Shown: positions 1-64,000 of the stretch, in pieces
How the letters are laid out: each line of letters starts with the position of its first letter
How positions within the stretch are numbered: the stretch's first letter is position 1
Assembly (NCBI GenBank): GCA_016748015.1
Contig: JAAOMT010000664.1
Location: 21,286-85,285, forward strand
Source: Geosiphon pyriformis
Taxonomy: Eukaryota; Glomeromycota; Glomeromycetes; Archaeosporales; Geosiphonaceae
Reading direction: 5' to 3'
Length of the DNA: 64,000 nucleotides
Program-made: the position numbers and the translations under genes
The notes under the pieces: model-generated
The model's input: only the letters and a program-made list of their open reading frames with translations
Told to the model about the DNA's origin: nothing
Databases searched by the model: none

Positions 1-77
<77 letters not shown>

Positions 78-1067
78 ATACGATATCTCCGATCTTGGTT
101 ATATTAAAACATATTAATTTCTATTATCATTATATATATTTTTCTCTATCATAATTATCTTCATCATCTTCATCATCTTCATTATCATTATCTTCATTTA
201 TGAATTTCAGGATTCAAAGATCACTAAAATATTGAAAATAAACCGATTTTTGGAAAAACTTTTAAAAGGCATTCCCAACATATATATACATTTCTTTACC
301 AAAAAAAGAATTCCTAGAGGACGTTTATGGTTTAATTAATTCACACCCAATTAAATTTTATTTATTTAAAATAGACAAAAAAGATTTGAAAAATAAAAAT
401 AAAAATAAAAAGGAAAAAGGAAAATGAAAACAAAAAATAAAAAATGAAAATGTTTAAATAAATATATATTTTATTACTTAAAATAAAATAAAATAAACTC
501 TTATTTGTGTGTGTGTGTGTGTTTTTTTGCCTGAATGTTATTCTACGTTCATAGAGGTAAAAAAAATAATAATAATAAATAAAATAAAAAAACTTTTAAT
601 TTGTTTTTCATAATTTTTTTGTAATTCTAAATAATCAAAACTAAATTTTTTTTTCTTCAAAGCCTTCAAAAAATTCATGAATCGAATTGAATTGAATTGA
701 GTTGAATTGAGTTGAGTTGGTATGTTACCATTTAATTTTTTAAATAAATTTTTTTTATTTAAAAATGATTAATATATGTTTTGTTATTTTCAATTTGATT
801 TTAAAATTTATCCAATTTTACCCATTTTATTTTTTTATTTACCATTTAAATTATCAGATATTCAAAGCAATAATATTTTTAAAAATAGATTTTAAAAATT
901 TTCTAGCTCATAACACACATACACACTCACACTAATGATTTTATTAAAAGTTCAATATATTCATCATCATCATCATCATTATTATTATTATCATTATCAT
1001 CATCATTATCATTTTTCAATTTTGGTCTCTTTTCTAATAAAATACAATCATATTTATAAAAAATGTG
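1..1067. other. A/T-rich gene-free stretch with simple repeats
   Basis: No gene is supported. The window opens with an uninterrupted run of 76 A. Further on are a GT run (about 506-522), a GAATT/GAGTT-type degenerate pentamer array (about 678-720), and CAT/ATT triplets (about 961-1012). Short open frames here are low-complexity. The end nearest 1067 is probably the 3' flank of the minus-strand receptor gene. Confidence 0.6.
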
Positions 1068-1595
1068 TCACCAATTTCGTGAATCTCGATGAAAAGAATT
1101 TGATTGTAACGAAGAGGGTAATTCGGATAGTTCGACAGCCTCATCAGATGTGCCAAAGTTATATAAAATTGGTGAATCCGCTCTCGTGACTTCCCTGTTT
1201 GTGAAATAATCCGTGTATCTTGGCGTTGTTGGAGACATGGAACCTAATATGCGTGACGATTTTGATGGTGATATTTGATATACATCTTGAAATGCTGATG
1301 GATACCTTGGATATTCTGATAGATCACTTAGAGAGTGATTATGGCTTTGTAAGCTGTTACGAGACTGTGGTGAGGTGTTATTGTTACAATATCCCATCAG
1401 ACTGCCACTCGTTGAAATTCTAGGTCGATCACCAGCGTTTCGTATTCCCGCTAACGAAGTTGAAGAAACTCGATGTCGGTGTCCATGATTATCACATCCG
1501 CAAGGAATTATATCTGACTTGTTATTTTTACTTGATGTATGATGCCAATGATTATGATTTTTTTGTTGGTGGTGACGGTGATGGTGATAATCTTT

Positions 1596-1635
<40 letters not shown>

Positions 1636-1968
1636 CGTTGTCGTTGTCGTTGTGATTGTTGTTGTTGTGATTGTTGTTGTTGTGATTGTTGAGATAAATC
1701 TTTTTTAGAATGCACTTTGCTCGTTTCACCTTTCGAAGAAAATTCTAATTTCTTTTGATTATTCTGGGATTGAGTGTTGGCGTCTTCCAATTCTTTTTCT
1801 ATAACTTCTACAATTTCTAATTGATTTGGAACGATAGGTTTATTGTTCACTATTTTGGGAGGTAAAACATGATCAAATGTTGATTTATCTTTTGAATTCA
1901 ACCTTCTATTAGGAAATATATGAAATAAACGGGTTTTAAATTAATAATTTGAATGAGAATTGAATTAA

Positions 1969-2007
<39 letters not shown>

Positions 2008-3178
2008 GAGTTATTTTTACATTACCTTAGACCCCAACAACTGCCAATGGAAATCCACAAATTATTATACTCATCAAAAGCTTTAGTCCCAGTAGCAAAC
2101 ACAAAGAAAACCAAACAATGACCAATTAACAGCAAAATTAATTTCAAAAAAACTGTGTATTTCTCATTTTTGCCAAGAATGAGCAGATTGAAATATTCGA
2201 TTAACCCTAACGCACTAATCGGAATCTCAATAAATGAGACAACAAAGCACCAAATATACATTCGTCCAGCGATCCTACGAGTCATGATTTTTTTATTGGA
2301 TCCGGAAATGATTGTTTGCTGAATTATAGAAGCGTTACTTAAAGAGTATCGTGAATTGTTATTCAGTGAAATTGAAGTCGTTTGAGGTGAAGGGTATTCA
2401 TAGTCGGTCATTCTTGAGCATGATGAAATTGTAAATGAACAAGGGGTTGGTGGAGTTTTGGTGTTGGCAGTGAATGAAAAATGTTTTGGTTCTTTTAAAT
2501 AACGTGCTTTGAATAATTTTATTGCCATTGGAATTATTGCCATGACTGAAACCAATGCGAAAAATATATTATTATTATCAGTTTGCAAATATGTTCAAAT
2601 AATTATTATCAAATAAAAATTTTCTTACATGATAAAATAAATGCCGGAAAAGTTGGAATATTTTCTGGTAAACCTTGAACAAGAAATATTACCCATTGAT
2701 TTTTCACATATTTATCCGTTAATTCACAAACCCCAATGTTTTGAATTACATCAAAAGGGTTTATCCTCTCCTCTTTGCTCAAAGTCATGGCCAGAATTGT
2801 TAAGATCATTGACAAATAAGGTAAACCCAGACATAAGAATCTAAGAAACCATTTCATTTTTCTTCCAACCTCTTGATTCATACGTAAAGTCATATACAAT
2901 TCCAGTGATAGTGCAAAGGAGATGGTAGAAGTTGCGATTTGTTGTGATGATAAAATAAATCCAGATATTGTACATATATTTTTGGTGAAGAGGTCAAAAG
3001 AGTCATAATCGGTGTCTATGGGTATTAATGAAGTCGCGATTATGATTGAGAAACCGAGTAGTTGACCTGATAAACCTAGGCATATTAATATGAAGGCATG
3101 ACGTTTGGCTTGTATGTAAGTTGTGGCACTACTCAATAAAAAGACCACTATTGCGAATATCAGTAGCCAGATTTTCAT
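1068..3178 (-). CDS. Seven-transmembrane receptor-like protein with Gln/His-rich tail
   Basis: Three exons (3178-2629, 2545-2026, 1905-1068) join in frame to give 635 aa. Both introns are GT-AG (GTAAG, GTAATG), and the second contains the AT microsatellite. I count seven hydrophobic segments: two near the start (MKIWLLIFAIVVFLL and the next one), two more before the first intron, one spanning the intron 1 junction, and two in exon 2. A roughly 280-residue hydrophilic C-terminal tail follows, with poly-Gln (QQSQQQQSQ pattern) and His-rich stretches. The layout is that of a fungal G-protein-coupled receptor with a long cytoplasmic tail, probably in the plasma membrane. The ligand cannot be told. 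The start is the Met just before the first membrane segment; an upstream in-frame extension to 3307 exists but is Lys-rich. The stop is TGA. The best alternative is an unrelated 7TM protein. Confidence 0.72.
1905..2030. repeat. AT dinucleotide microsatellite inside receptor intron 2
   Basis: The run of alternating AT at about 1969-2005 lies inside the 120-nt second intron (1906-2025) of the receptor gene. Its length is likely to vary between strains without changing the protein. Confidence 0.7.
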
Positions 3179-3307
3179 ATCCCTACTAATGAAAAAAGAT
3201 GAGTGATTAAATTTTTTTTTTGATAAAGATATTTGGTATTTAGATTTTTGTTTAAGGTTAAAAGACTTAATTTTTTCAAAGAAGGTATACTTTTTAACAA
3301 TAAGCAT

Positions 3308-4586
3308 TTATTAATTGTTTCCCTTTTTATTTATATTATTTTTTAGTATTTTATTTTTACATTAACAAAACAATTGAAACTAACCTGTTTTTTTGTTTTT
3401 TTTTTTTTACTTATTCCGTTTTGATTTTTCAACAATTAACTTTTCAAATCGATTCAAAGAAATATTGTTATTAACAAAAATTGAATATTGTATCGAAAAA
3501 AAAAATATATATATATTTTTGTTAAGATTTATTAAAACTCTTGATCATTTTTCATTTGGGAAAAAATAAAAGAAATTATAAGATAGATAACGTTAATGAG
3601 GTCATGTATATTTTAAAAAATATTTTTTAAAGATTGTAGAAACACACAAATACGAAATTCTTTTAAATGATCAAGATTTTAGTTAATTATTCCTAGCAAT
3701 GTTTTAAAAAGCTAAAGGATGAGAAAAGAAAAGAAAAGAAAAGAAAAGAAAAGAAAGAAGAAAAAGAAAAGAAAGAAGAAAAAAAAAAAAGAAAGGGTTA
3801 AAAAAAGCAGAGTAGTTAAAAAGAAGTTGAAAATGCATGTACATTACATAAAGCTTGATAGGTGGATCAAATCAGGCTCTCCTATAAATGGTAAAAATAT
3901 TAAATGATACATGATTCATATCTTGATTAAATCTCGGATTTTTGTACTATGTCGTGGAAAGTGAACGAACGAACGAACGAACGAACGATCGAATCTAAAC
4001 TTAAATTTAGGAATCAATTTTTCTATATAATACGTAATACATCTTATCTATTCATTTAATTTTTTTACACTAATTTTTTGTATTTTTTTGAACCAAATTT
4101 TCCAAAATAAACTTTAAACAGTATTAAAAAAATAAATAAAAAAAAAGGAGATTTTAGTTACTCCAAAAAAATGAACTGGGAAAATTCAAAATTGGCAATT
4201 GGTACTAAAAAAGATTGACAGTTACATAATAGATAAGTTATTTATGGTATCACCTAATTTCAGTCTGCATTCTATAAAGACGTGTGAAACTTTTATTTAT
4301 GACGATTATATTATTCAAGTTTTTAAAAGATATGAATTTTGATTGGTCTTTTAAGAGGTCAATTTAAGTTTCACAATAATTTTTTTGAATCCCTTATCAA
4401 TGGTGAATTGTTCCCAATTGGGTAAACCATTGAATAAAAAAATAAATCGATATTTCAAATAAAAAAAAAGTTTTTTGAGCTTCAAATATCAATCAGTGTG
4501 TGTGTGTGTTATATGAAACAAAAAAAAAACAAAAAAAACTTGATTCGCTTAAAAAAAAAGAAGAAAATGAATAATATCTTTGAACC

Positions 4587-4638
<52 letters not shown>

Positions 4639-4644
4639 TAGTAC

Positions 4645-4678
<34 letters not shown>

Positions 4679-5607
4679 TTATTTTTTATTTTTATTTTTT
4701 GGTTTCTCAAATCTTTTTTACTATTTTGTTTTGAATAAAAAAGCGTTCTAGTTTCTATGGTGCCCCACATTCATTTAAAGAATTCAAGAAAATAACGTAA
4801 ATGATAAATAAAATCCTAAACCTAATATTAAAAAAATAATGTCTCACAAACATTATTTACCAAATAACATTTTCACATGAGTTTGTGAACAATAATATTT
4901 GTTCTGAACCCATTCAACCTTTTTGTGATTATTGAAAATGATGATTATAATGATTATAATGATGATCAACTATCAACAAATAAAAGAGCAAAACACCTTG
5001 GGGGATGGAATAATGGTAAATTGTAAATAGAAAACGTGACATGGTACAATATTTTTAAAAAATCTACAAGTTTTCAATGTGAAAAAAGTCTTTGAAATAT
5101 TAAGTGTAAATTAATTTGCAAAAATTTATAAAGGTCAAGTTATTTATCATTTGTTTGTTTATTGTAAAAGTTTTCTTGAGCTTTTAGTTGGTGTGTACAA
5201 CGAATTGTTATCATTAAATTTTCCCTCTTTCTTTTTTTTACAAAGGACCCATTAAATGGCACAACGGAATAGAATTACCTGGGATTTTTTATATATTCAC
5301 ACCCAATCATATGATGAAAGTTTGATTATAAACAAAGGTTTTCCAAATTGAGAAAATAACTAGTTATAAATTGTTTCACTGCTTGATTTATCGAATTGAC
5401 GAGATAGGGGGGTATATTGAATATTAAATTTTGTGAAAATTTTATAATTCTCTTTTTCATATGACTTTTTCAACCCTTTATTTTTTAATTAATTTAATAC
5501 AGTAAGAGTGTACAGAACTAAGTTAAAATCTATTCTTCGTTCATTTAAAAGCCCATTATGGAATCTATTGTTGCGTTTTACATCCAATTTACCTATTATT
5601 ATGTAAA

Positions 5608-5687
<80 letters not shown>

Positions 5688-5842
5688 AAATTGCAAAATG
5701 CTAATCTTCAAAAAATTAAGCCTATGACATTATTTATTTATCCTATTTGAAATTTTATAATTAATTAATCTTAAGTCAGCTCTTTATTTCATGCATTTTC
5801 AATTTATGATAATGGTGGCTTACTTAAATATATAGCATCCAT
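3308..5842. other. Gene-free stretch with microsatellites
   Basis: No coding exon is supported. It holds a GAAAA-type purine run (about 3720-3795, which makes a spurious Lys-rich frame), a GAAC tetranucleotide array (about 3963-3986), TTA arrays (about 4588-4635 and 4650-4676) and a longer TTA array (about 5607-5685). The rest is A/T-rich and serves as the flank of two minus-strand genes: the receptor promoter on the left and the sirtuin 3' end on the right. Confidence 0.6.
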
Positions 5843-6369
5843 TTAAACCCAGTAAATTCTATCTCCACAGCGTCGCATGACAATCTCAACTAATTCTTTT
5901 TTCTCGATAGCATTTTTCAAAACAATTCCACGCTCTTTCAGAGCATTCAATAATTTTACGATTGGCCATTGTCTCAACTCCATCATTCCCAGTTTCAGGG
6001 GTTCAATCTTGCGAGTAGCATTAGGCATGATTAACATATCGTTGAATGAAGGTTCCATTTTCAAATCCCTAATTTCATCAATGCCATCCAATCCAAGCTC
6101 TTTTAATAATCCAACAAGAACTTCATCTGTTCGCGCAAAAATTCGTAATGTTGCAATTGAATCCAATGGAGTTTTTTGTAGATTAACGATTACCAATGGT
6201 TTTTTCTTTTTTACCGCAATCTGAGGAAGATCATTAGCTGGACTGACAGTCAATGAAGAGCCGAGAACAATGTGAAGATCACAGAGTTGAGAATTATTAT
6301 AGGCCTTTTCAAGAGCTTCTTTGGGAAGTGGCTCTGAGAAATTAACAATAGTGTCTTGAAGGTACGCTA

Positions 6370-6403
<34 letters not shown>

Positions 6404-7290
6404 AATTTTATTTAAATTCGAACAATTTCAAGTTTTAATAAATTATAATTTTTCAATACTCACTTCCACAGTAGTCACATCTACGAGAAGTTTTGTGACC
6501 CTTCACCTCATCCGTTTCCCGAACCGAAAACTTTCTCCAATAAGACCTTTCACAATTCGGACATCTCTCAACATTTGAATTACCGTGCAATTCAGAGATA
6601 GCGGTGAATGGAATTCCACTTCGCACATGAAGTCCATCAGTGTTCTGTCAAGAATAGAAAGTGAAGCCTCAGGGATTGAAATGATATGCAGTTTAAAAAG
6701 TTTCATTAAATTTAGGTTTACCTGAGAGATCAAATATTTTATATAACCTGCTTCATACATCTTCACAATAGCCATATGACCATTGGTAGGTTGAATTTTG
6801 GTAGTAGCAGTTCGAGGCATTTTGATACCTTTCTCCCGCAAGGTCCAAACACCTAAATGATGATGATGATGATTATTATTATTATGAAAGGTGAGGTTAT
6901 TCCATAAGTGACCAAGAAAATCCTGTTTTACTTACCTTGTGGTCCTGAAATATTTCCATTTTCATTTATATGAAAAAATGAAGATGTGTTAAGCTTATTC
7001 ACTAATATTGTGATTATCCAAAAAAATTGAAAAGGACTACCTCGAAAATCAGGAATTCCTTAAAAGTTAAAAATGATCCCCATAAGTTAATATATTTATT
7101 TATAATTTTTAATAAAGACGACCATCCATGGTGTATTACCAGCGCTTGTAGAAATTCCAGCACCAGTAAACATCACCATATGTTTCGAAGTGCGGACCAA
7201 GTTAGCCAATTTCTTGATCTTTTGCTCCACTTTCTCGGGTGGATCAAAGTACTCTTGGACGTTTTCGGGGACTCCTAATGGAGAAGACAT
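5843..7290 (-). CDS. SIRT6-type NAD-dependent protein deacylase (sirtuin)
   Basis: Six exons (7290-7140, 7058-7041, 6944-6936, 6852-6722, 6644-6464, 6366-5843) join to exactly 338 codons including the stop (337 aa). Class IV sirtuin landmarks appear in order: an N-terminal DPPE stretch, GAGIS (NAD-binding), a GIPDFRGPQGVW segment spread over four exons, SQNTDGLH, ELHG with the catalytic His, a CPNC/CDYC zinc pair, [11 protein letters not shown] and VIVNLQ. In animals SIRT6 removes acyl groups from histone H3 and acts in DNA repair and chromatin silencing, so a nuclear role is likely. Two exons are only 18 and 9 nt, yet they encode the invariant DFRGP core, so they must be retained. The intron before the last exon contains a GATT tetranucleotide array. 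Family assignment is firm; the exact substrate is inference. Confidence 0.9.
6372..6401. repeat. GATT tetranucleotide array in a sirtuin intron
   Basis: About seven units of TTGA/GATT lie within the 97-nt intron (6367-6463), directly upstream of the last sirtuin exon's acceptor on the minus strand. Length change here could affect splicing efficiency, which is inference. Confidence 0.75.
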
Positions 7291-9400
7291 AATAGATCTA
7301 AAAGGTAAAGTAAATTGGGAATATAAGGTAAGAGAAAAATATAGAAAAAGTGAAATTCTAGAGAGATTGATAAATAATTTCTGAAGAATATGTTTATTTG
7401 ACTTTTGGAGATTTAAAGCGATGTAAAACGTCATGATGATTGATATTATAAGCTCAACATTTGAAATTTGGGTATTTGTTGAGATATGAGTTTGACATAT
7501 TTGGTACCAGATAAATAGCGAATGAAGATAGATTTTATTTCTGTGGGAAACTTTCAAGTTTCTCCAATTGCTTTATTCATTAAAAAATAATGAGGTAAAA
7601 AAATTTAGAAACCATCAAATCAATATTTTATTCTATTTTAATGCATATTTATATATATATATTTGCTTATCCTTTAGCAAAAATTTTATCAATTGGCTTA
7701 AAAATGAAACAAAAAAAAATCAAAGGTTCATGTTTATTAGGCTCAAATTTAAGTTAAAATATGAAAAAAAGATTTCAAATTTACGGTAAAAAATCCAAAA
7801 AATCGATAAATTTTTGACAAATTTAAATTAGTTTTTCAAGCTTATTTTTTATCTGTTATGTAACAACAACAACAAAAAAATTAAAGAAAATAAATAATTA
7901 AATAATTAAATAAATAAATAAAAATATATTAATTATTTAAAAATGTTATAATAACTGATTTTTTGAATTTTAATTTAAAGAAAATTATTAAATTATGATT
8001 AATCTAAAAAAAAATAAAAATTATTTGAATATTATCAAAATAAAAATTTTTATTCAATTATTGTTTTTGTATATTAAATGTTATACCATTAAAATATAAT
8101 TTTAATAAAAAATTTTTTTTTTAAATCTTTAAGAAATACATTTTGATATAACAAATTTTAATAATTATAAGACTTTAAGTTATAATTAAAAATGTTTTTT
8201 TTTTTAAATTATAATATAAAAATTTTTATTTAGTTTATTCAATAATAAATTGTTTAATTCTCAAGTAATTGAAAAAAATATATATATATATAAAATTATG
8301 AGAAAAACAATTTTAAAATTTTTTTTTCAAAAAAAAAAAAATTCAATTTTATTTTGTTATATATAATTTTTAAACAGAATAATTAAATTTTTATATTAAA
8401 TTTGTTTTTAATTTTAAAATTTATTTGAAATCTTTGATTAATTTTTTTAAAAATAAATTTATTATATCTTTATTAAAAAAAAATTTTTAACCTGATTTTG
8501 AAATATATTTTTTTTGTTTCTTTATTGAAAATATTATCCAAAATAATTTTTTCAAAAAAAAAAACCAAATATATATATATTAGATTAGTAAATATTTGTA
8601 TTAATATAAATAAATTAAAAAAATTATATTAGTTCTTATGAAATTGAATAAAGTTTTAATTAAAATAATAAAAATTATTAAATTATTTTTTTAAACTATA
8701 ATCAAATTTTTAATAATTCAGTTGAATTAATAAAAATTCTTTGTTTAAATATAAAGATTTAATAAAAACTTTAGTACTTTGAAAAATAAAAAATAGAAAA
8801 AATATTTAAATAAAGTTTATTTTTCATGGAAAGTATTCGAATTGAATTATTATCTTACTTTTCGGTTGAATGATTCAAGAAATATTTATTTTACTAATAG
8901 TTTAGCCAAACTTTTTTAAGTTTTTGAATGTAATACATTTACTTCATTCTTTGGAAAACAAAAAAACAATTCCAAGTTACTTGAATCAAAAAACAATTAG
9001 AGCACTTTTGAAGCTAATATGTTTTTCAATACTTACTTGGATCGGTTTAGATCATTAATTTTTAAATATAACTTATCCTTTGTATTTTAAGATAAAAAAT
9101 ATCATCTTTAGAAATATATGCAGCCATGTGATTCTTTATTATTTTCTTTAAAGATAATTGTTCGGTTGCATCATCAATGGCAGGTGTGATTATATCATTA
9201 GATATTCGCTGAGCATAAAGAAAAATTTGACATTCGCTGACCATGTGTAATCATGATAAAGAAAGGGGTTGAGCATGTGAAAAGAGTCAGTTTTCTGAGA
9301 CAGTTGATCATTGAAAATATCAACTTTAAATACATCGTAAAAATACCCTTCAAAAAATAAAATTTGGGCTCAATTTTTTTTAAAATCTTCACCCTCAATC
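7291..9400. other. Long A/T-rich intergenic stretch
   Basis: No supported gene. From about 7800 to 8850 the sequence is almost entirely A and T with short poly-A and poly-T runs. Open frames between 9062 and 9398 on the minus strand are short and have no recognisable domain. It lies between two divergently oriented genes, so both promoters probably sit here. Confidence 0.6.
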
Positions 9401-9500
9401 ATGACAATCTCTCGGTTAACATCAATAATCATATTACTATTAATTCCATTCTTGATAATCACTTTCCTTGTCAGTTACCTATGCCTCATCATACCCCAAC

Positions 9501-9532
<32 letters not shown>

Positions 9533-10000
9533 CCCAACCACTATCTTCCATCAAACATAAAACATCCCTCAGATTTCTCTGATCGACTTTTAAGCCCATA
9601 CAATGCCACCATAGAATTTAACCAGGTTTACGGTCTGAAGGCATTCTATTATATCTTTCTTGATGGAGATCGAAGTCAAACTCAAGTTGTAGGTTATTTC
9701 CCACAAAACCAAAAGAATGAGGTTAGAGCACCTCATTCATTCCTTCGAATTATGGCAGACTCGTGTTCGGTTGCTCTGGGTTTGACTCCACTTGATTTTC
9801 ATAATGTTACCGAAAATTTTTGGCCTCTTGATGCAAGAAAAATATGGAATGGAAATGCTTTTGTCACTACAGCAAATCAATTGTTCCCTATAAAGGGCAA
9901 CGTCGTGATATCGTTTCGGGCTTACAGTAGGAAATATGGCGGTAATAAAGGAAAATGGACGGTTGATGGGTGTGCTAAGCCTCTTGTGCCTACTAATTAA
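9401..10000 (+). CDS. Hypothetical membrane-anchored, probably extracellular protein
   Basis: Single uninterrupted frame of 199 aa ending in TAA. Residues about 9-31 form a strong hydrophobic segment (ITFLVSYLCLIIP at its end), either a signal peptide or a type II signal anchor. An Asn run of ten encoded by an AAT microsatellite follows, then a roughly 150-residue soluble domain with NAT and NVT glycosylation sequons and paired Cys residues (SCSVAL, DGCAKP). I do not recognise the family. The layout suggests secretion or display outside the membrane. Base composition is less A/T-rich than the flanks, which supports a real gene. No intron is needed. Confidence 0.6.
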
Positions 10001-11166
10001 TTGTGGGCGAATTTTCCCATCTTCAAAGTTTTAGTATTCGAGCTTTTCAAGATTATCCTAATTATATTTATTTCCTAAATATTGATTGTAATAAATTTTC
10101 ATAATAATAATAATAGTAATAATAATAATAAAATAGTACGGGATTTACATGAGGAATACTGTAATACACTAAACTGTTCCTGGTAAAGCGCCTTTTTGTC
10201 TGCACTCCCTGCTAGGTCTCGCTTTCTCGCTGTAAAATTTCTCCTTTTGGACAAAAATTAACACTCTATCATAGCAAAAACTAATTCTTAATTCGTTATC
10301 TAATTGAAAAAATAAATTATAATTATTAATTCAATATAAAGATGAAATTAATTTGTATAAGTTCACTATGAAACAGTATTATTAGTAAAAATTCATGCGT
10401 TGGCAAAAATATTTTTACTTGTTTCATATAATTTCTTAAAAGTTAAAGCTTAAATAAATACATTCTTTTATTTATCTTTGGTACCATGTATTTCTTAAAA
10501 GTTAAAGCTTAAATAAATACATTCTTTTATTTATCTTTGGTACCATCCCATCACCCTTTATCTCCTTGAATTCAAAGGATTTGCCAAACTTCACCATTCT
10601 ATCTCGCAACTGTTATGTTTTTAGAAAGGAATAATAAAAACGCCAAATTCATAGCACTCATAAACTACTGAGTTTGTGGACCGAGATGTCAATGTACTAA
10701 CTACATCTGAAGCCTTAACGCCTCTTTCATTGAAAATTAATCCTTTTAAAATTTGTGAATTTTTTATTTGGAAACTTGCGTATCGAGAATTATAAAAACC
10801 TTTTGCAAGTTTACTTCAAGTACCGCAAGAAACGGTTAAACTGAAATAATAGTTTACAACGAAATTGCCAAGAATTTCTTTTCGGGTCTAATTAATGAGG
10901 CTCTTGTTCATATAATTTACCATCATCAATCTTGAAACCTGAGAGGCCATTTTAATATCAATATTTTGAATTGGTGAGGTCAAGGCCCAAACTAGCCGGT
11001 CCCAAACTAAAAACAAGTTGAATTTTTTTATTATAGTATTAGACTTCCAGAAAAGGCACTCTTCAATAATTTGGATCATCTTTCACATATCAAATCGTAT
11101 TATTATCGAAAATTGTTCCAAGATTAAACACAATGATGTGATTAATAACTTACGGTATACATCCCT
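10001..11166. other. Intergenic stretch with a 59-bp-period tandem duplication
   Basis: No gene is supported. The region holds a duplicated block (10432-10546, listed separately) and a mildly less A/T-rich part (about 10560-11100). That part contains a 63-codon minus-strand frame (10888-11079) with no recognisable domain. It may be the 3' untranslated region of the NAA25 gene or a decayed exon. Confidence 0.5.
10432..10546. repeat. Tandem duplication, 56-bp copies at 59-bp period
   Basis: The block 10432-10487 recurs at 10491-10546 with no difference that I can see, beginning TTTCTTAAAAGTTAAAGC and ending GGTACCAT. Three bases separate the copies. The identity suggests a recent duplication. 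Confidence 0.88.
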
Positions 11167-14100
11167 TTAGGTTTTTTCGAGTAAGGTAATTCGACTGTTA
11201 ACTTCTTGAGAGAAATTCTCTAGACTAATCGTCCAACTCTTGGATATCCTATGTAAGATCTGACGTATAAAAGGTGCATTCTCCTTTGTGGACAAGGTAC
11301 ATCAATTAAATATAATTCTCTTAGTTAGCTACAACATCATAATTGTTTACCTCTTGCGAGCAAAAATCTAAACTTGATCCTGAAGTAATCGTAGGAAGTA
11401 ATCCAGCTAGGAGCTCGGCTGGTTTAGCCTTGTCTTTCAAAATATTTAAATGGCTCTTTATACTTATAAGTTTTTCTTTGAGAAATATAACCAGACTTTT
11501 AACCGCTTGATGCTTTAAATCATGATATGGGAGTGTTAAGGCTGATTAAGGCAACGTTCTAGATGTGAGAAGAGAACATACCAATTCTCGGCATCCGGAT
11601 TTTTTACTTTTGGTTCCTATTAATTTGTATATTACCCCGATAACAATCACAATATAACTACTGCCCTAAATTTTATTTGTGAGAATATAGCATTAATGTA
11701 AAGGATAATATAGCAATTGAACACTTTAAACAAACCTAATACCTCGAGGAACAATGATAATCGATTAAAATGTTGCCATGAAAATTCGACTATGATGACT
11801 TCTGAAATAACTTGAGTGTAAAAAGCTAATTGGAGAAATAAAGAAACACAAGTCAATCTGAATTCATTAATAAAAATCCGAAATGGGTTTTAGGAGGATA
11901 TTGATTAATTTAGCCCATAAGTCTACCTTCTAAAGTTAACAACAATTCGCTGATGACCGTCGAAACAGAGAGACTAGTTCCTATAATATAAAGGCATAAA
12001 TTATTAAATTTAAATGTATTCCAAGAAAAGACATGAGTGCTTATTACCTTCTTTTTCGGCCAGCGATTCTTTAATGGCGACGTATATAAAACCCAACTTG
12101 GAGACAAATTGGCCCAATTTTTTTTCTTCTTCAGTTAGCTGTTGACATGAAATTTAGCCTTGTTTAAAAATTAAAAATAGCAATCATAAGGATTTTGGGA
12201 TACAAACACTTAGTGTCTCTGGTTGGGTAATTATTTGATCTAAAATATTCGCAAGATCCTTGACTTCATCTGGCGTTTGATTATCGTATATCTTCTTGAG
12301 AATTAGCGGAACAAGGGTGAAAACTTTGAGCCAATATGTCTAAAAAATAGGATTTTGGGAAAAATTAACCAAGCACTTTGCTTTTTACAGGAAAGATGAA
12401 AGAATGAAAAAATGTAGTTTACGTCAAGTTTGGGCGATGATCGAATCAGTTCTTCGATTGAAGCCTTATCCACAGGATTGTAGTTGGCCATAACTTTGAA
12501 GTCCCTATTATCTTGACGCGTTTCACAAAACTTTTCTACCGAATTATCCAATTAATAATTTAATACATTAAAACCTCAGTGAATAAATTACCGAGTTTCC
12601 GTTTGATATAAAATCTTACGATCAAACAGAAGATTAGAAATATCAATTTCATCAAAATATTCGGCGATCCGTTTCGTTGATAGACAAGCAGCGATTATTT
12701 CCAGCCGTATAGATTCTCGGTTTGACAAGAGTCTTTGTAAAGAATTCCTGAGTGCTTTTTTAAACTCGATAAATTCATTCACCTTTAATAATCAAACATT
12801 ATCCGTTTAAGCTCAAGACAAAAACAAATAAATGGATCAAGGATATACAATAGAAATAAATACTTTTGTATATGTCCCGTATTTGTAGGCGTGCACAATC
12901 ATTTCTGGCGTCTGAGTAACATAAGGTGTGAGCTAATGATCACAACTAGTTATTATCAAATGTTTCTCGATAATACCTCTAGATCATTACTGCGATAGAT
13001 CGGTAATGTGTCATAGCATAATTGAACTGCTTCTTTATAAAATCCAAGAGAAGATGAACGAGTAACGATGAAATGACTAGAGAAGCATTGGAACTCTTGT
13101 AAATATAAAAATATATAAAATGGGGGGGGGGGAGGGGTTTAAAAAATGATAAAAACCTTAATGTATCCAATTGAATATGTTTGATATCCATTGATTTGTA
13201 TATTTCAAGTGCCCTAAGATGAACCCCTAATCAGAGATTAGGAAAATTTATCCTAACTAAATCAAAAGGAAGTCAGATAAATCAATGGTTGGACACATAA
13301 ATTTGCTTACCAATGATTTGGTATAATCTTATTAAAAGTAGCTGTAATTGAAAATTATGCTTGCTTCTCTGAAATGCAGACTCTAATAGCAAGATTGCTT
13401 TAATGATAAAGAAATATTTTCCTATAGAATAAGAAGTTATCTATTTGAATATTAAAATATTCATTCCTAAAAGAAATATTATCGGAGCCACTCAAATATA
13501 CCTTTTTGTATATAAGCATCGATAAGTGTATGTGAGGCCAGGATGACAAAGTCATCTCCAAATTGATTTTCTGTTTCAACCAAGCTAACCCCTGTGAAAA
13601 ATAAAATCAGATTGAATATACAAGGAAGTTATACAAAGCCGAAAGGCTATCCTCATACCATACTGAAGCGAATCTTGATATGAATGCCAAAGTTTATTTG
13701 TATACTGAATAAATTCCGTATCTGTAGAAGCTGTTATATGCCCAAGATACCTTTTCAACTTGTGGATGTTAACCCATTTTTGAATATTCTGAATTTTTGA
13801 CTAAAAAAATGGAGGAAATTTAGTATCAAGATTTTTGATTGAAAAACCCTTTATTTACCTTTTCATCATCAGATGATTCTTCAATGGTGGCTTGAAATTT
13901 ATCAACAAGGTCTTTTGAAACATCGCCAGATATATTGCATAAATATGGTAAAAGATCTTCAAAGCAACAAGCTTTGGAGCCAAACCTCTGAAAATAGCCA
14001 ATTATTAGAGAATTTGATGCTTCCAAGGAAGCTATCGGCAATAAAAGAATAACATAAAAAGCTATCAATAATATCTAAATTTATAATCAAAAAAAGCTGC

Positions 14101-16093
14101 TATGCGCTTACTATCTTTTCTTTGAGCCGCCAAATTACGGTTATATTCCAATTCAGCTAGAAACGGGCCACGTCTAGGATTTGATGATCGCAATTCTTTT
14201 TCTTTTAAGGAATTTAAGAAATCACTGACGTCGTTCAGACTAGGAAAACAAAATTGATGTAAATACAGATTTCTGTAGAAATGTGCAATGAAAAGTTAAA
14301 TAAGTTATAAAGAGATATTTACCTCATCTTATTCAAACTTTCCGTTAGGTCATCAGAGTTAGAGAGATGGAAAACGGCTTCAAAATATGCCAAATAGCTC
14401 TTCCAATCGTCAGCACTAGAAAAGAGGTAAACTACAATTACTTGAAACTCCATCAAATCAATGGTGACATCGGCTTCAAGCATTCTACCAACTTTGTCTC
14501 AGTCAATTCCTTCTTGCTTGTTTCGCGAAGGAGGGTCCAATTTTCTGATTTAAGGAGCAGATCTTGCCTGATTCGAGTAATTTCAGTATCATCTTTGCAT
14601 CGTTGACCAAGCTGCCCATCAATTACCCCCAAAGCTTCTTTGACTTTATTCTGTGATAGCAAAATACTCAAATATAGATGAACCTCTAGGCCCAAATTTG
14701 TTGAGTTAATTAGGATGTTTAAATGGAATCTACTGGAAACAATAAATAAATTTATTGTGATAATGACCTTCAGTTTCTTCTAGTCGATTATCTTCAACTG
14801 CCTTGATCATCATCCTTTCTGCTAAAGTTAAAAAAATGTTTGATTGTGGGGGTGAGGCTTCTTGAGCCTATATAAAGAATAGCCTCAATTGAAGCGTTTA
14901 AACTGATTTCATGAATATGATATTAAGTAAACATATTATTCTTACCTGTAAGATTAAACTCATAATAGCCCAAAATAAATATCTGTTTGTCTTAAAAGTT
15001 TTGTGAAGTTTCAAGGCGGCCTACGTGAGGAAATAAATAAAATATGAGAATCCTTGTAATCCACGGCGAAATTATTCGCAATCGAGTTTAGCAACATTAT
15101 TTTCAAGGCATGGTTGACCTGTTGTTGACCCTTGTAATCATCATTGCGGACCATGGCCATGAACATATGACTAGCAAGCACTTCGTTTTTTGGTTGTGAA
15201 CGCGCAGCGCTTTCATATAACTGAACAATCTCTTCGTCTGAAAATTTAGTTAGGAAAAATATGGGGTATTAAAAAATTGAGATCAAATGGATATAATCCC
15301 CTTTACTAATTATAAAAATATTTTGGCTTACTGACGTTTTCCCAAAGATCGATATACCGTGGTGAGTGCCTGTAATATTGCTTCATCCGCAGGCTTACAG
15401 GCTTTCACCTCATTACATAAAACCAAAGCTTCTTGACTCTTTCCACTTCGCTCGAGGACCAAAGCTTTGAGCGACTAAACAAATCCGAACTAATGTCATA
15501 TGTCAAAACTCTTGCCTAAATAAGCTCACGTGAAAGAAATACCTTCAAAATGAGCGCGTGCGGTTGCTTTTTTTGTAATTTAGTGATCTGAGAGAGAGCA
15601 CCTTTGTAGTTTTGGGAATCAATCGATTCTGTGAAAGGTTGCCCATGAAATTGCAAGTTTAAAATTCTTGTTGTTCGGAAACTTGATTCGAGGTAGAGGT
15701 TAATTGAAAAAGAAAATGAATTGATTCTACGGAAGAATTGAAGATCGATTATAGCCATTTCTTGATTGCTGTGGCCTGATATTCACGTAGCTCAAGTAAA
15801 GAAAAAATTTCTTTAGGTAACAACTATAAAAAAGTCAATGAAGCATGTTTCGAGTCGATATTTCGAAGGCGCGTATATTCCGTAAATGATGCGTTATATT
15901 TGCAAAGATTTGGTTCGAATCAATCACATTAAGGGAAAATTCACAATGATAATTATATCACAAATACCAAGAGTGTGTTTTCGAAAAAGTTTTTCAATGA
16001 TAGTGAACAATCTTTCCACCCACAAGAAACTGAATAAAATTTACCATATATGGGGCGAATTCTTCTTTCAAGCACATCGGTTATAGAAGACAT
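11167..16093 (-). CDS. NAA25: NatB N-terminal acetyltransferase auxiliary subunit (NAA25/MDM20)
   Basis: About 24 exons, from ATG at 16093 to TAA at 11167, join to 901 aa. The family is recognised from the start (MSSITDVLERRIRPIYG), TPR-like repeats (KALVLERSGKSQEAL, then FWAIMSLILQ, LAERMM, DDWKSYLAYFEAVF), RGPFLAELE, FGSKACCFEDL and HAYKYGTYTK. NAA25 is the non-catalytic partner of NAA20. It anchors the enzyme to ribosomes and helps acetylate Met-Asp/Glu/Asn/Gln N-termini, in the cytosol. Animal homologues are slightly longer. Exon ends were chosen by frame and homology. Several donors are weak (GTCAGT, GTCAAC, GTCATT, GTCACC, GTTTGT, GTTTTT, GTTAAC), so individual junctions could shift. 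The 3' exons (11857-11736, 11541-11351, 11283-11167) are less certain than the core. Confidence 0.85.
13121..13136. repeat. G-rich homopolymer run in an NAA25 intron
   Basis: A run of eleven G, an A and four more G (C-rich on the coding strand) lies inside the intron between the exons ending at 13157 and starting at 13076. In such an A/T-rich genome the run stands out. It may act as the pyrimidine tract for the downstream acceptor. Confidence 0.8.
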
Positions 16094-16923
16094 AATTTAG
16101 AAAGACTCAAAGAACCGTCCTTTTTTTCAAATTAACAAGTAGGTAAAATTTCAAGTTATTTTTTTCATCTAAAAGATCCTACCATTAATCTGTTTGCTTC
16201 AGTTTAATGCACGTGATAATTAGTGCTGTTAAATTCCGCATTGTTTCGTTTTTCAATGAATTTCCCCTTCTTAATCTTTATTTATGCAAAAAAAAAGAAA
16301 AGAAAACAAACAAATATATCAATAGAAATTAAATCCGACAAAATGCAAAATCCAATAAATTATGAATTTTAATGCATCAAAAAATTTCCTTTGTAATCTC
16401 TAGCAATTCCCATGATTTTTTTTATTCTTAAAACATATCGAGTTTCTTCAACTAGTAAAATGTAATCAATTTCAAAATATTTATAAACAGATAAGAAGCA
16501 ATAAAAAAGAGTTTTTACTCAATTTAAAATCTTCAAATTTGAGTAATAAAAATAATTATATTTATAATATTAAGAAAAATTATAAGTGTTTTATTTGTAA
16601 TAAAACACTTATATTAATAAATATATTAAAATTTACTAAAATATATTTGGTCTTTTTTATCAAATTTTATTATTAAAATAAATGAATGTTTAAATATAAT
16701 TGAAAATAAATTTGTAATTTGAATAAACAAATATTCTTAAAAAATAAAAAAATTGTGTTATAGCCAAGCTCTGGTAGCCGGCGACTATGACGATCATTAA
16801 TATGTCATGATTCAAAAAAATTTGACCTGCAAGGGAGGAATTCAATTCTTTCTCTTCTCGAAAATCAAAGAAACTTCCTCAAACTATCTTGGTAAAAGTT
16901 CTTCAAAGGTAAAAGGACAAACA
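16094..16923. promoter_or_regulatory. Divergent promoter region between NAA25 and P5C dehydrogenase
   Basis: About 830 bp separate two divergently transcribed start codons. The sequence is strongly A/T-rich with a stretch of alternating short A and T runs (about 16380-16750). No specific factor site can be named. An in-frame upstream Met for the dehydrogenase lies at 16807. Confidence 0.5.
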
Positions 16924-19296
<2,373 letters not shown>

Positions 19297-19414
19297 GAAA
19301 TTATTGACATACTTAATAAAAAATTGGGACATGCTAAGGCTATTCCAATAAAATTATCAATCTAAATGTTTGAATTTTTGCAAGAACTAAAGTGATGTAT
19401 TAGTTCTTGGGTCT

Positions 19415-21358
19415 TTAATTTTCAGTGTAAACTAAAAATTCACTAGTGCCTGTGTAGTGAGTGGCCAATGCCTTCCCATCGCTTGTGGGTTGCGAAAATG
19501 CAATAGAACCAGGTTTTAATGTACAGCCAAAAATGAAAGTGTTCCTAAAAATTAATTCATATTATTAGAAAGGCGAAATATATAATCGTAATATATAAGC
19601 ATATTACCTGATAATATCTAACAACTTGGTTGCAATTCCTTGCCTACGATGCTTTCTTGATACCCAAATCCGAGCAATTCCACAAACCGAGTGGACTGAT
19701 TTCTTGCTATAGGTAGATGACAGCGTCCATTTAAAAAATTGCGAGTTCAATGCATTACGCACAATGTAAGATTACCATACAACCCACCTGCAAAAAATGG
19801 CTGATCCAGCATCTAGAAATCCAATTTCAGCCTGTAACCCGTCCGCATCATGCTCTGTGTTAATGACTTTGTAGGCATGAGAAATATGTTCAGCAACAAC
19901 ACATCCAACGACTCTTTTCCTTTCCGTGATATATAAAAATATTTTGCAAAAATTCAATTTTTGCTCGGTCAGTTCCACCGAGTTTAATTCAGTTGTGATG
20001 ACCTCTAGAATTTCATTAATCTAAAGCAAAGTGAGAATGATAAGCATAGTGTTAGAGCACAACTTTTGGTATTTGGACATCATGGATTCTAAGAACATAC
20101 CTTTTTTTTCTCAAAAGCTGTAGTCCGACTATACGGAAACATGACGACGCGACTTCTATTTAAAGATTCCTGAACAATAACTTCATTCTTATAGCCCTGT
20201 AGTTAAATGTTCACCTCTTACTATATAGCATGAAGGCTCAACGAGATTCTTAATGAAGACAAATTTTACAGTTCAAAGAAAACTTTACCGGATACTCAAT
20301 TCCGCTAACAACTCCTCGATGATACTTTGCATGAACTTTATCATCCTCAGTTCCTATATTATAGGACATGTCGCAATCGGGACAGGTACTTGGTCCGAAA
20401 TTTTTTTGTCCTAGTTCAAGGAATAGCTGCTCATAATTTTTAAAATCCAGTTTTTTTGATTTCTTTGGAGTCTCAGGTGGCGTATTAAGCTTTGAAAACC
20501 CCACATATTGGTATTTAGAATAAGGTGTCTTTGGGTATTCTTCCATGATATGAGGTTTTTTTGAGGATTCTTGTTTGATATTTTGGATGATATCTTCACG
20601 CTCTTCGATTAATACAATTGGTTGAGGATAGCGCTCTATGTTCCCCAGCTTGATGAAGAAGTCTGCGATGCTATGCTTTGGGATATCGTGATCTTGACGT
20701 TTACGCTTCTGTTGTTGTTGGCGTGACCTGCCGACAAGGTTAGTGATATTGTGGGCGATATTACTCCTTGATTGAAAGGAGCAGAGTGGTGCCAGTTGTC
20801 GGGGTATGACACGATTTTCGAAAGGACTCGGTAGTTGCTTTCTTAGATCTCGGCTTTCGCCATTAATTCTGAGATTTTGTGGTATTGGTAGATTCAGCGA
20901 GGCAACATGATTTTCAGTATCATTTGAACTTGTTGATTCATAAAAGATGTTACTGGAACGTGTGTTGTCTTGATGATCATGAACATGTTCTTGCTCGAAA
21001 TTTTTTTTACCACTAATGGGGAATTGCATTGTTAAAAAAATCTTTTCATTTTAAAGCCATTTATTGCCTCATTAATTGTATTTTTTAAAATAGGGCAATC
21101 ATAAAGCACGATAATAATACAGAGGTTTAAACAATACCAGGTCACCGTTTCCTCATTTTCTAGCTTGTTCCTTCGTCGACCATATGTGATTTTGGGGGTT
21201 GGTCTTGGCTTTATTCTATACAGTAAAGGGTTGAATGACGAGTTACACAGTTTGGCGGCTGCCAAGTGAAATTCAGACTCCTGACCCTATTTTTACCGTG
21301 GTGAAATGCAAATGGTTGGCTGGGGGTCACAAACTTCCTGTTCACTCTTTTCCGTCAT
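19415..21358 (-). CDS. ECO1: Sister-chromatid cohesion acetyltransferase (ECO1/ESCO)
   Basis: Seven exons (21358-21335, 21286-21138, 21012-20289, 20196-20101, 20020-19788, 19706-19608, 19544-19415) join to 484 aa. Order of features: a basic, low-complexity N-terminal half with TYGRRR and a Gln run followed by KRKRQ (nuclear localisation-like); a C2H2 finger (CPDCDMSYN, then DDKVHAKYH); and a GNAT acetyltransferase domain with VCGIARIWV, RKHRRQGIATKLL (acetyl-CoA loop) and FSQPTSDGKALA. ECO1 acetylates the SMC3 subunit of cohesin in S phase to establish cohesion. The domain assignment is firm. The first 24-nt exon rests on a weak GTTTGT donor and a 48-nt intron. No ATG lies in frame in exon 2, so some upstream exon is required. 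Confidence 0.9.
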
Positions 21359-21935
21359 TGGGGATGAGAAAATTACTAATGTGTAATTAGATCTTTAATA
21401 AAGCGAGGGCAAAAGCAAAGTCCAGAGTTTTTCAAAGTAAAAAAGTCCAGTATGTCTCAGAGACGCGCGCACAATTCAATATATAAAGGGTGAGTATATA
21501 TGACGCGTTTGGATCGGCAGCTCAAATTTTTAAAATTTGATATTTAGATAGATTAAATTAAGCTCTTAAAATTTAAAATCAAATCAATGAATAATCTTTA
21601 AACTGCTTTTTAACAAAGAGCAAAAACAACAAAGATTTAGGCAATATTAAAACACTATTTTAAAATTATAAATAAATTATATTTTGTTTTTCCAACTTAA
21701 TCAAAAATAATGTACAACAATTTTTATTAATTTAAAGAATATCAAAAAATATTATAGAAGAATTAAGTACAATGATTAAAGAAAGCTCGACCAATTTGTA
21801 AAAAAAGTTTATACCTATTTTTGCAATGTTTTTTTTTGCTGTAATAAAGTGTAGTCTAATTACTAACTAATACAAATACAAAAAAAAAGTGTTCTAAATT
21901 ATCTGTATTTATGTGTTTTTATTGTTTTAACAATA

Positions 21936-22032
<97 letters not shown>

Positions 22033-24413
22033 CAAGTAAATTATTTATGCTATACTTCATTTTAAAATTAATAATTCTTTTAAAAACACTAATATTTTTA
22101 TTACAAAAAATTTTTCTTTTATTTTAATGTTTAAAAAAAAAAGTATTAAACAACATTATAAAACCAATTTAATTAATTCAAATTTCAAAAAAGTTAATTG
22201 CAAAATTAATAATATTAATAATAAGTAAAAAAACCCATTTTAAATTTCATAAAGCTATTAAAACTGTTCCTGTTTATTAATTAGTTTTAATAATAAAGAA
22301 TAATATTGAAATTTTTTTTAAATTAAAAAAAAGTTCTTATTTTAAAAAATTATTTAAGACTAAGTTAATAAATTTATTTTTAAAATTAGTAAGTTGATTT
22401 TTTAGATATATAATTATATTTGTTTTATTTTTGGTCTTTTGATTTTTTTAATAATTGAAATTTGCTATTATTATTTTTGATTTTTACGCTAATTTAATTA
22501 TTATTATTATTATTAAAATTAATACTTTAAAAAAAAACTATATTTAATAGTGTTTTAAGTATTAAAGTTTAAATTTTTTATTTAAATTTACTATTAATTT
22601 TGAAATTTTTGAATTTTACTTTGTTAAAATAGGTTTTTATGTTAAAACTGTTGTTTCTTTACATAATAATATATTATTATTAATTAACAAATTTCAAATT
22701 AATTTAAAAATTTTATTAAAAACGTTATAAAAATCATATAAAAAACATTCTATAATATAATAATAACAAAAATAAAAATAAAAACAGATATTATAAAAAA
22801 TTTACAATTTTAAAAATAACAAAAAAAATTAGCAAGTAAAATCCGAATAATAGCATTTAAAAAATATTAAAATACAAATTTAATACTAAAAAACTTAATA
22901 TTATTCTTAAATTTCAATTTTATATTAATAAAATTATTAATTAACAAGTACAAACCAATTATTACTTATTATAATACAATTATATAAGATTTTAAAAAAA
23001 ATATTAAATACTAAAATAAAAATTATTTATTTAAAATTTTTTTGATATTGTTTTTTAAGTATTATTAAAAGCAATACTATTAAAAAACAAAAAAAAAATT
23101 TTTAATTTCTATTGGTTAATTTAATTTTTAAAATTAGATAACTTAATTAATTAATTAAAATTATGTATAAAAATATAACTTGTTTTGTTTTTAGCTTTAA
23201 AAAAAAATTTTACATATTAAATAATATAGTCAAAAATTAATTTAAATTAAAATAAGTTAACATATTTTTATTGTAATTATTTAAAATTAAATATTATAAT
23301 TTAAAAAATAAAAAAAAGCTGGTTTTAATATAATTAAAATATTATTAAAAACATTAAAAAAAGTTCTTTAATATTACAAAAAAATTAATAATTAACTTAA
23401 AAAAAAATTTATTTTTTTGTTATTTAAACAATTAAAAAATAACAACTTAATTACTAGTTTATATTTAAAGATTTTAGAGCTTTTATAATTATAAGTATGT
23501 TTTTTATAAAGTATTATCAGTAATTTTAAGTACTATAATATTTGCAACTTTTTTATTTTTTGTTCTAATTGTAATTATAAAAATATGTATTACAATATTA
23601 AACAATAATAATAATTTTCACAGAAACTATAAATTAAATTAATATCAATAAATAAATATAAAATTGTTTACAATTAAATTTAAATTTAAATTATTATATA
23701 AATTGTAATTGATGTAAAAGGTATAATTAATATAAAAATTATTAATATAAAATTACGGTTAACATAAAAGTTGTAAATAATATAATTTATTCTTTATTTA
23801 TTTTTTATATACTTGTAATATATTTTAATTACAAATTAATTTAATTATAAATATTATTATAATAAAATAAAAATTATAAAATTTGTTAAAAATAAATTTA
23901 ATTAAATAATATAATTATATTTATAAAAATTTATTTGATTTTTAAATTTATTAAAAAATAAGTGTATAAATAAAAAATATTATTATAAAAACAATTAAAT
24001 AAATATGATTAATTTAAGATTAATAATAATTAATATAAAAATTATTTAATTGTATTAAAAAATTTTGTTTATTAAATTTGTTTAGAATTATTATTACACC
24101 AAATTAAATAATTAAATATAATTATTTAACAAATAAATCTTTTATATTTTTTTTAAAAAATGCTTTATATAAAAATTTTAATAATAAAAATAATAATTAA
24201 TCAATTATTTTATTTTTATAATCAATTAAAAATAAATATATTTTTTCTTTTCGCAAAAGTAACAAGTAACTTATTAACTTTGCAAATACCGAAAATCACT
24301 TTTTTGGTATTTGAATTAAATATTTAACAATTTTTTGTTATTAAAAAAACATATAAAATAATAAACCAATTAAAACAACAAACTTGAAGGGTTTTTTATC
24401 TTTAATAATAATG

Positions 24414-24470
<57 letters not shown>

Positions 24471-24856
24471 TAATATGCAATAAAAAATAACAATATTTTC
24501 CAAAATAATAATAATCAAATAACATTAAGGAAACATTATTAAATCATAAAATATTTACGTTGTAATTAAATATGTAATAGTTAAACTATACTCAATAAAG
24601 TATTTAAAAATATATATATGTATAATAATATATAGTTTTATTAATTTTACTTTAAGTTGAAAAACAAATTAAACAAATACAATTTGTATAATTAGATGCT
24701 GACAATTATGACCTACGAACGTGACAGGGAATGAAGATGGAGCTTACTACGTGTGACCAGCCACCCGAATGTTATTATTTTTGATATATTTGTTAATTAA
24801 AATAATTAATTTTATTATAGTAATTTATGTTGAAAATTTCGAATAAATATTTGATA
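21359..24856. other. A/T desert with triplet arrays
   Basis: About 3.5 kb with no supported gene. A long ATT array lies at about 21940-22032 and an AAT array at about 24406-24471. Between them the sequence is nearly pure A/T with scattered short runs. Short unique, less A/T-rich stretches occur next to ECO1 (about 21359-21500, probably its promoter) and at about 24690-24770, close to the TIR element. Confidence 0.6.
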
Positions 24857-24895
24857 TATGGGGCATACTGTAACAAAACCAGACAAAGTGAACAT
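24857..24895 (+). repeat. Left terminal inverted repeat
   Basis: 39 bp, starting TATGGGGCATACTG and ending GTGAACAT. It pairs with 32674-32712 with two differences (A/G and T/C). TA precedes it. Confidence 0.9.
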
Positions 24896-25676
24896 GCGTT
24901 GTGGCTTAGTGAGAGAGTGACGTTGCCTGAAAATTTTTTCGCAAATGCAAACAAAAAATAGTCGCGTCGTTTTTTAACCGCTGCATTCTTGCCGTGGCCA
25001 CGCTATATTCACCATCGCACAGTGATTCTCCTGTATCTGAGTTCTCCAACCCACTGCCAGTAGCACATTTATCTTTACAGCCAGGTAAATCAGCTTTTTT
25101 TTTTTTTTTTTTGACCGCCTATACTGTTTGGCATTTTGTGAACCGTTGCTTACCCCGCTACACCAACATTGAGGATCCTTTAACGTTAGTCTTCCGCATC
25201 CTGCGATCCATCTTTTGCATTTGCTTTTTCCTCTCGGAAGCTTTTTGCATGACTTCCCAAGTTAAGTAACTATTTTATAGTGTTTGTGACTTTTGGCATA
25301 CACAATATCCTACGGCACATATGGCCTACGTGCTTGTGAATCATCACTAGTGCTGCCCCATATGGTCGATGCTTGGGGGAGATTGTCATAACGCCCGTTA
25401 GGATCAGCCTAGCGCCCTAGTGTGCCTGCCTCTTTCCAGTATATTGGACTTAATAAGGTGTCCTACGGCACATATGGCCTACGTGCTTGTGAATCATCAC
25501 TAGTGCTGCCCCATATGGTCGATGCTTGGGGGAGGTTGTCATAACGCCCGTTAGGATCAGCCTAGCGCCCTAGTGTGCCTGCCTCTTTCCAGATGCCTAT
25601 TTTGTCAATGCCAATGTACTCCAATGAGTTATTAGCATTTTTACCAGGCCGTGATTATTAACTTAAATTATTTAAG
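24896..25676. other. 5' part of the TIR element, no firm coding exon
   Basis: It contains a 131-bp tandem repeat (listed separately) and a frame at 24994-25269 that begins with GTG, not ATG. That frame includes a poly-T-derived Phe run, so I do not call it. It may hold the promoter or a first exon of the plus-strand gene starting at 25677. Confidence 0.5.
25309..25592. repeat. 131-bp tandem repeat, two copies with 22-bp spacer
   Basis: Copies 25309-25439 and 25462-25592 begin CCTACGGCACATATGGCC and end GCCTCTTTCCAG. I see a single difference (GGGAGATT versus GGGAGGTT). The block is less A/T-rich than its surroundings. Each copy ends in CTTTCCAG, which looks like a splice acceptor, so the duplication could have doubled an intron end. 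Confidence 0.9.
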
Positions 25677-28268
25677 ATGGATATCACAAAAGCAGTTTTC
25701 TCTTATTTTCAGCAAAAACCTTACAAGGAGTGGCATCTAATTGGCTGTCTAGAATACTTAGAAGAAAAATGCTTGATCCTGAGATCATCAAGCAGACAAC
25801 AAATTCGTGATGAAATCCGAAGCCAAACACACTCTTTAATGTACCATCAATCTGTGTCTAAGGGCGCACAAGCAAAAGCTTCCACGCTGCACGATAACAT
25901 AAACAACTGTTTGAGATGGATGATGTATCTGCATTTTTCCAGAAGGTTGATGCAAAAGTAAGTTATTGTGTTGATGTTGATTAACTTTTCAATTCCATTA
26001 TGTTGAAACACTTTGGTTTACAGGCGCTTCAAATGGCTAAAGAACAGCTGTTGGGCGTCAAGAAGTCGCTATATAAAACAGAAGTCAAACTTGTTGTTGA
26101 AGATGATAAAATCCTGACTGTTTCATCTTCAGTAATTAATTATATTTATTTCTGAAAATGTTAATGATTCTCATATTTTTATGTTGTTCAATTGATATCG
26201 CATTGTCTGTCAATATAGAGAAAGCAGGAAATCTCAGAAACAGCCTTTTCTAACGAAGTTGAAAATGTCAGTCTTGAGGAGGAAGGGGGTCATAAGGTAG
26301 CTTTCTGCATACTCTCAGTCTTGAACTGAGAAACTTGCAATGATCGATCATATGCTAATATATGCGTCATCTAGGAAAAAGTTATTATTGCTCAAAGCGC
26401 AGATGACGCCATTGATAGCGGCGAAGATGAAGAAGAAGCGAAACAAGGAGAAGCTTCAGAGGTATGATTTTTTTTTCTGTGCATCTTGCTTTGTGGATAT
26501 TTATTCTCATTGCATAACGATAATGAATGATATCTTGTGGATATTGGTAACTAGGAGATGCAGGCACCGAACGAGGGCGAAAAGACGTCTGATTGCTATA
26601 AGTGTTTGTTTGAACAATTTGATGCCGCGAAGAAAACGGAAGCAATTGCGGAGTATTTATTTTTGCATACTATTTATTTACTTATTTCTCTTTTAAAGAA
26701 AAAAAAAGTTTAGTGCTCTTCTAATTTTATTATTTCATTTAGCCCTGTTTGGTGGCGCATTGCCGACCTAACGAATAGGAGCGAGCTCAATATTCCAGAT
26801 GAGCATTTTTACGCCTTACAAAAGGAAATTCATTCTCGTTTGAATGTCAAAATTTCGAAGACTGCGGAGACCTTGCTCACCGCACTTGCAAAGGTAATTA
26901 AAGACAGTTTCAAGATTACCAGTATTCCAGAGAGCGAGGATATCAAAATTACTGGGCTGAATTGATATCTAATAGCAACGTTTATAGCTGCCTCAAGATG
27001 AACTCGTTAGAATTGCTACATCTTTTTATGTTGATGGTAGCAAGCATGTTTTGGCACATTTATCATCGCTGCGGATCCCAAAACAAGTATCTACTGAAGA
27101 ACGATTGAACGCCTGGATCCTCGATATTGACTTGGCCGAGGAAACCGAGACTCTGACTGAACTTGCGAATTTGAAGTGCGATGATGGGGAAGTTGTGTGG
27201 ATATTCAAAGTAATTGCAAAGATGCAAGTATTGGTTTACGTTCTGTGGATCGACAATAGCAAATTTCTACACATGGGCTGCAGGTTCACTTAACTTTTAT
27301 TTTTATTCAAAACAGGTTCGAGAACCTTCAATATGGTATACCTGGAGAAGCATTGTCCGAAAGGGACATTGATGTTTTGTATTGCAGTGTGTTTTTTGAG
27401 ACTTTGAGAGATGTTGTAAGCGTTCACTTGTAAGTGTGTCTTCTTGATTACACTACACTGCTTTTGGGGTGCATTATCAACAATTTTTATATTCGATAGC
27501 GGTGAGATCTGTAGCCGAGCATCACGCGAGCGCAAACAACAAACGATAGATGCCTCTTCCGAAGGTTCTAAAGTCGATTGGTTGTTTTGCGTATGTATTA
27601 TCCCCCTTTTTTTTCGCTAGGTTACGCAATGTTATTTCTAACAATTAAGTAATTATTAGCATAGGCATTATGGCGAGAATTCGAAATGGGGCCGCGAATT
27701 CGGCTTGATGGAGAACTCTTCAATCAAACTTGATAATGACGCGAAAATTGCCGAAGATAAGATAAAAGGAATCCTGAATATGCGAGATATGCTTAAAGCG
27801 CTTAACCTCGCTCTCCCAAAAGAAGGCGTGTCTACCGCGATTGACCAGGCGCGGAAAAAGATTTTGCTGCCTGGTGTTCTTTTCCGCATGGAATTTCCGT
27901 ATCGTCGTGGTCACCATTCTCGAAAATTCGTGGGTCGGCATTGCGGACTTTAGTTCTTTCACAATCCCGACGAAAATCGATGATCTTTACATGGCCATCG
28001 ATTGTTGCCGTGTGCTCCTTGAACTGAAAGTGCGTCACGTTTTTGCGATTGTGTTTTGCTCTACTTATTTATATTAATGTCGTTCTTTGAATAGAGTCTC
28101 TTAAAGACTTCTGTTTCGGGCTTCGGGCTCGCGATCAAACACGCAAGTCGTCTGAGTCCCGAAGGAAAGAGGAGAAGATGGACGATAGAGCCCGGAGCGC
28201 CTATTGGGCTCATTCCGAAAAAAAAGAGGCTCCGAACTGCGTCGGCGAGCAAGGCAAAGAACGTCTAG
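25677..28268 (+). pseudogene. Spliced TIR-element gene of unknown function, frameshifted
   Basis: At least nine exons with GT-AG introns. The recognisable pieces in order are MDITKAVFSYFQQKP, FEMDDVSAFFQKVDAK, ALQMAKEQLLGVKKS, an acidic linker (DSGEDEEEAKQGEASE), SDCYKCLFEQFDAAK, PVWWRIADLTNRSEL, LPQDELVRIATSFY, FENLQYGIPGEALSERDID, SKVDWLF, EFGLMENSSIKL, KILLPGV, then FSSFTIPTKIDDL and a basic C-terminus with PKKKRLR ending in TAG. It uses TGG for Trp and the ordinary code. Two frame changes (about 25890-25925 and about 27870-27885) need an indel or an unseen mini-intron, so the copy is probably dead. A related gene lies at about 60465-61420 beside another TIR-like end. I associate this pattern with a large multicopy family in arbuscular mycorrhizal fungi; function unknown, and a nuclease role is speculative. 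Confidence 0.6.
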
Positions 28269-28770
28269 TTGGACTTATCCATTGTGGTCCGATTTCGCAT
28301 TTGCGACTACGGTCTTTTCTTCCTCTGATTTTTACCCTTTCCATATGGGGCTAACTACTCCCTTCCATCGGCTTTATAGGCTTTTGACTTATTTTGCAAT
28401 GGTACATATCGACTGAATGACATCTGTCCTGCACATGACGTGCCTAACCCCATCTGTCTCTCACACACACACAAACCATTCTAAAAAAAATCACAAAGTT
28501 ACAACGTAAATTTACTGTTGTAACACTAACTACAATGGTTACAGTGGCAGGGCCATCTGTTCCCCTACACATGAAAATTTCGCGCACTCGAACGCTTTTA
28601 TTACCATTTTACTACCATTTGCTAATTGATTAAACGATTGAATGGCTGGATCCGGATTCTCGACCCCGATGTAACAAATTTAAGTGTACAAGTTCTCGGA
28701 TAAAAATTTGGGCGTAAAGGAATAGCAAAGCGAAAGGCATCCATGGTTATCCCTCCATGTGACAACCCTC
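28269..28770. other. Non-coding spacer between the two halves of the TIR element
   Basis: No supported frame. Composition is less A/T-rich than the intergenic deserts, and a short CA run lies at about 28462-28475. It separates the ordinary-code gene from the TGA-as-Trp block. Confidence 0.5.
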
Positions 28771-29001
28771 TTAATCCTCTCTTTTTCTTTTCTTTCTTGG
28801 TTCTTGAGATGATTCCGCTAACGTCCGTTTAAGAACTTTTTCTTGCCTTTCCTCTTGGTAAATCTCGTAGGTAATTCCTTCCTTGTCTAAATATTGTTTA
28901 ACAGCTTTGGTGTCAGATATTTTAAAGATATATGGCGCAATCTTTTCGCCTTGCTCTTGCTTTAAAAGAGAACGTAAAGTACTATAATCTTTAGGCTCCA
29001 T
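28771..29001 (-). CDS. Small basic-tailed hypothetical protein
   Basis: 76 aa from ATG at 29001 (MEPKDYSTLRSLLKQEQG) to TAA. An in-frame upstream extension to 29049 exists. It has a charged helical middle and a basic C-terminus (EPRKKRKRED) resembling a nuclear localisation signal or DNA-binding tail. It is divergent from the transposase-like gene, with about 155 bp between starts. It contains no Trp codon, so it gives no information on the code used. Function unknown. Confidence 0.5.
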   Translation of the reverse strand: MEPKDYSTLRSLLKQEQGEKIAPYIFKISDTKAVKQYLDKEGITYEIYQEERQEKVLKRTLAESSQEPRKKRKRED

Positions 29002-29109
29002 AGTAGATCTAATATAGATAAGTTTCATATATTTCAATTTTATATACACGACTACCCCTATATATAATACTTAACTACATTTCAATTCCCCATAGAATTA
29101 GAAACTTTT

Positions 29110-29124
29110 ACAAAACCAGACAAA
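29110..29124 (+). repeat. Internal fragment of the terminal inverted repeat
   Basis: ACAAAACCAGACAAA is identical to bases inside both terminal repeats and lies just upstream of the transposase-like start at 29156. It could be a relic left end of an inner unit that shares the right end at 32712. Confidence 0.65.
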
Positions 29125-29155
29125 CTGCGTAAAAAATATATATATATATATATAT

Positions 29156-30910
29156 ATGGTAGACGACACAATTATTAATGAATACGAGAAAGCTCTCCAT
29201 TTCCTGGACGTAGGATGTGGCTGTGGCTGCTCCGCTAAGTTACCTAAAGAAGAATTTGCTGAACTACGAGAAGATTTTCAAGCGCTAACGAAACCCGAAC
29301 AAGACATTTTCTCAATGGCTCAACTCAGATCCATGGATGGGGGAGCGATCAGTACTAGCCGACGTCTCAAGAACAAGATTCGCGTCAATAAAAGAACTAT
29401 TTACTGCTGAAATCGTAATACCCCTATTTGTCAAAAAACTTACCTTAACATGCTCGGCATTGGCCGCAATTATTTTGAAAATATCAGAAATCATCTGCTA
29501 AAGGATGGTCTTCTACCACGGGTCCATGGTAATGTAAAAAGAATGCCACGGTGAAAAACTAAGATGGTCATCAATATTGACGTGGCTACCGCGGTCAAGA
29601 ATTTTTTGCTAAATTATGCTGAGGTCCATGGCTTGCCCAGCCCAGTCAGAAATGTTAATCGCGTGACTCAATCGATTATCTTCCTACCGGCAGAAATGAG
29701 CTACAAGTCTGTGCACCGTGATTTTTTGGCCGGCCTAGAAGAAAACAGTAAATTACGTGCCCTCAAATATGATGCGTTCCGCAAATTGTGGCATCAGCTA
29801 ACCCCGTACATTCAAATCATGAGCCCCCGAACCGACCTATGCGATACCTGTCAACAGTTGCGGAATGACTTGCAATTTAAAGCCCGTAAAGAAGAAGAGG
29901 CCCAAGACCTATTAAAGAAGTATAAAGAGCATCTAGCCAAAGCCAAGCTAGAGCGAAACTATTATAACCAAAATACCAAGTTAGCGGAAGAACATAGAAA
30001 GCTCGTCAACCAGAATTATTCTGTTGTTTCAGTGAAAGGCGAAATACCATACTGCAGCACGGACGCTATTGCTCACTACAGTTATGACTGAGCCCAAAAT
30101 GTTCATGTACCTCATTCAGATCAACAAATCGGCAAAGTGTATTACCTTAGTGCTCGCAAGGTGCACTTGTTTGGTATCCAGAATGAGGCGGTCCGCGAGC
30201 AAATTAATTATGTGCTGGATGAGAACGAACTTCTCGGAAAGGGTCCGAATGGTACGCTAAGCCTGGTCTTTGATGGAATTAAGCAATTGAATAAAGGTGA
30301 GAAGCACTTGAAAGTCACTTGCGACAATGCGGGAGGGCAAAACAAAAACAACACCACTATTTGGTTTTATTTGTATTTGGTAATTGCTGGCTATTATGAA
30401 AGCATTGAACTCAACTTTATGGTTCCAGGTCATACCAAATTCAAATGTGATGGTAGTTTTGGTCTGATTAAAAGACTTTATCGTAATACCACGGTAGATT
30501 GTGTAGATCATGTGGTAGAGGTGGTAAAGAGGTCCAGTATTGCGGGATTAAACAAAGCTCGGCGTTATAATGGTAGAGAAGGTTTTCAATATCTCGACAT
30601 CATAAGTGGTTTGGAGACTTACTTTAAAAGGCTTCCTGGTCTGCAAAGGTTTCAGCATTTCCTTTTCACCAGTGCCAACCCAGGTGTGGTCCAAGCTCAA
30701 GAAGTGGCTAATGGCCCTTTCCAGGAATTCAAGCTACTGAAAACAAGTAAACTCGAGGCTGCAAAGATCATACAAAAAACCAAGGCTTTATCATTTCCAG
30801 TGCTAACGCCGCCTCCGATGAAATGTGAACGACAAGAATATCTTTACAATTTTATTCGTCCATTTGTTAGAGATGAATTTAAAGATATTACTTGTCCAAG
30901 ACCAACCTAA
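29156..30910 (+). CDS. Transposase-like protein, three in-frame TGA read as Trp
   Basis: One frame of 585 codons from ATG at 29156 to TAA. It is interrupted only by TGA at 29408, 29552 and 30089; read as Trp these give YCWNRN, MPRWKTK and YDWAQN. Two TGG are also present (KLWHQL, TTIWFY). The family is recognised from CGCGCSAKL with LPKEEFAELR, TYLNMLGIGRNYFENIR, LLPRVHGN, TDLCDTCQQLRNDL (a Cys pair), DWAQNVHVPHSDQQIG, YYLSARKVHLFGI, LKVTCDNAGGQNKNN, FMVPGHTKFKCDG and MKCERQEYLYNFIRPF. I know this layout from abundant metazoan repeat proteins with an RNase H-like (DDE-type) core, close to DUF7869. The Asp of CDNAGGQNKN is a likely catalytic residue. Under the ordinary code it would be a pseudogene with three stops. 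Frame and length are otherwise intact. Confidence 0.75.
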
Positions 30911-31034
30911 CCTATACTGGCAATGAACAAAACATTTAGAGAATCAATCGTCACTCGTTAATCTTTCAACTAATATCGATATTGCTAGCTTTTTAAAGCT
31001 AAAATAATATATATACTTAATATAATAAAAAATC
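30911..31034. other. Spacer with a short AT-rich hairpin
   Basis: 124 bp between two plus-strand frames. The near-palindrome TAGCTTTTTAAAGCTA at about 30988-31003 could form a small hairpin, followed by an A/T run. Whether it ends transcription is unknown. No purine-rich ribosome-binding site precedes the next ATG. Confidence 0.4.
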
Positions 31035-31967
31035 ATGACAAACATCCCAGAACTATTAAACGAAATAGAAGCATTAAAAAATCAATTAGCCGATAAAGAC
31101 CAACAACTCCAACAAGCCGAAGAAAATCTTAAATTCAGAATTTGAAAGTCTATTCATAGAACTCTTGAAAATTCAGAAAGTAGTATTCATTTAATGCTAT
31201 TAAAAAGATTTACCTGACCTGAAAAAGGCTGAGTAAGTAGTAAGAGTGGAGAACTTAATAGTTTAGATAGATATTTAGATGTATTTGGAGATGAACGAGT
31301 ATTTAAACATTATGCTGTTTTTAGCAAAGATTTCACTGTTGAGAATTTTATCAAAGACATTAACGAAAAAATGAGAAGTCAAGAAGAAAGTTATAACATT
31401 TCCTTTAGAGGTTATCAGTTTTTAGAAGGTCAATTAAAAGAAAAAATTGCAGATTTAGAAAAGGAAATTGAAGAGAAAAATCAAGAGTTAGAAAAGGTGT
31501 TGGAAAGGAATGAACTTCTTGTTAAGAATTTAGAAAAAGAACTTGAATTTTACAAAGAAACTGCTAATTGTAATTTAGATGCTATTGGAGTTTGTGAAGA
31601 TTGATGTAATGATCGACATGCTGAAGAAGTGGAAGAACTAAAAGAAGAAATTGATAATAAGCAAACTTCGTTACAAGAATGTTTTGATGAATACATAAAG
31701 CAAGATAGAAAATTAAGAATATCTGAAAAATGATTGGCAGAAAGCCAACAAAAATTGAAAGAAGGTCGGGAGGAAGGATTGAAAAAAGATGAGAAAATAA
31801 AAATTCTAGAGCAACAATTATGTCTTACTAATAAACCTTTACCTAAAAAACCAAATAGAATTAAGTTATTCGGAGAGAAAATAAAAACCAAATTCCAACA
31901 ACTTACACAAAAAAAAAATTTTCAAAAACAACCATTTGTTGCTAAAGTAGAAGTTCCAACTAAGTAA
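31035..31967 (+). CDS. Coiled-coil protein, five in-frame TGA read as Trp
   Basis: One frame of 310 codons from ATG (MTNIPELLNEIEALKNQLAD) to TAA. TGA occurs at 31143, 31215, 31230, 31602 and 31731; there is no TGG and no internal TAA or TAG. Read as Trp they give FRIWKS, FTWPEKGW, CEDWCND and SEKWLAE. The rest is mostly heptad-type coiled coil (LEKEIEEKNQELEKVLERNE) with a basic C-terminus. I know no family for it. Codons are very A/T-rich (AGA, AAA, TTA, GAA), more so than in the transposase-like gene. This is the pattern of a gene from a Mollicute or a mitochondrion. In the ordinary code only a 77-residue fragment would be open. Confidence 0.65.
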
Positions 31968-31976
31968 TTTGTCTTT

Positions 31977-32639
31977 ATGAGAGAATTACTTTACACAATT
32001 TTAGAATTGGAGGATTGATACAGAAATCGTGCTCGATGTGGGTTTTGCACCACTCTTTTTAGTGATGAAGATATAGCTGTTTGCCAAATTAGAACACGGA
32101 GCAAAGTAACTCATAGAATAGTTGCTAATGATTTTGTTTGTGAAAACTGTAAGGACAAATTCGAGAATGATGAATTACCGAAATGTGTGAGATGTGGGAG
32201 ATTAAAGAACAAGTCAGATATCGATGCTGCCACTGGTAAATATATTTGTCGTTGTATCGAGCGCGGAGAAGTTTTGGAAAAAGAGGATTTGCCAGTTTTA
32301 CCTCATCAAAGAAATGAGGCAATCTTTTATGAAGAACAGATAAACAATCTACAAGAAAAGTTAAATACCGCTGAAACAGAAATAGACACGCACTTGGAAG
32401 CGTTAGAAATCTCTGAAGACTGGCACAAAAGACAAAAGCAGGAACTTTTAGATAGAATTAAAGAATTGGAATTTGAAGTCGAAAGATTAAAAAAACTAAC
32501 TCCTCAAGAACTGGTTAATGAAATAGAATCTTATAAGGAAGAGGTGGCTCAATTAAAATCTCAATTAGAAAAATTAAATTCTCAACAGAAGGCTCAAATT
32601 GAAGTTAAAAAGTGACCTTGATTGAAAATAAGGAAGTAA
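31977..32639 (+). CDS. Cys-rich plus coiled-coil protein, three in-frame TGA read as Trp
   Basis: One frame of 220 codons from ATG 9 bp after the previous stop to TAA. TGA occurs at 32016, 32613 and 32619 and one TGG is present (EDWHKR). The N-terminal third has Cys pairs (RCGFC, VCENCKDKF, KCVRCGRL, YICRC) that could bind two zinc ions. The C-terminal two thirds is a coiled coil (LNTAETEIDTHLEALE, LKSQLEKLNSQQK) ending WPWLKIRK. Tight spacing and the same TGA habit link it to the upstream frame as a two-gene unit. It ends 34 bp before the right terminal repeat. Function unknown. Confidence 0.62.
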
Positions 32640-32673
32640 TTAAAGAAATTAAAAGATACCCGAGTAATGTCAG

Positions 32674-32712
32674 ATGTTCACTTTGTCTGGTTTTGTTGCA
32701 GCATGCCCCATA
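32674..32712 (-). repeat. Right terminal inverted repeat
   Basis: Inverted partner of 24857-24895. Read on the minus strand it starts TATGGGGCATGCTG. TA follows it on the plus strand. It lies only 34 bp after the stop of the last TGA-rich frame. Confidence 0.9.
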
Positions 32713-33010
32713 TAATATATACGTTTAAATCAAATTATTGAAAGCTATTTATTTAAATTATAAAATGCTTTAAAAAATTAGTTTCTAATAAAAATTAATA
32801 TTAAATTAATTAATTTAATTTGTATATTAATATATATATTATAAACCTGAATAAATTATTTTTATTATAAATAATATTACAACTATTTAAGTTGGTTTAT
32901 GAATTTTTTAAATTTCACAAATTTTAGCTAAAACTAATTGTTTCATTGTTCGATATATATTAATTACATAAAAAACTGTATGGAAATGCTGATCGTCAAG
33001 ATAGTAATTA
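32713..33010. other. A/T-rich flank of the TIR element
   Basis: About 300 bp, nearly all A/T, with no coding signal. It starts with the TA that may be the target-site duplicate. Confidence 0.5.
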
Positions 33011-33017
33011 AGAGTCC

Positions 33018-33260
33018 AAAATGAGGCCTATACATCAAAAGACTTGTAGCTGATGTGGTAACATAAAGAGCATTGGAGAGCTCGAAGTGTACAACTGCCG
33101 GAATTGGGGGGGATGTAATGGACATAGATGAAAATGGCGCTCAGGGATCCTCCTCCGAGGATTGCTTGACGGAGGATCATGCAGGAAATAGTGGTCTTAC
33201 TTAGAAATGCTTAGTACTACCTACATGTCTATGGGCAGTAAAACTAGATTTAACGAAATC
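33018..33260 (+). pseudogene. TnpB/Fanzor-like C-terminal zinc-ribbon remnant
   Basis: In one frame I read KTCS*CGNIKSIGELEVYNC, then GGCNGHR*KWRSGILLRGL, then a TAG. This matches the end of TnpB (IS605 OrfB) and eukaryotic Fanzor proteins, where paired Cys (CxxCG ... NCxxC) precede a DRD-type motif and an N/GxRxILLR helix. Here the last catalytic Asp region is altered (GHR in place of a DRD-like motif) and two TGA and one TAG interrupt the frame. No upstream RuvC part is visible. It is a dead fragment outside the TIR element. The TGA after TCS sits where many homologues have Trp or a polar residue, so the code question also touches this piece. The assignment rests on a short stretch. Confidence 0.45.
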
Positions 33261-35415
33261 GAATAGAAAATTAATGACACTTCAAAAATATTTAAAAATG
33301 AGCTTCGGATCACGGAAATGGGCTCTAAAGAAAAGCTTGGTTAATTGTCCTATTAACATTAATTATTTTTGATTTTGAGTAACGTGGCCTACGCGACATC
33401 ATAAAAATAGCAGCCCAAATCGGTAATATCAAGTCTTCAAAGAAATTATCTGTCAAAATAATCTTGTGTTTTAATTACTATGGATTGCCAGCCTGTCTTT
33501 AAATGAGTAAGACATTTGGCAATTGGGCTGTGGAGATCCTTGTGAGGTTAATTTCAGCCGCAAGATTCGTTCTGATCAATTACCTTCCTCAATGATAATT
33601 CAAAGAACGGATGATTGCGAGTTATGGGAGCAAGGTAGTCACAAAAAACGGGAATTTTTCAACCTCACGAAAGTTCGTATCATCTCGAAAATTTCTGCTT
33701 CCATCTTGGATGTTTTATAATCAAAAATTAGCTGTTACATTCACCATTGTCCAAAATATCATTGAGATTTAATCAAAGTTCGTATTTAAGAAATCTTCTG
33801 AGAGCGTCTTATTGGATTAAATGTTCAAGCTGGATGATAGGTGAACCCAGCATCTTGAATTGACCACGAGGCAGAACAAAATATTAAAATTTTGTTCTGT
33901 AATGTGGAGGTTTGAGCGTATTTTTCAAGGCTTTTCATTTGGTCGTCCTCTTCATGTTGTTCCAGCCTTGAGGAATTCCTTTGACGAAAGTTGAATTTTG
34001 GTACCCTAGTATTCCGAGGTAATTCATGTAGTTGAAGTAGATTTCGTAATTGCACCCCAAGCATGCTTTACCAACTCAAATATCTGAACATCATGAATCC
34101 ATTATCGATTAATATAGAAATTCAAATAGCAGCATTAAACGTTTTATAAAAAGTCATTTACATTCCTCGGACACTGTACCAGATATAAGATAGGTCAATT
34201 GCTAAAATTAGTACAAGGGAAAAGTAGCGTATGATGAACAGGGACTTTACCAAAATGGTGCAAGCAGGAAACCGTCAGCGAAAAAGATGAGTGTGACAGT
34301 TGGAATACATCGCGCACCTGATTCAATAAAGGCGATCGCTGCTACCACGATGAGCCCCTCCAGTTTTATTCTGAAACAATTTAAATTGAGAGAACCCGAA
34401 TTCTCCAATATTGCTGAATTACCCCCAAGGTTGGGAATAGGGTTAATGAGTTTCTTGAGGACATCTGTTATTATAGCCTGACTTCATTTTAATAATATTG
34501 GTGATGATTGGCCAAGTTCAAAGGTTGGATGGCTTCACTTATGCTAAGGAATTTTCTCTTCTATTGAGGCTTGAGGTCCATTATCCAAGTTCCCAACCCT
34601 AAATCTGATCTTGATAATAACGAATAATTCTTGAATCCTTTCCAAAATTATCACACACCAACTTGCGTCTCATAATCGTCTTGCCACAAAATTGATCAAA
34701 AAATTCCTTGTTGCTCGTTCTCCAGTTTATTGCACATTAATTCCTCATTCTCTTCCCCTAATGTATCGCCAAAAGTCTCAATTTCCAATACCACTCCACT
34801 CATTCATCTCCCAACCTTCCATAATTTGAAATAGTTACTCTCTATAAAATTTTCTATTTATAAATATAAACACACATGCAGAATCGCATTTGTCCCTGCC
34901 CTTGTTGCTGATTTTCGCTAGTAGTGGCTGTATTTTATCTGATTAAGAGGATTATTCCAAGCTCTTGAGTAATCCCTCCAGGCTAAACCGTGGGTCATTC
35001 GGATCGGTTATTACTATGGAGAAAAAGATATGTAGTTTAATTAGCTTTCTCGGCTCTTGAATGATTCGAGATAAAATCTTGAGTTAACATTGACATCTCC
35101 CCGCTATGTTCCCTTCCCAATGATTGTCAGGAATGGATTTAACTTTAGCCAAGAACACTGTACTTTTAGAAAAAGAATTCTGGATTTGATAACTCTAATC
35201 AAAGCCAATTTATTTGTTGAAAGTTCTATCTAAAGTAATCCATCTTGTTCCAAGATTTATAAGTGATAGTCAAAGATCCAATGCCATGAACATTAGTTCT
35301 CGCTCCTCGTGTAACACATACATGAGGATCATCATCAAATATACCAATCCCAATCACCTTTTTTCGAACAATTCTCCAGGAAATCAAAAGACAATTTCCA
35401 AATAAAAAGAAAACA
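33261..35415. other. Unassigned stretch, possible minus-strand spliced gene
   Basis: Composition is less A/T-rich than true deserts and several minus-strand pieces look exon-like. One, at about 34260-34370, encodes a hydrophobic segment (LIVVAAIAFIESGARC, then IFFADGFLLAPFW) between a TTTCAG acceptor and a GTAAAG donor. Another, at about 34020-34090, reads IFELVKHAWGAITKS. I could not join them into one open frame or name a family. It could be a small membrane protein gene or a decayed one. No plus-strand gene is supported. Confidence 0.35.
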
Positions 35416-35770
35416 TTAATTACCACCACTCGTGTTCTCAGCAGCTAGCTTAGCGGCATAAGCAGCTTTCGCTTTAGCGATTAGTTCCTCCTTACGGTGA
35501 TACTTTTCTAGAGCTTTTCGCTTGGCTTCCGCGTGTACTAGGGACCGGCTGTGAAACCAGCCGTAAAAAATTCCCACGCCTAATGCCGTCCAGCGAGCAA
35601 GCTAGAAATTCGAAGATTAATATAATTTCTCAAACTGTCTTTGGGCTTTTATAGCAGCTTTAAACCTTTTCATAAGTTACTGATTTAACTAGTGCTTATT
35701 TTTTAGGTAGCTAGTTCAAAAAACAATGGCACAAGCAAAAGAAAAATACCTTTAGGTCCGGAGAAACCAT
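35416..35770 (-). CDS. Mitochondrial ATP synthase subunit e
   Basis: Two exons (35770-35750 and 35601-35416) separated by a 148-nt GT-AG intron encode 68 aa. The first exon is only 21 nt (MVSPDLK). The protein has a single N-terminal membrane segment (ALGVGIFYGWFHSRSLV) with the GxxxG-like small-residue spacing of subunit e, then a charged helix (KALEKYHRKEELIAKAKAAY). Subunit e (yeast TIM11/ATP21) sits in the inner membrane and helps ATP synthase form dimers and bend cristae. Length and layout fit the family. It carries no cleavable signal, as expected. Confidence 0.85.
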
Positions 35771-36782
35771 TGTATGAAATTTATTAACTTGCAAGTTGTA
35801 GAGAGCGAAACAAAATTTTAATACATTTTCATATAACTTCCCAACGAAAAGTTGCAATCACATGATATGGAGATCGTGTCACGCCCTGCGCGCCATTGAC
35901 ATCTCTATCTAGTACTAATTTACAATCCTGGCACCATGAAAAAAAACAGGTTTAAAAATATTGAAACGTTAAATATTTAATTATATTCAAATTAATTCAA
36001 ATATATAATATATGTTTTAAACTTAATCATTAATTGACCAATTATTTTGTTTAATTAATAAGTCAATATTCAAGCATAATGATTAAATATGTGATGTTTC
36101 TAATTGAACATAAATCAACAAATATTAAATGATGTTTTTTTTTTACATTTTGAAAATATTTCAAAAAATAACTTGTTATAATTCTTTCAAAAAAATATTA
36201 ATATTTTTAAAGGAATCAACATTTTTTGTATTAATATATTTTATAAGTTTAAGTTAAAACTAATTTTTTTTTGGTAAAACTAATTTTTTTTAATATAATT
36301 TTATTAAAAAACATTTTTGCATATATTAAAATTATTGTCTTTATAATTAGATATCTTAATAAAATTATAATAATAAAAATAATTTTAAATTTGTAAATTT
36401 TTAAAAATATATTAATATTATAATAATAACATTAATACTTTATTTTAATATTTTTTTAATAAAAATTGTATTTTACTTATTGTTGTAAATTAATATATAT
36501 TTTAACTAATTTGTTTAAATTTGTTTTTTATATCAATAATTAAAAAAAATTGTTATAAATAAATTGAGAAATAATTAACAATCTTAAATACAAATTATAA
36601 TAAATTGAATAAATATTTTTTAAATTGTAAAAATAAATTAATGTTAAATTTGTTTTTTAAATTATTTATTTTACTAATTTATTTTATTATAAACATAAAT
36701 GATATAAAAATTTATTTTTATATAATATTAATAATTATTATATATATATATAATTTGGAAAACTTTTTGTTTCTTTAATTTT
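35771..36782. other. A/T-rich intergenic stretch
   Basis: Contains the promoter side of the ATP synthase subunit e gene (35771-35950, moderately A/T-rich) and then nearly pure A/T to the start of a LINE-type ORF1. No gene is seen. Confidence 0.6.
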
Positions 36783-39700
36783 ATGACCATGACCAAAGCA
36801 AAGAATAAAAAAGCTACACCTAATATCTTTCCTGAGATATCTAATAAAATTTCAACCAGAGGAGCTTTCTCTGTTATAGAAGCAACTAAACAAAACGTTT
36901 TAAAAGCCTTTCCTTGACCCAGTAATTGTGAAAAGCTGCCTTTGGTAGCTGCTGAAGCAACTTTTTCATCTTTGGCTGGTTTTTCACCAGTCAAAATTCC
37001 CTCAAAGAAACACACTTGGATTAGTTTCAGTGTTGCCTCTATTTTAACTAAGAGCCCAAAAGTGTTTAACAATAGACCAGTTAACAAGCTGGTCTTCTCT
37101 TCTCTTGTTTTAACACCTGGTGCTACTAGCACCACCTTTTCAAAAAAAATGGTCAAAAAGACCAAAAGTTCAGAAAAGTAGGAGCAGTTGCTTGCCTTTG
37201 CTATTGTTACACCAAATCCCTTTGTGGTTTCCAATAAGATCTTAAGTGAGATTTCTATAGTATCATCCAACACATTATCCAAGATGAGCCAAGATTAACT
37301 ACTGGCTATGTTGTTAAATATGATGTCTTCTGACAGATTATTGCCAGTTTTAGAAACAAAACAATCATTTCCTATTGGGTCATCTGTTTTTAAGAACTGG
37401 GCTGATCAGATGAAAACTGAATTATCTTTTCCTCTGGTTTTTGGTGCTGCTGCTGATAGTGCTTGGGAAACTATTACTAATTATCAAAGGTTTACTGAGT
37501 AAGTGGCCTCCACTCTGATGCCTGATGCTATTTTTAAGATCAAATTGGCTTATATTAAGACTGTTTTTCAGTCTGTACATGGTTTTTTGGATGCGAAATT
37601 AGTGTCAAAAGACAATGTGAAACTGTTTTGTATAAAGTTTGCTTCTCAAGTATCTTTGGAAGCTGCATTTTTGGTTGAGCTTACAAGCTCTGTATGTTTG
37701 ACCACTCTTAAAATTACCAAGTCCTTGGTAGTTTCTGAGTCTGGTTTTTCTTTTGCTGCTGTTGTACTGCATGATATGCCTTTGGGTGTGTTTGCTGCTG
37801 ACATTAAGACAGCTCTCAGTGTTTTTGGTGTGGTTACTTGTGTTGTGCTGAAGCCTGCCAGTGTTACTCATAAAATATAGGAAGTATATTAGCATATAAA
37901 TTAGCCAATCATAAGTAAACGTAGTAAATGTGGAATTCCAGAATTCCTTTTAGAGGAATTGCAGAATTTTTATAGAAGGAATCGTAGAATTTCAGAATTT
38001 CAGAATTCCTCTCAAAGGAATTGCAGAATTCCAGAAATTCCAGGATTCCTGACATAAAAAATTGAGAAATTGAGGAATCTCAAATATATATATATAGCAG
38101 TAATATCAGAAGTTAAAAAATTAGTCAATAGAACTCAGAGTCAATTGATTTGCAGAGTCAATTAGACTCATAAAATCAATTAGACTTGCAAATCATAATT
38201 ATTAAAATTACAAAAAAAAAACCCCTTTTTAGTTAAGACTTTTCAGTTTAGATTTGATTTAAGCAATCTTTTACATCACAAATAAATAATTATTTACTAT
38301 CTCAATTCATTCTCCACTATCAACATTTCATGTTGATAGTAATTGATACTTAATCACACTAGAACAATAGCTCTTGATTATGACTATTGACGGAATACTA
38401 ACTTGTAATTGCTTTTATTTATTTCTATATCTTCTTTTATTTTCTTTTATTTTCTTTTGTTATTTCTTCGGTTTTACTAAAATTGATTAAGAATTAAGTG
38501 CTAAGATACAGACATTATAGGAATTGGTAAAAGACCTGTGAAACAAGGGTAGAACACTCATAGATTTAAGGATAGCTTACCAGAAGGATTACTGGCCACC
38601 ATACTGAGAAAAAATTTGATGAAACTGCAGTTTTGGGAAGCTACAGATAAAACAATTAATTATATCTCTGTTCATTATACAAAAAATTCCACAACAAAAC
38701 CTTCAGAAAAACCCATCTTCAGAAATTACCAACATTATTATATCAATCAAGTACCAAGTTACAGGTTTATTATTTGATTTGAGACTCCAAATAATCACTT
38801 GTAACACTGGTATTTGGTAGTATGTTGTGGTCTATTTTAAGAATTTGGCTGCTGCCACATTTGCTCTCAATCACTGGTCAGTTTTGGTAAACAAAGATAG
38901 TGTTCGGATTTTTCTCTTTGTGAATTAACAAGAAACAATTGTGTTTTGTGATAGGTTTAAGACCAAGTTGGTTAATCTTTCTCCTGACTGTACTGCCTTT
39001 GAAATCAGTAATATGATTTCTCAAGTTGGTGGTCAGTCTTGTTTTATTTCTCAGTCTCCTAATTCTAGTCATCATTTTCATTTTGCTCTGGTTATGTTTG
39101 GTTCTCAAGCTGATTTGGACCTTGCTGTTGTTAAAACTGGTACACTGAGAAAGTGCTGTATCTGGTAAGAAACTCCTGGTTGTTGGCATTGTTTTTGGTG
39201 TCAAAAAATAAGCCACTTGGCCATGTACTATAAGGTTGCTCCACTTCTCTCTTCTAAAACTTCTAAGATGTTTAAACCACATTCTGTTGGTTTTTTGTCT
39301 TATGCAAAGGCATCTGTTCCCTCTGTTCTTTCTGAATTTCTTTTTTTGGTGGCTTTTGCTCCTTCTGTTGCTGTTGAAGATTCTTTGGTGTTTTCTCAGC
39401 TGGCATCTCTGGAATCTGATTTGGCCAAGCTTTTTGTTTTGGTTGAATCTATTGTTAAGCTTGTTGGCTCTATGGTTAAAGTTTTTGAACAATTTGTTAA
39501 TGGTAATCTGGTTTCAAGTTCAGCTCTTGGCCTTAGAGTCAACAAGGTTTTGGTTTACATGAATACTTTTAGCAAAGCTGTTGGTAAGTTGGAGTGAGAA
39601 GTAGTCGCTTTGAAAACAAAATATGGTTTTGAGAACATTAATATGTCTGGCCTTCATGTTAGTTTGTCATCTTTTGATAATAATATGTTTTTTAATTTGA

Positions 39701-39852
39701 TGTCTTTTTGGAAACATGAACCTGCTGCTATAAAGGCTGATGCCTTTAAGACAGCTGAGTGGTTGGTTGGATTAGTTAATAATAGTACTATATTATTTGA
39801 GATTATTCAAAGAATATTTTCTTTGAATAAGTTTTTTTTTGATACATTAATA
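36783..39852 (+). pseudogene. Retroelement ORF1-like nucleic-acid-binding protein, broken
   Basis: In-frame TGA, TAG and TAA appear in the first 250 codons (after KAFP, SEK, SQD and FTE). The longest open pieces are 37503-37880, which matches the RRM-like region before the knuckle, and 39217-39597. The protein would bind element RNA in the retrotransposition particle. The mixed stop types mark ordinary decay, unlike the TGA-only frames at 29-32.6 kb. Confidence 0.6.
37862..38806 (+). repeat. Solo LTR, opposite orientation to the full LTR element's flanks
   Basis: It starts TGTTACTCATAAAATATA and ends AATCACTTGTAACA. It corresponds along its whole length to the reverse complement of the 887-bp LTRs at 43788 and 53972, including the repeated GAATTCC-type block (about 37930-38050), though clearly diverged. 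No internal sequence follows, so it is a solo LTR. A matching target duplication is not obvious (CCAG before, CTGG after). Confidence 0.75.
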
Positions 39853-39990
39853 TAGTATAGTCTAAACTGGCTTAAGTAGCTAATTACATGTAATAAGTGT
39901 GTAAATTATATTTAGCCCTAAATTTTTTAGTTTGATCCTAATTTCTAAATAATGGTTGGGCCATACTCATTAAACTCATAATAAAAAAAA

Positions 39991-40500
39991 ATATATATAA
40001 TTTGATTAAAAATTAAAATATTAATAATAAGTTCTTTAAATAAATTTATTTAATACAATTTATTTATTGATTTATTAATTGTATTTTATTTTAATATTTA
40101 AAATAAACTTAAAAAATACTATTAATAATTAAATTTTGGTTATTGTTTTATGTTTAAAAATTTTTTTAAGTCTTAATTAAATCTAAATATATAAAATTAA
40201 GAATTTTAATTATTTTTAATTATTTTGCAATGTTTAATTAAAAGTAAAAAACATTGAAACAAAAAAATATTTAAGTATATCTTATTTAATTTTTGATAAT
40301 ATATAATTAATTATTAATTAATCACAAAAACTTATTGTTTAACAATAATTAAAAAAAATTTTACAATTATTTAATTAATAATTTTTCTCTTGTTGATCCT
40401 CTGGCCATGATGAGAATGAAGAATAATTTTGAAGTTTTAGCTTTTTTTTTTTTTTCTCCCTATTACTTTAGTTATTTCTTCAAACATACTTAATTTTGTC
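39991..40500. other. A/T-rich spacer and LINE 5' leader
   Basis: The first 390 bp are nearly pure A/T. From about 40384 the composition changes and a poly-T run (about 40440-40456) precedes the ORF1 start at 40501. This short segment is probably the 5' end of the second LINE. Confidence 0.5.
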
Positions 40501-42462
40501 ATGATGGAACTGGTGAATGTGGTTGCTGGTGTTTCTGGCTCTAGTTTGACTGGTTTAGAGACCTGTCTGAGTGTCAAGAAAAAATGTGTAGACAACATTT
40601 ACTTTCATGGTGCATCTTACAAAAAGCCTAAGAAGTCTGTTGTTAGTGGTATTGTTGACACATCTGCTGGTCTATTAAACTTGGTGAATATTGGTGGCAA
40701 CAATGGCAAATCTGTGGTGTTCTGAGGAAGTGAAGTGGGCAGCATTAAAAGTAGTATTAGTGGTCTTTCTGATTTGGAGAATATGAAGAATGTGGTTGCA
40801 GAAAAAACAAATTATGCAGATTTAGATAATTCTGTTGGTGATGAGAACATGAGCAATACTACTTTAAAAAAAACTCGGACTTAAACTTATGTGTTAGGCC
40901 ATCTACTGAAAGCTCCTTTATTTGACAATATAAGTAACAATGACAATGTTTTAGAGCTTCTTTCTCTTAAGTTTAAGGGTTCTAATTAGCTGCCATATGT
41001 CAAGTTATGTGGTCTGGATAAGAGAAGCTTCGAGTCAATAAAATCATTTATATTAGATATTGAGCTTTTGGCTATTTCAGGAAAATTTGTTAGTGACAAA
41101 TTGATTTTTATAAAAAAAATTTTTTATTGAATTGATGGTTTTGGAAGAGTCTCTGCTCTTTCAAAATTCCCAGAGATTATCAGATCATCATTGACTTCAG
41201 AATTGAGCTTGAATAAGACTAGAAAAATGGCAATCTGTGAAAAAATTTTGGTAAACAATAATGTTAGAAAGCCGAGCAGTCATTCAAATCAGAAAATAAT
41301 TGTCAAGGAGATTTCTGTTGATCTTCTCAAATTGGCTATTGTGGCGGTGTTTTCCAAATTTGGTGAAATTGTTTTAGTTAAGTTATAGTTAGTAGGTCTT
41401 TGGCAGAAGGCCTTGATTGAGTTTAGGTCTGCTGAGGTTGCCAATTTGGTTGCTTCTATGTGGTCTGTTTTGGTAAAAAAGAATTCTGTATGTATGACTT
41501 TAGCTATTAACAATAAAGTATTATGGATTTTAAGGGACATGTACTGTGCTTTGTTGTATACTCTTCCAGTTAGCACAACTGTATATGATTTGTCTGAGTT
41601 GTTGGCATCTTATGATAAGAAAACATGTTTCATTGGTTACAATCTAAATTCATATGTGTAAGATAGGTGTGTTATTGTTTGTTTTAAGGACAAAGTGTCT
41701 AAATTGGCTACTATTGGTTCAGTTCCAGTATTTAAGGGCATAAGTTTACAGTGGGCTGGTCTTTCTCTGACCTTTTATATTTGATGCAAACAGTTTGGTC
41801 ATATTACTGTTAATTGTTTGGTGGGTGAGAATTTTGTTGGTCATAAAAAGTGAGTGATATCTGCTCAGGATCAGATTTGTCTGGCTAGTATTTATAAAAA
41901 AAAACAGGCTCCTATTGCCCATTCAGTTTTTTTTGGTGGTAAAACGTGGGCTTAAGTTGCTAGTGACTTTTTTTTGTGTGTGACTTCTTTGGTTGCTTCT
42001 GGTTTTAGGATGCTTTTTGATAGGGAATCTTCTCCAATGGATTCTTTGCCTCCTGTTTTTGCTGGTTTGAGTGATTGTTTAGCATCTTTGGAATGCTTTT
42101 TGGAACTTTTGGCAGACCAGGTCTCTGATATAGTGAAGAAATTGAGTTTTGTTGAAATAATACCTTTGGCACATCCCTCTTGAGAGTTTTCTGTGGATAC
42201 TTTTGTGGTGGCTAATAAAAGTCTGAACTTAGATATGGCATTGAATGGTGCATTGTTGCCTTCTGTTCTTTTTTTTTTGGTTGTAAATAATTTTGTCACT
42301 GGTTTTAGCTTGAATAGCTTGAAAGTACTAACCACTAAGGTGAGTGGTTTGGAATCAAAAATAGTGGCTTTGGAGGTGTTAGTTAGGTCTGTTTTGGATA
42401 GATTGGATTGTTTGTGCTCTGGCCTGGGTTTGCTGGCTCTCTTTATCTCTTTTTCTCAATAA
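40501..42462 (+). pseudogene. LINE ORF1, zinc-knuckle protein, with many stops
   Basis: Starts MMELVNVVAGVSGSSLTGLE. About ten stops occur, of all three kinds. Recognisable parts are an RRM-like region (KIIVKEISVDLLKLAIVAVF, then FGEIVLVKL) and a second one (VLWILRDMYCALLYTL), a broken knuckle (CKQFGHITVNC) and a leucine-rich helical C-terminus. It would bind LINE RNA. Most stops sit where CGA, CAA, CAG or TGG would be expected, fitting C-to-T change on one or the other strand. Confidence 0.6.
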
Positions 42463-42486
42463 GTGACCTAGTATAGAAGTTTGCTA

Positions 42487-43787
42487 TGTGTAATGTTTGA
42501 AATATTAATGTCTCTGCCAAGCAGGAAGATGTTGTTTAATGGCATAAAAATTCTGAGAATGTGGTTTCAATTGTTATGGAGACAAAGTTAAGATCTAGCA
42601 TTAAGTTGTGGATCAAGAATAAGTTTGAAGGAGTGTGAGTTTTTACTTTTGGTCTGGATGTGTGTTTTGCTGGCACTGGTGTTGCTATTATCATGAACAA
42701 TTTCTTGGCTTGTCATGTAGCTAAAGTGGAAGAGGTTCCTGGTTGGGTTATTGTGATATGTCTTTTGTTTAAAGGCAAGCTGTTAGTTGTGATTATTGGT
42801 TTGTATGCTGGTGCTTTTTTTGCTGTTTGGTTTGGACAAGTGTTGGTGATCAACTCTATTATTGTAAAGGTTGTTAACTCCAGCACTTTTGTGGTTTTGG
42901 ATGAAAATTTCAATGAAAATAGACTGGGTAAGAGTGCAAGTTTTAAGTTTGGTCAATTCCTTTAATGGACATTCATTGGCAAAGGTCTCTACTTGGGGTA
43001 ATTTATGGAGTGCTGAGAAGACTTTGAATTATATCTTTGTCAGTGAGAACTTGTTGTCAGCAGTTGCTGGTCATGGTGTTGGCTCTGTTTCTGCATTTTT
43101 TGACACTAATCACAAGGCTGTTATGATGTCAATTGAATTGGGTGGGCTCCTAGATGTTTGTTTGAATAGCTTGTGTAAGCAGGCTAATAAGAATCATTGA
43201 AAGTTTAAAATCAAAGATGCTGATAATGCCAAATGGTTATGCTTTAAAGAGTGCTCTTCTGCCAAATTTTCGGCTGTGGCCTTGAAGTTTTCAAGTATTC
43301 AGGCTTGTGTTAATATACATGATATGTGAGTGCTATTAGAGAGGTTAATGGTTAAGTTAGCAGATGAAATATTTTTAAGACATTGGTTTAGCAAATTTCA
43401 GTGTTTTAAAAACAAGCTTTTTTCTAAGTTTTTTGGATTGGAGCTATTAGTTGCCAAATTGGTCAAGAAGTTGGGTCTGGGTAATAAGTGGAAAGTTAAT
43501 TGGCTCATCAATATATGGTCTAAGTTGAATGATAATAAAGCTATTGTAATTGCCAATATAATTTGGGATGGATTGGAAGCTTCAAATGTTCTTAGGCAGT
43601 TATTATTGTTTCACAAGGAATACAAAAAGTCCAAGATGTATAAATCAAAGATGACTGAAGAACTTTCTATTCAGGCAGTCATTAAGAAGTGTATGGAAAA
43701 GTTTTGTTCTAACAAAAGTAGTATAATTAGGAGTGTTTTAGATTATCTTTTTTACAAAGTAGTTTTTGATCATTTGGTTGTAGATGG
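42487..43787 (+). pseudogene. LINE ORF2 N-terminal part: endonuclease, broken
   Basis: Endonuclease/exonuclease/phosphatase-fold marks appear in order: NINVSAKQEDVV, METKL (catalytic Glu), ENFNENR (position of the usual DFN motif, with Asp changed to Asn), and FDTNHKAV (the late Asp-His pair). Several stops break it. It ends at the TSD of the inserted LTR element. The protein would nick target DNA for target-primed reverse transcription. Confidence 0.62.
43784..43787 (+). repeat. 4-bp target-site duplicate, left
   Basis: ATGG directly precedes the left LTR; the same ATGG follows the right LTR at 54859-54862. Confidence 0.7.
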
Positions 43788-44674
43788 TGTTACAGGTGAT
43801 TATTTCTGTTGTTGAATTGAATAACAACCCATAACTTGGTGCTCAAAAGCTACTTTCGTGGATGATGTGCGGAAGGTAGGGTATCTGAAGGTTTTGGTTA
43901 ATCTGAAGGTTTTGTTGTGAAGTTTTTTGTATAATGGACAGAGATTCAATAAGGTTGATAGTGGTTGTATCTTCAAGTGGTTTTCCCAATTTTTTTCTCA
44001 GCGTGGTGGCCAAATTTAGTCTGGCAGTCATGCTCTTCTGGTAAGCTATCCAATAATATATATAAAATCCTACCCTTATTTCTGGGTCTTTTACCAGGCT
44101 ATTCTTGATGTTAATAACTCAGTGCTTAATCTTTTAATCAATTAGTATACAACAACAAAATCAAAATAAAATAAAGAAAAAAATTAAAAAAAAATAAAGA
44201 AAGCAAAGAAATAAGCCAAGGCAATTTGCAGATTAGTATCTCATTAATAGCTGTGATCAAAAGCTATTGTTCCAGCGTGGTTAAGTATCAATTACTATCA
44301 ACATGAAGGGTTGATAGTGGGGAGTGGATTGAGATATGAAATAATTATTTATTTGATGATTGCATTTTTAGGCTAAGGATTTTTGTGGTATTGATTCTGT
44401 CTTTTCTGCTTCTAATACTACTGCTATATATACATAATTGAGATTCTTCAATTCCTCGATTCTTCACAATAGGAATCCTGGAATTTCTGGAATCCTGCAA
44501 TTCCTTTGAGAGAAATCCTGGAATTCTGGAATCCTGCAATTCCTCGTTGGGAATCCTGAAATTCCTGGAATCCTGCAATTCCTGAAAGGAATCCTGGAAT
44601 TCTACATTTACTACACTTGCTTCTGATTGGCTAATAATTATGCTAATATATTTCTTATATTTCTATGAGTAACA
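43788..44674 (-). repeat. 3' LTR (887 bp)
   Basis: On the plus strand it starts TGTTACAGGTGATTATTT and ends ATGAGTAACA. It holds a block of imperfect GGAATCCTGGAATT-type repeats near 44450-44600, also present in the other LTR and in the solo LTR. Confidence 0.88.
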
Positions 44675-44689
44675 TTATTCCCTTCTTTT

Positions 44690-45770
44690 AATATTGAGCT
44701 CCATCGAAATCTAACTCATGTAATTTCCTCTCTTGAAGTATTTCCTGGATTTCATTTTTGAGAATTACTTGTGTTATTTGGGTCTGTACTTCTTCAAATT
44801 GAGCATTGGTGATTTTTCCCAATTGATTACTGATAACCCTATCCATTGCTTTATTGAGCAATATTTCTGGTTTATCTTGAAATGCTGTGTGTATTCGGTA
44901 TATAGCTCAGGCTTGTGTGGATAAGTTGTTCTTTCCCACAAAATATTCTAATTGTTGTAGTATTCTTTTGTCGAATAATTGCTTTGTTTTATCCGTATAT
45001 AGATTCTGAATATTTACGTATTGTTCCAAGTAAAAATAACAATAGTTTCGTGGAAATTGTTGTATCTACCAATTCCAAGTTTCTTTAGTCAACTCTTGAT
45101 ATAGTGACTCTTTTGTCGATTTTTTTATTGTTAATTTTACTTTCGCCATAATTTTGTCCACAGTATTTTCAGTTTTCTTCTGTATTCTGAGTTGAAATAT
45201 CTTTCTAGTATCTTGATATCAAATGGTTTGTTGATTGATTGTAATCTCCATTTCCTGGTGTTGGATTAATTGAAAGAGTTGTTGTGCTAGTGAGTGAATG
45301 TTGTCTGTAACTTCCATTTTTCTGATATTTCCTGTCACATTTACCATGTCTTTATATATTCTTTTGATAGATCAATTTAATGTGTTGTTGTCGATAATAA
45401 TAATTGGTTCCAGATCTCATGGAATCTTATCTGGTTGGACTAGTATTCTCTGTACTCCTAATTGTGGAATATTGCTGGTAGATAATAGTGTGATGTTGTG
45501 ATATGGTTTCAGTCAATCTCCATGTGCTGCTTTGATTAAAATTTTGTTATCCAATCTTAATTTGTAAGCTCTATTTCCTAGAATTTCTTCTATGTGAAAT
45601 GGTTTGTCCCATTTGGGGTCAAATTTTCCACTCCATTGTTTTTCTGCTTTGGTACGATGTAGTAATACTTTGTTTCCGATCTTGAATTCAACTGGTTTGT
45701 CTGGTAGTTGACTATCATGTCTTTCTTTCTGTGTTTCTTGTAACTTTTGGATATTATTAGCTGCTCTTCT
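44690..45770 (-). pseudogene. 3' extension of pol: post-integrase region and a helical domain
   Basis: Right after the integrase core the minus strand reads VEFKIGNKVLLHRTKAEKQW and KPFHIEEILGNRAYKLRL, the GPY/F-like region usual behind gypsy integrases. Further on, to about 44690, is a long helical, charged stretch (KLTIKKSTKESLYQEL, LGKITNAQFEEVQTQI) that I cannot assign. Several stops interrupt it. The extra roughly 250 residues are unusual for gypsy pol and may be family-specific. Confidence 0.5.
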
Positions 45771-46600
45771 TTATTTGTTTTCCAACGTTTCTATTAGGTC
45801 ATATGTTCTTTTCAGCAATGTTTTTTGAAAGTTTTCCTCTGTTATTGGTTTAGCTGGATATGTATTAATTTCTCTTTCTACTGGTAACGTTGCTATTCTT
45901 CCATATACTAATTTAAATGGTGTTGCTTGTGTAGTATCCTGTTTCATTGTCCAATAAGCAAATAGTACTAATAGTATAAACAAATCCCAATTGTTCTGGT
46001 TTTCTTGGCTGAGCTTGGCTATTGCTTTACACAATATTCTGTTGAATCTTTCTACTAATCCGTTGGTTTATGGATGGTATGGTGATGATAATGGTCTCTT
46101 GATTCCAAATCTTTGGCTCAATTCTGTTAATGTTCTGTTCACAAAATGAGTTCCTTGGTCTGATAATAATTCTTTTGGACATCCATGTCGACAAATCAAA
46201 TCCTGATAAACAAATTCGGCAACGGATTCTGCATCCGCTCTTTGAATTGCTTTTGCCTCTGGCCATTTAGTGAGATAGTCCATAGCTACTGCTATGTATC
46301 TGTTTTCTCTGCTGGTGATTGTTAATGGTCCAACTAAATCAATTCCTATATGGTCAAATAGTTGTCCCACTTTGATTGGTCTTAATGGTTCACTGGATCT
46401 TGTTCCTCTTTTTTGCTGACAAGCATCACAATTTTGAACATATTGAATGATGTCTGGGTACATTAATGGCCAATAGTATCTTTTTCTAGTTCTTTCCATG
46501 ATTGCTTTTTTGTGAAAATGTCCTGCTGTTGGATTTGAGTACATGTTGAATAATATTGTTTCTTTTTCTGGCTCCGTAATTACTCTGGTTGGTTGATCTG
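45771..46600 (-). pseudogene. Integrase domain of the LTR element
   Basis: Zinc-binding HHCC part (GHFHKKAIMERTRKRYYW, then CDACQQ) followed by the DDE core: GIDLVGPLT (first Asp), LLSDQGTHFVN (second Asp) and GLVERFNRILCKA (Glu). One stop (TAA) falls between YHP and TNG, where Gln is usual. The catalytic triad itself is intact. The enzyme would insert the cDNA into host DNA. Confidence 0.75.
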
Positions 46601-46913
46601 GATCCCTTCTATTTTTCCGATAAAGTATATTTTGGTGAGTGATAAAATATTTTGATTGTTGTTTGATACTCCTTTATTCCATATGAGATAAATTCTTCTT
46701 GAACTGTTAAGTGTTTAGATAATGTTGCAATTGTTGATATTTTTGTATGTTTATTTTTTGTTGTATTTTTCCGTTGGTATTGTTCTGGTTTTATTATATT
46801 TTTGGGTTAAAATGTTCTTAGATTTGTCTTATTTGCGATAAACCATCAGCATTTCCATTGTCTTTTCCCTTTTTGTAATGTATAGTATAATTGTATGGTG
46901 CGAGTGCCATTTT

Positions 46914-47570
46914 CTATCTTGACTGTCTTCTATCTCCAAATTCTTGTTTTTGGAGTGATGTTAATCCCTTGTGGTCTGTGTATACTTCAAACTTCTGGCT
47001 CAAGTATTCTTTCCATTTCATGATGGCCCAGTATATTGCTAAGTGTTCTTGTTCCGGTGTTCCATAGTTCTTTTTGGCTGGTGTTAAACCTCTGCTGGCA
47101 TATGCTATTGGATGTTCTCTGCCATCCAGTCCTTTCTGAGATAATACTGCTCCCAATGCTTGGCCAGATACATTGGTGGTGATGATGAATGGTTTGCTGT
47201 AATCTGGATAGATCAGCACTGGAGCTTGGATGAGCTTTTTTCTCAAAATATCAAAAGCTTCTTGTTGACTTTCTGTCCATTCATATTTCACATTTTTGTT
47301 TTGCAGTTGATTGAGTGGCTGTGCTATCTTGGAAAAGTTCTTGATAAAACAACAATAGTAACTGGCAAATCCCAAGAATGATTTCAGTTCTGTTATATTG
47401 GTCGGCACTGAAAAGTTCTTTACTATCTCTATTTTCTTTGGATCCATTTTGATGCCATCTTTGCTAACTATGTGTCCCAAAAATTTGAGTTCTGTCTTGC
47501 CAAAGAAGCACTTTGTCACATTTAACTTTAGTTCTGCTCTTCTTAGTCTTTCGAACACTTATTGAAGATG
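46914..47570 (-). pseudogene. RNase H domain of the LTR element
   Basis: Starts with the RT connection (FLGHIVSKDGIKMDPKKIE, FLGFASYYCCFIKNFS) and continues into RNase H (PFIITTNVSGQALGAVLSQ ... EQEHLAIYWAI ... EVYTDHKGL). The first catalytic Asp of the usual TTDASG is Asn here, which would kill activity. It would degrade the RNA strand during reverse transcription. Confidence 0.72.
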
Positions 47571-48245
47571 ATGAAGATGATCATTAAATGTCTTTAAGAA
47601 TACATTGGTGTCGTCTAAGTATACAACTACTGATTTCTACAATAAGTCATTATAAACAATTTCCATTAACCATTGGAAAGTTGCTGGGGCATTGGTTAAG
47701 CCGAATGACATCACTTCAAATTCGAAATTTCCTTCTCTAGTAGTAAATGTCATCTTCTCTTTGTTAGCTGAATTCATGGCTACTTGCCAGTAACCACTCT
47801 CCAAATTTAATGTAGAGAACCATTTGTTCCCACCAAAAGCATCGAATAGTTCCTGTATTCGTGGAGTTGGATAACTGTCTCCACGAGTTATACCATTGAG
47901 TTTCCTGTAGTCTACACAAAACCAGATTTTTCCATTTTTTTTTTGGACAAGTACCACTGGTGACGACCATAGACTTATTAATGGTTAAATTAGCCCATTG
48001 TCAAGCATTCTGTTTATTTTTTGACAAATAATCTCGTGGCTGGCTGGCGGTACTTTGTATGCTCTTTGTTTGATTGGCATTGCATCTCCAGTCTTGATCT
48101 GATGCTGGATGATGTCAGTTTGGCCAAACTCATTTTCGCTGGCAAAGATATCATTGAAATTGTTGAGTAACATTTTGAGCTGCATACATTGGAATGGATC
48201 TAAGTTTCCCATGTTCATTTGTTCCAATTGTTCTGGTTGGAACAA
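47571..48245 (-). pseudogene. Reverse transcriptase domain of the LTR element
   Basis: Motifs in order: FCVDYRKLNGITRGDSYPTP, WFSTLNLESGYWQVAM (motif A, with the catalytic Asp of the usual TLDLxSGYWQ changed to Asn), FGLTNAPATFQWLM and VYLDD (motif C, intact). Stops occur at 47637 and near 47560. It would copy element RNA into DNA in the cytoplasmic particle. Confidence 0.75.
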
Positions 48246-48257
48246 ATAACATTTGTC

Positions 48258-49076
48258 TCATTCATAGATTGTTTGTGATGTGATGTCAACATATCCACAA
48301 AGTTGTGAAAAGTCTGGAATGGGGTTTGATGATTGGTCTTCTATTTCTGTGGTTAAATATCCGATGGTGGTTTCTTCTGGTATGCTGATGACATTGCCAG
48401 TATTGTTGTAGATGGGAATTTTTATGCTGCTATAGCTTTTGGCTGGTATGTGGAGATTGATCAACCCAATCTCTCCTGATTCACAAAGGGTTGCTTCTGC
48501 TTCAAAAATCTGTTCTTGCTCCTTTTCCTTTCTTTCTATTGTTAACATGTACTGGCTATATGATGGAATAGAAATAGCTTGACCAGTTGAGATAATTTTT
48601 CCTTGGCCAACAATTTTTTCCTCTGCCATGTTAACTGGTACATTTATTCTACCTGTAGATCCAAATCCCTGTATTTCTTTCGCTGTTATTCTTAATTCCT
48701 CTCTCTTTCCCATTGATACTAACTGAGCTATTCTAACCAGAGGCAGGAATATTGCCTGTGCTATTTTTTCATTGGGCTCTATTATATAGGCCTTTTCTGA
48801 GTCATTTTGTAGCATAGCAATGATATTTCCTACATATTCTGCGTCAATTATTCCTCTTTTTATATTAATCCCTCTTTTTGCTAAACTACTCCTAAATGCT
48901 AATTGAACCATTGTTGTTGCCAGAATCTCTAGTGCTATTTTCAGATCAATACAGGTGTGTAAATGCGGTTCTAATTTGATGGCATCTTTTCCTGGGTATC
49001 TCAGATCAAATCCTGCATCTGTATCATGCGCACGTTCTGGCATAATATCTTCCCCATTGTCACTATACCATTTCAA
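48258..49076 (-). CDS. dUTPase-like domain encoded by the LTR element
   Basis: An open frame of 272 aa with the trimeric dUTPase motifs in order: HDTDAGFDLRY (motif 1), RSSLAKRGI (motif 2), GIIDAEYVGNIIAMLQN (motif 3), PNEKIAQAIFLPL (motif 4) and GFGSTGRINV (motif 5, P-loop-like). dUTPase turns dUTP into dUMP and keeps uracil out of new cDNA. The C-terminal 110 residues form a separate beta-rich region that looks like a retropepsin-adjacent module. Unlike the neighbouring domains this frame has no stop. It lies just upstream of RT on the coding strand. Few LTR elements carry dUTPase, though it is known in some. Confidence 0.78.
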   Translation of the reverse strand: MKWYSDNGEDIMPERAHDTDAGFDLRYPGKDAIKLEPHLHTCIDLKIALEILATTMVQLAFRSSLAKRGINIKRGIIDAEYVGNIIAMLQNDSEKAYIIEPNEKIAQAIFLPLVRIAQLVSMGKREELRITAKEIQGFGSTGRINVPVNMAEEKIVGQGKIISTGQAISIPSYSQYMLTIERKEKEQEQIFEAEATLCESGEIGLINLHIPAKSYSSIKIPIYNNTGNVISIPEETTIGYLTTEIEDQSSNPIPDFSQLCGYVDITSQTIYE

Positions 49077-49476
49077 CTCTTGTTCTTTGAAAAGATCTGG
49101 TAGTGCAATATATTGTTCATAGTTTAAATCGAGTTTTGAATTTGAGTCTGAATTGTTTTCATCATTATTGCCATTTTGAACGGAGCTAGAACCGTTGTTT
49201 TTGTCATCATCGTTGGAGTCTGGATCGCGATTGATCAGTGATTCTGATTCTGATGCACAGCTGCTGATTGGTTCTTCTTTTTCAGGAATTGAATAGATTA
49301 TGTGTGGTAGTAGATTGTAAATGAGGTCATACTCATTACAATACTGGAAGTCACAGGGGATTAGGCAGTGTTGACATAGTCGAATGTTTAACTGTTCTAA
49401 CTATTGTTTTTGTTCTTCCCTTGTGGGTGCTAATTCTTGGTAGTGTTTGTGAAATTGTTCAGGGTCCAGGAGATTT

Positions 49477-50230
49477 ATGATAGGTTCTGCATCCCAGTCA
49501 AGCTCTAAAAGTTCTGGGGGGTTGTCTTTGATCGTTTTTATCTCTTCTGGCGTCACTCCTTCGATTTTTGCAAATGCTATTCGCCAAATTTCATTGTTAT
49601 CATGTGAACAACTGTTCAGTTATTGTACAGCTCTTCTCCAGGCTGCTTCTATTGAAGTTTCTTTCCTTACCCAGTCACTTATTAGAATCGTGTATTGACA
49701 CAACATGTCACACATTCCTCCCCATCCTGGGATGTTGTTCTACATCTCTTCATCTAGCAGAGTCTTCCCACAAGTGAGACAAGGTTGGTTATTCCATTTT
49801 TCTTGTCTCTTTGGTTGTCCGAAGTGTTTGAGTAAGCATAGACGGCAGTAGAATTTTATTGTAGTGTGGTATTCTTCATCGTCACCACAGCATGTGCTTA
49901 TTGACGACAATTTCTTGCCACAATCAATGCATATAAGCTTAGATCGACAATAGATAGATTGTTGTGAAATAATGTAGGTATTATTATAAGCAGTGATGGT
50001 TTGGGTGGTCTTTTCTTCTTTCTTTTTTCCTTTATTTTCTTTGTCTTCTTCCCATTTCCAGCTTGAAGTCGGTTTACTCTCATCATTGTCGGTCCATGTC
50101 AAGTCATTGGTCTCCCAGGTAAGTTCTTCTTTTTGTTTCCCTTTTTCCTTGTTGTTGTTGTCCCAGGAGAGTATTGGCAGCAATTTGTTGTGCTTTTCGT
50201 CAGTCCATGACACTTGGTAGGCTTCTCAGG
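49477..50230 (-). pseudogene. Cys-rich region between protease and dUTPase
   Basis: The minus-strand frame 50213-49740 is open for 157 aa. An acidic/basic low-complexity N-terminus is followed by Cys pairs (CIDCGKKL, STCCGDD, YCRLCLLKH, CLTCGKTL) that could bind zinc. Downstream to 49100 the frame continues with stops. I cannot assign it to a known domain. It sits where some gypsy elements have a spacer. Confidence 0.45.
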
Positions 50231-51413
50231 TAGGCTTCGGTTTCTTCTCGTCGAAGTCGATTAGTGGTGCCATGGTGCTGGTAGCCTTGAAGTGGCCACA
50301 TGTTGCTGGTACTTGTGTGTGTTTTCCCTTTTGGCTGAGTATTAACTCTTGGGTCATCCAATCGAGCATGGCGTTGGTTTTGGACAGCCAGTCATTACCA
50401 ACTAGGGCCTGGTATTGAGTGATATCTATTACTAAGACTTTGATAAGTACTATGATGCTATTAATTTCTATAGAGAAATCATCTATCTCACCAATAGGTG
50501 TTTTGGTGGTGCTGTTACGGGATGGTTTTCTTGTTATATTTAATTGCTGATATCCCGCTTTAATTGCAATCAGTCTTTCGTGAGTTCCTCAATTCTATTT
50601 GTGTGATAATGTCACTGTTACACTGAAGGCTTTCTTTTTACTGTTGCGATGTAAGTTATTCTTTAATTCTTGATTGTTGTGTGTGTTTATGTACTCCTTC
50701 TCAGAGACTGAACTGAAATCTACCCACTGTCTGGGGTCTTCTCTGAGGCTATCCTTGCAATTGCCTGATGTGTTTCTCTAATCTAGAAACACAGAATGTT
50801 AATGGTTTTTAGTGCTTTTCTAATTCTCACAATAAAGCTTTTATCAATTAGTAACAACGTGAATAATCTTGATCAAGGATTATTCTTCCAAGGGATTCAG
50901 TTGATGAATGATAGTTTCATTCAATAAATAATACAAGTAAGTTTCTTAATACTTTGGGTTGTGATAGTTCAGTTTTAAATATTCTTTTTCATTTCTTTTT
51001 GATTTTAAAGGTTTCTTGGAATATTTAATTTGAAAGTATGATTTAAAGTGGAGTTTGTTGGATAAAATTGGATCTATTGCTTGATAAGTTATGATTTTTA
51101 TTACTTGATTGATTCTTTCCCAATATTAAAACTACTGTATATATACATGTTTGTAGTTCTACGAGAAAATACTTTCTTTTTGATATTTCAACCTGGTGCT
51201 TGCTGCTATCACCAGTTGGTATTGGCTGCTATTGTGAACTGGTGCTTGCCACTATCGCGAGATGGTGTTTGCTACTATGTTAATCATTACCTTTCTAAGA
51301 TTATTACTGTGCTATATTATGATTGAATAGTTTGTATTATTTTTATGATTTTTTTTTCTAAATTCTTAAACTGTAACAGTGCCATCAGCAGTGATAATTC
51401 TAGTGCTGGCAGC

Positions 51414-51884
51414 TCAATTAACTCGGTGACCTAATTGATCCATGAGCTGTCTTGTGATTATGCTACCAGCTGATCCACTATCTAGAATGAGTTTGATGGG
51501 ATAACTATCAACTCTGGCATCCGTATACATTGCTGTTATGGGTTTCTCTTTGAGGGCAGCTCTACTGAACAATGGTATTGGTGTGTTTTCTTCGAGTTTG
51601 AAAAGAAAGATGGCTGCTAGGGATTTGTTGCTAGAGATGGTTGCTGATGGAATTGTGTTGGTAGGTATGTGCTGATTAGATTTGGTGTTGTTGGATGTGG
51701 CGTCTTCTGGGATAACCAGAAGACTTAAATAATGTTGGGAATTTGGGTTTTGGATGCAACTGGTATCCAAATGCCGGGTGTGTGATCTTGATGGTGGGTT
51801 TAGCAAACTGGGGATCAGTTGGTAAACAACCATCGCCGATCTCCAGTTTTGAGTGACTCTGGATTGAGGGTTACCTGATGTCAT
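51414..51884 (-). pseudogene. Aspartic protease domain of the LTR element
   Basis: 156-residue open frame ending in a retropepsin-like core: YPIKLILDSGSAGSIITRQL. The usual active-site triplet is D[ST]G, seen here as DSG. The frame ends 15 residues later, and the rest of the fold continues with interruptions toward 50260. The enzyme would cut the gag-pol polyprotein. Confidence 0.68.
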
Positions 51885-52099
51885 TTAAGCTGGGTTTTGG
51901 GTTGGTGTTTGAATTGGTTGGGGTTGATAGATGATTTGTGGCTGCGGTTGATATATTACTTGTGGCTGTGGCTGATGAATCGGAGATTGATATATTGGCA
52001 GTTGATAGATTGGTTGCTGTGTCATGGGCAGATAATTATTTTGATATTGGTCTTGACTCTGATTTGGATAATGATTTGGAGTTTGGAACCGGCAATCGG

Positions 52100-53909
52100 G
52101 GTTTCGATATTGATTTCCTGATCATTGGTTATTTAGACGCTGGCGACAGTCAATTTGGATATGTCCTTGTTTATCACAATAATGGCAGATATGCGTTTCC
52201 AGTTGCCACTGTTGATTGGTTGATAAAGATGGACATAGTTGATTTTGGCCACAATTAGAATTTCCTTGATTATTGTGTCATTGTGGAGGCTGATAAATGA
52301 TGTGATTGTCAGCTAAGTATCTTTTCAACTTCTTATTAATTGATTTACTGAACTTCTCCAATTTGGAATCCAATTCAGATGATCTGTTCATTACTAGATT
52401 AATGGCTTGGATGTGATTAGCCTCTGACTCGGTAGATTCAAAATCTTTGGCACGTGTAACTGCGTCTTGAAGGGTACCTGGATGCAATGGATGTACATGT
52501 TGCAAGATGCTGCTGCACAGGCCATGGATAAACTGATTGAGTATCTGTGGTGCTGTGAAATAGTTGGTGTCAATTGCTTGAATTTGGCATAGGTTTTGAT
52601 GGAAGCGCCCCAGGTAAGTAGTGATGGCTTTAGTTTCTCCTTGTTTTATGGTGGTGAATGCATTAACTAGGTGATTGATGCTGTTATTGTTGCTGAAGTA
52701 TTGTAGAAATTCCGCTTTGAAGGCATTGAAATTTTGTGGTTTATTAATCAAGCTCTGATACCATGAATTGGCAGTATCCTTGAGAAAGTAGGGAATAGCT
52801 TGTATTGCTTGGGCGTCATTCCATCCATTGGCTGTGATGGCCTTTTCTACATCATTCAGCCATATTTGAGTGTCATCCTCTTCGCCCGTAAAGTTGTCAA
52901 GTTTTGTGATTGGTGTGTAGGCTATTGGATCTAAGTTAGGTGGTTGTGGTGGCTGTTGAAGCAGTTGTTGTTGTCCTGGCTGTTGGGGTGGTAGCTGAAG
53001 TAGCTGCTGTATGGGTTCGGCTATGGGATTAATCGGTGGTTAATTGATGATGATTACCGGACGTAAGTTTTGCTGATTAATTAATTCAGGTTTTTGATTT
53101 CTTTGATTTGGCGGCATTCGAATATTCGGAGTTTTGATTTCCGGATTTTCTAACTGTTGCTAAGTTTGAAGGTTCGGGGTTTCAACTTCCAAGTTTTCAG
53201 TGATTGGGTGCTGGTAAGTGAATTCTTGATTCTTTGATTTTTCTTCCTCTTTTTCTGATTCCACTGCTTCCCACAAATCAGAGATTCTGAAATCTGGTGG
53301 AGGCGGTGGTGATCAAAGTCCTGATGGGGTTGATAATCGCGAATTAAATCCCTCAAAGTATTTGCCATATGGTCCTAACAATTCTGTTTTCCTTTGTCTA
53401 CTTTAGAATGGGAATCGTCCAAATGCTGATGTTGTAGTTGATGGGAACACATCTGTTGATGATATGTTGATGGCACTTTTAGGTGTATAGTGGTAGGATG
53501 GGTTGCTTAGGGATTCAACTCTGGTTTTCTTTCAAGCAGGTGGCTGTATTTTTCTGGGTGTTACTGCTGGTGTTTGTAATTTTTCCTTGTCTTTACTAGT
53601 GTATGTAATTAGATATCTTTGTTGAGTGTGGTGTTCAATTTCTTTGTTGATCTCAGTGATGATGGATGCAAAATTATAATTTGTTGGTAGGTTGGTGTTT
53701 TGAATTAATTCCTTATAGAAAGTTTTTTTTGCTGATTTAGTATTCACTGGTGTTCCTAATAAAGAGGAAATCTTTTCATTGACATAGAAATTGAAAGCTA
53801 ATTTGGCGGATATATGATTGTGGTTTAATCCCAAGTATTGACAATAGTGTTGAAATAAGGATTTTGCGAATCCTAAATGGTTTGCTCCTATAATTTCTGA
53901 TTCTGCCAC
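52100..53909 (-). pseudogene. Gag region of the LTR element
   Basis: Starts MAESEIIGANHLGFAK at 53909. Open pieces are 53909-53532 and 52751-52278. The second holds the capsid-type helical core (FNAFKAEFLQYFSN, TTYLGRFHQNLCQI, FIHGL). A CCHC zinc knuckle (CHYCDKQGHIQIDC) follows at about 52130-52190. Between the two pieces is a Pro/Gln-rich stretch with stops. Gag would build the particle and bind element RNA. Confidence 0.7.
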
Positions 53910-53953
53910 TTTTGGTTTGGTGTTGTCGGTGCTGGTTCTTTGTAGAATTATAC

Positions 53954-53970
53954 CTCACAGGGAGCACCAA
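53954..53970 (-). promoter_or_regulatory. Primer-binding site of the LTR element
   Basis: On the minus strand, TGGTGCTCCCTGTGAGG starts two bases after the 5' LTR end and begins with the TGG expected to pair with a tRNA CCA end. The matching tRNA cannot be named from this window. Confidence 0.65.
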
Positions 53971-53971
53971 A

Positions 53972-54858
53972 TGTTACAGGTGATTATTTTTGTTGTTGAA
54001 TTGAATAACAACCCGTAACTTGGTGCTCAAAAGCTACTTTTGTGGATGATGTGCAGAAGGTAAGGTATCTGAAGATTTTGGTTGATCTGAAGGTTTTGTT
54101 GTGGAGTTCTTTGTATAATAGACAGAGATTCAATAAGGTTGATAGTGGTTGTATCCTCAAGTGGTTTTCCCAATTTCTTTCTCAGCATGGTGGCCAGATT
54201 TAGTCTGGCAGTCGTGCCCTTCTGGTAAGCTATCCAATAATATATATAAAATCCTACTCTTATTTCTGGGTCTTTTACCAGGTTATCCTTGACATCAATA
54301 ACTCAGTGCTTAATCTTTTAATCAATTAGTATACAACAACAAAATCAAAATAAAATAAAAAAAAGAATTAAAAGAAAATAAAAAAAGCAAAGAAATAAGC
54401 CAAGGCGATTTGCAGATTAGTATCCCATCAATAGCCATGATCAAGAGCTATTGTTCCAGCATGGTTAAGTATTAATTACTATCAACATGAAGGGTTAATA
54501 GTGGGGAGTGGATTGAGATATGAAATAATTATTTATTTGATGATTGTGTTTCTAGGCTAAGGATTTTTGTGGTATTGATTCTGTCTTTTCTGCTTCTAAC
54601 ACTACTGCTATATATACATAATTGAGATTCTTCAATTCCTCGATTCTTCACGATAGGAATTCTGGAATTCCTGGAATTCTACAATTCCTTTGAGAGGAAT
54701 CCTGGAATTTTGAAATCCTGCAATTCCTCATTGGAAATCCTGAAATTCCTGGAATCCTGCAATTCCTGAGAGGAATCCTGGAATTTCACATTTACTATAC
54801 TTGCTTCTGATTGGCTAATAATTATGCTAATATATTTCCTATATTTCTATGAATAACA
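53972..54858 (-). repeat. 5' LTR (887 bp)
   Basis: Same length as the left LTR and alike throughout, with scattered mainly transition differences (for example GTGCGG versus GTGCAG, CCCATAAC versus CCCGTAAC). It ends ATGAATAACA on the plus strand. Confidence 0.88.
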
Positions 54859-54862
54859 ATGG

Positions 54863-56582
54863 TGAATTGGTGTTGGAGCCAGATGAAGTTAGACTTAGTG
54901 TGAATAAGATTATGGAGGGTTGGACCCAAAAATGAGCAGTGTCTTTGGCTATATCTAATTTTTGGGCTTGCCAATATGCACTATTGGATTACATAGATAA
55001 TGATGCTTTTTCAAATGTGATGAATTCTATCAGTATAAACAAATTGGCTTTAGTTGTTAAAGATCTACCTGATGGCAAATCTGCTGGATTGTTTGGTATT
55101 CTCAATGAATTATGGAAGCACTGTAGAGATAATATATTGGACTGTCTTTTGGGCTTGCTTAATGTATGTTTAGAGGAGAGTGTAGTTTCTGCTTTGTAGA
55201 AAAGGGCCTGGGTTTTGATAATTCCTAAACCATATGATTGAGATGGAGTTCTCATGAATACTTGCTCTATTGCCTTGATTAAGATGGCCAAGAAGATTCT
55301 TTCCAAGATCTTTTCAGATAGAATTTTTTTTGCTTGCAGCAAGTTTGGTGTCCTTTGTGGTAACAATTTCTCGGTGTTAAAAGATACTTCTATTCAGTCT
55401 CCTGTGTTCACTGTCAGATCAGTAGTTGAAGATGCTCTCAAGAAAAACAAAGAACTCTGGTTGGTTTTACAGGATATATATAAAGCCTATAACTCAGTTG
55501 GATGGCACTACTTAAGAGTGAGCTTGTATTATATTAAAATGTGTGACAGATTTATTGAATTTTTTGGTGATATTCATAAAGACAAAATTAATAGGGTGAT
55601 GACTGATTTTGGTCTTTTAGATGGCTACAGGATGCATGATAGTCTTAATCAGGGTAAGATCTTTTTACTCCTTCTTTAAAGAATCTTTTATAATTTGCTC
55701 TTGTGTGAAATTAAGTGGCATAAACATTTGTGTAGATACCAGATCAATACTAAATTTGTGGCAAAAACTGGTAGAATCAAGAATAGTAGTGGGATGATCT
55801 TCTTTTTTGTGGCTGGTGCTTTTGTAGATAATATGATTTGGGTTGGAGATTGCCAAACCTCTATGCAATATGCTTTGAATATTGCTAGTAAGTTTTTTTT
55901 GATTAACAACATTTTCATCAATAATAAAAAAACAGTGGCCATTCCAATCAATCAGGGTGTTAGAGTTGTTTCTTTGAGTATAAGTAGTCAGCCAATTTCT
56001 ATAGCCAAGAAGGAAAAGGCATACAGATATCTGGGAATTTTTTTGTCAACTAATGAGTTGTCCAAACCAAGTTTGGCCAAGGCTCATTTAGATATTCGGT
56101 TTTTTGTCAATGTGGTATTCAGGAAGACCATTACTGATAAGCAGTTCTTCTATTTAGTCTCAGCAGTCTTGCAACCTATTATGAGTTATAGAACACAGTT
56201 TAATTTTGTTTTATCTGAGGTGTGTTACAAGTGGAATGTTATGGTTAAGAAAGGCCTCAAGTCTAAGGCATGCTTGTCATGTGACTTCTCTAGTGAGGCT
56301 TTGTATTATTTCTCTCTGTATAGTTTAAAGTCTTTTAAGCAAGTGCAATCTGAAAGTAAAGTAGCTGCTGTTGTTTCCTTTTTAAATGCTCCTGGAATTC
56401 TTGGGTGTCTGTTTTTCCATTGTTTCTTGGATTTACAGGTTCTTGGGTGGGCTCTTTTAAATTTTTTGCAGTTTTCTGTTAAGTTGCTTGTTAGTCCAAT
56501 AAATAATTTTTTAGTTGGTGTGGTCAAAATTTTCATGAGTTGTGAATTGTCTTTGGTAAACAATTTGCCTAGTGCTTTTTGA
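54863..56582 (+). pseudogene. LINE reverse transcriptase, broken
   Basis: Continues the LINE after the insertion. Reads LPDGKSAGLFGILNELWKH (palm entry), NTCSIALIKMAKKILSKI, LQDIYKAYNSVGWHYL (motif A, catalytic Asp of KAYDSV changed to Asn), GAFVDNMIWVGD (motif C, usually VDDT, second Asp changed to Asn) and KAYRYLGIFLS. TGA, TAG and TAA are all present. It would copy LINE RNA at the nicked target. Confidence 0.68.
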
Positions 56583-56807
56583 AGTCTTGGTGATTTTTTT
56601 ATGTCAATAATTCTGGAGAATGCTTTATTCCTTGGTTGTGTTCATTCTTTAAAGTGATTTGGAATTGCCTTTGGTAATAGACTTGTTGACAAAAAGAGTG
56701 GTATAATAAAGTGAAGAACATTCTATCATTGAAAGAGACTCAGTTCTAGAGATTCTATTCCATGGTAGTTTGATGTTACATCAAAGTTTTTACATGATAA
56801 GAGCTCA

Positions 56808-57440
56808 TTGTTATTTAATGCCATGGGTCTTGAGCAATCTTCTAACTGTAGCATTTTGGCTTTTGAGCAGTTTGCTAAGATGCACAGTAGTTTGTTTGAG
56901 ATTTGGTCTGGCTCATTTGGTGTTTACACAAATGGTTTGTTAAAACTTACTGGCTCTACTAATATTGTTAGTAATGCAGCTACATATTTTTCTGCTTTGG
57001 ATATGAGAATCAGTGTTGGTGTTTGTGGTCTTCTTTCTTCTACTATGGCTAAATTGCAGACTGTTGCCCTTTTTTTAAAATGCGTTCCTTCTTCCAGTTC
57101 AGTAGTTTTGCATCTAGACAGCCAAGCTGTTATTGATGCATGTGTATCTGAGGTCTCTTTTGATGTTCTAGATTTTTGTAATCAGTGCTGGATTGAGAAG
57201 ATGCATATTTTCAATCTAATTCAAGATAAGGATCTTTTTGTGTATTGGGTCAAGATTAAAGATCATTCTGAAATTTCTGGCAATACAAGAGCTGACATCT
57301 TGGCCAGTGAAGTTGCTGGCTCTTCTTTTGTGTTACCAACAAGGATGTGTGAACACTTTTTGATGGCTGAGAACTTTGTTGTATCTGGCAATGCCTATTA
57401 CTTTGTTAGAGATATTTTTCATTCTATTTGTCATGCTTAA
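56808..57440 (+). pseudogene. LINE RNase H domain, broken
   Basis: 210-residue open frame. GVYTNGLLKLTGS takes the place of the usual YTDGS (Asp to Asn), VVLHLDSQAVIDAC carries the third acidic site, and DHSEISGNTRADILAS matches the HxG-x-GNxxAD end. The usual Glu site reads MAKLQT, so it too is lost. It lies where plant and fungal LINEs of the I/Tad type carry RNase H. Confidence 0.65.
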
Positions 57441-58207
57441 TAGAAGGCTGGTTCTGGCCATGATGTGGTTCTAAGTTATATGTTAAAAAATTTTGATTGA
57501 TATGTCACTGCTAAGGTTTGGCATCTTGACTCACACATGCTGGCTGGGTTTACTAATTGGAAGTCTTTGGGACTTTGCATGTATATGATGAAAGCTGTGC
57601 ATAGAAAACTTCCAGTAACTGTAAGGAAAAAATTATATGATAAAGATTACTCTGGTGTTTTGTGTTTACTTTGTGGTAAGATTGAATTGCTGGATCATGT
57701 TTTTATTTGTGCTTGTAATGTGTTTGTTCATGATGGAATCTTGACAGAGACTACTACTTGCTGGACTTCTTTGGTGAGTAATTGTAACTTGGCTTCCTCT
57801 GCTGTCTTGAGAGTTCTTGTCTATTGTTCATCAGATGTTGGTCTGTACTCTGCTGTGTGTAAGAGATTTGTTCTAAAGGAATAGTACATAGAGGCTATTA
57901 GGATTTTTGATGACAGAAAGAAGGCTTCCTGTGTGGTTATTGATTTTGTGAGGCATTTGGTTAAATTACACTAGTCTAAAGTGTGGTTGGTTAGGTCTAA
58001 ATATAGAGCAGATATGAAAAGGGCTAGTTTGGTTAAAAATGGTGGTTTGATATTGGGCTTGTCACATGGTGTGTCTTTTTTGCTGTCAGATAGTATGGTT
58101 AAGTTGTTTGGCATTATTGAGTCTTTTGTTGTCAGTTTTGGTCATCGTAAATCATGTCTTTTTTTTTCTGGGCTTGATTGTAATATGCAAGTTATGTTAG
58201 ATATATA
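57441..58207 (+). pseudogene. LINE C-terminal Cys-rich tail
   Basis: After two stops the frame reads VLCLLCGKIELLDHVFICAC, a CCHC-like zinc motif common behind LINE reverse transcriptases, then ends near 57884 and 58207. It probably helps bind the 3' end of LINE RNA. Confidence 0.5.
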
Positions 58208-58340
58208 GTATTGTCTTGTCAGATCTGAGTGGCTAGCCATATATAGTAAGTGCATAAGTTGTGTTTAGTGTGAACCACTTAGTTTGGTTCTATATACTAA
58301 ATAGTGGTTGGGCTTCACTCATTAAATGCATTAATATAAA

Positions 58341-59005
58341 AAAAAAACAATAATTAAGTTATTTTAATAAGCAATTATATTTAATTTAATTTTAATTAAG
58401 TCTTATTTAATTACAAATTTATTATGTAAAACATTATTATATAATCTTAAAATTTTATTGTTAAACAAATATAAACTTTAAATTAAAAAATAATTAAATC
58501 AAATCATAAAGATAAACATATTTGATAAATTTAATAATATTGTGACTTTAAATCAAAAAGCCATAACTACATCTATATATATACAGTATATATATATATA
58601 TGAAAATTACTAACATAAAAATCAAAATATTAAACTCCAGCCAAATTATTTTACAGATAATAATGACGATGATTTAGAGTTTAATGATGCTAGGCTTAAA
58701 TCAGAACAATTAGTAAGAATTTTTGAATTAAATTTTCTAGATTTGGTAATGAATCTTTCCCTTATTTACAAAGGATGCGTCAATTGATGAGATTTATTCT
58801 TAAAATCTGAAAACTCTGAATTGACCACTAACCACGGACTTCAATCTGCTTTTTGAGTAACTTTATTTATTAATCAGATAGATTGTCAAAATACAAAATA
58901 TAATTTAAAATCTTCGCAGCGAAAGCAGTATTTTTAAACTTAAGTTTTCCGCAATTCTGATTTCTTTACTTATAACCCTTTTTAATGGTAATATAAAATC
59001 ATAGT
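58341..59005. other. A/T-rich spacer upstream of the Mpv17-family gene
   Basis: Nearly pure A/T to about 58650, then a less A/T-rich part (58660-59000) that is probably the promoter and 5' leader of the next gene. No ORF is supported. Confidence 0.55.
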
Positions 59006-59937
59006 ATGCCCGTACATTCAAAACCTGTTCCTATTGTACAGCAGCCTCGAAATTTTCCAGAAGCTCTGTTAGCTTGGTATCTTCTGCAAATAGCTTCAAA
59101 TCCTTTACGAACCAAAGCGATCACAGCTGGGGTTTTCTCAGGCTTGCAAGAATTTCTTGCCCAAAAATTGAGTGGCTCGAGAAACAAAGGGAAAGCTGCA
59201 GAAAAAAAAACTTTATTTGGCAACCCGAACAATGATAAAATTTTCAAAATGACTTTATATGGTATGTTTAACAGGGCTAACGCCCTTTAAAAACAAAACT
59301 GGACAGAAGAGTTTCTTTCCATGTCTAATTCCTTATTTCTAATAAATCATTGCCTTATACTTAGGTCTCTTGGTTAGCGGTCCTCTTAGCCACATTCTGT
59401 TTGAAGCTATAAACAAGATTTTCAAAGATCGTGCCGGCACTAAAGCTAAAATACTGCATTTTCTGACATCGGCTTTGATTGTTTTGCCAATTCAGAATGC
59501 AGGTGAATCTTGACTTTCTAAAATTCTCAATTAAAATAATCACCTTCATGTTAAATTTTTTCTCAAATATTACGTCTACCTTCAGTGTATTTGGCGGCAA
59601 TGGCCAGCATAGAAGGAGAAAATACACTTTCAGGCGTACTTTCTGTCGTCTCAAAGTCATTTTGGCCCCTTATGAAAGTTTCATGGGTTGGTTTTCCACT
59701 AACATTAACATTCTCCAAGAGGTTTGTTAGGCCTGATCTTTGGGTACCTTTCTTCAATCTTGTTGGGTAAGTTTCTCAGCACATCTTTATTAATTTTTGA
59801 AGTCAGTTAAATCGTTAAAAATTAGCTAATTATTGTTTCTTTGTTTCATATATAGATTCGTTTTGGGCTTGATTGGAAATACCAATACAAAATTGATTCA
59901 GCAGAAAAAAACCAAGGAACAAGAAAGAGAAGATTAA
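59006..59937 (+). CDS. PXMP2/Mpv17-family membrane protein
   Basis: Four exons (59006-59261, 59365-59502, 59586-59766, 59856-59937) join to 218 aa ending in TAA. Family marks: LAWYLLQIASNPLRTKAITAG at the start, QEFLAQKLSG, LYGLLVSGPLSHILFE, NAVYLAAMASIEG, SFWPLMKVSWVGFPL and RFVRPDLWVPFFNLVGF. It has four membrane segments in the usual positions. Members form channels or pores in peroxisomal or inner mitochondrial membranes; this one is closest in layout to peroxisomal PXMP2/PMP22, which is inference. All introns are GT-AG with canonical donors. The C-terminus is basic and acidic mixed (QQKKTKEQERED). Confidence 0.87.
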
Positions 59938-60464
59938 GAAAATCAGCAACTTTTCGAATTGGAATGTGGATCATCATCAAAGTTATTACTTTAGGAAATT
60001 GGAAATAATTAAGAAAATTGTTGGAATTTTGGAAATTGTATTTTTTTGTAAGAAATTATTTTTAGTAACCTTGATTTTGACAAAAACGTTAATTAAATAA
60101 TAAAAAATATTTTTAATATGGGGCATACTGCAAGTCTGTGAACATTGTTCACGATAATTACATGATTCGCACAATGGTTTTGTTTTTCTTATGGCTTGAG
60201 TAATTTGTGGATGAGTTCACTTCACCTATGCAGATTAAAAACAAGGGTAATGTAAGAGCAAAAGACAAAAAGTGAGCCGGGGTAAATAGAGGACTATCCA
60301 TTCCACAGTTTCTCGATAAACCCTCTCCAATCTACCATTACGACAAGGCAATAATCTTAATGCAGTTTTTCGAGAAATAGATCGATAGGCAGTTAAGAGA
60401 ATAGGAATTGGTTATTTGCAATGCTGCCTTGGAAACGATATTATAAAGCTAAAGTTGACCATTT
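59938..60464. other. Spacer with a TIR-like end at 60116
   Basis: No gene is supported. The stretch from about 60116 to 60143 resembles the terminal repeat of the 7.86-kb element (listed separately). The rest is moderately A/T-rich. Confidence 0.5.
60116..60143 (+). repeat. TIR-like element end
   Basis: TATGGGGCATACTGCAA matches the first 17 bases of the terminal repeat at 24857, with one difference that is shared with the right copy. It is followed by GTCTGTGAACAT, as if the middle of the repeat had been deleted. GTGAACATTGTTCAC here is also a near-perfect palindrome. No partner end was found to the right within the window. Confidence 0.6.
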
Positions 60465-61420
60465 TTATAAGTGAAAAAGGGAAGAAAAGTGGAAAGAGTG
60501 GCTACCCCAGAGATTTTGTTGTAAACCTGCATTTATTTCGGCATTCAAAGCCTCTAAAGATTTACAGGTGGGATATAGAAGGACAGTTCTAACTCTGACG
60601 CCTCTTCCTTCGTTCAGACAGTTTAAACCTTGATGAGCAATTACGTTTAACACCAGATCAAATTTAACCATTCCCAACAAATTTGTGCTCTTACTCTTTT
60701 TATTCGTGCAATTACTTGGGGTGCCAAATTCCTGCAGGCAAATACTCACTTGTACTTTTCCTGATTCAAATTGTTCTCTTTCTGCTCTTGCTTTCATTGT
60801 CTTAACCCACGAAACAGTATTATTTATAATGTTCTGTTCAAGGAAAGAATATAAATAAATGTTATTCCAAATGAATAAACCAAAAAAATATGAAATGTAT
60901 TAACTTTAATTTGCAACATTGCACGTGCAACATCAATAAGGCCCCCAAGTTCGTCATAAGTAGTGGGTATTTTGAATTCAGCGACATGTAGAAGCCAGCA
61001 CCAACATAAACAACCAGAATTATGTGAATAAAAAAAGAAGAAACAAATCCAGGCATTATTAGCTTGGAAAATGGATTGATGCGAAAACACGAGAGGGCCA
61101 TGGCGAACAAATAGTTCAACACCCAGCTGACAAGTAGTCCCTATGATGTGTCACAGGAGGCCGAAGAGAAGGACAGACAAGTAGTCAATTAGCCAAGGAC
61201 AAGTAGTTTCCTTGCTCAGTCCGACATCTTCGTAATGCCTCTTCAAATTTGCAGCAACCAAAAGAAACAAGTAGTATTCTCAGGCCACATACAAATTCTA
61301 TCTCAGCGTATTATAAAAATCTACTTACCTTTAGATTCCCTAACCTTCTGCATCATTTTCTCCAAATTTAATTTAGTCTTGTTAAGATTTTTGAGACTTT
61401 TCTTAATATGATTTAAAAAC
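60465..61420 (-). pseudogene. Second copy of the TIR-element gene family, 3' part, frameshifted
   Basis: Minus-strand exon pieces read NHIKKSLKNLNKTKLNLEK and MMQKVRESK (about 61420-61330), then IMPGFVSS, ILVVYVGAGFY, then in another frame EFKIPTTYDELGGLIDVARA and MLQIK (to about 60910), then NTVSWVKTMKARAEREQFE (about 60840-60740). The pattern LPG ... FxIPTxxDDL ... ARxxLxxK matches the C-terminal part of the plus-strand gene at 25677-28268. A frame change near 61005 suggests decay. Downstream on its own strand lies the TIR-like end at 60116, the same arrangement as in the big element. Confidence 0.5.
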
Positions 61421-64000
61421 TTTTTTTCTGTCGCACACCAGCAACAAAAATCATTGAAGTTCCACAAAACTGATGGAGTTTGTTCTAAATAATCTTTCCC
61501 CAGTGTCCTTCACGTAATGAAATTGCATCTGTTTTGTTGTAAAGATAAGGAGCAGTGGGAAAGAGTAGAAATAGTGATTTCAGCACATGTGTAAATAATC
61601 AGAATAGAAACGCGTAATGGACAACTCAATACAGTTATTTAAAAAATTTTTTTACGCGTTCCTTAATACAGTACATATTTTTTGCCAGGGTATACAAAGA
61701 AAATCCTAATAATAAATATATAAATTAAGAAAATTGAAAAACGTATACTATTGGAAATTGTAAATTTCCAACCAATTTTTTATTAGCTTGGTAATATTTA
61801 ACTTTTTTAATAAAAATTGAATAAAGAATTATGGCAATATCTTATTATATAATAATAAATATATATAAAAAATAAATTTAATATTACAATAATATTAAAT
61901 TTTTTAGAAAATTCTAGAAAATGATAAAATTATATATATATGTATAAGATTATATGAAAAGTAACAAATATAGTTCTAATAAATATTAAAAAGCAATTAA
62001 TTTTTTTTAAGAATTTTTATATTAAAATATAATTTGTTTTAATTTTAAGATTAGTAATAATTAATTAAATTTAACATATTAAACAATATAAATAAAAAAT
62101 AATTAAAATTAAAATTAACAAATATGTTATTAATACTATTATTTAAAACAAAAAAACTATTATTTATAATTAAAACTAAATTAAATATTGTAATTAATAA
62201 TAATAATAAAGTTGTTTTTTAACAGTTTTAATTCTTTTTGTTTATTTATATTATAGCAGAAAAAATTTTATTATCAACATATAATTAAAATTTAAAATTT
62301 TTTTACAATAATAATAAGTATACTAAAACTTTTAAAAAAAAAGCATTTATAATTAAAGACAAAAATAATAATTTTTTAATAATTAAAAACTGTTTTATTT
62401 TTTTGTTATTTAAAAAAAAACAATTTTTAAAATACTTTTTAGCTATTTTTATAATTAAAAAAACTTTTTAAATAATTATATTATTTAAAATAAAAGTTTT
62501 TTTTTAATTTATAATAATAAAATTAAATGAAATTTATAAAAAAAAATTTTTTTCAATTACTTAAGTAATACTGTTCTTATTTTATTAATTTAAAACTTAA
62601 TTTTAAATTTTTATAAAATTTTCATTATCAAAAAAACATATTAAAAATTTGTAAATTTTAATTAATTAAAAATAGATAAATATTTTATTAATCTTTAAAA
62701 AAAATTTACTGATATTAAATATTATTTTAAAATTAATTACTTTTTTATTTTATTTATAAATAATATAAAAAATTGTAATATTTTAAAAAAAATTAAAAAT
62801 TACAAACTTTATTTTTAAAATACAAAATTTTGTAAGATAAAAATTTATTAAAACGAAATAAAAATTATAATTTTTATTTTTTCAAAAATCGTGAAATTAA
62901 ATATTTTCTGTAAGAATATACGCCATATACAGGTATTTAGTTTTAAAATTTTTGTCTTTCCCAATTTAAAAATAATGTTTAACACCAAAAGATATATATA
63001 TATATATTTTTTTTTTAAGTTGAAAATTTAGAATTTGAAATCAAATCAAAGATTTTATTATACAAATAAAAATCTAAAAAAAATGTTTCAAGTTTAAGAA
63101 TATTCACCGTTTAAAAAAGAGAATGTGATTAAATTTAATTTTCAATTATTTATTTTATTTTTAAAAAAAGTTCTTTCTAATTTAAAAAAAAAAAACGTTT
63201 TTGTGTGATAGAATATTTTATATTCTGGTTTTGAATTTCATGTCTCAAAACATCTTTCAAAGATTTGAACCTTCTTTTTTTTAAGGTAATGCTTGGGGAG
63301 TATCATTATAATCAACAAATCTTTCCCTGAATTTCATTATGTGATTTAACATGAGGTGTTTACCATATTTAATGACATAGATTTTAAAGAGATCCAAAAA
63401 GCATAATTAAAAGATCTTCAATTCCATACTCAGACTCGGAAACACAAAAACAAAATATCAAAACAAAACCAAATTTGATCTCTTTAAACAAATCACTTTT
63501 AAAAATTATTTCCCCGAAAATTCCTAAGGAATCCTCCATTTGGGCTCTTTGACTAGTACTAAAAGAGATTAAAAACAATCAAGCGAACGAAATAGATCAC
63601 ATTATGTTGTGTAAAGTTATTTGAACTTTCAACAACACAAACTTGGGATAAATTTGCAAAAAATCAAAAACATGTTTTTTATTGGTATTACACCCTTTTA
63701 TTGATCAGTGTGAGACAAAGTGTCATTGAAAATCGTAAACTTAGTCTGGATGTAAGGGACTTCAGGCAGAGAATATCGGTGAAACGCGAGAAAAAAAAAA
63801 TAATTTCGGGCATTCAAAAGCTGTAAAGATTTGAACCCTTGCGTTTTTTTAAATCACCGAAATAACCCCCAAAATTTTTAAACCAAAATTTTTTTTCACC
63901 CTACCCGAACGTTTCACAATATTTCTATACTCCGAAACACTACACAAAACTGAGTTGAATGAAAACCTGACTGACCTTTTACCCACACTAACCATCTTTA
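61421..64000. other. A/T-rich right end of the window
   Basis: No gene supported. From about 61680 to 63230 the sequence is almost all A/T. The last 700 bp are less A/T-rich but hold only a 64-residue frame (63384-63578, -) with no recognisable domain. Exons of a gene lying mostly outside the window cannot be excluded. Confidence 0.55.

What the first reader, a model, noticed from the sequence alone, without database searches (positions are those of the whole stretch)
29156..32639. Three neighbouring genes readable only if TGA means Trp, inside a fungal DNA element
Three plus-strand frames (585, 311 and 221 codons including stop) contain 11 in-frame TGA (29408, 29552, 30089; 31143, 31215, 31230, 31602, 31731; 32016, 32613, 32619), no internal TAA or TAG, and all end in TAA. 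One frame has no TGG at all. Decayed retroelements in the same window carry all three stop types, and the host receptor gene ends in TGA. TGA as Trp is known for Mollicutes and many fungal mitochondria. Arbuscular mycorrhizal fungi host Mollicute-related endobacteria, so a cassette that came from, or serves, such a partner is a real possibility. Gene transfer direction is unknown.
Basis: partly seen in the sequence, partly recalled or inferred. Interest (0 to 1): 0.95.

Follow-up and report, generated by a model that had tools for sequence, protein, structure and literature searches.

The report
Fungal transposon genes with TGA-as-tryptophan code
A family of jumping genes in a fungal chromosome carries genes that make sense only if the stop signal TGA is read as the amino acid tryptophan, although the fungus itself uses TGA as a stop; this suggests that these genes live or lived in another translation system, perhaps bacteria that dwell inside the fungus.

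Summary
Confirmed and enlarged. The three frames and 11 in-frame TGA are exact. They form the 3' half of a 7,850-bp DNA transposon (24860-32709) with 36-bp terminal inverted repeats and an ATAT target-site duplication. ORF1 (DUF7869) has 34 further matches in the same genome. In 20 fetched copies plus the window, 52 of 62 ORF1 TGA codons fall in its five Trp-majority columns, where TGA and TGG interchange (52:37), with at least 10 switches on the tree. An accessory HAD-like gene shows the same (45:14); three smaller families agree on less data. Genes in the 5' half of sister elements (Crinkler, fungal kinases) use TGG (33:1, mostly single copies). The host ends genes with TGA (7 of 33); only tRNA-Trp(CCA) was found. 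Decay and misassembly explain this poorly: TGA means Trp where these proteins evolved. Best reading: they evolve in a TGA=Trp resident of the fungus, most plausibly Mollicutes-related endobacteria, and enter the nucleus by transposition. That home is not shown: no bacterial homologue was found, with weak searches. Decoding in the fungus is the main rival.

The parts
24860..32709 (.). Whole transposon, 7,850 bp
   Evidence: Terminal inverted repeats with 34 of 36 bases identical, and flanking ATAT on both sides
24856..24859 (.). Left copy of the 4-bp target-site duplication (ATAT)
   Evidence: 4-bp duplications also in L010, L020, L024 and in L014 by eye (flanks); not in L023
24860..24895 (+). 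Left terminal inverted repeat, begins GGGGC
24900..28700 (.). 5' half in this copy: no intact gene recognised; a short similarity of 27660-27953 to an open frame in L010 was noted by eye only; sister elements L024 and L023 have Crinkler or fungal kinase genes here
   Evidence: 0 Pfam families for 27660-27950, L024 PF20147 2e-18 and L023 PF17667 1.2e-13
28771..29049 (-). Small conserved gene, 92 aa, basic C-terminal stretch RKKRK like a nuclear localisation signal (judged by eye), no Trp
   Evidence: Similar stretches in 19 of the other 25 loci searched; RKKRK in 7 of the 18 ends listed; sequence
29110..29127 (+). Internal copy of the terminal-repeat core just upstream of ORF1
   Evidence: the same motif near the ORF1 start in L009, L010, L012, L013, L027, L028
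29156..30910 (+). ORF1, 584 aa, DUF7869 protein, probable DDE-type transposase; 3 TGA, 2 TGG
   Evidence: PF25273 E=4.5e-16, residues 335-512; the transposase role is inferred from conserved acidic motifs read by eye and from its place between terminal repeats, not from a fold (off)
31035..31967 (+). ORF2, 310 aa, coiled-coil-like protein; 5 TGA, 0 TGG
   Evidence: no Pfam family over its cut-off
31977..32639 (+). ORF3, 220 aa, Cys-rich N-terminus and coiled-coil-like C-terminus; 3 TGA, 1 TGG; starts 9 nt after ORF2 ends
   Evidence: relatives in L009, L010, L013, L027, L028
32674..32709 (-). Right terminal inverted repeat
32710..32713 (.). Right copy of the 4-bp target-site duplication (ATAT)

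Best explanation
Shown: the block is the 3' half of a terminal-inverted-repeat DNA transposon of a multicopy family in this genome, and in ORF1 and the HAD-like accessory gene (with less data in ORF2, ORF3 and HIT genes) TGA is a sense codon for Trp. The host, and as far as tested the genes of the 5' half, use the standard code. Inferred: the TGA genes evolve under selection in a translation system that reads UGA as Trp at no visible cost, most plausibly Mollicutes-related endobacteria in the fungal cytoplasm. The element lives there, ORF1 (a probable transposase) is made there, and with accessory proteins, one of them perhaps carrying a nuclear localisation signal, it inserts copies into fungal chromosomes with 4-bp duplications. 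In the nucleus the TGA genes would be read only as truncated proteins and decay, while the standard-code Crinkler or kinase genes in the other half could be expressed by the fungus.
For: TGA/TGG exchange at Trp columns: ORF1 52:37 in 5 columns, all five with TGG in some copies; HAD-like 45:14 in 8 columns, five of them with TGG. Share of TGA among Trp codons (ORF1 0.55; ORF2 0.88, ORF3 0.83, HAD 0.71, HIT set 0.80 in 3, 4, 3 and 4 chosen frames) lies within or near the range of other A/G-ending codon pairs. None of the 42 ends listed for ORF1, ORF3 and HAD is TGA. Purifying selection under table 4: dN/dS 0.05-0.25 in the pairs printed with a value among 13 copies. Host: TGA inside 4 of 146 kinase and 4 of 95 carrier matches, TGA as first stop in 7 of 33 host ends. 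5' genes of sister elements 33 TGG, 1 TGA in Trp columns (see limits in the full report). No near-identical copies: nearest neighbours 73-94% identical among 20 sequences, as repeated entries from a diverse reservoir would give, though old amplification in the nucleus could too. Endobacteria of these fungi are Mollicutes with 29-33% GC (PMC11423566, section read in part) that exchange genes with hosts (PMC10507103, passages); the accessory genes have GC 0.30-0.35.
Against: No bacterial homologue found: genome contigs, viral contigs, plasmids, phages; but pattern scans used Trp-containing peptides, probably written with TGG only, and it is unknown whether endobacterial genomes are held. No clear Shine-Dalgarno motif before the starts (by eye). 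GC3 of ORF1 (0.29-0.41) and of accessory genes (0.22-0.28) overlaps or lies near host genes (0.25-0.34), so composition does not single out a bacterium. PF25273 gave no match in the 14 prokaryote control genomes. That the host is an arbuscular mycorrhizal fungus was not tested.
Confidence: 0.5

Rival explanations
1. The genes are expressed in the fungus itself: in some life stage or cell state the cytosol reads UGA as Trp (an unseen tRNA, a modified tRNA-Trp, or efficient readthrough), and the transposon multiplies in the nucleus by this recoded transposase.
For: All copies known are in the fungal genome; terminal repeats and target-site duplications show transposition into it; standard-code fungal genes sit in sister elements; the small conserved gene ends in a basic, NLS-like stretch; GC3 overlaps that of host genes.
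Against: UGA is an ordinary stop in host genes (7 of 33 first stops), so a cost on TGA would be expected, yet TGA is about as common as other A-ending codons. Two tRNA-Trp genes found, both CCA (in 20 of 60 listed tRNA places fetched; one search finds the same two), with 5-bp anticodon stems read by eye; the UCA pattern is no commoner than its control (72 against 94), and ARAGORN called none of the 20 best candidates a tRNA. A tRNA that has an intron, is unusual or was not assembled would be missed.
Confidence: 0.25
2. The genes came from some other TGA=Trp system: fungal mitochondria, or another organism with that code such as a protist.
For: The code evidence does not name the donor; UGA and UGG both encode Trp in fungal mitochondria (stated in PMC10470734, passage).
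Against: Glomeromycotinian mitoviruses rarely use UGA (PMC10470734, PMC6316171, passages), which the latter links to rare use in host mitochondria; a DUF7869 element is not known to me from mitochondria (recalled). No mitochondrial gene to test: COX1 gave no match in the assembly.
Confidence: 0.15
3. Messenger RNA editing of UGA to UGG (A-to-I) restores Trp.
For: Trp columns are the ones affected.
Against: Editing would serve UAG as well, but there are 0 TAG among 91 cells of the ORF1 Trp columns and none in the Trp columns of the four accessory families.
Confidence: 0.03
4. Decayed pseudogenes or RIP-like mutation that happened to leave only TGA.
For: Some copies are plainly decayed, with TAA and TAG (L027, L011, L022); 14 of 35 DUF7869 matches hold TAA or TAG; frameshifts split many copies.
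Against: 10 of 20 fetched copies lack TAA/TAG in the aligned ORF1 codons; in columns rich in CGA, CAA or CAG there are 67 CGA and 0 TGA; dN/dS 0.05-0.25.
Confidence: 0.02
5. Misassembly or contamination joined foreign sequence to fungal contigs.
For: Endobacterial contigs do occur in fungal assemblies (PMC11423566, section read in part).
Against: Matches on 34 contigs; 4-bp duplications at 5 of 6 elements examined (for four, L014 by eye).
Confidence: 0.03

Closest known systems
Terminal-inverted-repeat (DDE) DNA transposons of eukaryotes
   Same: Terminal inverted repeats, 4-bp target-site duplications, multicopy family, transposase-like gene
   Different: The main gene and accessory genes need TGA=Trp in a standard-code host; the superfamily could not be assigned (DUF7869, no fold available)
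Mitoviruses and phages with alternative codes
   Same: Mobile elements whose genes use a code other than the standard one; UGA or UGG for Trp in mitoviruses (PMC6316171, passage); phages with reassigned UAG (abstract)
   Different: Here a DNA transposon in nuclear chromosomes, with standard-code genes in sister elements; no suppressor tRNA in the window or in the 20 copy loci
Gene exchange between Mollicutes-related endobacteria and Mucoromycota
   Same: Candidate partner with TGA=Trp (recalled for Mollicutes); fungal genes in endobacteria (PMC10507103, passages)
   Different: Transfer here would run from endobacterium to nucleus and by transposition; none was described in the passages read
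Crinkler (CRN/CR) effector genes linked to transposons
   Same: Crinkler N-terminal domain and kinase genes inside sister elements; links of such genes to transposons reviewed in PMC5289972 (passages)
   Different: Not described with TGA=Trp genes in the same element in what the listed searches showed

Membership tests
TIR DNA transposon | Terminal inverted repeats at both ends | tested here: met
   34 of 36 bases in the window, 35 of 36 in L010
TIR DNA transposon | Target-site duplication | tested here: met
   ATAT in window, L010, L020; AATT in L024; ATAT in L014 by eye because of a 1-base insertion in its repeat; not in L023 (2 bp)
TIR DNA transposon | DDE (RNase H-like) transposase | tested here: inconclusive
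   PF25273 only; structure prediction switched off; no solved relative (best E 0.19)
Gene set under NCBI table 4 (TGA=Trp) | TGA aligned with TGG Trp in relatives | tested here: met
   ORF1 and HAD; thin for ORF2, ORF3 and HIT, where 2 of 4, 1 of 5 and 0 of 3 Trp columns hold a TGG
Gene set under NCBI table 4 (TGA=Trp) | TGA not used as terminator | tested here: met
   0 of 42 listed ends in ORF1, ORF3, HAD, from 24, 6 and 8 loci; found with code-4 alignments, which can read past a TGA
Host nuclear code changed to TGA=Trp | TGA absent as stop and present as Trp in host genes | tested here: not met
   7 of 33 first stops are TGA; TGA inside 4 of 146 kinase matches; but 0 of 18 stops in a set of mostly related kinases
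Mollicutes-related endobacterial genes | Homologues in endobacterial genomes | tested here: inconclusive
   None found, searches weak for TGA-coded Trp; presence of these genomes in the collection unknown
Mollicutes-related endobacterial genes | AT-rich composition, TGA much commoner than TGG | tested here: inconclusive
   Accessory genes GC 0.30-0.35 and TGA share 0.71-0.88, but ORF1 0.55 and host genes overlap in GC3

The most novel reading that the evidence does not exclude
A two-code transposon that moves between an endosymbiont and its host: genes in one half are written for a bacterium that reads UGA as Trp and make the transposition proteins there, genes in the other half (Crinkler, fungal kinases) are written for the fungal nucleus, and the element has entered fungal chromosomes many times from a diverse bacterial reservoir.
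Probability: 0.35. Interest if true: 0.97.

Novelty: categorically new. Interest (0 to 1): 0.88.

Why it matters
A nuclear transposon family whose proteins need another genetic code than that of its host means either that a second decoding of UGA exists in the fungus or that transposition crosses from an endosymbiont (or another TGA=Trp source) into the nucleus. Either would be a new route or rule of gene flow, and both can be tested directly with RNA, peptides and endobacterial genomes. It also warns that standard-code gene finders will break or miss such genes.

Tried and rejected
Rejected: decay or RIP (67 CGA and 0 TGA in columns rich in CGA, CAA or CAG); A-to-I editing (no TAG in Trp columns); a host-wide code change. 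Large open frames of 1036-1163 aa listed were seen to be runs of N in the pieces fetched.

Led nowhere: scans of genome contigs and viral contigs with ORF1 and HAD alignments, terminal-repeat pattern in viral contigs, plasmids and phages, PHROGs (weak hits only, the best 1.8e-5 for HIT to a family of unknown function), solved structures, COX1 for the mitochondrial code. Composition did not separate bacterium from host. My notebook gives 5 kinase and 5 carrier matches with TGA; a recount gives 4 of 146 and 4 of 95.

Weak points: the codon columns come from tblastn under code 4, which favours Trp at TGA; the test uses only sense codons of the other copies for column identity, but on that same alignment, and it treats related copies as independent. 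Accessory Trp columns were called from TGA and TGG together; TGG occurs in 5 of 8 HAD, 2 of 4 ORF2, 1 of 5 ORF3 and 0 of 3 HIT columns. TGA outside Trp columns: ORF1 10, HAD 15, ORF2 7 (as many as inside), ORF3 4, HIT 1. Only 20 copies were fetched in full, out of 52 matches: the top 18 places or so and two further ones with ORF3. The 5' control rests on one gene with two copies (16 TGG, 1 TGA, 1 TAG) and on single-copy frames chosen as open in the standard code, for which TGG only is partly by construction; its L014 query also overlapped the start of ORF1, before the first Trp column, so that the Trp count is not touched. Host stop counts include ends that may lie in introns.
Full report
Observation. 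The three frames, their lengths, the 11 TGA positions, the absence of internal TAA/TAG, the TAA ends and the lack of TGG in the second frame are all as described. The chance of no TAA/TAG at local base composition is 4.5e-10, 1.1e-5 and 2.9e-4.

The element. Inverted repeats lie at 24848-24895 and 32674-32721. Trimmed to the shared ends they give a 7,850-bp element, 24860-32709, that begins GGGGC at both ends, 34 of 36 bases alike, with ATAT on both sides. A core of the repeat also lies just upstream of ORF1 in the window and near the ORF1 start in L009, L010, L012, L013, L027 and L028.

The family. A DNA search of the window's own genome (124.7 Mb, 406 contigs) gave 52 matches on 34 contigs, all but the window's own at most 89% identical. 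The DUF7869 model (ORF1, E=4.5e-16) gave 35 matches, the window's own included: 15 with TGA and no TAA/TAG inside, 6 with no stop, 14 with TAA/TAG, of which 3 have no TGA. I fetched 20 copies and later five smaller pieces.

TGA means Trp. At the 11 window sites, 71 aligned cells in the copies hold 46 TGA, 17 TGG, 1 Arg, 6 other sense codons and 1 TAA/TAG. ORF1 has five Trp-majority columns, each with both codons: 52 TGA, 37 TGG, 1 Gly, 1 TAA, 0 TAG of 91 cells; ten other TGA are single cells in ten other columns. When the identity of a column is taken from the sense codons of the other copies alone, 52 of 62 TGA fall on Trp (P about 2e-106, cells treated as independent), against 1 of 36 TAA and 0 of 11 TAG, among 11,056 cells. 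In the 11 sequences without TAA/TAG (window and 10 copies) 33 of 35 TGA fall on Trp. On a tree made without these columns at least 10 TGA/TGG switches are needed. Trp columns of the other genes: HAD-like 45 TGA, 14 TGG, 5 TAA, 13 other in 8 columns (11 loci); ORF3 20, 1, 0, 4 in 5 columns (6 loci); ORF2 7, 2, 0, 2 in 4 columns (4 loci); HIT 6, 0, 0, 1 in 3 columns (3 loci). TGG is present in 5, 1, 2 and 0 of these columns, so that ORF3 and HIT add little on their own. Outside Trp columns these families hold 15, 4, 7 and 1 TGA; for ORF2 that is as many as inside. A genome search with the HAD-like protein gave 35 matches: 10 with TGA only, 21 with TGA and TAA/TAG, 3 with TAA/TAG only, 1 with none.

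No visible cost of TGA. Share of TGA among Trp codons: ORF1 0.55 (all aligned cells of 21 sequences), ORF2 0.88, ORF3 0.83, HAD 0.71, HIT set 0.80 (3, 4, 3 and 4 chosen frames); share of the A-ending codon in Lys, Glu, Gln, Leu and Arg pairs is 0.59-0.79 in ORF1 and 0.61-1.0 in the others. Ends: ORF1 23 TAA, 1 TAG (24 loci); ORF3 7 TAA, 1 TAG (6 loci, two with a second, weaker hit); HAD 10 TAA (8 loci); no TGA. Under table 4, dN/dS among 13 copies runs from 0.05 to 0.25 in the pairs printed with a value; several window pairs had saturated dS. So the proteins were kept by selection under this code. Nearest neighbours among 20 sequences are 73.4 to 93.6% identical: no fresh duplicates among those fetched.

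The host reads TGA as stop. TGA lies inside 4 of 146 kinase matches, 4 of 95 mitochondrial carrier matches, 1 of 12 myosin matches and 6 of 48 Ras matches, which are short exons read on into introns (4 of the 6 also hold TAA or TAG). First stops after the domain: 11 TAA, 7 TAG, 0 TGA in 18 of 20 kinases, most of them paralogues; 18 TAA, 8 TAG, 7 TGA in 33 of 35 carrier, Ras and myosin ends, of which some may lie in introns but five TGA follow plausible tails of 3 to 26 residues. Of 60 tRNA places listed 20 were fetched; two are tRNA-Trp, both CCA, with normal 5-bp anticodon stems by eye, and a DNA search finds the same two. A UCA-anticodon pattern gave 72 matches against 94 for its reversed control; the 20 passing a simple stem filter were fetched, and ARAGORN called none. 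52 of the 72 were not examined, and intron-containing tRNAs would be missed. A stricter pattern gave 1 match against 1. No tRNA lies in the window; in the 20 copy loci one tRNA-Gly only.

A control inside the elements. The 5' half of sister elements holds fungal-type genes: a Crinkler N-terminal domain (PF20147, 2e-18) and a kinase in L024, a fungal kinase (PF17667, 1.2e-13) in L023, and an unclassified 443-aa frame in L020. Trp columns there: 33 TGG, 1 TGA, 1 TAG, 1 other. Most of these genes have one copy only, and the frames were chosen as open under the standard code, so that this control is much weaker than the ORF1 count; the one gene with two copies gives 16 TGG, 1 TGA, 1 TAG. It fits a two-code element but does not prove it. 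In the window no intact gene was recognised in this half.

Accessory genes. Besides ORF2 and ORF3 I saw a HAD-like family (DWDEC and DFDIFIDD motifs, my reading; no Pfam hit for L107 and L023, only a weak one for L012), HIT-domain proteins (PF01230, 2.5e-7 and 9.3e-7) and unclassified proteins with many TGA (L025 5408-6070: 9 TGA, 1 TGG). ORF3 starts 9 nt after ORF2 ends. A small gene (28771-29049) recurs in 19 of 25 other loci, with RKKRK near the end in 7 of 18 ends listed.

Mechanism. Acceptance of TGA, selection under table 4 and a host in which TGA is a stop point to proteins that evolve outside the ordinary fungal cytosol. Mollicutes-related endobacteria fit: Mollicutes read UGA as Trp (recalled, established), live in the fungal cytoplasm (recalled), have GC of 29-33% in the recovered assemblies (PMC11423566, section 3 part 1), are diverse and exchange genes with their hosts (PMC10507103, PMC13315312, passages). 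Glomeromycotinian mitoviruses rarely use UGA, which speaks against mitochondria (PMC10470734, PMC6316171, passages). No bacterial homologue was found; pattern scans probably wrote Trp as TGG only. Against this home stand the lack of a clear Shine-Dalgarno motif and composition that overlaps the host's.

Literature. Searches for UGA-Trp transposons, DUF7869, alternative codes with transposable elements, endobacteria with transposons, and Crinkler with transposons (listings and abstract starts seen, passages of eleven papers, one section of PMC11423566) showed no description of such elements. The library holds open-licence papers only, and the two 2015 PNAS papers on endobacterial genomes were not held. 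In the passages I read, the TE surveys of Rhizophagus irregularis (PMC8647823, PMC11075540) do not mention it.

Verdict. The code finding is about as firm as sequence alone allows for ORF1 and the HAD-like gene (I put TGA=Trp at 0.95). Where it is read is open: endobacterium 0.5, fungus 0.25, other TGA=Trp source 0.15.

Noticed in passing
L027 (G000:C220:114000-123500), ORF1 copy: This copy has 18 TAA outside Trp columns in 445 aligned codons; pooled over copies TAA lies opposite CAA in the window 12 times. Probably AT-biased decay, but a CAA-to-TAA excess was not examined.
   Followed up: no
L024 1656-7309, L023 1122-7432, L020 218-7085, L014 2503-8228: Crinkler (L024), fungal kinase (L024, L023) and, by eye, nuclease-kinase-like (L014) genes lie inside the same inverted-repeat elements, so the elements may spread effector-type genes in the fungus.
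   Followed up: partly
G000:C402 and C271: Many tyrosine-kinase-like genes share a C-terminus and end in TAA or TAG, never TGA in the 18 ends read; most of those sampled look like paralogues.
   Followed up: partly
window 46068-46544: Integrase (rve, PF00665, 4e-12) of a retroelement, minus strand.
   Followed up: no
window 25308-25439 and 25461-25592: Two 132-bp direct copies, 99% identical, inside the 5' half of the element.
   Followed up: no
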